Shown here: piece by piece, positions 1 to 40,301 of the stretch
Position numbering within the stretch: position 1 is the stretch's first letter
How the letters are laid out: the number at the start of each line of letters is the position of its first letter
Notes under the pieces: model-generated
The model's input: only the letters and a program-made list of their open reading frames with translations
What the model was told of the DNA's origin: nothing
The model's database searches: none
Made by a program: the position numbers and the translations under genes
Assembly: GCA_016206145.1 (NCBI GenBank)
Contig: JACQSA010000020.1
Location: 1 to 40,301, forward strand
Direction of reading: 5' to 3'
Length of the DNA: 40,301 nt
From: Candidatus Uhrbacteria bacterium
GTDB taxonomy: Bacteria; Patescibacteriota; Patescibacteriia; JACQRZ01

Positions 1-1
1 G

Positions 2-73
2 GTCGCCAAAGGCGGCAATCAAGGGATCAAGTCCTTGGAAAAAGACCCATCTCATAAAAACATCACAGGATAG
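2..73 (+). CDS. 3' end of an upstream CDS (...AKGGNQGIKSLEKDPSHKNITG*), uncharacterised
   Basis: Open frame 2 from window edge to TAG at 71-73; too short to assign. Confidence 0.3.
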   Translation, partial: VAKGGNQGIKSLEKDPSHKNITG

Positions 74-194
74 ACCAGTAAAAAACGTTTCTCTACAGTC
101 TCAATCTATATATTTTAAATTACTTTACTTATCTTTTGGAAACGGCTATGATTATAGAAAAGGGACTTCTGTAATATATATTCATTGGTTCATT

Positions 195-857
195 ATGGCA
201 AAATCACTAGAGCGAAATAAGGCCCTCCTACTCAGGTCGCAGGGAAAGAGCTACAGTCAAATAAAGAAAGAGGTTCTCGTAAGTAAAGGCACTCTTAGCA
301 GTTGGCTAAAAGGTTATCCTCTTAGCACGGAGCGTATTTCCGAACTTCGAGATGTGAACGCTGTCCGTATTGAAAGATATCGTAACACGATGCTAAAAAA
401 AAGAGAAGCAAAATTTGAAACGGTATATAATAAAGAGCAAAAGCTTCTTGCATCTTTTTCCAATAGAGAATTATATCTTGCTGGTCTCTTTTTGTATTGG
501 GGCGAAGGTTCAAAAAATTTGCCATATAGACTTTCCCTTTGTAACACAGACCCAATTTTGTTGCGCTTTTACATTAAGTGGATCACGAAAGCGCTTGGAG
601 CATCAAAAGACATGATACGAATCCACCTCCAGCTTTACAATGATATGAATGTCTATGATGAGACTAACTATTGGTCTGACGCCTTACTTATTCCTAAATC
701 CCAATTCATAAAACCGTATATCAAAGCAACATTTAAATCCTCAATTACGCATAAGGGGTCTTATGGGCACGGAACTTGTGCGATTGTTATCCATAGTGGT
801 AAGCTTGCAATGAGGGTCCATGCAGGGCTAAAATTTATTTCTAATTCTTTGATATAA
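195..857 (+). CDS. HTH-containing protein with LAGLIDADG-like motif (LYLAGLFLYWGEGSK)
   Basis: 220 aa ORF; N-terminal helix-turn-helix-like segment (SYSQIKKEVLVSKGTLSSWLKG) followed by an LAGLFLYWGEGS motif. Confidence 0.7.
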   Translation: MAKSLERNKALLLRSQGKSYSQIKKEVLVSKGTLSSWLKGYPLSTERISELRDVNAVRIERYRNTMLKKREAKFETVYNKEQKLLASFSNRELYLAGLFLYWGEGSKNLPYRLSLCNTDPILLRFYIKWITKALGASKDMIRIHLQLYNDMNVYDETNYWSDALLIPKSQFIKPYIKATFKSSITHKGSYGHGTCAIVIHSGKLAMRVHAGLKFISNSLI

Positions 858-901
858 GTAAGAGCGTATCCACGTCAATCTGTATAAATTTCTAATTGAT
901 A

Positions 902-976
902 CGGCCTGTAGCTCATTGGCAGAGCAGTGGCCTTATAAGCCATTGGTAGAAGGTCCGATTCCTTCCAGGCCGACCA
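902..976 (+). tRNA. tRNA-Ile(UAU), CCA encoded
   Basis: Acceptor CGGCCTG/CAGGCCG, D stem GCTC/GAGC, anticodon arm GTGGC-CTTATAA-GCCAT, T arm GAAGG-TCCGATT-CCTTC, then ACCA. Confidence 0.92.
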
Positions 977-1021
977 AAAATTGTTGATTCTATTTTATGA
1001 AAATTCACGTTGATAAAAGCT

Positions 1022-1543
1022 ATGTCTGATTTTAAAGATCGACTTGAGAGTATCATTCGCGGAGCGCAGACATCACCTTTGGACCAAAAAGCAATTACAA
1101 GGCAATTATCTGCGGGCGACCACAAAGATGTAAGGGTGGGGGATTATGGAAAAATCTTTGATGACATGATGAGAACAATTCGCAAGATCGCACTCCGCTA
1201 TGGCCAAGAATCCTTTCCTGATGAAGTTGATGCCACTCAACATGCGCTTGATACATTGGCTACGCTTTGGGATGAATTTTCAAATAGCCATAGGAGCTTC
1301 ATGCGAGGGAAGACTTCTGCAATACTCAATGACAATCAAGCGGCAACGATCGAGCAACGATTTGTACAAGCAATGAACCAAATAATTGAGCTCACGCAGG
1401 ATGAATGGAAAAAGATGAAAAATGAAAAGAAAATGAAAATCTATAAAGATGTGGCAGGATCTCATAGCGCTCTATCAAAATACCAAGGAGGGCATGTGGT
1501 GCGTTTTGTGAAACAAAAATATAAGATGATGAGGGAATTATAA
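1022..1543 (+). CDS. hypothetical protein
   Basis: ORF 1010-1543 opens with TTG; ATG at 1022 is the more likely start; ends just before valS. Confidence 0.65.
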   Translation: MSDFKDRLESIIRGAQTSPLDQKAITRQLSAGDHKDVRVGDYGKIFDDMMRTIRKIALRYGQESFPDEVDATQHALDTLATLWDEFSNSHRSFMRGKTSAILNDNQAATIEQRFVQAMNQIIELTQDEWKKMKNEKKMKIYKDVAGSHSALSKYQGGHVVRFVKQKYKMMREL

Positions 1544-1547
1544 TTAT

Positions 1548-4244
1548 ATGTCTTTGCCAAAATCGTATTGTGCATCCGAGCATGAAGATCGTATCTATGC
1601 TCTGTGGGAAAAATCCGGATTTTTTAATCCGAACAATCTTGGCAAACGAGCGCGTCCTTTTTCAATTGCCATGCCTCCGCCGAATGCCACAGGCACATTG
1701 CATATCGGACATTGCATGATGCTCGTATTGCAAGATCTGATGATCCGCTATCACCGCATGATAGGTGATAAGGCATTGTGGGTCCCGGGAACCGATCATG
1801 CATCGATTGCCACGCAAAATAAAGTCGAAAAACTCCTTGCAAAAGAAGGGAAAACGCGACATGATCTTGGCAGAGAAAAATTTCTTGAGCATGTGGCCGA
1901 GTATGCAGAAAAATCACGAAACACAATACGAAATCAAATCAGAAAAGTTGGCGCGAGCTGTGATTGGTCCAGGGAACGATATACTCTTGACGCAGGCCTT
2001 TCGAAAGCAGTGAGCGAAGTATTTATCCGTATGTATAGTGACGGGCTCATCTACCGAGACTATCGGATTGTACACTGGTGTCCGCGCTGTCACTCCACAC
2101 TTTCTGATGACGAAGTAAAATACAGACCGGAAAAAACAAAATTTTATTACTTCAAATTTGGTCCGGTCGTCATTGGCACTGCGAGGCCGGAAACAAAATT
2201 TCAAGACAAAACGATCGTAGTGCATCCTGACGATCCCCGCTACAAACAATTCATCGGCCAAGAATTTACCGCTGAATGGATTGACGGGCCCATCACTGCG
2301 CATATGATAGCCGATCCCATCGTTGATCCCGCGTTTGGTACCGGAGCAATGACTATTACTCCCGGCCATAGTTTTGAGGATTTTGACTTGGCAAAAAAAT
2401 ACCAGCGGCCTATTGTGAAAATAATTGATGAGGATGGAAATCTCACTAAGGAGTCAGGATCATTTGCGGGCAAAAATGCCCGCGAAAGCAGAGAGGAGAT
2501 CGTGGCAAGACTCGATAAAAAAGGTCTTCTCGACCATATTGAGGAGAACTATGAACATAATCTTTCAGTGTGCTACCGATGCGATACGGCGCTTGAGCCG
2601 CTTCCTTCTTTGCAATGGTTTGTATCGGTATCACAGGCAGTGCCGACGTATTCGAAGTCACTTAAAGATCTGATGAGAGACGCGGTGGAATCGAGCCGTG
2701 TGACCATCATCCCGAAACGATTTGAAAAAACATATTTCCATTGGATCGATAATCTGCGTGATTGGTGCATTTCGCGGCAAATTTGGTTTGGCCACCAGCT
2801 CCCGGTATACTATTGCAAAAAAGAAAAAAAAGGATGCGGAGAAATTATTGTCGCGCACGTAGCGCCTGATACCTGTCCGAAATGCAACACGCCTGACCTT
2901 GTCAGGGACGAGGATACGCTTGATACATGGTTCTCGTCCGGATTGTGGACATTCTCCACGCTCGGATGGCCGGACGCAACAGAAGAAAAGCATGGAAGGA
3001 TGAACAAAACAGGAGACCTTGCAACATTTCATCCCACGTCTGTAATGGAAACGGGATACGACATCCTTTTCTTTTGGGTTGCGCGCATGATTTTGATGTC
3101 AGAGTATGCATTGGGCGAAGAACCATTCCACACTGTCTACTTGCATGGACTTGTATTGGATGTCGAAGGAAAAAAAATGAGTAAATCAAAAGAAGAAACT
3201 CTCATTGATCCTTTGGACGTTATTCCTACGTATGGAGCGGATGCACTGCGAGCAAGCATGGTAGTCGGTGTCACGCCGGGAAATGATTTGCGCCTGAACG
3301 CGGAAAAAATTGCAAGCTATCGCAATTTCGTAAATAAACTCTGGAATATCGCCCGATATATTTTAGAATTTGACGTGGCGGCAGAACCGGAAAAAGACGC
3401 AAAAAAGAAAACAACGCTTTCTCTGGCAGATACATGGATCATCAGCCGCCTCAATGCAACAGTGAGAGAAGCAACCAGTCATATAAAAAAATATCGATTC
3501 TCACAAGCATCGGAAGTATTGCGATCGTTTACATGGGATGAGCTCGCGGATTGGTATATCGAAGTTGCAAAAATCGAAGGCGGAAAAAGAAACATCCTTT
3601 TTTCAATACTGCGCACAGTGCTTGCGCTTTGGCATCCGTTTATCCCGTTTGTCACTGAAACGCTCTACCAGCAATATCGAGAAATCGCAAAGGATACGTT
3701 TGATAAAAAATCCCTACCGCCGGAGATTCTGATGATTCATCCATGGCCGACTGCGCAAAAAAAATATGAAAATAAAAAAGCGGAAGAGGATTTTGGGATT
3801 GTGCAACAACTCATCCAAACCATTCGAAATGCAAGAGTGGAAAATGGCATCACTGCGGCACAAAAAATCCAAGCAGTGTTTTTCAGCTCCACGCGAACGG
3901 ATTTATTACACGCGCATCAACCTCACCTAAAACGTCTTGCGTCATTGGATTTTATTACTGTCCTTGAAAAGGGGGATAAGCCGACAAACGCAGTATTTCT
4001 CAAAGTCCATGATATTGAAGTATATCTTCCGCTGGGGCTCATGAAAATGGAAGATGAAAAAAAACGTATGCTCGCTGACGTAAGAAAAATAGAAACACGA
4101 GCAACAAGCGTTCGGCAACTGCTGAGCGATGGACAGTTTCTAGCAAAAGCACCGAAAAACATTATAAAAAAAGAACAGGAACGGCTCGCGCAATATCAAG
4201 ATGCGCTCGCGCATTTACGTGAACAGCTCACAAAATTTACTTAA
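1548..4244 (+). CDS. valS: valyl-tRNA synthetase
   Basis: 898 aa; PPPNATGTLHIGH (HIGH) and GKKMSKSKEE (KMSKS) motifs, class I editing domain, C-terminal coiled coil. Confidence 0.97.
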   Translation: MSLPKSYCASEHEDRIYALWEKSGFFNPNNLGKRARPFSIAMPPPNATGTLHIGHCMMLVLQDLMIRYHRMIGDKALWVPGTDHASIATQNKVEKLLAKEGKTRHDLGREKFLEHVAEYAEKSRNTIRNQIRKVGASCDWSRERYTLDAGLSKAVSEVFIRMYSDGLIYRDYRIVHWCPRCHSTLSDDEVKYRPEKTKFYYFKFGPVVIGTARPETKFQDKTIVVHPDDPRYKQFIGQEFTAEWIDGPITAHMIADPIVDPAFGTGAMTITPGHSFEDFDLAKKYQRPIVKIIDEDGNLTKESGSFAGKNARESREEIVARLDKKGLLDHIEENYEHNLSVCYRCDTALEPLPSLQWFVSVSQAVPTYSKSLKDLMRDAVESSRVTIIPKRFEKTYFHWIDNLRDWCISRQIWFGHQLPVYYCKKEKKGCGEIIVAHVAPDTCPKCNTPDLVRDEDTLDTWFSSGLWTFSTLGWPDATEEKHGRMNKTGDLATFHPTSVMETGYDILFFWVARMILMSEYALGEEPFHTVYLHGLVLDVEGKKMSKSKEETLIDPLDVIPTYGADALRASMVVGVTPGNDLRLNAEKIASYRNFVNKLWNIARYILEFDVAAEPEKDAKKKTTLSLADTWIISRLNATVREATSHIKKYRFSQASEVLRSFTWDELADWYIEVAKIEGGKRNILFSILRTVLALWHPFIPFVTETLYQQYREIAKDTFDKKSLPPEILMIHPWPTAQKKYENKKAEEDFGIVQQLIQTIRNARVENGITAAQKIQAVFFSSTRTDLLHAHQPHLKRLASLDFITVLEKGDKPTNAVFLKVHDIEVYLPLGLMKMEDEKKRMLADVRKIETRATSVRQLLSDGQFLAKAPKNIIKKEQERLAQYQDALAHLREQLTKFT

Positions 4245-4247
4245 TAT

Positions 4248-4556
4248 ATGACAACGATCAAGGAGCTATCAGAACGAATTCACGAATTTTGCAAAGAACG
4301 GAATTGGGACAAATATCACTCACCGAAAAATCTTGCAATGTCGGTGGCGATCGAAGCTGGGGAATTGATGGAGCATTTTCAATGGATTGAGAGTAACGAA
4401 GCGTTTGATCATGGCAAAAAAAATTCTTCAGAAATTTCTGATGAAATCGCTGACGTCGCAATTTATCTTTTTGATCTTGCGCGCACGCTTGAGATTGATC
4501 TTGGAAATGCAATTACCAAAAAGATGAAAAAGAATGCGATTAAATATCCGGCATAA
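4248..4556 (+). CDS. MazG-like nucleotide pyrophosphohydrolase
   Basis: 102 aa; EAGELMEHFQWIE and EISDEIADVAIYLFDLA motifs typical of MazG-like/dCTP pyrophosphatase proteins. Confidence 0.88.
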   Translation: MTTIKELSERIHEFCKERNWDKYHSPKNLAMSVAIEAGELMEHFQWIESNEAFDHGKKNSSEISDEIADVAIYLFDLARTLEIDLGNAITKKMKKNAIKYPA

Positions 4557-4560
4557 AATG

Positions 4561-4593
4561 AAAAACCCCTTGACTTTCATCAAAGAGTTTTTC
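4561..4593 (+). terminator. imperfect hairpin plus T tract downstream of the mazG-like gene
   Basis: AAAAACCCCTTGA-CTTTCA-TCAAAGAGTTTTT, imperfect stem ending in T5. Confidence 0.45.
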
Positions 4594-4656
4594 TAGTGTC
4601 TTAATTCAGCACAGATCTGGATTACCAACCACTGATACTATATCACGACACGATAA

Positions 4657-4685
4657 TTGTGTCAACAAAGAAGAGGGACTATACT
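4657..4685 (+). promoter_or_regulatory. sigma70-like promoter TTGTGT-N17-TATACT
   Basis: -35 at 4657-4662, 17 nt spacer, -10 at 4680-4685, ending about 10 nt upstream of the tRNA-like element. Confidence 0.6.
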
Positions 4686-4695
4686 ATTATACGAG

Positions 4696-4769
4696 CCTGG
4701 GGGTAGTTCAGTACAAGACCTGGATTACCAACCATGGTCTTGGGGGTGCAAATCCCCCTACCTCCAGGT
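4696..4769 (+). ncRNA. tRNA-like structured RNA / possible tyrS leader element
   Basis: 10-bp closing stem CCTGGGGGTA/TACCTCCAGG, hairpin AAGACC-TGG-ATTACCAA-CCA-T-GGTCTT, T-arm-like hairpin GGGGG-TGCAAAT-CCCCC; no standard anticodon arm. Confidence 0.45.
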
Positions 4770-4798
4770 TTAATTACTCGCGTTGATTTTCCTATAAC

Positions 4799-5986
4799 AT
4801 GCAACACTCCGATTTCCTCACACGAGGCGTAGAAGAAGTGATTATAAAAAAAGATCTTGAAAAAAAACTGCGATCCGGAAAAAAACTTCGGATTAAATTT
4901 GGCATTGATCCTACCGGGAGCCTCTTGCATCTCGGGCATGCGGTTGTGTTGATGAAATTAAAGGAATTTCAAGATAAAGGGCACACGATCATTTTTTTAA
5001 TCGGCGATTTTACTGCGCGCATCGGCGATCCTTCAGGACGAAACAAACTTCGCAGTCCGCTCTCCGAAGAAGAAATCAAGGAGAATATGAAGTCGTATCT
5101 CACGCAAGCATCCACGATCATTGATACAAAAAAAGTAGAACTTCGCTACAACTCCGAATGGTATGAAAAAATGGACATACGCGAGCTTATCAAAATAAGC
5201 TCGCTTACATCAGTCACACAGATCCTTCACCGTGCGGAATTCAAAGAACGAGTAAAAAAAGGAGGCGAAATATCCATGCCTGAAATCCTTTACCCGCTCC
5301 TGCAAGGATACGATTCTGTCGTGCTCAAATCTGATGTGGAAGTAGGCGGTACAGACCAAAGATTTAATCTGTTCATGGGCCGTCAACTCCAAGAACGATA
5401 CAATCAACCTCCTCAAGACGTTTTGATGGTTCCCATCCTAGAAGGCCTCGACGGTAAAGAAAAAATGAGCAAGACGTACGATAATTACATTGGGCTTACT
5501 GAGGCGCCGACTGAAATGTACGGCAAGGTCATGAGTGTGCCTGATACGCTCATGTGGAAATACTTCACATACCTCACTCGTATTCCGCTCAAAAGAATAG
5601 AAACGCTTTCGCGGCAAATCAAAGCGGGCACTGCGCACCCGCGAGATGTAAAAATGGCTCTCGCGCGAGAAATTGTTTCCTTTTTTTACAATACAAAAGA
5701 TGCGCAAGAAGCTGAGCTTGCTTTTATTCAGGTCTTCCAGGAAAAAAAAGCTCCTGATGAAATGCCCGTAATATTTGTTGAGAAAAAAAATCTCTCGCTT
5801 CTTGACTTGCTGATGGTCGCCAAACTTGTCGCAAGCAAAAGCGAAGCGCGCCGCATTATCAGTCAGGGAGGAATATCAATCGATGGTGTTGTATATCGCG
5901 ATTCGGCACAGATACTGCCGCTTTCGCATCAAGGGATAATAATAAAAAGAGGGAAACGGCATTTTGTAAAAATCATGGCGCAATAG
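4799..5986 (+). CDS. tyrS: tyrosyl-tRNA synthetase
   Basis: 395 aa; GIDPTGSLLHLGHAV, KMSKT, C-terminal S4-like domain. Confidence 0.96.
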   Translation: MQHSDFLTRGVEEVIIKKDLEKKLRSGKKLRIKFGIDPTGSLLHLGHAVVLMKLKEFQDKGHTIIFLIGDFTARIGDPSGRNKLRSPLSEEEIKENMKSYLTQASTIIDTKKVELRYNSEWYEKMDIRELIKISSLTSVTQILHRAEFKERVKKGGEISMPEILYPLLQGYDSVVLKSDVEVGGTDQRFNLFMGRQLQERYNQPPQDVLMVPILEGLDGKEKMSKTYDNYIGLTEAPTEMYGKVMSVPDTLMWKYFTYLTRIPLKRIETLSRQIKAGTAHPRDVKMALAREIVSFFYNTKDAQEAELAFIQVFQEKKAPDEMPVIFVEKKNLSLLDLLMVAKLVASKSEARRIISQGGISIDGVVYRDSAQILPLSHQGIIIKRGKRHFVKIMAQ

Positions 5987-6034
5987 CCACACTCACCTTG
6001 CCCTTTACTCATCCGCAAGATAGAATGCACGTAT

Positions 6035-7792
6035 ATGACTTTATACGAAGCAATTCTTGCTGAACTTGCCGATGCTATAGAAAGCTCTATCTCAGACCAG
6101 AGTATACAAATTGACTCTGCAATATTTGAAACGCCTCCCAACGCAACATTGGGAGATATCGCGTTTCCTTGTTTTTCCCTCGCCAAATCCCTCAAAAAAA
6201 ACCCTGTGCAGATCGCGCGGGATATCACAAATGCAATTCACGAAAAAACGTCCCCGCTCATTGCGCGGACAGAAGCAAAGGGAGCATATGTGAATTTTTT
6301 TCTTTCTGCAAAAACGGTTGCCTCCAAAACCCTTGCGGTAACGCTTTTTGATCCGCTCCATGAAATAAAGAAAAAGAAACGCACGCCTATCGTCCTTGAA
6401 TATGTTTCCCCTAATACAAATAAACCTCTGCATCTTGGTCATGTGCGCAATGCATTTTTGGGAGACAGTATTGCGCGCCTCCTGGAATGCACAGGCACAA
6501 AGGTGCATAAGACATGTTTGGTCAACGACAGAGGAATCCATATTTGCAAATCAATGGTGGCGTATCAACATGGGATCAAAGGGACAGGATTAAAAGGACA
6601 GGGGATGCCAACGCCAAAGACAGAGAATAAAAAAGGGGATCATTTTGTGGGAGAGTACTATGTGCGTTTTGAAACAATGGCGAAAAAAGATCCCGCAATG
6701 CAAGATGCGGCCGCAGAATGTCTCAAAAAATGGGAAGCGAACGACACGCGCACACGCATACTCTGGAAAAAAATGAATGCATGGGTGCTGAAAGGCTTTG
6801 ACAACACATTCAAAGAACTTGGTATATCGTTTGATAAAACATACTACGAAAGCGCGATTTACAACCAAGGGCGCGACCTCATCCACGCAGCCTTCAAAAA
6901 AGGCATCTTTAAAAAAGATGAAACCGGCGCTGTGATTGCGCCGCTCGAACAATACAAATTGCCCGATAAGGTGCTTTTGAGAAAAGATGGCACCTCTATT
7001 TACATCACGCAAGATATATACCTTGCATATACACGAGCAAAGGATTTTAATAATAGCCCCACGCTGTATGTGGTGGGATCAGAGCAGGACACGTATTTCA
7101 ACCAGCTTTTCCAAATTCTAAAAATCATGGGGTTTGAGGGGGCGCAAAACCTTGTACATGTCAGCTATGGCATGGTAAATCTCCCTGAAGGCCGTATGAA
7201 ATCTCGCGAAGGCACTGTGGTGGACGCGGATGACCTAATAGAAGAACTCAAAGGAATGGCGTATGAAATTTTGGATGCCCGTGAAGAGAAGTTAAGTAAA
7301 AAAGAACGCGAAAAGCGAACACACACTATTGCGCTTGCGGCGCTCAAATACTATATTCTGGAAGTAAACTCTTCTTCAGATATGATTTTCAATCCGAAAG
7401 AATCAATCTCGTTCCATGGCCGTACGGGACCATATATTCTTTATACGTATGCTCGACTCAAAAGCATTCTAAGAAAATCTCACGCGAAAGAGGAGTTACT
7501 AAAAAAGCAAAAAAATTCCCATTACTCATGGACCGCGGAAAAAAATCTCTTGCTTCTCTTGGCGCAATTTTCTTTTATCGTGGAACACGCAGCACATGGG
7601 CACAATCCGGCAGCGGTAGCAAAATATCTTTATCAGGTGGCAAAAACAACAAATGAATACTACCATGAAAATCCTGTCCTCAATGCCTCCCCGAACGACA
7701 GAAACGCCCGCCTTGCACTCGTGGCCGCCACCGCACAAACTCTCCGGAAAGGCCTCTCACTCCTCGGTATCAGTGTCTTAGAAAAAATGTAA
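6035..7792 (+). CDS. argS: arginyl-tRNA synthetase
   Basis: 585 aa; SPNTNKPLHLGHVRNAFLGDS and C-terminal anticodon-binding DALR-type region. Confidence 0.96.
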   Translation: MTLYEAILAELADAIESSISDQSIQIDSAIFETPPNATLGDIAFPCFSLAKSLKKNPVQIARDITNAIHEKTSPLIARTEAKGAYVNFFLSAKTVASKTLAVTLFDPLHEIKKKKRTPIVLEYVSPNTNKPLHLGHVRNAFLGDSIARLLECTGTKVHKTCLVNDRGIHICKSMVAYQHGIKGTGLKGQGMPTPKTENKKGDHFVGEYYVRFETMAKKDPAMQDAAAECLKKWEANDTRTRILWKKMNAWVLKGFDNTFKELGISFDKTYYESAIYNQGRDLIHAAFKKGIFKKDETGAVIAPLEQYKLPDKVLLRKDGTSIYITQDIYLAYTRAKDFNNSPTLYVVGSEQDTYFNQLFQILKIMGFEGAQNLVHVSYGMVNLPEGRMKSREGTVVDADDLIEELKGMAYEILDAREEKLSKKEREKRTHTIALAALKYYILEVNSSSDMIFNPKESISFHGRTGPYILYTYARLKSILRKSHAKEELLKKQKNSHYSWTAEKNLLLLLAQFSFIVEHAAHGHNPAAVAKYLYQVAKTTNEYYHENPVLNASPNDRNARLALVAATAQTLRKGLSLLGISVLEKM

Positions 7793-7801
7793 TCCTTTGC
7801 C

Positions 7802-8035
7802 ATGATCGAAACCATCATCTTCACCATTTTTGGAATACTGTGCGCGATTTGGTTTCTCTTGAGCGCGTTGACCATTTTTCTAATGATCAAATATAATGGA
7901 CTCTCTGTTACTGTCTGGATTATTATTATTCTCTACGGCATTATCACTCTGCCGATCCTCATATCGGGGATATCGGCTACCATGCAAAGCGACATTGACT
8001 ACCAATCGCTTATTCCAAAAATCCTGATACAATAA
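7802..8035 (+). CDS. small membrane protein, hypothetical
   Basis: 77 aa with two hydrophobic segments. Confidence 0.55.
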   Translation: MIETIIFTIFGILCAIWFLLSALTIFLMIKYNGLSVTVWIIIILYGIITLPILISGISATMQSDIDYQSLIPKILIQ

Positions 8036-8042
8036 TCTCTCC

Positions 8043-8579
8043 ATGTCTCTTTTTATTCACGACCATACCATTCTAAAAGTACGAAGGCATCCTTTGACCT
8101 TTTTCATGCAAATTATTATTTTCCTTATTTTGCTTTCACTGCCATCGCTATTGGATTTAGGGCTGAAAATCATTGATTATCCTATTCCTGATGACGAAAT
8201 CGTTCAATATTTTCGAAAACTAATCGGGACCATTTACTACCTTTACATATTCCTTTTCATTCTCTATTCGTTCTTCGATTATTTTCTCGATGTCTGGATT
8301 GTTACAGATCGATATATTATCGATATCGAACAGCGCGCGCTCTTTTTTCGATCAATAGTAAAACAAGAGATCATCCGAATCCAAGATGTGACTGCCGAAG
8401 TACGAGGTATCATTCCCACGTTATTTAATTATGGCGATGTACACATTCAGACTGCAGGTGCGCTTGAACGCATTGTCTTCCATAAAGTGCCAAACCCGAA
8501 TGGAGTTGTCAGTGTGGTGTTAAAAACGCTGGAAGAGCAACAAAAAAAGATGGGTGCTGCGAGCCCTATGGGGCATTAA
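8043..8579 (+). CDS. membrane protein with bacterial PH-like domain
   Basis: 178 aa; two TM segments then DVWIVTDRYIIDIEQRALFFRSIVKQEIIRIQDVT pattern. Confidence 0.65.
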   Translation: MSLFIHDHTILKVRRHPLTFFMQIIIFLILLSLPSLLDLGLKIIDYPIPDDEIVQYFRKLIGTIYYLYIFLFILYSFFDYFLDVWIVTDRYIIDIEQRALFFRSIVKQEIIRIQDVTAEVRGIIPTLFNYGDVHIQTAGALERIVFHKVPNPNGVVSVVLKTLEEQQKKMGAASPMGH

Positions 8580-9302
8580 TTATTCCCAACCCTTTTCGTG
8601 AAGCGCTGCGCGGGCAGCTTCTTCTTGAGCTTCTTGTTTGGAGGTGCCTTCGCCGGTTGCGACATGCTCTTGTCCGAGAAAAATGCCGATTCGAAATTTT
8701 TTTGCGTGATCAGGCCCTTCTTCATGCAACACTTGATAATGCGGAGTAATTTTCATTTTTTCTTGCGCAATTTCTTGAAATCGGCTTTTCGGATCAATGT
8801 CAAGACGTTTCTCAAATACGCCAGGAAGTTCTATAAGTATGAATTTTTTAATAAATCTCGCCGCGGTATTGTATCCACGGTCAAGATAGATCGCTCCGAT
8901 CAATGCTTCTAAGGCGTTTGTCAGAATATATGCGCGCGCTTTTGAAAATCCTGCTTTTGCTTCCCCGCGGCTTAAATAAAGAAGGGATTCTATATTGAGC
9001 TTTTGCGCAACAGAGGCAAGCATTTTACTATTTACAAGGCTTGCGCGCCAATTTGTCATTTCACCTTCAGCGGCTTTAGGAAATGTTGCAAATAAATAGT
9101 CAGTAACCACGAGCTCAAGTACGGCATCTCCAAGAAATTCCAGCCGCTCATTATGCGAGAGCCGAAACGAAGGATTCTCGTTTATATATGAACGGTGCAC
9201 CATTGCATGCTGCAGAAGATCGACATTTTTGAATGTGATGCCGATCCGCTTTTGTATGGATGAAAAATCTTTCTCACTCTGCATTTTTTTTCTGCTCTTC
9301 AA
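8580..9302 (-). CDS. rnc: ribonuclease III
   Basis: [13 protein letters not shown] signature, [14 protein letters not shown]-terminal dsRBD. Confidence 0.96.
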
Positions 9303-9771
9303 TACGTTTCTTATCTTGTTGCACTTTTACGAGACGCTCTTCCTTTTCTTGAATCTGCGGCAAGATGTCTTTATAGAGAGATCCCAACACTCCATTCACA
9401 AATTTGGAAGAGGAGGGGCCGCCATATGCTTTTGCAAGTTCAATGGCTTCATTGATTGCAACGCGCGCGGGAATTTCAGAGTCGTATATCATCTCATAAA
9501 TCCCCAAACGCAAAATATTCCTGTCAACCGTCGTGATCTGAGAAAGCGGCCACTCAGGCGCATATTTGACAATGAACGCATCAATTGATTCTTGATGCGC
9601 AAATACCCCTTTCACCAGACTCTTGGCAAAGCCGTCATCGGAAAAATCAGGAGCAAATTCTTGAAAATTATATTCAATCAGCTGAGGAACCTTTTCCCGT
9701 TCGTACACGCGAAAATCCCACTCGTACAACGTCTGTAAAGCGAGAGATCGGGAGAGATACCGATTTGCCAT
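9274..9771 (-). CDS. nusB: transcription antitermination factor NusB
   Basis: 165 aa; [40 protein letters not shown]...FVNGVLGSL. Confidence 0.94.
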
Positions 9772-9785
9772 ACCGTAGAGTGACG

Positions 9786-10010
9786 TTAGTTTTCCTTTTG
9801 CTTCGAAGAAGCAAGCGCTTTCTTTAATCCCTTTACTTTGGGGACAAGTACAGATCTTCCTTTATAGGTGCCGCATGACGGACAGACACGGTGAGGCAGG
9901 ATCGGTTTCGAGCAGTGTGCGCATTTGACGAACACCTGTTTTTTCAAGGCAAAGTGCGATGCTCTTCGGCGTTTCGATGAACGTGATAATCGTTTTCCGG
10001 GTAAACCCAT
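9786..10010 (-). CDS. rpmF: 50S ribosomal protein L32 (zinc-ribbon type)
   Basis: [25 protein letters not shown]...[10 protein letters not shown]. Confidence 0.93.
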
Positions 10011-10049
10011 AAAGAACTTATAAGAAAATAATAATATCTACGCACAAGA

Positions 10050-10078
10050 AAGATAGCACTGATTCCAAAAAGACTCAA
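10050..10078 (-). promoter_or_regulatory. sigma70-like promoter TTGAGT-N17-TATCTT for rpmF-nusB-rnc
   Basis: On minus strand: -35 at 10078-10073, 17 nt spacer, -10 at 10055-10050, about 40 nt upstream of rpmF. Confidence 0.55.
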
Positions 10079-10151
10079 GGGGTCATCGGTATAAATTGCT
10101 GTGAGTGTCGATCACTGAATATAATCTTCATACGAAAGATCCGCGAACGAT

Positions 10152-12668
10152 CTATATCATGGTCACGGAAGCGACTTTGTCAGCGCTTTCTTTGGATCGC
10201 ATAAGACGCACACCCTGAGTAGCGCGGCCTGTGATAGATACGCTCTTGACGCTGATGCGAATCACCTGGCCTTTTTCAGACATGATAAGCAGATCTCCTT
10301 TTACGCCCTCGGGAAGATTGTTGGGATCTACGATTCTTGCCATCACGATTACGCCTGTTTTTGCTGTAATCTTTGCTGTTTTAATACCGCTCCCTCCTCG
10401 ACCCTGTACTTTGTATGCTTTGAGGGTTGATCGTTTCCCGAATCCCTTCTCCATCACAGTAAGTACATGGGCATCCCTTAAAGAAGAAGAGCCGGTGATA
10501 ATATCCATACCAACCACCACATCATCGCGCTTGAGACGGATCGCACGCACTCCTGCTGCGGTGCGTCCCATTGCGCGTACATCACTTTCTTTAAATCGAA
10601 TCGCCTGACCCTGCGCCGTAACCATAAGAACCTCGTCTTTGCCTGTAGTCGGCTTCACCCATTCAAGCATATCGTCATCTCTTAATGTAATCGCGATAAG
10701 GCCGGATCTGCGCACTGATTTGAAATCTTCAATATCAGTTTTTTTTGTAAGCCCATTCTTCGTGACCGCCATGAGGAACTTGTATTTTGTAAGATCGGCA
10801 AGCGAAAGAATGGCAGTAATCTTTTCATTTGCGGAAAGTTGCAAGAAATTCACAATCGCTTGTCCTTTTGCCGTACGCGATGCAAGTGGGACATCGTATG
10901 CTTTGAGCTGGAACACTCTTCCACGCGTAGTGAAAAAGAGAAGATCATTGTGCGTCATACAACTAAAAAGGTGATCTACTGTATCTTCTTCTTTTGTGGT
11001 GAGGCCTAGTACGCCTTTGCCGCCACGCTCTTGAATGCGGAATGTGTCGGGAGGAAGCCGTTTGATATATCCGTCACGGGTAATGACAACGATGGTTGAT
11101 TCATTTGGAATCAAATCTTCTTGCTGAAATTTATCTACTCCTCCCTTGACGACCTGAGTTCTACGCTCATCGTGATACCTAGTGCGAATTTCTTCAGTTT
11201 CTTCTTTGACTACGCCTAAAATTTTCTTCGGAGATCCAAGCAACGCTTCGAGCTCGCGAATCAATGCACGTTTCTCTTTGAGCTCTTGTTCAATCTTAAG
11301 GCGTTCAAGATTTGCGAGTTGTTGTAGGCGCATTTCGAGGATCGCAATTGCCTGACGCTCAGAGAGTCTAAACTTTTTCATCAAGTTCGCTTTTGCCTCA
11401 TCGCGATCTTTGGACTGCTTGATTGTTTTTATCACAGCATCAATAGCATCAAGAGCCATCTTGAGGCCTTCGAGAATATGTGCACGATCACGAGCTTTTG
11501 CCAAATCATATTCTGCCCGTTTTACCACGACGAACTTACGATGCTTAATAAATTCTTCCAATACGGATTTGAGTGTGAGAGTCCGCGGCTGGATCCCATC
11601 GACAAGCGCAACCATATTGAAATGGAACGTGTCTTGTAGTTGTGTTGATTTAAAAAGTTGGTTGAGAATTTTCTTGGGATACGTGTCTTTTTTAAGCTCT
11701 ATGACAACCCGGATGCCTTCTTTATTGGACTCATCTCGAAGATCTCGAATGCCTTCGATTTTTTTTGTTTGCACGAGCTCTGCAATTTTTTCGAGTACGT
11801 TTGATTTATTGACTTGATAGGGAATCTCTGTGATGAGGATTTGAAACGCGCCGTTTTTTGCCTCAACAATCTCCGTACGTGCGCGTACCACAATACCTCC
11901 ACGACCAGTGGTATATGCCTGCGTGAGAGCTTTGATGTCATACATGATTCCACCAGTGGGAAAATCCGGCCCTTTGACATATTCCATTAAATCGTCCACA
12001 TCAGCTTCCGGATCTTGGATCAAATGGATGATCGCGCCACACAGTTCGCCAAGATTGTGCGGAGGGATATTGGTTGCCATCCCAACCGCGATACCGGAAG
12101 TGCCATTTAAAAGAAGGTTGGGCAGTTTTGCGGGAAGCAGAGTCGGTTCTTTGTGTGTGCCATCATAGTTTGGGACAAAAGGAACAGTTTCTTTATCAAT
12201 GTCGTAGAGGAGCTCCTCGGCAATCTTGGAAAGTTTTGCTTCGGTATACCTGTACGCAGCCGCAGAATCCCCGTCAACCGAACCAAAATTGCCTTGTCCG
12301 TGAACAAGGGGGCTGCGCATGGAAAAATCTTGTGCCATACGCACTAATGCGTCGTACACAGAAATGTCGCCGTGAGGATGATATTTTCCAAGACATTCGC
12401 CAATGATCGTTGCGGATTTGCGAAATTTCGCGCTTGCCTTTAAACCCATGTCCCACATTGCATACAAAATGCGGCGGTGTACCGGCTTGAGCCCATCGCG
12501 CACATCCGGTAACGCGCGGGAAATAATAACCGACATCGCGTAGTCGAGATACGACTCTTGCATTTCGTCAACAATGTTTCTTGGTATTACGTGCGCTGCC
12601 ACGACCTCCACCGATGGTACAGATGGTGCGCTCGTATGTTTTGATTGCAATCTATGCTTTTTTTTCAT
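10152..12668 (-). CDS. gyrA: DNA gyrase subunit A
   Basis: 838 aa; [26 protein letters not shown], GyrA-box-like QERGGKG, C-terminal beta-pinwheel repeats. Confidence 0.95.
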
Positions 12669-12677
12669 ATCGAATAG

Positions 12678-12998
12678 TTATTGCGTGCTTGTTGCTGAAG
12701 AAGAAGCGTTTTGTAATAGTTGATCTTTCAAGCTTGCAGTGAATTCAGACAGAGGCGGCTGAATTGAGTGAGTACTGCTCCCAAGTCCTGATATTTCATT
12801 GATGATCACATTGATTTCTTGCCTTCCTTGCGTTTCCCATACTTTTTTTGCTTCTTCGCTTGTAGTCTTTGTCTGTTCAGAAAGAGATCCAAACATGTCT
12901 TTCATTCTTTTGAATGTAATCGGTAGCCAGGTAATCACCACAACAGAAAAACAAATACCGACAATAACCCAAAAAGTCAAAGGATTCTTTTCTTTCAT
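12678..12998 (-). CDS. hypothetical single-TM protein
   Basis: 106 aa, N-terminal hydrophobic helix. Confidence 0.5.
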   Translation of the reverse strand: MKEKNPLTFWVIVGICFSVVVITWLPITFKRMKDMFGSLSEQTKTTSEEAKKVWETQGRQEINVIINEISGLGSSTHSIQPPLSEFTASLKDQLLQNASSSATSTQ

Positions 12999-13624
12999 GC
13001 GGGTTGCAATACTACGAGCTGCATTTCACCTGCAGGCAAATCTTTTTTGAGAATCTTGTATTTATCTTGCGCCTCGGGTGGCTTTATTCCAAGAGCTTTA
13101 AAAAATGGATCAGCGGGTTCATGCACGGTTCTAAGTCCAGTAAGGCGATACTGCATTGGGATCACAATACGCGGCTCAATCTCACTGACGATTTCATTTG
13201 CTTTTTTTGCATCCAATACATTCCCCCCGCCAATGGGAAGCACAAGAATATCAACACGACCGATATTATCAAGCTCGGATTCTGTAAGTTCGCGATTGAG
13301 CGACCCGCAATGGAGGATTGTCATTTCGTCCACGCGGATCACAAAGATCCTGCTTGATAAAGAAAGAGGAATGCCGTGGATAAGAGCTCCGCGTACTTCA
13401 TATTCTCCTGCCTCTTGAATAATGAATGGCTCTTTGCCTTCCCCTTTTTTTACCGTTTCGAGAGCATTATGTTCTTTTGTATCTGTGCTTACCAAGACAA
13501 CATCTGCCGACAAACGAGGGAGTTTCCAGCCGATACTTGCATCAAAAGGATCTATAAGGATTGCTACATCAGTACTGTTTCCTTGGATCCGAAAACACGC
13601 GTGTCCGTACCATTGAATGACCAT
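12995..13624 (-). CDS. MBL-fold (UlaG/DUF-type) metal-dependent hydrolase-like protein
   Basis: Start reassigned to internal ATG at 13624 (MVIQWYGHACFRI); STDTKEHNA, GEYEVRG, HCGSL, DILVLPIGGG. Confidence 0.8.
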   Translation of the reverse strand: MVIQWYGHACFRIQGNSTDVAILIDPFDASIGWKLPRLSADVVLVSTDTKEHNALETVKKGEGKEPFIIQEAGEYEVRGALIHGIPLSLSSRIFVIRVDEMTILHCGSLNRELTESELDNIGRVDILVLPIGGGNVLDAKKANEIVSEIEPRIVIPMQYRLTGLRTVHEPADPFFKALGIKPPEAQDKYKILKKDLPAGEMQLVVLQPA

Positions 13625-13823
13625 AAAATCTATAATTGAATGGATAAATTTTACCATGCCCGAAGGAGAAGTACAAGGGGAAAATGGAGGAAAAATACAT
13701 AAAAAATAGGAGCGTGCGTACGCCTCACCAATGGCAATAAATTTTACAGGCATCTTTAACTTCATGATTCAATGAAGGTATGGCTATAGACAACGTAGTA
13801 TTTATCATGATAATTTCTAGCAT

Positions 13824-15128
13824 ATGAACATCACAATCATTGGAAGCGGGTATGTGGGCCTTACGGCAGGTGTAGGATTTTCTCATTTTGGACACTCTGT
13901 CACCTGTACGGATATCGATGCGGCAAAAATAGAAAAACTCTCGCAGGGTGTCTGTCCGATCTACGAAATCGGCTTGGAAGACCTCCTGAAAGAAAACCTC
14001 CAAAAAGGCACGATCACATTCACAACAAACACAATCGAAGCTGTCAAAAATGCAGAGGCTGTGTTCTTTGCAGTGAATACGCCCCAAGGAGAATACGGCA
14101 AGGCAAATCTTACCTATCTACTCAATGCGGTAAGGACAGTATCGCCCGCCTGCAAGCCCGGCACATTGTTTATCAACAAATCAACAGCGCCGGTCGGAAC
14201 TATTGAAAAAATTCGAGAAGTGATCCGAGAGGCGAGAGGCGATGATGCTTTTTTTGTAGCTTCAAATCCGGAATTTTTAAAAGAGGGGACTGCAGTCGCG
14301 GACTTTCTCAAACCAGATCGGATTGTTGTGGGTGTCAATCATCCCAACGCAGAGGAAAGACTTCACGCTCTCTACCGCCCCTTGATCGAAGATGGAATTC
14401 CATTTATCGCTACGAACATCCCAACTGCTGAACTCATCAAATATGCAAGCAACTCCATGCTTGCCCTTCGCATTTCTTTCATTAATGAAATTGCTGATTT
14501 TTGTGAACTTGTAGGGGCAGACGTGAATGAAGTAGCGTATGCAATCGGACTCGACCAAAGGATCGGTCCGCATTTCTTGCGTGCGGGTATTGGATATGGC
14601 GGAAGCTGTTTTGGCAAAGACGTAAAGGCTCTCGCACTGAGCGGAGAGGAACACGGGTATGAATTTAGAATCATCAAAGCGCTTGCAACAGTAAATGATC
14701 TGCGATACCGTATTGTGATTCAAAAACTCACCACCCACCTGGGGCAATTGAAAGGAAAAGTAATTGCTGTTCTTGGACTTGCATTCAAGCCCATGACTGA
14801 TGACGTGCGCGACGCCCCGTCTTTGCGCATTATCTCAGAGCTCCTTGATCAAGGCGCAGTGATCCGAGCGTATGATCCTGTTGCAATTGAATCCTTTAAA
14901 AAACTTTCGAGCCGCGCACACGAGATCGTATTTACTTCTACGATCAATGAAGCGTTTCAAAAAGCAGACGCACTGCTTCTATTGACTGCGTGGGATGAAT
15001 TTAAAAACATGGATCTCTTTGAAGTAAAAAAAACAATGGGTGGAACGCTCATTGTCGATGGAATGAATATACTTGACCCTCACGCGGCAAAAAACGCAGG
15101 CTTCACATATGAAGGTATCGGGAGATAG
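13824..15128 (+). CDS. UDP-glucose/GDP-mannose 6-dehydrogenase family
   Basis: MNITIIGSGYVGLTAGVGFSHFGHSVTCTDID; GIGYGGSCFGKDV active-site Cys. Confidence 0.94.
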   Translation: MNITIIGSGYVGLTAGVGFSHFGHSVTCTDIDAAKIEKLSQGVCPIYEIGLEDLLKENLQKGTITFTTNTIEAVKNAEAVFFAVNTPQGEYGKANLTYLLNAVRTVSPACKPGTLFINKSTAPVGTIEKIREVIREARGDDAFFVASNPEFLKEGTAVADFLKPDRIVVGVNHPNAEERLHALYRPLIEDGIPFIATNIPTAELIKYASNSMLALRISFINEIADFCELVGADVNEVAYAIGLDQRIGPHFLRAGIGYGGSCFGKDVKALALSGEEHGYEFRIIKALATVNDLRYRIVIQKLTTHLGQLKGKVIAVLGLAFKPMTDDVRDAPSLRIISELLDQGAVIRAYDPVAIESFKKLSSRAHEIVFTSTINEAFQKADALLLLTAWDEFKNMDLFEVKKTMGGTLIVDGMNILDPHAAKNAGFTYEGIGR

Positions 15129-16017
15129 CATTCACAAGTACCTGTCCTGCGGATATCACGTGAATACCGGGAAGCGCAGCGACTGATTGTGAAAGAGGGA
15201 TAGTGTCAGAGACAAAAATATGAGAAAAACCCAGAGCGCGTATACGATCTGCGGCGTCTCCTGAAAAAATCGGGTGCGTGATGCAAAGGGAAATATCCTG
15301 AAACCCTCGTTGCCGAAGAACCCGTACGGATTCCTGAATCGTACCGCCCGTATCAAGCATATCGTCGAGAAGCACTGCGCTTCCATTATGATCAGCTCCA
15401 TGAAATGCGCGGTACTGCACTTTGCCAGTATGCGGATCGCGTTCTTTTTCTATCCACACACACTTCTTATCTTCTTGCAGCAATGAGGCAAATGTATCTG
15501 AATGATCCTTTGCGCCTTTGTCGGGAGCCACAACTGTCACGTCTTGCGGTATATTCGGCTCTTTCTTAAATACAGACGCGAGCTCTTCGACAAAAGAGAT
15601 GCTTGCCAAAGGAATCGGGCTTGCGTCTTGTATACGCTTGCTATGAAGGTCTATTGAAATGATCTGGCGTGCGCCACTGCTCGCAAAAAGCTGAGCAAGT
15701 AATGCGCCGGAAAACGGTTCGCCTTCCAGGCGTTGGCGATCTTGGCGGGAATATGCAAAATATGGCAGGACAAGTATAATATGTTCTGCTCCATTTTGTT
15801 TGGCAGTATGAACTAAAAGCAAGGTCCTCCAAAGATTGTCTGCACTGCCCCACGTACGTCCGACAATCACAACTTTTTTTTCAACCCTCAAAAGACGGAC
15901 ATAAAACTCACCGCTTGGAAACGTCTTCCACACTGCCGACTCGGAAAGATCGGTGGATACATGATCTCGAATGTATTGTTCGCACGATGTGGGGTCGGGA
16001 AGTGTGTAGACGATCAT
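15103..16017 (-). CDS. prs: ribose-phosphate pyrophosphokinase
   Basis: DRQRLEGEPFSGALLAQLF, VVAPDKGAKDHS, LLDDMLDTGGTIQE (PRPP loop). Confidence 0.92.
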   Translation of the reverse strand: MIVYTLPDPTSCEQYIRDHVSTDLSESAVWKTFPSGEFYVRLLRVEKKVVIVGRTWGSADNLWRTLLLVHTAKQNGAEHIILVLPYFAYSRQDRQRLEGEPFSGALLAQLFASSGARQIISIDLHSKRIQDASPIPLASISFVEELASVFKKEPNIPQDVTVVAPDKGAKDHSDTFASLLQEDKKCVWIEKERDPHTGKVQYRAFHGADHNGSAVLLDDMLDTGGTIQESVRVLRQRGFQDISLCITHPIFSGDAADRIRALGFSHIFVSDTIPLSQSVAALPGIHVISAGQVLVNAISRYLHM

Positions 16018-16039
16018 GAACGTAAGCGAGAGGATTAGA

Positions 16040-16684
16040 CTACAAGGTGTAGAATAGAGGGTTGAGAAGTGTTATTACTTCATTGTCTTCTACTTGACCG
16101 AATTCTTCATAGAGCTGGCCGACTGCATAAAACGTATCTGGAATCTCAAGTACTACAACCTCATGTACACTACTCTCTTTTTTTAGCATATCAATAGTAT
16201 CGGCGGGTCCTCCCGGAACTGCAACAATAATAGTTTCTGCTCCCAATGTCTTCACACTTTTAATTGCCGCGCGCATTGTCAGTCCTGTTGCAATCCCGTC
16301 ATCAACGAGAAGGATGATTTTCCCGCGCCAGTCACGCTCTTTCATACCTTTGCGATACACTGAGAGTCGCCGTTTTGCTTCGCGATATGCTTTTTCAATA
16401 TTTTGCGTAAGCAATTTTTTGTCCGTATGTGCATACTCATCTTCGTTCCAGATTGTGTCGCCAGTTTCGGTAATGGCTCCGATCGCATACTCTTCATTGC
16501 CGGGATATCCGATCTTGCGAGGTACGACAATATCAAGCGGCAATCCAAGAGCGTCTGCAATCACGCGCCCTACCACTATACCGCCGCGAGGCAATGCAAC
16601 AACAACAGTATCGTGTGTGTCTTTATATTGTATGAGGGCTTCTGCAAGTTCTTTTGCACCGGCCGCGCGAGATCGAAAAGTCAT
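16040..16684 (-). CDS. phosphoribosyltransferase-domain protein
   Basis: VVALPRGGIVVGRVIADALG, ILLVDDGIATGLTMRAAIKS. Confidence 0.88.
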   Translation of the reverse strand: MTFRSRAAGAKELAEALIQYKDTHDTVVVALPRGGIVVGRVIADALGLPLDIVVPRKIGYPGNEEYAIGAITETGDTIWNEDEYAHTDKKLLTQNIEKAYREAKRRLSVYRKGMKERDWRGKIILLVDDGIATGLTMRAAIKSVKTLGAETIIVAVPGGPADTIDMLKKESSVHEVVVLEIPDTFYAVGQLYEEFGQVEDNEVITLLNPLFYTL

Positions 16685-17889
16685 AACACGCGATCCAAAA
16701 TCGCAACGGCCGCGTCTGCAAGTTCTTTTGTAAAAATAAGAGAAGGGGTCATAAATAATGTATTATCGGCAACTTCCAAGAGAAGCCCACGACGCGCGCA
16801 GGCATTTTGAAGAAACAATGCTTTGACGATATGTGGTGCATTATTTTTTTTATTTTTTACAATCTCAATTCCCAATACCAAACCAACGCCTCGTATGTCG
16901 CCTACATTCTTACGATCTTTAAACTTCTGCAACTTTTCCAAAAAATACGCCCCGACATATTTTGCATTTTCCCACACACGATCCCGAACAATGATTTCCA
17001 CATTTGCACGCGCTGCAGCCAAATCCAAAGGAACCCATCCAAACGTCACATACGACGGCATACGAAATGTTCTCAAATAAATGGATTGAGTGATAAGGGT
17101 CGCTGCCAATGTGCTATACCCGCCAGTGATTGCTTTTCCAAGACAGAGAATATCCGGTTTCACACCCCATAATTGGCTTGCAAATAATGTCCCGCAATGA
17201 CCAAATCCTGTTGCTACCTCGTCCATGATAAAAAGGATGTTATTTTTTCTGCAAATGCGCTCGATTGTCGGATAGAAAGAAGGAGAAGGCACAATTGCGC
17301 CTGCATTGGTCCACACAGGTTCACTCAAAAATGCGGCTATGGTTTTTTTGGTAGCAACAAGTTTTTCAAATTCAGTGATGACAACGCTTTCCGATGGCCC
17401 ACGAAGCGGATGAGGAAGCGGAAGTTTTAAAAACCCAGAAGGGCAAGGATCAATGCCGCTTCCTTTACGCAAGCATGCTTCTCCTACAGCGGCTGCTCCA
17501 TACGTATGGCCATGATACACGCCATCAATGGATACAATATCCTGTTTCCCTGTTGCTGCACGCGCGCACTTTATGGCAAACTCCACTGCTTCTGATCCAG
17601 AAGTACACCGAATCGCGCGCGCAAGTTTCGGATTCGGTGAAATTGTAATCAATAATTTTGCAAATTCTTCCCACCCTCTAAATTGCAAAAAGGCCGGCAC
17701 ATATCTTCCAAATTCAGCTTCTGCGATAATTGCTTTTTTTATTTCTTCATTACCCCACCCCACCGAACCGACACACCAACCGGCAATGCAATCAAGATAT
17801 TCTTTGCCACGCTCGTCATATAAAAAACATCCCTTTCCATGATCAATGGGAATACGACGGGAAAAGTAACTTGCAAGTTTGTGCGGCAT
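16681..17889 (-). CDS. class III PLP-dependent aminotransferase
   Basis: 402 aa; CTSGSEAVEFAIKCARAATGKQDIVSIDGVYHGHT, ILFIMDEVATGFGHCG, CLGKAITGGYS. Confidence 0.92.
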   Translation of the reverse strand: MPHKLASYFSRRIPIDHGKGCFLYDERGKEYLDCIAGWCVGSVGWGNEEIKKAIIAEAEFGRYVPAFLQFRGWEEFAKLLITISPNPKLARAIRCTSGSEAVEFAIKCARAATGKQDIVSIDGVYHGHTYGAAAVGEACLRKGSGIDPCPSGFLKLPLPHPLRGPSESVVITEFEKLVATKKTIAAFLSEPVWTNAGAIVPSPSFYPTIERICRKNNILFIMDEVATGFGHCGTLFASQLWGVKPDILCLGKAITGGYSTLAATLITQSIYLRTFRMPSYVTFGWVPLDLAAARANVEIIVRDRVWENAKYVGAYFLEKLQKFKDRKNVGDIRGVGLVLGIEIVKNKKNNAPHIVKALFLQNACARRGLLLEVADNTLFMTPSLIFTKELADAAVAILDRVL

Positions 17890-17920
17890 ACGTTGGATCT
17901 TACACTTAAAGAAATCTCCA

Positions 17921-19996
17921 CTATAAAATCTCTTTCAGCTTATCCTTATACTTTGAATACAAAAAAGATGTCCCAAGTAATATGCCTCCGAGGAGCATAA
18001 AAGAAATGGTCCGATAGAGCGTGCTGAACTCTCGAGTGTCGTAAAGAAACACTTTAAAAATGGTAAATCCGAGAAGCACAATGCCCTGATATCTCAACTG
18101 TCGCCGTCCTTGATAAAACCCAACCAACAAAAGAAATAATCCGAGCGCACCCCAACCAAAAGAAATCCAATAGTTTTTGAGCTCCAATAGAATAAGAAGC
18201 ACGCTGGCAACTGTACCAAGTATGCTATAGATCTCAATTAAAGAATTAGTATCTTTCTCTGTCCCTTTTCCTCTCTGTGCGTAGAGATAGCTGCTCGCGC
18301 AATAGAATAATGCGATACCTGAGGCAAACGCAAACACTCTCCAATTCATTCCAAGCAGGTATGCGCCAGATGTCACTATGAAGCCATCAAAAAAAATAAC
18401 TTTTGCCGCCACGATAAAACTCAGGGTAATTCCTTGATATTTAGATTCGCGAAACGGTGTATTGAGGAATAGGCAAAGTAAGATAAAAGCACACAACGAC
18501 CACAAGGCCGTGATCAGATGCGGATACTCTATGAATTCAAGAAATATTGTAACGCAAAGTAGGAATGAAGCTGAAACCGAATATACCAACGGAGCGTGTG
18601 ATATGCCATATCCGCTGATTTTTTTGTTCTTCCATGCGACGAAGGAGATGATAGCAAAACAGATTGTTGTAAAAAGAAAAGAAAAAAACCTTGTACTATC
18701 CATGAAGGCATCAAAATGCAATGGGTGAAGTTCCCACGCGTCATAAAAGATAGTTTTAAGTAAGGTGATGCCACCAACAAAGTAAGAGGAATAGAGATAG
18801 GCGTGATAGCGAAATCGAATGCCAAGCATCGTGAAAAGTAAGGTCAATAAAGACCATGCGGGCGTTATCCATGGCTGATCAAATTGCAATGGAATTGCAA
18901 TCGTTAAAAATAATATTCCTGCGTACAGGCTCGTATCCATGACAGCTCGCCGATGATACACGCGTGAGATATAACTGAGAAAAAAATAAAAAACAGCTAA
19001 GGAAACACTAAACAGCGCATCGGCGGCAGGAACATGAATTCGTATCAGATAGAATCCGAAAGCAAAAAAGCAAACCGCATTGATAACAGTTATGATGCTG
19101 TTTGTAATCTCAATAGTAGAGGAGTCATTCTTTTCTTTTGATGCAAGGAGGAGTGTCTGAATAGTGTGCGCTAAAAAATAGAGCGAGAGGAATGAAAGTG
19201 CAATCCAAAAATTCTCTGCCCCATGATTTGTTTGCCACATGCCATAGAGAATGTAAGTACCTATCAACCCGCCCATACCAATCAATGGCCATTTCTTATA
19301 CGCAACAACGAAAATAAGGGCGGATACCAAAATAAGACTGTATAGAAGCGTTGCAATTTGAAAATCTCCACCGAGTAATGCCGTAATAAAACCTAGTAAA
19401 AACGCTTCCGCCGCAATGATTTGTGAATTGTCTCGCAAAGAAAAAAATACTGTTGCTGCTGCAACAATGCCGAGTAAGGCAAGGTCTGTGCCTTGCGATA
19501 TTCCGATCGCATTGCGGTACGCAACAAAATGATACGCCGCATATACTATAAAATATATAATCGCTAATCCGCCACCGGTAAGTCCCCTTCCCCATCGTAG
19601 ATATTTTTCCTTGCGGGCGGCGTATTCTCCACCGATAATCAGTAACACACCAAACACTCCTCCGATGAGAATTCTTGCAAGATAGCTGATAAGATTATTG
19701 TCAATTGCGTATTTTATAAAAAAACCCACACCAATAACCAACGCCGCAATCCCGATCCAACTAAACCACTTGATTCCAATATTTTCTTCAAAATTTGATG
19801 CTTTCTTTTCAGTGCTAATGCTAAGCGCTGGTTGGATTGAAGGAGAGCTTGTCGTCGGAACAGTCGCTACTATTGGAATGGGTGTAATGATTGATTCTTT
19901 CTTGAGTATGTTATTTTTTTCAAGCAAAGAAAGGATACGCTCGTTTTGCTTTTTTAGGTCATCAATCTGTTGCTGAAGCGACTTTAGAGTGGACAT
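17921..19996 (-). CDS. DUF2339-like multi-TM membrane protein
   Basis: 691 aa, many TM helices, N-terminal coiled coil, EENIGIKWFSWIGIAALVIGVGFFIKYAIDN. Confidence 0.8.
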   Translation of the reverse strand: MSTLKSLQQQIDDLKKQNERILSLLEKNNILKKESIITPIPIVATVPTTSSPSIQPALSISTEKKASNFEENIGIKWFSWIGIAALVIGVGFFIKYAIDNNLISYLARILIGGVFGVLLIIGGEYAARKEKYLRWGRGLTGGGLAIIYFIVYAAYHFVAYRNAIGISQGTDLALLGIVAAATVFFSLRDNSQIIAAEAFLLGFITALLGGDFQIATLLYSLILVSALIFVVAYKKWPLIGMGGLIGTYILYGMWQTNHGAENFWIALSFLSLYFLAHTIQTLLLASKEKNDSSTIEITNSIITVINAVCFFAFGFYLIRIHVPAADALFSVSLAVFYFFLSYISRVYHRRAVMDTSLYAGILFLTIAIPLQFDQPWITPAWSLLTLLFTMLGIRFRYHAYLYSSYFVGGITLLKTIFYDAWELHPLHFDAFMDSTRFFSFLFTTICFAIISFVAWKNKKISGYGISHAPLVYSVSASFLLCVTIFLEFIEYPHLITALWSLCAFILLCLFLNTPFRESKYQGITLSFIVAAKVIFFDGFIVTSGAYLLGMNWRVFAFASGIALFYCASSYLYAQRGKGTEKDTNSLIEIYSILGTVASVLLILLELKNYWISFGWGALGLFLLLVGFYQGRRQLRYQGIVLLGFTIFKVFLYDTREFSTLYRTISFMLLGGILLGTSFLYSKYKDKLKEIL

Positions 19997-20126
19997 ACTA
20001 TTTCAGTTGATAATAATGAGTAAACCTTATCAATTACAGTATAGCATATTTTCATTACATGGATCCGCTTTTGATTTTATCCGAAGGTAGCCTACATTCT
20101 ATCCACAGAGTAATCCTTGACCCTCC

Positions 20127-20140
20127 ATATCGTATGATAT
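20127..20140. promoter_or_regulatory. operator-like dyad ATATCGTATGATAT with overlapping TATGAT repeats
   Basis: 12/14 dyad symmetry; TATGAT at 20133-20138 and 20143-20148; TTGACC at 20117-20122; upstream of the RHH-nucleotidyltransferase. Confidence 0.45.
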
Positions 20141-20165
20141 AGTATGATGAATAGAAAAGTTACCT

Positions 20166-21002
20166 ATGGACCGCGGACGCCTCACAATCACGCTCAAAAA
20201 AGAAATTCTCAAAAAACTCGATGACTGCATCGACGGTTCTCGCATTCGCAACCGCTCCCATGCCATTGAGTATGTGCTGGCGCGATATTTTGCTCCGAAA
20301 CTCAAAAAAGCTCTCATTCTTGCGGGCGGAAAAGGAGTGAAGATGAGGCCATTTACATACGAAATGCCGAAATGCCTCATACCAGTCAACGGCAGGCCAG
20401 TCCTTGATTATACGATAGAAAACCTTCGAAGATATGATATTCGCGATATTATCATCTCAATCGGATACCATGGAGAAAAAATACGCGAATATGTCGGCGA
20501 TGGAAGCCGCTACGGAGTAAAAATTACCTATATAGAACAAAAGGGATCAGAAGTCGGGACGGCGGCACCATTACGGCAAGTAAAAAAACTTGTCGGCGCC
20601 GAGCCGTTTGTCCTTTACTATGCTGACGTGCTTGCCAAAATCAATTACGACGATATGTTCGATTTCCATATTGCAAATGATGGAGTTGCCACTATGGCGC
20701 TGACATCGGTCGCGAAGTCATCGGATTGGGGGGTCGTACGCGTGCAAGGAAGCAGAGTATACTCATTCCTGGAAAAACCGGATCATCGCAAGGATCTTTC
20801 AAAAATCATCAATGTCGGAATCTATATTTGTGAACCGAACATCTTTGATTCCGTCACCCCGCACGCAAAAAGATTGGAAAAGGACGTATTTCCAAAACTT
20901 GTGGAACAACATAAGCTTACCGGCTATATCTTCGCGGGACAGTGGTTTGATGTCGGTAATCCCGAAAGCTATAAACAAGCAGTGGAAGAATGGAAAGTGT
21001 AA
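20166..21002 (+). CDS. fusion: N-terminal ribbon-helix-helix domain plus NDP-sugar nucleotidyltransferase
   Basis: RGRLTITLKKEILKKLDDCIDGSRIRNRSHAIEYVLARYF (RHH) then ALILAGGKGVKMRPFTYEMPKCLIPVNGRPVLDYTIENL (NTP transferase). Confidence 0.9.
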   Translation: MDRGRLTITLKKEILKKLDDCIDGSRIRNRSHAIEYVLARYFAPKLKKALILAGGKGVKMRPFTYEMPKCLIPVNGRPVLDYTIENLRRYDIRDIIISIGYHGEKIREYVGDGSRYGVKITYIEQKGSEVGTAAPLRQVKKLVGAEPFVLYYADVLAKINYDDMFDFHIANDGVATMALTSVAKSSDWGVVRVQGSRVYSFLEKPDHRKDLSKIINVGIYICEPNIFDSVTPHAKRLEKDVFPKLVEQHKLTGYIFAGQWFDVGNPESYKQAVEEWKV

Positions 21003-21039
21003 AAACCTCTATAATTCATAGTATGTAACCAATCGAGAT

Positions 21040-22278
21040 ATGCCAATGCCAAAGATACAATACGTAGATGAGAGCGAAATAAAAAACAAGAAAGTTCTTT
21101 TGCGGGTTGATTTTAATGTGTCCATGGATTCAACCTCTGAAATAGCGGATGATACGCGCATGCAGCAATCGCTCCCCACGATCCAACATCTTCTCAAAAA
21201 CAATAATCGGCTTATTATTGTGTCCCATCTTGGCCGTCCCGAAGGGCGAGATCCAAAATATTCCTTGAAGGTAGTGGCGGAAAAACTCCAGCAGTATCTT
21301 CCCTCTTATAAAATCACAGTGGTAGATGATTTCCTTACAGAGCTGGTGGTTGAAAAAACCGAAGAAGGCGAGGCGAAAAAACACATCCAGACCTATCCGA
21401 AAGATCAAGCTCAGAATCAAATTCTTTTGTTGGAAAATATCCGCTACTACGCAGAAGAAAAACAAAACGACCAAGCATTCGCCCGCAAACTTGCATCTCT
21501 TGCGCAAGTGTATGTGAATGACGCGTTTGGCGTAAGTCATCGCACCGATGCATCGGTTGTTGGCGTCCCGCTGTATCTGCCTTCCTACGGAGGGCTTCTG
21601 CTTAAAAAGGAAGTGGGGATGATCGGAAAGCTATTAGACGATCCCGAAAAACCATTTGTTGCAATCATTGGTGGCGCAAAGATCGCCACCAAAATTGCGT
21701 TGATCGGAAGGTTGCTCGAACTTGCGGATTACCTTCTCATCGGCGGAGGACTTGCAAATACATTTTTGGCGGCGCAAGGATATGAAGTCGGAAAAAGTTT
21801 CTGCGAATATGAACGCATTGAACATGCACGAAGACTGCTTTTTGTGGCAGCGCAAAAAAATACTGCCGTAATCCTGCCTTCCGATGTCGCAGTTGGAGAT
21901 CCTAAAGATACGAATAACGGAAGTAAAATCAAAAGAATCACCGACCTTACCAAAGAAGACCAGATTCTTGATATTGGCCCGGAAAGCCAAGCAAAATATG
22001 GCGCCCTGATCAGTAAAGCAAAAACAATTATATGGAATGGCCCTGTCGGATATTTTGAAAATTCTCAATATCGAAGGGGGACAGATTTCATCTATTTCTC
22101 GATCACGGAAAATAGTGATGCGACATCAGTCGTAGGAGGAGGAGATACCCTTGCCGCAATTTCAAAAAAAGAATATCTGGAAAAAATCTCGCACGTATCT
22201 ACCGGCGGTGCAGCGATGTTGGAATTTATGGAAAAGGGGAGCTTACCCGGAATCGAAGCGCTTGCACTCAAGACTTGA
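21040..22278 (+). CDS. pgk: phosphoglycerate kinase
   Basis: 412 aa; KVLLRVDFNV, SHLGRPEG, VVGGGDTLAAI. Confidence 0.96.
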   Translation: MPMPKIQYVDESEIKNKKVLLRVDFNVSMDSTSEIADDTRMQQSLPTIQHLLKNNNRLIIVSHLGRPEGRDPKYSLKVVAEKLQQYLPSYKITVVDDFLTELVVEKTEEGEAKKHIQTYPKDQAQNQILLLENIRYYAEEKQNDQAFARKLASLAQVYVNDAFGVSHRTDASVVGVPLYLPSYGGLLLKKEVGMIGKLLDDPEKPFVAIIGGAKIATKIALIGRLLELADYLLIGGGLANTFLAAQGYEVGKSFCEYERIEHARRLLFVAAQKNTAVILPSDVAVGDPKDTNNGSKIKRITDLTKEDQILDIGPESQAKYGALISKAKTIIWNGPVGYFENSQYRRGTDFIYFSITENSDATSVVGGGDTLAAISKKEYLEKISHVSTGGAAMLEFMEKGSLPGIEALALKT

Positions 22279-22317
22279 AGAAACAAACAAAGAGAACCAC
22301 ATAATAAATAACTCGCC

Positions 22318-22483
22318 GAACCGATACCCCTTTCAATACCTTTGAGTCGATACGAGAACGAAGTGGGGTTTTTGGAGTTGAGCGTGGAAGATATCTTATT
22401 GTCAGAAAGAAAAAGTAGAGATCAACGATAAAAAACTCCCTTCGTTCTTTGAGACGACTGGGTATTGAAAGGAGTATCGGTTC
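22318..22483. repeat. 166 bp long-arm inverted-repeat element (MITE-like or hairpin element)
   Basis: Left GAACCGATACCCCTTTCAATACC and reverse complement of right end GAACCGATACTCCTTTCAATACC (22/23); similarity continues inward (GAACGAAG...TTTTT) to about 60 nt per arm. Confidence 0.8.
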
Positions 22484-22485
22484 TG

Positions 22486-23478
22486 TTATCTGACACAATC
22501 AAAAATCGCTTTTGCGATTTTTTCCGAATCGTGGCGCAAAATGCTTCTTTGAAGACTGTCGCCTTTCACTTTTTTAATTGTCCCGTTCGCAATAAAATCC
22601 GAAGCGATAACTCGCGCTCCTTTCTTTCTACATTCATCAATATCTGGCTGTACAAATTCCGCTTTTCCCAATTTGTATTTTTTCAAAAGAGCAGAGGTGG
22701 GTTTTTTTGTGTTCACAATCACGACATCAATACCGTCTTTGCCATTATGAGCTCCAAGATAGCGATTTAATGTGGTAAAAAAATCTGATGCAGCAAAACC
22801 ATTTGTCTGGCCGAATTTCGTCATAATGTTGGCAACTAAAATCTTCTGAGCTTTTGAGGACCGTATCGCATCTGCCATGCCGCGCACTAAAATATTCGGC
22901 AGCGTGCTCGTATAAAGATCACCGGGGCCAAACACAATTGCATCCGCGTCATGGATCAATCGAATCGCACGATGATTCGCAGGGCCCACAGGTGAAAGTT
23001 TCATTGCAACGATTTTTAAATTGCCATTATACCGTGGTTCGTCAATATGATGCTCACCCATGATGCGTATTCCGTTTTCCAATGTGGCGGAAAGTTTTGT
23101 CGAGGCGAGCATCACCGGTACGACCTGCCCTCGTACATTGAGTAATTTTGCACACAATTTCAACGCCTCTTCGATATTGCCGGTAATTTTTTCCAATGCG
23201 GCAATCAAAATATTCCCAACAGTGTGGCCAAGCAGTGACCCCCGATCAAAACGATAAGAGAACAGTTTCTGTAAAATTGGATCGGTAAACGAGAGCCCAA
23301 GCAGACACTGCCGCAAATCGCCAGGCGGCATGACATTCAATTCTTTGCGAAGTCGCCCCGTTGACCCTCCATCATCTGCAGTAGAAACAATTACGCTATT
23401 ATTCGTCGGAAACGATCGCAACCCTTTCAAAAGAGTAAGAGTCCCTGTTCCGCCTCCGATGATTACGATATTTTTCAT
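22486..23478 (-). CDS. yvcK: YvcK/CofD-like gluconeogenesis factor
   Basis: [67 protein letters not shown]. Confidence 0.93.
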
Positions 23479-24653
23479 GAATTTTCTTTTATCTCTTTAA
23501 ATGCGTGCAAGGCCGTATCGAGATGTTCCTTTGTGTGTGCCGCAGAAATCTGCACGCGAATGCGGGCTTTTCCTTTCGGAACCACCGGGTAGGTGAAACC
23601 GCGCACATAAATGCCTTTTTCAAATAAGGCAGATGCCATCTCTGTGGCTAGTTTTTCTTCAAACAGCATAACCGGCGTGATAGGATGCGTGCCATCGCCT
23701 CCTAATGTAAACCCCAATTTTTCCATTCCCGATCTAAAATAATAAGTATTTTCAATCAACTGCCCACGCAGATGAGAAAACGTGCCGTCAAAATTCTGTA
23801 GCACATACAAAGCCGCGGCAGTAATGGCGGGAGATACACTGTTAGAAAATAATGTCGTACGGCTTCTTTGCCGTAAAACATTAATTATTTCTTTACGACC
23901 CGCGGTAAATCCGCCTCCTGCTCCACCCAAAGCCTTACCAAATGTCGAGGTTACAATGTCCACTCTGTCCATAACTCCAGCCTGCTCTATGCTTCCCCTA
24001 CCGGTTTTACCCAGCACTCCGCTGGCATGAGAATCATCTACCATAACCGATGCCCCGTATGTATCAGCTAAATCGCAAATTTCTTTAAGCGTTGCCGTGA
24101 TGCCATCCATACTGAATACGCCATCAGTCGCGATTAATTTTCTCCGTCTGTTTCCGGAAGTTTTCAATTGATTCTCTAAATCGTCCATATCACAGTTTTT
24201 ATAACGAAATCTTTCGGCTTTACACAAGCGAACGCCGTCAATAATAGAAGCATGGTTTAATTCGTCGCTGAATATAGCGTCGCCTTCTTTCAAAATAGTT
24301 TCAAACAATCCAGTATTCGCGTCAAAACAAGAAGTATACAAAATAGCATCTTCCTGACGAAAAAACCTTGCAACCTCTGCCTCCAAATCTTTATGTAACG
24401 TATTGGTGCCACAAATAAAAGGAACGCTCGCCATGCCAAAACCGTACCGTTCCATTCCTTCCTGCGCGGCTTTCACTAACTCCGATGAAGACGCAAGTCC
24501 AAGATAATTATTGCCGCAAAAATTAAGTAATTTTTTCCCGTCAATCATAATCTGAGCGCCTTGCCGGCCTTCGATTACCTTTTCTTCCTTATACATTCCT
24601 GCCGATTTTATTTCCTCGAGTTCTTGTTGTAATTGATCTTGAAAGGAATACAT
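23475..24653 (-). CDS. kbl: glycine C-acetyltransferase (2-amino-3-ketobutyrate CoA ligase)
   Basis: 392 aa; [45 protein letters not shown]. Confidence 0.9.
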
Positions 24654-24670
24654 ATGATAGGGTGCAGATA

Positions 24671-25825
24671 CTAAAACTGGATTAAAATCTTTGGATGGTG
24701 GAGCATCATCTGCTCAAAGCGCTCTACTGTATAGTCTTTGATGGGCAAGATTGTCCCTTCACCACGCTGCAAAATCACATTAAACATTTTCTCTTGAATT
24801 CCATTGCGTGTATCCTCAAGAAGAGAACGTGTTGTTTCCCACGTTTCAAATACACGACGACCGATGACTGCATGCAGAGTAAGTCCTCGCACAATAAGAC
24901 GATCGTAGTGTTCGATCGTAAAGTTTCCCGATTTGATACCAAACAGAATAACATCGCCGCCTCTTCGTGTCGAGAGGATTGCATTGTTTACGGAAGAATT
25001 AAACCCCGCCATCTCGAATGAAACATCAACACCAATGCCACCTGTTATTTCAAAAATCTCTTTTACGATATTCTGGTCATGCTCAAATGGGTGTGTTTTT
25101 TCTTGCGGCTTCAAAGGAATCACATAATCAACACCGAGCTCGCGCGCCATGGATGCAGCTTTCTCATTCGGTTCGATACCGATAATTGTAGACGCGCCAA
25201 GTCCTTTTGCTACAAGCGCCGCAAAAAGCCCGATAGGGCCCAAGCCGCACAAGGCAACTGTTTTACCTCGAAGATCCACCTTGCGCGCGGCGTGGACAGC
25301 ATTGCCAAACGGCTCCTGCATAGCGGCAACTTCCGGACGAATCTTTGATGTGTTAGTCTTCCACACAATATGGGCAGGCACTTTTACCAATTCCGCAAAT
25401 GCTCCGTCGTGGGAAATACCTAAAATCTTCTCGTTCGTACATACGTGCTTCTCACCCCGCACGCATTGAAAACATTGGTTGCAGATAACATGGGACTCAC
25501 AGGACACAAAATCGCCTTTGCGTATATGGTACTCTGCTTCGACCCGAGATCCGACTTGGACAACTTCACCAAAGAACTCGTGCCCGACAATGCGATGCTC
25601 CTTTTGCTCCATTTCAAGACTCCCGAGAATTTGATCGCGGAATGCGTGACGCAACCATATTCCCCGATCAGAACCACATACGCCTGCATAGTGCACCTTA
25701 ATGATGACGGCGTGCGCGTCAGTTTTGTTTTCTTTTTCATTCAGTGCAGGAGCGGATACTTCTTTCATTTCAAACCCCTTTGAAGTCTCCCATCCATTTT
25801 TTTTGTTGAAAATAAGTGCTATCAT
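24671..25825 (-). CDS. tdh: zinc-dependent L-threonine 3-dehydrogenase-like medium-chain dehydrogenase
   Basis: [68 protein letters not shown]; adjacent to kbl. Confidence 0.85.
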
Positions 25826-26562
25826 ATTTTTTTATTTTTTCCTCCCGTATACTCATACTCATCTTCGCGTAAGCGTCGCAGTCCAGGGCCTTGAGTCATT
25901 TCCTCATGAATGTGCGCAATAAGACCCGGTACTCGTCCGATAAGAAACACCCCTCTTGCCTGAATGGGGTCAAATCCCATATCAAGAAGGACTGCCGCCA
26001 GTGCTCCGTCTATATTCAGTGGCAATTTCTTTGACGAAACTGCATTGAGCGATTTTTCTACCATCAACGCAAATTCGCAATATGTTCCAAAAAAACCCAG
26101 TTCACGCGCCTTGGCACACAAGGCAGTCACGCGAGAATCTTCCAAAAGAACTTTATGGCCGTACCCCGGAACACGAATCTTTTTTTCTTTCAAGGATCCA
26201 ATCAATACATCAATGTCTGCTGTGTCTTTCTGCGACGAAAAAAATTCTGCCGCATCCTGTGCTGCTCCGCCATGGAGTTTCCCAAACGCAAGGATCCCGC
26301 TTGCAAGCGCAGTGTGCAGACTATTGCCTGTCGATGCCGTAAGCCGAGACACAACCGCTGACGCAACTCCAATACCATGATCAATACACGCAACGAGCAA
26401 CGCATCCATCATTCTCGCTTCAGCTGCAGATGGCAATGTGCCGCGCAATACTAAAAATACCACATCGCTAAAACTTTTTTTTGCCATCAATGAGGTCAAC
26501 TCATAGCCACGGATAGATTCTTTGCCGTGTTCCACTTCGCTAATTGCTGTGCGCCATTTCAT
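25822..26562 (-). CDS. citryl-CoA lyase-like protein (citrate-synthase-fold, ACL C-terminal domain-like)
   Basis: 246 aa; LHGGAAQDA, VPGYGHKVL, NIDGALAAVLLDMGF, VPGLIAHIHEE; candidate catalytic His/His/Asp retained. Confidence 0.88.
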   Translation of the reverse strand: MKWRTAISEVEHGKESIRGYELTSLMAKKSFSDVVFLVLRGTLPSAAEARMMDALLVACIDHGIGVASAVVSRLTASTGNSLHTALASGILAFGKLHGGAAQDAAEFFSSQKDTADIDVLIGSLKEKKIRVPGYGHKVLLEDSRVTALCAKARELGFFGTYCEFALMVEKSLNAVSSKKLPLNIDGALAAVLLDMGFDPIQARGVFLIGRVPGLIAHIHEEMTQGPGLRRLREDEYEYTGGKNKKI

Positions 26563-26688
26563 CCCGTTAGAGGGCTGTCGCCTTATGATTTATGATAATT
26601 GCTATAGTCATAGAGTATTATGTTACAATGTCGTTGTTGCCGTAAGGAAAAATTTAAGATTTTTCCTGTCGAGACCCTCTAACGGGAT
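26561..26688. repeat. 128 bp inverted-repeat element between SucD-like and lyase-like genes
   Basis: Perfect 14-bp arms ATCCCGTTAGAGGG (26561-26574) and CCCTCTAACGGGAT (26675-26688); 5-bp TTCAT at both edges (26558-26562, 26688-26692). Confidence 0.85.
26617..26645 (-). promoter_or_regulatory. possible internal promoter TTACGG-N17-CATAAT inside the IR element
   Basis: Minus-strand -35-like 26645-26640, 17 nt spacer, -10-like 26622-26617; directed at the lyase-like gene. Confidence 0.35.
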
Positions 26689-27582
26689 TCATACCACATC
26701 CTTAATTACGATGGCCATATCTTCGTAACGATCAACGACTGTTGCCCCACTCGCGCGAAGAGCTGTTTCTTTCTCTTGCACAGAGCCCTTCCCTTTTTCT
26801 ATCAATGCGCCTGCATGGCCGATCGTCATACCCTCAGGAAGTTGTTGCGCGAATTTTCCACCGATAAAAACAACCAAGGGTTTTGTAAACTGTTTCTTTA
26901 AAAGCATTTCGGCGACAACACATTCATATTCTCCGCCTACTTCTCCAAACAATACAACGCCTTTGGTATCCGGATCCGCTTCAAAAAGTTTCAATGCGTC
27001 TGCATAGGGCGTACCGATCAAGAGATCACCGCCAACGTGAATTGCAGTAGAGATGCCAATCCCTTTGCGTCGAAGCTGCCAAGAAACTTCGTTCATCATG
27101 CCGCCGGATCGTGAGATGACTCCGACAGTGCCGAGAGCATAGATCGCATCAGGATCATCTCCTCCCGCGACTCCGATACGCCCCTTTCCAGAACTGATAA
27201 TACCCAAAGATGCCGGCCCCACGATCCTCACTTTATGCCGATGAGCCAATGCAAGGCACTCCGCAGTGTCCCGAATCGGAATGCGCTCAGTCATCACGTT
27301 GATAAGAGGAATCCCGGCTGCGATTGCTTCTCTGATGGCATCTGCGGCAGCAAAAGGAGGTACATAAATCGCTGTGGCATTGATATCGGGATGATATTTG
27401 AACGCGTGTTCAATGCTGTCATATACAGGGATACCGTCAATGTTCTGGCTGCCTTTGCCGGGAGTGACACCTGCAACTACGATCGTATGATACGCGCGTG
27501 CGGCAATGCTTGCTCGCCGCCCCTCCTTGCCCGTAATGCCTTGAATAAGAAGGCGGGTAGATTCATCTATCAAAATGCTCAT
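26689..27582 (-). CDS. SucD-like/ATP-citrate-lyase-type CoA-ligase alpha subunit
   Basis: 297 aa; GITGKEG, SRSGGMMNE (ACL-like GGMxNE), IGHAGALIE phospho-His site. Confidence 0.9.
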   Translation of the reverse strand: MSILIDESTRLLIQGITGKEGRRASIAARAYHTIVVAGVTPGKGSQNIDGIPVYDSIEHAFKYHPDINATAIYVPPFAAADAIREAIAAGIPLINVMTERIPIRDTAECLALAHRHKVRIVGPASLGIISSGKGRIGVAGGDDPDAIYALGTVGVISRSGGMMNEVSWQLRRKGIGISTAIHVGGDLLIGTPYADALKLFEADPDTKGVVLFGEVGGEYECVVAEMLLKKQFTKPLVVFIGGKFAQQLPEGMTIGHAGALIEKGKGSVQEKETALRASGATVVDRYEDMAIVIKDVV

Positions 27583-28760
27583 ATAGAAATTTTATCCATA
27601 AGTATTTTTGCCGTATCCGTCATGGAAACTTCTCTTCCGTACCACGAAAGGTTCAAATTTTTTTCTCGAGCGGTTTGCTCCATACGCGATCGACCTTCTT
27701 CTTCAAAAGGGCCTGCGCGGCGCACAACGATTGGCACTGAGGGAGCGACATCGCGCAGAGCATCTGCGATTCCTGCCATTGTTTCTCCGATGTGCGTAAA
27801 ATTTGCAACACCCCCGACGATCCATATTCCTTTTACATTGGGTTTTGAAAACACAATCTTTGCAAGCTCATAGACTTTTTCACGTGGAGGATTGCCGGAA
27901 TACTCTGTATAATTTGCGGCCCGACCGCCAACTGCCTCAAGCGCGTCCATCATGCTGATACTTGCTCCTCCTCCGGAAAAAAGGCATGCGATGTTTCCAT
28001 CGAATTCGATATATTTTCCTGCGGTACCGCGATAATAAAATTCACCCGTATCAATAACTCGTACGGCTTGCTCCCGAGGAGTCGGCGCGCGCCCCATGAC
28101 AGTACGCGAAGGGTAGTGCCATGTATGCCGATATTCGCTGTCGTCATCAAGTATTACCTTGGCATCAAGCGCTCGAAACTCTCCTTCACTGAGCCGCACC
28201 AACGGATTTATTTCTGCCAATCGCGCGTCTTCTTCCGAAAAAAGCGTATACAGCGAACGCGAAAGAGAAACAAGCGCAAGAAGATCTTTTCCACGCACTC
28301 CGCACTTAAGAAAAAAATTGCGAATCCGAAATTCTTCAAATCCTCGCACCGGGTGGATCACTGTTTCAAATATGTCTCTTTGCTCCTCAACATGATTTCC
28401 GCCAGAAAAAGAAAAAAGTAACACGGGAGAAAAATATCTTGTCGAATAGGTCATGGAAAGATACCATTCCGCAAGTATGGAAATTTTTTCTTCGACCAAA
28501 ATTGCACACACCTGCTCTCCTTGAAACGGCTGAGCAAAAAGCATTTCACCCTTTTGTGACAAGTCTTCCGTATTCTCAGCAAAAAAAATACCGCTATGCA
28601 ATCCTCGTTTCCCTTTGAGCACCTGAACTTTGAGAACGCACGGAAATATGTCCCACACGATATGTGCAAGCTCTTCTCGCGCAGAAACGAGCACACTCTG
28701 CGGAGTCTTTATGCCATAGGAACGAAACAAATTTTTCCCTTCATGCTCGTAGAGAATCAT
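27579..28760 (-). CDS. SucC-like/ATP-citrate-lyase-type ATP-grasp beta subunit
   Basis: 393 aa; EHEGKNLFRSYGI, AEINPLV, C-terminal GGVANFTHIGETMAGI...VVRRAGP resembling the ACL citrate-binding region. Confidence 0.9.
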   Translation of the reverse strand: MILYEHEGKNLFRSYGIKTPQSVLVSAREELAHIVWDIFPCVLKVQVLKGKRGLHSGIFFAENTEDLSQKGEMLFAQPFQGEQVCAILVEEKISILAEWYLSMTYSTRYFSPVLLFSFSGGNHVEEQRDIFETVIHPVRGFEEFRIRNFFLKCGVRGKDLLALVSLSRSLYTLFSEEDARLAEINPLVRLSEGEFRALDAKVILDDDSEYRHTWHYPSRTVMGRAPTPREQAVRVIDTGEFYYRGTAGKYIEFDGNIACLFSGGGASISMMDALEAVGGRAANYTEYSGNPPREKVYELAKIVFSKPNVKGIWIVGGVANFTHIGETMAGIADALRDVAPSVPIVVRRAGPFEEEGRSRMEQTAREKNLNLSWYGREVSMTDTAKILMDKISI

Positions 28761-28771
28761 TCACGCAAGGG

Positions 28772-29440
28772 TTAAAGGTTAGTGTAGGGTTGGACCAGAT
28801 TCTTAATTTCTTCACGTCCATACACTCCCGATGTTACTCGATATGATGAAAGAAACCATACATCCTTTTCAAAAATAATTCCCGGACCTACTGCAGTATT
28901 CACACCAAGTTGGCACCGATCACCCAGGATCACTCCAAATTTTTTCAGTTCTGTGTCTTTGCCATCAATCACGATCTTAGCCTCGTCGAATCGCAGATTC
29001 GCCACCTTGGCGCCGGCACCAAAATGAACGTTATTGCCAAGCACTGAATCACCCACATAATTAAAGTGATCAAGCCTTACTCCGTCAAATAGGATCGATC
29101 GAATCAACTCTGTGGTATGGCCGATAACACAATTATCTCCTGTAATCACGCTGCCGCGAATATATGCGCCAGAACGGATTTCACAATTCTTTCCAATAAT
29201 AGTCGGCCCTTTGATCACTGCGCCATGTTCAATGGTGGTACCCTCACCGATCTCTACAATGTCTTCGATATGCACATCACCATGAATGACGCCACGATTC
29301 CCGGGCTTGATGATGAAACGAAGGTATTCTTCAATTCGTGGAAAAAGAATCCACATCTGACCTTCTGGCAATCCTTCAAAAAGAGACTGTACTCTCTCTG
29401 GTATGTATGTAAAAAACTGTTTCATGTGTTTCGTTGCCAT
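28772..29440 (-). CDS. left-handed beta-helix (hexapeptide) protein, GlmU C-terminal-like
   Basis: 222 aa; hexapeptide-like repeats (VIGEGTTIEHGAVIKGPTIIGKNCEIRSGAYIRG); no full uridyltransferase domain. Confidence 0.8.
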   Translation of the reverse strand: MATKHMKQFFTYIPERVQSLFEGLPEGQMWILFPRIEEYLRFIIKPGNRGVIHGDVHIEDIVEIGEGTTIEHGAVIKGPTIIGKNCEIRSGAYIRGSVITGDNCVIGHTTELIRSILFDGVRLDHFNYVGDSVLGNNVHFGAGAKVANLRFDEAKIVIDGKDTELKKFGVILGDRCQLGVNTAVGPGIIFEKDVWFLSSYRVTSGVYGREEIKNLVQPYTNL

Positions 29441-29443
29441 GCA

Positions 29444-31267
29444 CTATTCCACTGTTACGCTCTTTGCCAAATTCCGCGGCCGATCGACATCACGCCCAAG
29501 CGCTACTGCCATATGATAGGCAAAAAGTTGCAACGGCAGAGTATTGAGAAGTGGCTCGAGAAGCTCCATGGTGGGGGGGGCAAAAATTATATCCTCGGAA
29601 AAGTCACGCGCATCCTCATCGCCTTCGGTTGCGAGCAGAATAATCTTGCCTCCTCGCGCGCGGACTTCTTCGATATTGCTTCGCATTTTTTCGTACAAAG
29701 AATTCTTAGTCATGATGGCAAAGACCGGAAATGCAGGATCCAAAAGTGCGTTCACGCCATGCTTCATTTCTCCGGCAGGATATCCTTCACTATGGATATA
29801 AGAAATCTCTTTGAGTTTCAGAGAGCCTTCCAATGCGACAGGATAATTTACGCCTCTGCCCAAAAAAAGGAAATCTCGATACTCCTTATGCTTTTCAGCC
29901 AGCGTTTTGATATGCTCGCTTTGTTCTAACATCTTTTTCATTTTTTCTGGAATCTCATAAAGAGCATGGATCATGCGTTGTCCGGCTGCCACATTCATTT
30001 TTTTCATACGAGAAAACTCCAGAGCAGCAAGGAGGAGTACTGCGATCATGTTTGTGTATGCTTTGGTGGAAGCAACTGCAAGCTCCGGGCCTGCATGAAT
30101 GTATGTCCCGCCCTCTGTTTCGCGAGCAATCGTGGATCCCACTACATTTACTATGCCGCGTACAATCGCACCTTTTCGTTTTGCCTCGCGCACCGCAGCG
30201 AGCGTGTCTGCAGTTTCACCGGATTGAGAAATCACAAAAACCAACGTATGCTCATCGAGTACACAATCGCGATAGCGAAATTCAGATGCCACATCAACTT
30301 CGCAGGGTATTTCCATGAGGCGTTCAAATATGTATTTCCCGATCATGCCCGTATGATATGCGGTGCCACAGGCAACGAACACAATGCGATTTACGTTACG
30401 GATCTCTTCAGGAGTGAGATTTAATCCACCAAGATACGCAGTGCCTTCATCTTCGATAATACGACCCCGAAGCGCATCTTTATACACCGTGGGTTGATCA
30501 AAAATTTCTTTGAGCATAAAATGCGGATATCCTTGCTTTTGAGCTTGCTCATCATCCCAATCAATATGTTGGATGTCTTTATGGATGCGAGTTTCACGAA
30601 GCGTATATATGTTGATCCCTTCTCGTGTAAGTTCTGCAATCTCTCCATCATCAAGAAACGTAACATCTTTTGTGTGGGTAAGAAGCGGCGTGGGGTCAGA
30701 TGCGACATAGTATTCTCCATCCGCCATGCCGATTACAAGCGGACTTCCCATACGTGCGCAGATCAGAGTATCGGGATGATCTCTGTGCATAACAACCAGA
30801 CCATAGGTGCCATGTACGTGTTGCAACGCCTGCGCAACACTGTGACGTAGGTTGCCATCGTAATGGGACTCGATGAGATGCGCGAGAATTTCCGAATCAG
30901 TCTGCGAAACAAATGTATGTTTTTCTGAGAATTCTTTGCGAAGCTCACGATAATTTTCAATAATGCCGTTATGGACAAGAATGATATCTTCGCCACAGCC
31001 CCGATGAGGATGAGCATTGAACTCTGTAACTCCCCCATGAGTCGCCCATCGAGTATGCGCAATACCCATGGTGCCTTCGATCGTGTGCCCGCCAATTTTA
31101 TCTATCAAATTATCAATACGCCCCACAGCTCGCTCTATACTAATGCCATGCTGTCCCAAAACAGCAATGCCTGCGCTGTCGTATCCTCGATATTCAAGAC
31201 GGCGCAACCCTTGCAAAAGAAGAGGGGTCGCTTGTTTTATTCCGATATATCCGATAATTCCACACAT
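29444..31267 (-). CDS. glmS: glutamine-fructose-6-phosphate aminotransferase (isomerizing)
   Basis: 607 aa; MCGIIGYIG, HTRWATHGG, two SIS domains (VISQSGETADTLAA), C-terminal NLAKSVTVE. Confidence 0.97.
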   Translation of the reverse strand: MCGIIGYIGIKQATPLLLQGLRRLEYRGYDSAGIAVLGQHGISIERAVGRIDNLIDKIGGHTIEGTMGIAHTRWATHGGVTEFNAHPHRGCGEDIILVHNGIIENYRELRKEFSEKHTFVSQTDSEILAHLIESHYDGNLRHSVAQALQHVHGTYGLVVMHRDHPDTLICARMGSPLVIGMADGEYYVASDPTPLLTHTKDVTFLDDGEIAELTREGINIYTLRETRIHKDIQHIDWDDEQAQKQGYPHFMLKEIFDQPTVYKDALRGRIIEDEGTAYLGGLNLTPEEIRNVNRIVFVACGTAYHTGMIGKYIFERLMEIPCEVDVASEFRYRDCVLDEHTLVFVISQSGETADTLAAVREAKRKGAIVRGIVNVVGSTIARETEGGTYIHAGPELAVASTKAYTNMIAVLLLAALEFSRMKKMNVAAGQRMIHALYEIPEKMKKMLEQSEHIKTLAEKHKEYRDFLFLGRGVNYPVALEGSLKLKEISYIHSEGYPAGEMKHGVNALLDPAFPVFAIMTKNSLYEKMRSNIEEVRARGGKIILLATEGDEDARDFSEDIIFAPPTMELLEPLLNTLPLQLFAYHMAVALGRDVDRPRNLAKSVTVE

Positions 31268-31280
31268 AGATAAAGAAGGT

Positions 31281-32054
31281 CTAATGATCTAGGGAGTGGC
31301 CAAGAGCCTTCCAAAGATGATCAAAAATAATTAATTCGGTACGATAGATCGCATCATCTTGCACAACAAATGCATGCAGTTCATCATCTTGTGAGTTTTG
31401 GCTGATCGTTACTACTGTTCCTGCATAGAGAATGCGGTACGTCGGAGTGCCATGGTCTGTGGGAAGCCAGCGCCGTTCGGAAAGATCTTGGTATTCACCG
31501 CCGGCACCGACCGCAATGACATTGACTGATATTCCCCGACGAATGCGTTCTTGGGTAAAAGAAGGAAAACTATGATACAAGCTATCGCGAATTTCAACCG
31601 ATGAGTACACCCGATATAATTTTTTTTCTTGCGCACCGACAATATCAAGGACATCTTCAAGGATCAAACGAATCCCTTGACGCCCTTCATACGAACGCAC
31701 TGATGTTTTTGCGACACCGTCGCTGCGAAGCGCATTGAGCTTAGGAAGTTGCGCTTGAAGCTCTTGATAGTTTGCTTGCATCGCAGAAAGGGAGTCTTGA
31801 AAAAGAGTTACGATTTTTTCAGGACTTTCCGCAACAAAGTATTGTCGCTTCTGTTTATGATAATAGCTCACTAACCCACGATCAATGAGTGAACGAAGAA
31901 TGGTATGGGTGGTCCCTCGATTAATGTCAGCTACCCCTGCGATCTTTCGTACAGGGGAGGGGCCGGAGGTAAGTAATGCAAGGTATACACGGGCATCTTT
32001 GTCATCAAGTCCGCAACGAATAAGTAAGTTTTGAAATTCAAGTGTAGAAATCAT
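31281..32054 (-). CDS. TrmB-family transcriptional regulator
   Basis: N-terminal wHTH (GLDDKDARVYLALLTSGPSPVRKIAGVADINRGTTHTILRSLIDRGLVSYY) plus C-terminal effector-like domain. Confidence 0.85.
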   Translation of the reverse strand: MISTLEFQNLLIRCGLDDKDARVYLALLTSGPSPVRKIAGVADINRGTTHTILRSLIDRGLVSYYHKQKRQYFVAESPEKIVTLFQDSLSAMQANYQELQAQLPKLNALRSDGVAKTSVRSYEGRQGIRLILEDVLDIVGAQEKKLYRVYSSVEIRDSLYHSFPSFTQERIRRGISVNVIAVGAGGEYQDLSERRWLPTDHGTPTYRILYAGTVVTISQNSQDDELHAFVVQDDAIYRTELIIFDHLWKALGHSLDH

Positions 32055-32071
32055 AATAAAACTGTCATCAA

Positions 32072-32100
32072 ATACTATCGTGAGCCTCCTAAGCTGTCAA
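32072..32100 (-). promoter_or_regulatory. sigma70-like promoter TTGACA-N17-TAGTAT upstream of the trmB-glmS operon
   Basis: Minus strand -35 32100-32095, spacer 17 nt, -10 32077-32072, about 18 nt upstream of the trmB-like start. Confidence 0.6.
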
Positions 32101-32256
32101 GAGAGTTTTGACTAATATCTGTTGAAAGATTGAATTGAAAGTAAAAAATGGTGTCCAAAAATTGTTGCAATTACTATAAAAAAATAGAGTAGGGTGGGTA
32201 GTTGCATAAACTAATAAATAAATGTAAACTACGTTCATAAATCATAAAAATATTTT

Positions 32257-32580
32257 ATGACTGGGAAACAAGAACGTGGGGGGATAAAACCTCTTTCAAA
32301 CGAAGAGTTAATAAAAATAATCGACCAAATAGCTGAAATGGAAGGCAAACTCGCCCTTTCGAAAGAAGAACAAGGCAAGCTCGATACGCTAAAAACTACG
32401 CTATCCGATCAAGAAATGATGCTTTCGACAGATAAGGTGAAACACCTACATGATGAGGCGAGTAAAGTAGCTATTTCCCCGGATTCAAAAAAAATTTTTG
32501 ATGAGACTACAAAGTTTATGAAACAACGAGGCGTGGAGGACCTTACCGATAAACCGTACAAAGAAAAGAGTGGAGAGTAG
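32257..32580 (+). CDS. hypothetical charged small protein
   Basis: 107 aa ORF, isolated on plus strand between two minus-strand blocks. Confidence 0.5.
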   Translation: MTGKQERGGIKPLSNEELIKIIDQIAEMEGKLALSKEEQGKLDTLKTTLSDQEMMLSTDKVKHLHDEASKVAISPDSKKIFDETTKFMKQRGVEDLTDKPYKEKSGE

Positions 32581-32589
32581 TTTGTGAGT

Positions 32590-33666
32590 TTAGACAACCG
32601 TCACCTCTTTACACAAATACACATCTTGCACTGCTTGCACAATTTTTATTCCTTCTTCGCGGGGTTTTTGAAACGCCTTACGACCTAAGATGAGGCCGCT
32701 ACCACCTGCGCGTTTATTGATTACGGCTGTTTTGACCGCGTCTTTAAGATCGTCATTACCGCTTTCTCCCCCGGAATTGATCAAACCAATTCTTCCCATA
32801 TAACAATTTGCGACTTGATACCGCGCCAGATCAATGGGATGGTCGGAAGATAACTCGGTATACATACGCTCGTCATATTTCCCATACTTCTTTTCGCCCG
32901 CATTCAACGCCTTATACCCACCGTTGTTAGTCGACAATTTTTGCTTGATCAAATCCGCTTCAATTGTTACGCCCAAATGATTCGCTTGGCTCGAAAGGTC
33001 AGATGCAGAATGGTAATCAACGCCGTTTGCTTTAAAACCATTATTGCGAAGATAACACCAGAGTACGGTAAAGAGACCAAGACGGTGAGCTTCCGCAAAT
33101 GCTTTACTCGCTTCCTGCAACTGCCGTTTTGATTCTGACGATCCGAAATAAATCGTTGCGCCAACGCCTCGCGCTCCCATATCGTACGCTTGCTGAGCAG
33201 AAGCAAACATAGTCTGATCGTAGTCATTGGGATAGCGTAAAAAATCATTGTGATTCAGTTTTACAATGAAGGGAATTTTATCAGCATACTTTTTTGCCAT
33301 AATTCCTAACACTCCAAGCGTAGACGCAACAGCATTGCATCCTGCTTCATGGGCAAATGAAATAATATATTCCGGATCAAAATAGTCTGGATTTTTCGCA
33401 AAGCTTGCACCTGCGGAATGTTCGATTCCCTGATCTACGGGAAAAATGGAAAGATACCCTGTACCTCCGAGTCTTCCGTGTGCGTATACCCTTTTTAGAC
33501 TCTCCTGCACTTTAGCGGATCTATCTGATTGCGAAAAAATATTCTCAACATGTTTTGCGCTTGGTACAGTAAGTCGCTCTTTTGCAATTTTTGGACTGCT
33601 AAATCCCAATAATGATTCAGCATCTTTGCCTAACATTTCTTGAATCTCTGTGTATGAAGAGGACAT
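32590..33666 (-). CDS. class I fructose-bisphosphate aldolase
   Basis: 358 aa; [51 protein letters not shown]. Confidence 0.9.
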
Positions 33667-33677
33667 AGATAAAAAAA

Positions 33678-34637
33678 TTAATGGATTGTTGAATGAGAAT
33701 CGAAACGATGATACGTCTCCAAAAACCGAATGGTTTTTGTTTTTACTCGCATCACTACTGAATGGGTAATGCAGTACTTATCCGTGTATCGTACACCTTG
33801 TAAAAGAGGCCCGTCAATGACACCTGTCGCCGTAAATGTCAGATCTTCCCCTTTGGCCAAATCATCAAGTAATAATTTTCCGTCAATGTCTGTAATGCCC
33901 ATGTTTGCGAGTGTTTGTTTTTGTTTATCATTTTTTGGAGCTAATCGAACTTGAAAACCGCCCCCAAGACATTTGATTGCAGCGGCGGCCAACACCGCTT
34001 CTGCGCTTGCCCCGACACCCATGAGCATATCAATGCCGGAATCAGGAAGAGATGGCGCAATCGCTGCAGCAACATCGCCGTCAGAGATAAGCCGAACCCG
34101 GGCATCAACAGCTCGAATGTCTTTGATGAGTTGTTCATGACGCGGACGATCTAGCACCACTATCATCATATCACGCACGGGCTTTTTCAACCGAGCGGCA
34201 ACACGAGTAATGTTATCGGCAACTGTTGCATCAAGATCAATTACATCTTTCCCTGCCGGACCGCATGCGATTTTGTTCATATACATGTCTGGTGCATGAA
34301 ACAACGATCCCTTAATGCCGGTAGCAATGACTGATATCGCATTGGGTCTGCCATTTGCCACGCTGTCCGTGCATTCGAGCGGATCAACGGCAATGTCAAT
34401 CTCTGGACCATTTCCAGTGCCGACGACTTCATTGATATAAAGTTCCGGCGCTTCGTCTTTTGCGCCCTCCCCGATCACAACGACTCCACGAAAATCAATG
34501 TAGTTAAATCTGTCGCGCATCTCATCCACCGCAGCGCCATCAGCTGCTTTGCCGTCTCCTCGACCAATAAAACCCGCAGCCGCAATTGCCGCGGCTTCGG
34601 TAACACGAACAAATTCGAGAGCTAAGTTTCTATCCAT
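33678..34637 (-). CDS. glpX: class II fructose-1,6-bisphosphatase
   Basis: 319 aa; [65 protein letters not shown]. Confidence 0.94.
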
Positions 34638-34665
34638 AACTGGTATTTAAAAATGATATTTTCTT

Positions 34666-34741
34666 TGGTGGACCGTACCGGGATCGAACCGGTCGCCTTC
34701 GCCATGCCATGGCGACGCTCTACCAAATGAGCTAACGGCCC
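34666..34741 (-). tRNA. tRNA-Ala(GGC), CCA encoded
   Basis: Minus strand GGGCCGT...TCGCC-ATGGCAT-GGCGA...CCGGTTCGATCCCGG...ACGGTCCACCA. Confidence 0.95.
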
Positions 34742-34865
34742 AGAATCTATAAAAAATCATCGAACTCACTCCTTATATTGTCTCAATGAGTAATTTTGTC
34801 AATTGCTCCAATTCATGTACAAAACAATTCATCTCTATATTGCCTTGAAGGTGAAGTGTTTTTTT

Positions 34866-35138
34866 CTAAAGGTATTTATAGATGTCGTGTGTGCCAATAG
34901 AAATGAAAAGAATGTCACCATTCTTCTGACGTTCAAATATAATCCGATAATTCCCTGATATTGAGAGTGAATATATGCCTTCCAATTTGCCACGCAGAGC
35001 ATGGAGACGCAAAGATGGATGAAGGGGATTATTCCGAAAAATTCTCTCCTTTACAATAGCAAGTCTGATAATTTCAGTTGGCAACGTTTTTAATTCTTTT
35101 ATAAATTTCGACGAATAGAAAATCGTCGTAACAATCAT
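34866..35138 (-). CDS. RelE/YafQ-type toxin
   Basis: Start reassigned to internal ATG at 35138 (MIVTTIFYSSKFIKELKTLP); LRLHALRGKLEGIYSLSISGNYRIIFE...ISIGTHDIYKYL. Confidence 0.82.
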   Translation of the reverse strand: MIVTTIFYSSKFIKELKTLPTEIIRLAIVKERIFRNNPLHPSLRLHALRGKLEGIYSLSISGNYRIIFERQKNGDILFISIGTHDIYKYL

Positions 35139-35142
35139 ATCT

Positions 35143-35370
35143 TTATAGAAGATCGGCGAGTGATCGTGCTTTAATCGCTTTGCCTGCCCTATATTCCTTC
35201 CGAGACTCACGCACTGTTTTGATAAGCTCTTTTTCAGAAATAGTATCTTGGTCCGCACGAAGTAAATACTTCACATAAGCACTCATGGAATCAAACCCTT
35301 GTTGCTTTGTTTTTGTTTTAATAAATTGTGCCTCTTGGGGTGAAAGCGAAAGTGTTACAACCTGTCGCAT
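35143..35370 (-). CDS. ribbon-helix-helix antitoxin
   Basis: 75 aa; VVTLSLSPQEAQFIKTKTKQQGFDSMSAYVKYLLRAD; 4 nt before toxin start. Confidence 0.8.
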   Translation of the reverse strand: MRQVVTLSLSPQEAQFIKTKTKQQGFDSMSAYVKYLLRADQDTISEKELIKTVRESRKEYRAGKAIKARSLADLL

Positions 35371-35459
35371 AGGCGTATGAACAATGATTATAGAGATAAT
35401 GTATTACAGATGTATTCCAGTTGTCAAACGAAACAAAACATCTATTACCGTCTTACATG

Positions 35460-35701
35460 TCATTTCTTTTTCTGCCAATATTTTTCCCATTCACTAAATT
35501 CCGTGAGGGTTTCAAGTTTTTTACCCTATCTGTTAGGAACTTACCGTTGAGATAATCTACTTCATGCTGAAAAACTCTGGCGTGAAAACCTGATAGTTTG
35601 AATTGTATAGTCTTACCATAACGGTCTAAGCCAGTTACTGTGCAGGAATTTGCTCGTGGCACAAGAGCTCTGATGTTTGCTGATAGATCACCTTCCCATT
35701 T
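35460..35701 (-). pseudogene. def: 3' remnant of peptide deformylase
   Basis: KWEGDLSANIRALVPRANSCTVTGLDRYGK...ARVFQHEVDYLNGKFLTDRV; EGCLS to EGDLS, HExDH to HEVDY; frameshift at an A6 run followed by LETLTEFSEWEKYWQKKK* in another frame. Confidence 0.85.
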
Positions 35702-35778
35702 TGGTGGGCATTGCAGGATTCGAACCTGCGACCTTTCGGATGTAAACCGAACGCTCTAACCAACTGAGCTAAATGCCC
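35702..35778 (-). tRNA. tRNA-Val(UAC), CCA encoded
   Basis: Minus strand GGGCATT...TTCGG-TTTACAT-CCGAA...GCAGGTTCGAATCCTGC...AATGCCCACCA. Confidence 0.95.
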
Positions 35779-36612
35779 TTATGAAAGATACTGATTTATC
35801 TCGTCTCGCAGCTTCAATGTCTCGCGTCGCGCAGCATCGGAAAAATCTTTTTTCTTTGATGCAAAAATAATACCACGAGATGAGTTGATGATCATGCCTT
35901 GTCCCTTGCTATTTTTTCCCGCTTGTACTGTTTTTTGTACATCGCCACCTTGGGCTCCAATACCAGGAATCAGGATGGGTATATCGCCTACGATCGTTCG
36001 AACTTCTTCCAACTCTTTAGGATACGTTGCGCCCACGACAACCGCACAATTTCCATTGACATTCCATGTTTCTTTCACTTGCCGCGCTACCTTTATATAA
36101 AGAGGTTTTCCGTCTACAAGTAAATCCTGAAATTCGCCAGCGCCATTGTTTGATGTGCGGCACAGAATAATACAACCTTTATCTTTCTGGTCAAGGAATG
36201 GTTTTAGTGCTTCGCCGCCCAAATACGGATGAAGAGTAATGGCGTCGTAACCGAATACATCAAATGCTGCCTTCGCGTAGGCATCGTTTGTCGATCCGAT
36301 ATCTGCTCGTTTTGCATCCAAAATAAGCGGGATAGCAGAATACTTCTCGCGGACATATTGCGCTGTTTTGATGAGTGCGAAAATCCCTTCTGCGCCACAT
36401 GCTTCATAATACGCAATCTGTATTTTGTATGCACACACTGCATCTGCGGTCGCATCAATGAGAGCTGTATTAAATAAAAACAACGCCTCTTGGACACTAC
36501 CACTTTTCAAATGTTCGGGAATTTTCCCATAATCGCTATCAAGCCCTACGCACACAGCCGTGCTCTGTGCCCATCGATCTTGAAGAAGTGAAATGAAATT
36601 CCGCGTATTCAT
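35779..36612 (-). CDS. pyrF: orotidine-5'-phosphate decarboxylase
   Basis: CVGLDSDYGKIPEHL, LILDAKRADIGSTNDAYA, LIPGIGAQGGD; start set at internal ATG 36612 because the ORF start lies inside tRNA-Leu. Confidence 0.92.
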   Translation of the reverse strand: MNTRNFISLLQDRWAQSTAVCVGLDSDYGKIPEHLKSGSVQEALFLFNTALIDATADAVCAYKIQIAYYEACGAEGIFALIKTAQYVREKYSAIPLILDAKRADIGSTNDAYAKAAFDVFGYDAITLHPYLGGEALKPFLDQKDKGCIILCRTSNNGAGEFQDLLVDGKPLYIKVARQVKETWNVNGNCAVVVGATYPKELEEVRTIVGDIPILIPGIGAQGGDVQKTVQAGKNSKGQGMIINSSRGIIFASKKKDFSDAARRETLKLRDEINQYLS

Positions 36613-36621
36613 ATCGAATTG

Positions 36622-36708
36622 TGGTGCCCAGGAGAGGACTCGAACCTCCACACCCTGGCGGGCAACAGCCCCTCAAGCTGCCGTGTATACCAGTTTCACC
36701 ACCTGGGC
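36622..36708 (-). tRNA. tRNA-Leu(GAG), CCA encoded
   Basis: Minus strand GCCCAGG...GCAGC-TTGAGGG-GCTGT, long variable arm, GGAGGTTCGAGTCCTCTCCTGGGCACCA. Confidence 0.95.
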
Positions 36709-36713
36709 ATAGT

Positions 36714-36929
36714 TTACAAAACGGGTTGAAGAAACCCTTCCACCTGAACTGCAAAATCCTTCGTTTTTAAAAAAACGTTTTTTCGGGCAGACAAAATCTC
36801 AACTCCGGCAACATGATTGTCTGCATCGTAATCAATAGCAATATCATCAGTAAGACGCTTTGTCGTCACTGTTGTATCTCGAAACTCTACATAAAGCACA
36901 TCACTCGTTGGGTCATATTTAATTTTCAT
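36714..36929 (-). CDS. DUF2283-like small protein
   Basis: 71 aa; MKIKYDPTSDVLYVEFRD...DIAIDYDADNHVAGVEILSARK. Confidence 0.82.
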   Translation of the reverse strand: MKIKYDPTSDVLYVEFRDTTVTTKRLTDDIAIDYDADNHVAGVEILSARKNVFLKTKDFAVQVEGFLQPVL

Positions 36930-36946
36930 ACCGTAACTTTTATTTA

Positions 36947-37201
36947 TTAAATATAAAAAACGTACACTGTGATAACGATGATTGACTCATTCTCCTCAAC
37001 AAATACTGGATTAACCTGCTTCGTACTGTAATATTTTTTATTCCACTCCCTCTCGAAAGAAAAATCACCGCATGCCTCGTATCTTCCACCACGAACACCA
37101 TGCCACGATTGCTCTCGAATAACATTATGGATATCCTCTTCTGTTGTTCCCCGCTTACGCGCCTGCTCTTTTACATGAGAACCCAAAATGATTACTTTCA
37201 T
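36947..37201 (-). CDS. DUF4258-like small protein
   Basis: 84 aa; HVKEQARKRGTTEEDIHNVI...WNKKYYSTKQVNPVFVEENESIIVITVYVFY. Confidence 0.75.
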   Translation of the reverse strand: MKVIILGSHVKEQARKRGTTEEDIHNVIREQSWHGVRGGRYEACGDFSFEREWNKKYYSTKQVNPVFVEENESIIVITVYVFYI

Positions 37202-37260
37202 TTCTTTATCCTATAAAAAACTCTCACTTTCGTCAAGAACAAAAGCGCATTCATATCAAA

Positions 37261-37288
37261 AAAACCCCCACATTACGCGAGAGGTTTT
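37261..37288 (-). terminator. hairpin plus T tract overlapping the rplS 3' end
   Basis: Minus strand GAAAAACCTC-TCGCGTAATGT-GGGGGTTTTTTT. Confidence 0.6.
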
Positions 37289-37611
37289 TCTTTGAGTTTC
37301 TTTTTGAACTTCCTTGTATACGCAAGCTTTGCTCTGCGCACGATTGCTTGTTTCACTTTTTCAACTTTTGTAACAGACGGCAGATAAATCGGAAAAATCT
37401 TTTCAACCCCCACGCCCGAAGAAATTTTTCTCACCGTTACCGTTGCGCTTGGGCTTAAACCGCCTTTCCGTTGCAACACGAAACCTTCAAACACCTGAAT
37501 GCGTTCTTTCTCCTCGCCCTTTGGGTTCATCTCTCTAATTTTTTGATGTACTCGAATCGTCATTCCGGGAACAACGCCTTCAAATGCATCTTTGGTAGCT
37601 GATTGTGCCAT
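37273..37611 (-). CDS. rplS: 50S ribosomal protein L19
   Basis: 112 aa; [50 protein letters not shown]. Confidence 0.94.
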
Positions 37612-37681
37612 ATCTAAAACCTTATTGAATGGTTATGCGTAGCAAAGTATGAAGAATACTAATATAAAATACCCGTCCCTG

Positions 37682-38596
37682 TCAATGGCTTAATGGCATC
37701 TTTTTGATCACCTCCAAAAAGCCTTTATCCGGCTCACATTCATACTCATGATACACGCCCAAATGATCGTGGAATCCCAAGAGAGTGGCGTGTAGCATCA
37801 ATCGGACTCCTTCAATTTTATTTTTTACGTTCTTGGCGATATAAATGAGGTCACCGACAATCGGATATCCAAACGCAAAAAAATGAACACGGATCTGATG
37901 AGTGCGCCCGGTGTGAGGCTCCACACGAATTAATGCATACCGCCCAAACTGCTTCTCCACCCAATACTGGGTCAATGATGAACGCCCTCCCTTTGCATGC
38001 GCGACAATCCGCGGCGAATGACGAGAACGGGAAAGCGCAAAAGATATTTCTCCGCTCAATTTTGCCGGAATGCCATATGTTAAAACAAGATACTGTTTCT
38101 TTACTCTCCTCAATTTAAATTGCCGCTTCAATGCATCAAACATAATTTGGGTTTTTGCCACCACCATCACGCCTGATGCGTCTTTATCCAGCCGATGCAC
38201 AATACCCGGCCGCACAGGATCGTCTCCAACCTTTGCAATCTGCGGCGTATGCGCGGTCAAAAAATCAACAAGTGTAGGCCCTTGGACATCACGTGCGCCG
38301 TGGACCACAAGTCCGGACGGTTTATCAAGCACAATATAATGCCCGTTTTCAAAAAGTATTTTCGGTGGCGGGACGGGAAAAACAGGATCTGGTTTTTTCT
38401 TTTCCTCTTCTTCGACGACCAATGTGTCGCCCTCTTTGACACGATGATTTTTTACTGCCGTTTTGCCGTTCACAAAGACGCGGTCACGGGCAAATAACGT
38501 ATTTTGAATCTGAGATCGAGAAAGATCTTTGATGTACGCGTTGAGTACGTGATCGAGCCGCATGCCTGTCTCTTCGTTTGAGACAATGATCTTCAT
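37682..38596 (-). CDS. RluD-family 23S rRNA pseudouridine synthase
   Basis: N-terminal S4 domain; VHRLDKDASGVMVVAKT; RVEPHTGRTHQIRVHFFAFGYPIVGD. Confidence 0.94.
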   Translation of the reverse strand: MKIIVSNEETGMRLDHVLNAYIKDLSRSQIQNTLFARDRVFVNGKTAVKNHRVKEGDTLVVEEEEKKKPDPVFPVPPPKILFENGHYIVLDKPSGLVVHGARDVQGPTLVDFLTAHTPQIAKVGDDPVRPGIVHRLDKDASGVMVVAKTQIMFDALKRQFKLRRVKKQYLVLTYGIPAKLSGEISFALSRSRHSPRIVAHAKGGRSSLTQYWVEKQFGRYALIRVEPHTGRTHQIRVHFFAFGYPIVGDLIYIAKNVKNKIEGVRLMLHATLLGFHDHLGVYHEYECEPDKGFLEVIKKMPLSH

Positions 38597-40149
38597 AGCA
38601 CCCTTCTAAATCGTACACGCACAAATGCGCGCGCATCTTTTTTTGTACGGACGCGGCCGGCAAGCTGTTCTTCACGTACCGCCAAGAGGACCTCGCCAAT
38701 AAAAGGACTTTGGGGCACAGACAGAACTTCCATGATATCATGCCCGCGAAGAATTGGTTTTGGTAGCGCATTTCGTGATCCGCCACGTTGCATGCACAAC
38801 CGCAACCGCTTATAAAACGCATTGTACAAGCCGAGCGAAGAAGTGCCATCCGCTTTTACGGATGCACGAGCATCCAAAAACATAAGTTGCAAAAATGTCA
38901 TGCCAACAAGAGGATTCTTAAAAAAATATTTCTCAATGGTGTTATTTTTCAATCCCTCGGGGCTATTGAGAAGTAAGAGATGATGTTTGATAAGAAAATG
39001 GATAACATCAGGATCTACGCCAATCTCGGACACTGTGTAGAGCCTGAGTCTCTTCACGGTATCTCGCGCAATATCCGCGCCCACGCGGTCGTGCCCATCA
39101 AAACGCACACGATCCACTCCATCTTTTTCGGGTGTTTTGAGTGTGAATGGTTTACCTATGTCATGCAGTAGGAGAGTGATAATCAATGTCGGCGTGATCC
39201 CGCAAGGAACAGAGGGATAAAATTCCGCAAGCTTCTCGCACGCGCGAATAAATGATTTGCTTTGAAGCAGACGGATCGCCATACGAGTATGGGTCCACAC
39301 GTCCCCTTCGCTATGCCATTCTTTGGGCTGAGGGCATCCCTTCATTGCGATCATGTCCGGTATTAGCGTATCACACACATGAAACGCATCATACATATCA
39401 AAGGCGCGTAATGGATCTGCAATGAATGTACGCAAAATCTCACGAGCAATGACCTCATAGGGGACAACACGAGTGGCGATCGGCTGATCCACTTCGCGAT
39501 TCAGATTATGAACAGAAGAAGCAAGCACTCGTGCAGTGTGCTCTTCTATGGCAAATCCGAAACTCACGGCGAAACGAAGCGCGCGAAGCATGCGAGAATA
39601 GTCCTCTGAAAAACGTTCTTCGGGATTTCCGACAGTACGAATGATTTTTTTCTTCAAATCAGCAATGCCGCCAAACGGATCGATCACAATTCCGGTACGC
39701 ACATCGAGGGCCATGGCATTGATGGTGAAATCTCTGCGCGCAAGATCCTCTTCGATAGGAATGGCGGGGTCAGAATAAATATGAAAATCCCGATACTGTC
39801 CGGTACCCAAGATATGCGCTTCTTTGCGAGGGAGTGCAATGTCAAATGGTTCTAAAAATCCTTGCGCAAGCTCTTTGCGCGCATCTTTTGGGATGCATTT
39901 CAACACCCCAAACCGCCGGCCCACAAGATCAACCCGTCCGAGAGTTCCCAAAAACTTCTGGAGTTTTTTGACAGGGACATTGCAGATGACAAAATCATAA
40001 TCCTTGCATTCACGCGTTAAGACAATATCCCGCACTGCGCCGCCTACCAAAAAGATTCGAGCAAATGGAAATTCGAGCTCCAATCGCTTGATAAACCGAA
40101 ATGCGGGCTTGCGGCGCAATGATTTGATATATGAAGAAAAGGTCGTCAT
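38593..40149 (-). CDS. CCA-adding/poly(A) polymerase-family tRNA nucleotidyltransferase with HD domain
   Basis: FLVGGAVRDIVLTRECKDYDFVI, RRDFTINAMALD, RMLRALRFAVSFGF, LLHDIGKP; start reassigned to ATG 40149. Confidence 0.93.
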   Translation of the reverse strand: MTTFSSYIKSLRRKPAFRFIKRLELEFPFARIFLVGGAVRDIVLTRECKDYDFVICNVPVKKLQKFLGTLGRVDLVGRRFGVLKCIPKDARKELAQGFLEPFDIALPRKEAHILGTGQYRDFHIYSDPAIPIEEDLARRDFTINAMALDVRTGIVIDPFGGIADLKKKIIRTVGNPEERFSEDYSRMLRALRFAVSFGFAIEEHTARVLASSVHNLNREVDQPIATRVVPYEVIAREILRTFIADPLRAFDMYDAFHVCDTLIPDMIAMKGCPQPKEWHSEGDVWTHTRMAIRLLQSKSFIRACEKLAEFYPSVPCGITPTLIITLLLHDIGKPFTLKTPEKDGVDRVRFDGHDRVGADIARDTVKRLRLYTVSEIGVDPDVIHFLIKHHLLLLNSPEGLKNNTIEKYFFKNPLVGMTFLQLMFLDARASVKADGTSSLGLYNAFYKRLRLCMQRGGSRNALPKPILRGHDIMEVLSVPQSPFIGEVLLAVREEQLAGRVRTKKDARAFVRVRFRRVL

Positions 40150-40179
40150 AATAATGGAGAGTATATCAGCCCCGAAGGA

Positions 40180-40208
40180 TTGACACAACGGACATTTTCG
40201 CGTATAAT
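40180..40208 (+). promoter_or_regulatory. consensus sigma70 promoter TTGACA-N17-TATAAT
   Basis: -35 40180-40185, 17 nt spacer, -10 40203-40208, 34 nt before tRNA-Val. Confidence 0.85.
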
Positions 40209-40242
40209 AAAAGGAAAGAAAACTGCGCATTCTTGGTAGAAC

Positions 40243-40301
40243 GGGCGGTTAGCTCAGTTGGTTAGAGCGTTACATTGACATTGTAAAGGTCAGAGGTTCG
40301 A
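40243..40301 (+). tRNA. tRNA-Val(GAC), truncated by window end
   Basis: GGGCGGTTAGCTCAGTTGGTTAGAGC; anticodon arm TTACA-TTGACAT-TGTAA; T arm start AGAGGTTCGA. Confidence 0.9.

Follow-up and report, generated by a model that had tools for sequence, protein, structure and literature searches.

A putative unfused ATP-citrate lyase encoded among UDP-GlcNAc genes of an Uhrbacteria-like CPR bacterium

The window analyzed here, a 40,301-nucleotide stretch of contig JACQSA010000020.1, contains a run of nine minus-strand genes separated by -4 to 17 bp, except for one 126-bp spacer (Table 1). Within this run lie three adjacent open reading frames which, in the direction of transcription, encode an ATP-grasp/citrate-binding protein, a SucD-like protein, and a lyase, i.e., the domain order of ATP-citrate lyase (ACL) that the original prediction had described. 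All three frames are intact and contain the catalytic motifs. The original prediction had not mentioned that the first two of these genes overlap by 4 bp or that the spacer separates the second from the third. Of the neighboring products, the GlmU-type acetyltransferase domain is likely an acetyl-CoA consumer. The Tdh-like protein was best matched by L-threonine 3-dehydrogenase models, yet it scored under their cut-off (253 versus 380 bits).

Table 1. Features of the nine-gene run, in the order of transcription
Feature	Coordinates	Strand	Remarks
TrmB-family sugar-responsive regulator	31281..32054	-	Pfam TrmB 5.7e-12; first gene of the run
GlmS, glutamine-fructose-6-phosphate aminotransferase	29444..31267	-	607 aa; MCGIIGYIG start; homologous to the E. 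coli GlmS query
GlmU-type acetyltransferase domain, left-handed beta-helix	28772..29440	-	TIGR03992 Arch_glmU positions 215-387, 164 bits, under the full-length cut-off; hexapeptide repeats
CcsA/AclB-like synthetase subunit	27579..28760	-	393 aa; ATP-grasp domain and ACL-type citrate-binding domain
CcsB-like (SucD-like) synthetase subunit	26689..27582	-	297 aa; phospho-His motif GHAGA
Spacer between the SucD-like and lyase genes	26563..26688	.	126 bp; bounded by a perfect inverted repeat
Citryl-CoA lyase	25822..26562	-	246 aa; citrate-synthase fold
Tdh-like zinc dehydrogenase	24671..25825	-	Start overlaps the lyase stop by 4 bp
Kbl, glycine C-acetyltransferase (2-amino-3-ketobutyrate CoA ligase)	23475..24653	-	NCBIfam PRK06939, 591 vs 460 bits
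YvcK, UDP-GlcNAc-binding regulator	22486..23478	-	TIGR01826, 299 vs 196 bits

The CcsA-like protein contains the Pfam domains ATP-grasp_2 and Citrate_bind (3e-27), and its top PDB match was the large subunit of Hydrogenobacter thermophilus citryl-CoA synthetase (CCS) (6hxq_B, 3.4e-67). Its citrate motifs were aligned at Y287-S288-G289, N320-F321-T322, and R347-R348, and the residues at the positions of human ACLY Y307-S308-G309, N346-F347-T348, and R378-R379 were all retained. The CcsB-like protein contains CoA_binding and Ligase_CoA domains with the motifs SRSGGM and GHAGA; its top PDB match was Aeropyrum pernix SucD (1.1e-71), followed by the CCS small subunit (6hxq_A, 5.2e-66). The lyase scored 267 bits against the NCBIfam citryl-CoA lyase model NF004869, exceeding the curated cut-off of 212, had 6hxp as its top PDB match (1e-59), and contains the motifs IDHG, HGGA, PGYGH, and NIDG. 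The motifs quoted earlier for the SucC-like, SucD-like, and lyase proteins were all present, and matches of this strength cannot be due to chance. As by sequence, the predicted folds of the CcsA-like protein and the lyase were nearest to the CCS large subunit and to citryl-CoA lyase (CCL), respectively.

SucC and SucD of succinyl-CoA synthetase have the overall fold and the phospho-His in common with the window proteins, but SucC is without the citrate-binding motifs, and this assignment was rejected on three grounds. First, the window proteins scored below the SucC and SucD cut-offs (213.7 versus 375.6 and 279.6 versus 336 bits, respectively). Second, in trees that included SucC/SucD references from E. 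coli, Thermus aquaticus, A. pernix, and Nitrospirota, the CcsA-like protein joined ACL/CCS at 100/100 and the CcsB-like protein at 100/99, both away from SucC/SucD. Third, the citrate-contacting residues are kept. The original prediction had preferred citrate or citryl-CoA to succinate and had named, as the outcome that would speak against this, subunits placed inside the succinyl-CoA synthetases with loss of the citrate residues; trees and alignment gave neither, and citrate is the probable substrate. The malate-CoA ligase model scored far under its cut-off; the MtkA/MtkB enzyme with malyl-CoA lyase has the same synthetase-plus-lyase logic, but the window lyase is predicted to have a citrate-synthase fold. 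That fold also includes methylcitrate synthases, to which the lyase had weak matches, and the substrate might instead be a different tri- or dicarboxylic acid (methylcitrate, citramalate, or malate), the product then being another acyl-CoA, particularly as no citrate supply is evident in the genome. We consider this quite unlikely in view of the retained ACL citrate-contacting residues, the citryl-CoA lyase family match, and the low malate-CoA ligase score.

The earlier wording, "ACL or CCS plus CCL," was a fair hedge which can now be sharpened, since motifs, predicted folds, and the trees of the individual subunits, the lyase included, strongly support an unfused ACL/CCS-type enzyme of a third type with an ACL-type citrate site carrying YSG, ANFT, and RRAGP. 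Like H. thermophilus CCS and CCL (PDB 6hxq and 6hxp), to which CcsA and Ccl are closest in sequence and predicted fold, the window enzyme consists of three separate proteins, and its lyase retains the His of HGGA found in H. thermophilus CCL, whereas Chlorobium limicola ACL has FGGA. However, the citrate site reads ANYTEYSGNPP/ANFT in the window compared to ANFTDIGGNPP/ANNT in Hydrogenobacter CCS, and the CCS-type motif (IGGNPP, ANNT or ASNT) is absent from the window protein. With ACL (C. limicola and Sulfurovum AclB/AclA, human ACLY), the trio shares the domain order, the citrate motifs including the Phe347 equivalent, RR.GP, the phospho-His, and the citryl-CoA-lyase module; unlike in fused ACL, the SucD-like and lyase modules are separate ORFs. 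A plasmid search for ACL references gave one real ACL only, that of Sulfurovum. In a concatenated tree, the trio fell outside the fused-ACL clade (100/100) and outside the CCS clade (100/100), amid trios, likewise unfused, from CPR bacteria and DPANN archaea. Both this placement and the differing citrate motif (YSGNPP/ANFT) led us to reject a position within the Hydrogenobacter CCS clade. For the order of the deep branches, alternatives gave AU p values of 0.06 to 0.43, and all unfused trios as one clade gave p = 0.059. Judged by sequence, the window trio thus matches neither established type in full: it combines unfused genes, an ACL-type citrate site, and the CCL-type His.

The genome carrying the window is a 0.92-Mb metagenome-assembled genome, 94.9% complete, of an Uhrbacteria-like CPR bacterium that is probably host-dependent. 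Searches of this incomplete genome, partly with single E. coli queries, found no aconitase (PF00330), no citrate synthase beyond the trio lyase, no PFOR/KOR-type POR_N (PF01855), no PFL, Acs, Pta, 2-oxoacid-dehydrogenase E2, or AckA, no ADP-forming acetyl-CoA synthetase other than the CcsB gene, neither Mdh nor malic enzyme, and no citrate transporter of the CitMHS or CitT type. PEP carboxykinase (PEPCK), 42% identical to that of E. coli, is present. ACL in metagenomes is taken to indicate carbon fixation through the reductive TCA cycle. In the present genome, with an ACL-type enzyme but neither aconitase, citrate synthase, nor PFOR among the search results, annotation by this marker would mislead. 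A role in a reductive TCA cycle or a fragment of it for CO2 fixation, as in Hydrogenobacter, is scarcely credible: the CCS/CCL enzyme class is a marker of the cycle (PMC9802188), but the gene content contradicts it, with aconitase, POR_N, Mdh, and malic enzyme all among the genes not found. The operon differs from that of Hydrogenobacter CCS/CCL, and searches of the genome found no reductive TCA genes.

How CPR bacteria supply acetyl-CoA for cell-wall sugar is an open question for a very large group. We propose, in a testable form that may apply to some of them, that the unfused ACL turns citrate to acetyl-CoA, chiefly for UDP-GlcNAc (probability about 0.6). ATP would phosphorylate the SucD-type His of CcsA/CcsB, the phosphate would pass to citrate, and citryl-CoA would be formed, which the citrate-synthase-fold subunit would split into acetyl-CoA and oxaloacetate. 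Most of the acetyl-CoA would be consumed by the GlmU-type acetyltransferase, whose gene lies immediately upstream, and the oxaloacetate would be drained by ATP-dependent PEPCK, while the Tdh-like/Kbl pair may be a second acetyl-CoA source, from threonine. The trio would thus serve as an acetyl-CoA source in a bacterium without a TCA cycle and not in carbon fixation. The shared operon with GlcNAc genes suggests that citrate is split for acetyl groups that the cell apparently cannot make in the usual ways. Family, motifs, gene spacing, missing genes, and linkage counts were read from the sequences themselves; we infer an active enzyme, flux toward cleavage, and uptake of citrate from outside. 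That no citrate transporter of the CitMHS or CitT type was found in the genome speaks against this reading. The trio could also run in reverse, with acetyl-CoA from threonine (Tdh-like/Kbl) and oxaloacetate from PEP (PEPCK) giving citryl-CoA and then citrate plus ATP, the citrate leaving the cell as the end product of a fermentation. In principle the reaction can proceed in either direction, the cotranscribed Tdh-like and Kbl enzymes normally run toward acetyl-CoA, PEPCK can form oxaloacetate with a gain of ATP, and no acetate-forming ATP step (AckA, Pta, or ADP-forming synthetase) was found in the genome. Yet this direction appears unlikely, as the characterized relatives serve in cleavage and the linkage to GlmS, GlmM, GlmU, and YvcK across CPR would be left unexplained. 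We know of no citrate exporter.

This linkage was apparent well beyond the window. Dozens of genomes have these three genes in an identical order, and ACL genes lay near glmS, glmM, glmU, or yvcK at 8 of 20 other CPR loci, the other 12 having no glm gene nearby, compared to 1 of 40 random windows (p = 3.5e-4, the same after removal of the test-derived queries). Good examples are a GlmS-trio-GNAT-YvcK-GlmU arrangement (locus L147), a GlmU acetyltransferase domain overlapping CcsA (L145), and GlmM behind a fused ACL (L151). The occurrence is patchy: a sample of 389 genomes from the class included 30 with Ccl-like genes, and the trio was present in 1 of 10 other genomes of the family. The original prediction had called such an enzyme unexpected in a reduced genome, which holds for the physiology, but these counts show that it is not unique. 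Close relatives without the trio are also without other acetyl-CoA routes, and live without it, which speaks against the proposed role. Patchiness, together with the spacer insertion ahead of the lyase gene, might indicate that the genes were acquired recently, are decaying, or are not used, and that their UDP-GlcNAc linkage is merely a conserved neighborhood without function; we find this very unlikely, since the three frames are intact with their catalytic motifs and the linkage recurs across different families and with fused ACLs. Two further partners were considered and rejected. At L027, the trio is followed by a transporter of the CitMHS family, and L028 has the same cluster, but none was found in the window's own genome, which argues against citrate import by CitMHS there. 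Malic enzyme is not a universal partner; leaving aside the Diapherotrites genome, 12 of the 21 genomes contain it, and at L018 it is close to the trio, but it was not found in the window's own genome.

By pairing an ACL-type citrate site with unfused genes, the trio is also relevant to how gene fusion gave rise to ACL. Tentatively, and with the odds somewhat against it, the three-gene CPR/DPANN trios may represent the state before the fusion, with Aquificota/Nitrospirota CCS as a sister line whose citrate site was altered. In CPR, the enzyme would then have been retained specifically to supply acetyl-CoA for UDP-GlcNAc, with the citrate coming from the host or the community.

The spacer had no Rfam match, and a known RNA was therefore rejected; a dispersed element was rejected as well, since no other full copy was found in its own genome or in the other fetched loci. 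The arms of its inverted repeat lie at 26563-26574 and 26675-26686, and its fold z-score was -5.9.

The three open reading frames lie as originally predicted, adjacent on the minus strand in the order ATP-grasp protein, SucD-like protein, and lyase. The closest solved structures by sequence are 6hxq_B, the large subunit of Hydrogenobacter thermophilus citryl-CoA synthetase (CCS), for the CcsA-like protein and 6hxp, citryl-CoA lyase (CCL), for the lyase. Confident AlphaFold models of the two (mean pLDDT of 89.6 and 89.0, respectively) gave the same top Foldseek matches. For the SucD-like protein, a sequence search ranked Aeropyrum pernix SucD first and the CCS small subunit second.

Coordinates of the trio genes and the spacer in the window
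Feature	Position	Strand	Remarks
CcsA-like ATP-grasp/citrate-binding protein, 393 aa	27579-28760	minus	Pfam ATP-grasp_2 and Citrate_bind; transcribed first
CcsB-like (SucD-like) protein, 297 aa	26689-27582	minus	transcribed second
Ccl, citrate-synthase-fold lyase, 246 aa	25822-26562	minus	above the curated cut-off of the citryl-CoA lyase model; transcribed third
126-bp spacer	26563-26688		bounded by perfect inverted repeat ATCCCGTTAGAGGG ... CCCTCTAACGGGAT; exactly from SucD-like stop to lyase start

Several features point to the enzyme class. First, the equivalents of Y307-S308-G309, N346-F347-T348, and R378-R379 of human ATP-citrate lyase (ACLY; numbers counted along the human chain) are all retained in the aligned CcsA-like protein. 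SucC has different residues at these positions, which bears out the proposal of an ACL-like citrate segment, and the CCS of H. thermophilus and Nitrospirota has IGG and ANNT or ASNT instead. Second, the lyase contains IDHG together with the predicted HGGA, PGYGH, and NIDG motifs; we take the ACLY equivalents of IDHG, PGYGH, and NIDG to include H900 and D1026. The HGGA histidine is of the CCL/citrate-synthase type, whereas Chlorobium limicola ACL has FGGA there. H900 and D1026 are both named in PMC10115795, where Phe347 takes two conformations, one with citryl-CoA and the other with acetyl-CoA plus oxaloacetate. Together, the site residues, the separate genes, and the HGGA histidine describe an enzyme that pairs a synthetase site of the ACL type with a lyase of the CCL type and is encoded by unfused genes. 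Support for the enzyme class taken alone is good, with a probability of about 0.9.

The phylogenies proposed beforehand placed the CcsA-like (support 100/100) and CcsB-like (100/99) proteins with ACL/CCS relatives, apart from true SucC and SucD. In a concatenated tree (48 sets, 949 columns), fused ACL and CCS each formed a single clade (both 100/100), and the unfused trios of candidate phyla radiation (CPR) bacteria and DPANN archaea fell outside both. The window trio grouped with one Uhrbacteria and one Kerfeldbacteria trio (100/99). The unfused sets L159 and L160, whose synthetase ORFs are shortened, adjoined fused ACL (94/88). More than one order of the deep branches is compatible with the data (AU test, p = 0.059 for all unfused sets as one clade and p = 0.43 for unfused plus fused versus CCS).

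The trio belongs to an unbroken nine-gene run (32054 down to 22486) comprising a TrmB-like regulator, glmS, a GlmU-type acetyltransferase domain, CcsA, CcsB, Ccl, tdh-like, kbl, and yvcK. Glucosamine-6-phosphate is the product of GlmS, acetyl-CoA is a substrate of the GlmU acetyltransferase, and UDP-GlcNAc is the ligand of YvcK. Intergenic gaps are -4 to 17 bp, except for the spacer. The gap at that site is 21 and 4 bp in the two closest relatives versus 126 bp in the window, and the spacer resembles either a small insertion or a hairpin with the potential to restrict translation of the lyase. UDP-GlcNAc genes were found near ACL in 8 of 20 further CPR loci (7 to 13 kb each) compared to 1 of 40 windows of 13 kb drawn at random from ten of those genomes (Fisher one-sided p = 3.5e-4; 7/17 by family, p = 4.9e-4), and removing queries derived from the test loci gave the same result. 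Checks confirmed the identity of GlmM in L151 and of the GlmU domains in L144, L145, L147, and L162. GlmS and/or YvcK often adjoin the trio in loci of the window's own class; their neighborhood is shared by descent, and most of them were left out of the count. The linkage was absent from all Nitrospirota and archaeal loci examined. Among fused ACL loci, L151 has glmM directly downstream and L157 has glmS nearby.

The best-supported reading is that the unfused ACL would supply acetyl-CoA, chiefly for UDP-GlcNAc synthesis, with oxaloacetate going on to PEP; direction, substrate, and purpose are what we infer. ATP-type PEP carboxykinase is present in the window's genome (G000) and in the related trio-bearing genome G006. 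Searches of G000 for PFOR, PFL, AMP-forming Acs, Pta, 2-oxoacid dehydrogenase E2, AckA, CitT, Mdh, and malic enzyme gave no match, and a search for ADP-forming acetyl-CoA synthetase matched the CcsB gene alone, at a low score. Kbl scored 591 bits, above its model cut-off, and the Tdh-like protein 253 bits, below the Tdh cut-off. In G000, these searches thus detected no acetyl-CoA route other than the trio and the adjoining Kbl with the Tdh-like protein. Relatives without the trio also gave no match for PFOR, PFL, Acs, Pta, or E2, and members of the group can therefore live without the trio.

The main hole in the acetyl-CoA-supply reading is the citrate source, as searches of G000 found no citrate synthase, aconitase, or recognized citrate transporter. 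The chief rival has the trio running in reverse, in an ATP-yielding, citrate-forming role. Across 22 trio-bearing genomes, the Citrate_synt search matched nothing beyond the lyase itself and aconitase was found in a Diapherotrites archaeon alone; among 14 well-known genomes used as positive controls, these searches succeeded in 13 and 14, respectively. In a Diapherotrites archaeon, a member of DPANN (L037:646-6756), aconitase, NADP-isocitrate dehydrogenase, CcsA, CcsB, and Ccl form a run adjoined by a malic-enzyme relative, which may provide a path from 2-oxoglutarate to acetyl-CoA. Two Magasanikbacteria MAGs (L027:6787-8577 and L028:6726-8573) have a CBS-like protein (called by eye) and a CitMHS-family transporter (called by Pfam for L027), a candidate citrate importer, directly behind the trio. 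A malic enzyme (L018:4284-5411) lies a few genes past the trio, consistent with removal of oxaloacetate or malate by conversion to pyruvate; a relative of this enzyme lies behind the L017 trio.

G000 comprises 0.92 Mb in 61 contigs and is 94.9% complete. Its nearest named trio-bearing relative is a Candidatus Uhrbacteria MAG (L011), and further trios occur in Magasanikbacteria, Kerfeldbacteria, a Pacebacteria MAG, a Diapherotrites archaeon, and a Woesearchaeota archaeon. A Ccl-like gene was found in 30 of the 389 genomes sampled within the window's class. The CcsA-type matches, present in 33 of 389 genomes in a phylum survey, mix genuine SucCD with both unfused trios and fused two-gene ACLs. 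The distribution is patchy, since one of ten other genomes of the family carries the trio. Other CPR genomes (L150-L158) encode a fused two-gene ACL (about 376 to 426 aa plus about 600 aa). At Leptospirillum-type loci (L031, L032, L033, and L036), an aconitase relative and Ccl accompany the CCS-type genes, and within about 11 kb there is also a distinct pair encoding true SucCD. Among the papers searched, none joined citryl-CoA with the CPR. The trio is not claimed as a first report. Automated annotation found "ATP citrate lyase (aclAB)" enriched in Saccharimonadia (PMC12577380), CCS/CCL was taken as a reductive TCA cycle marker in a carbon-fixation survey (PMC9802188), and PMC9560492 cites the 2019 ACL structure paper. 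Finally, a GlmU/RmlA-like nucleotidyltransferase in the window (20166-21002) has 46 additional residues at its N terminus that resemble a DNA-binding domain of the ribbon-helix-helix kind (Pfam RHH_1 at E = 0.0014, slightly short of its cut-off).
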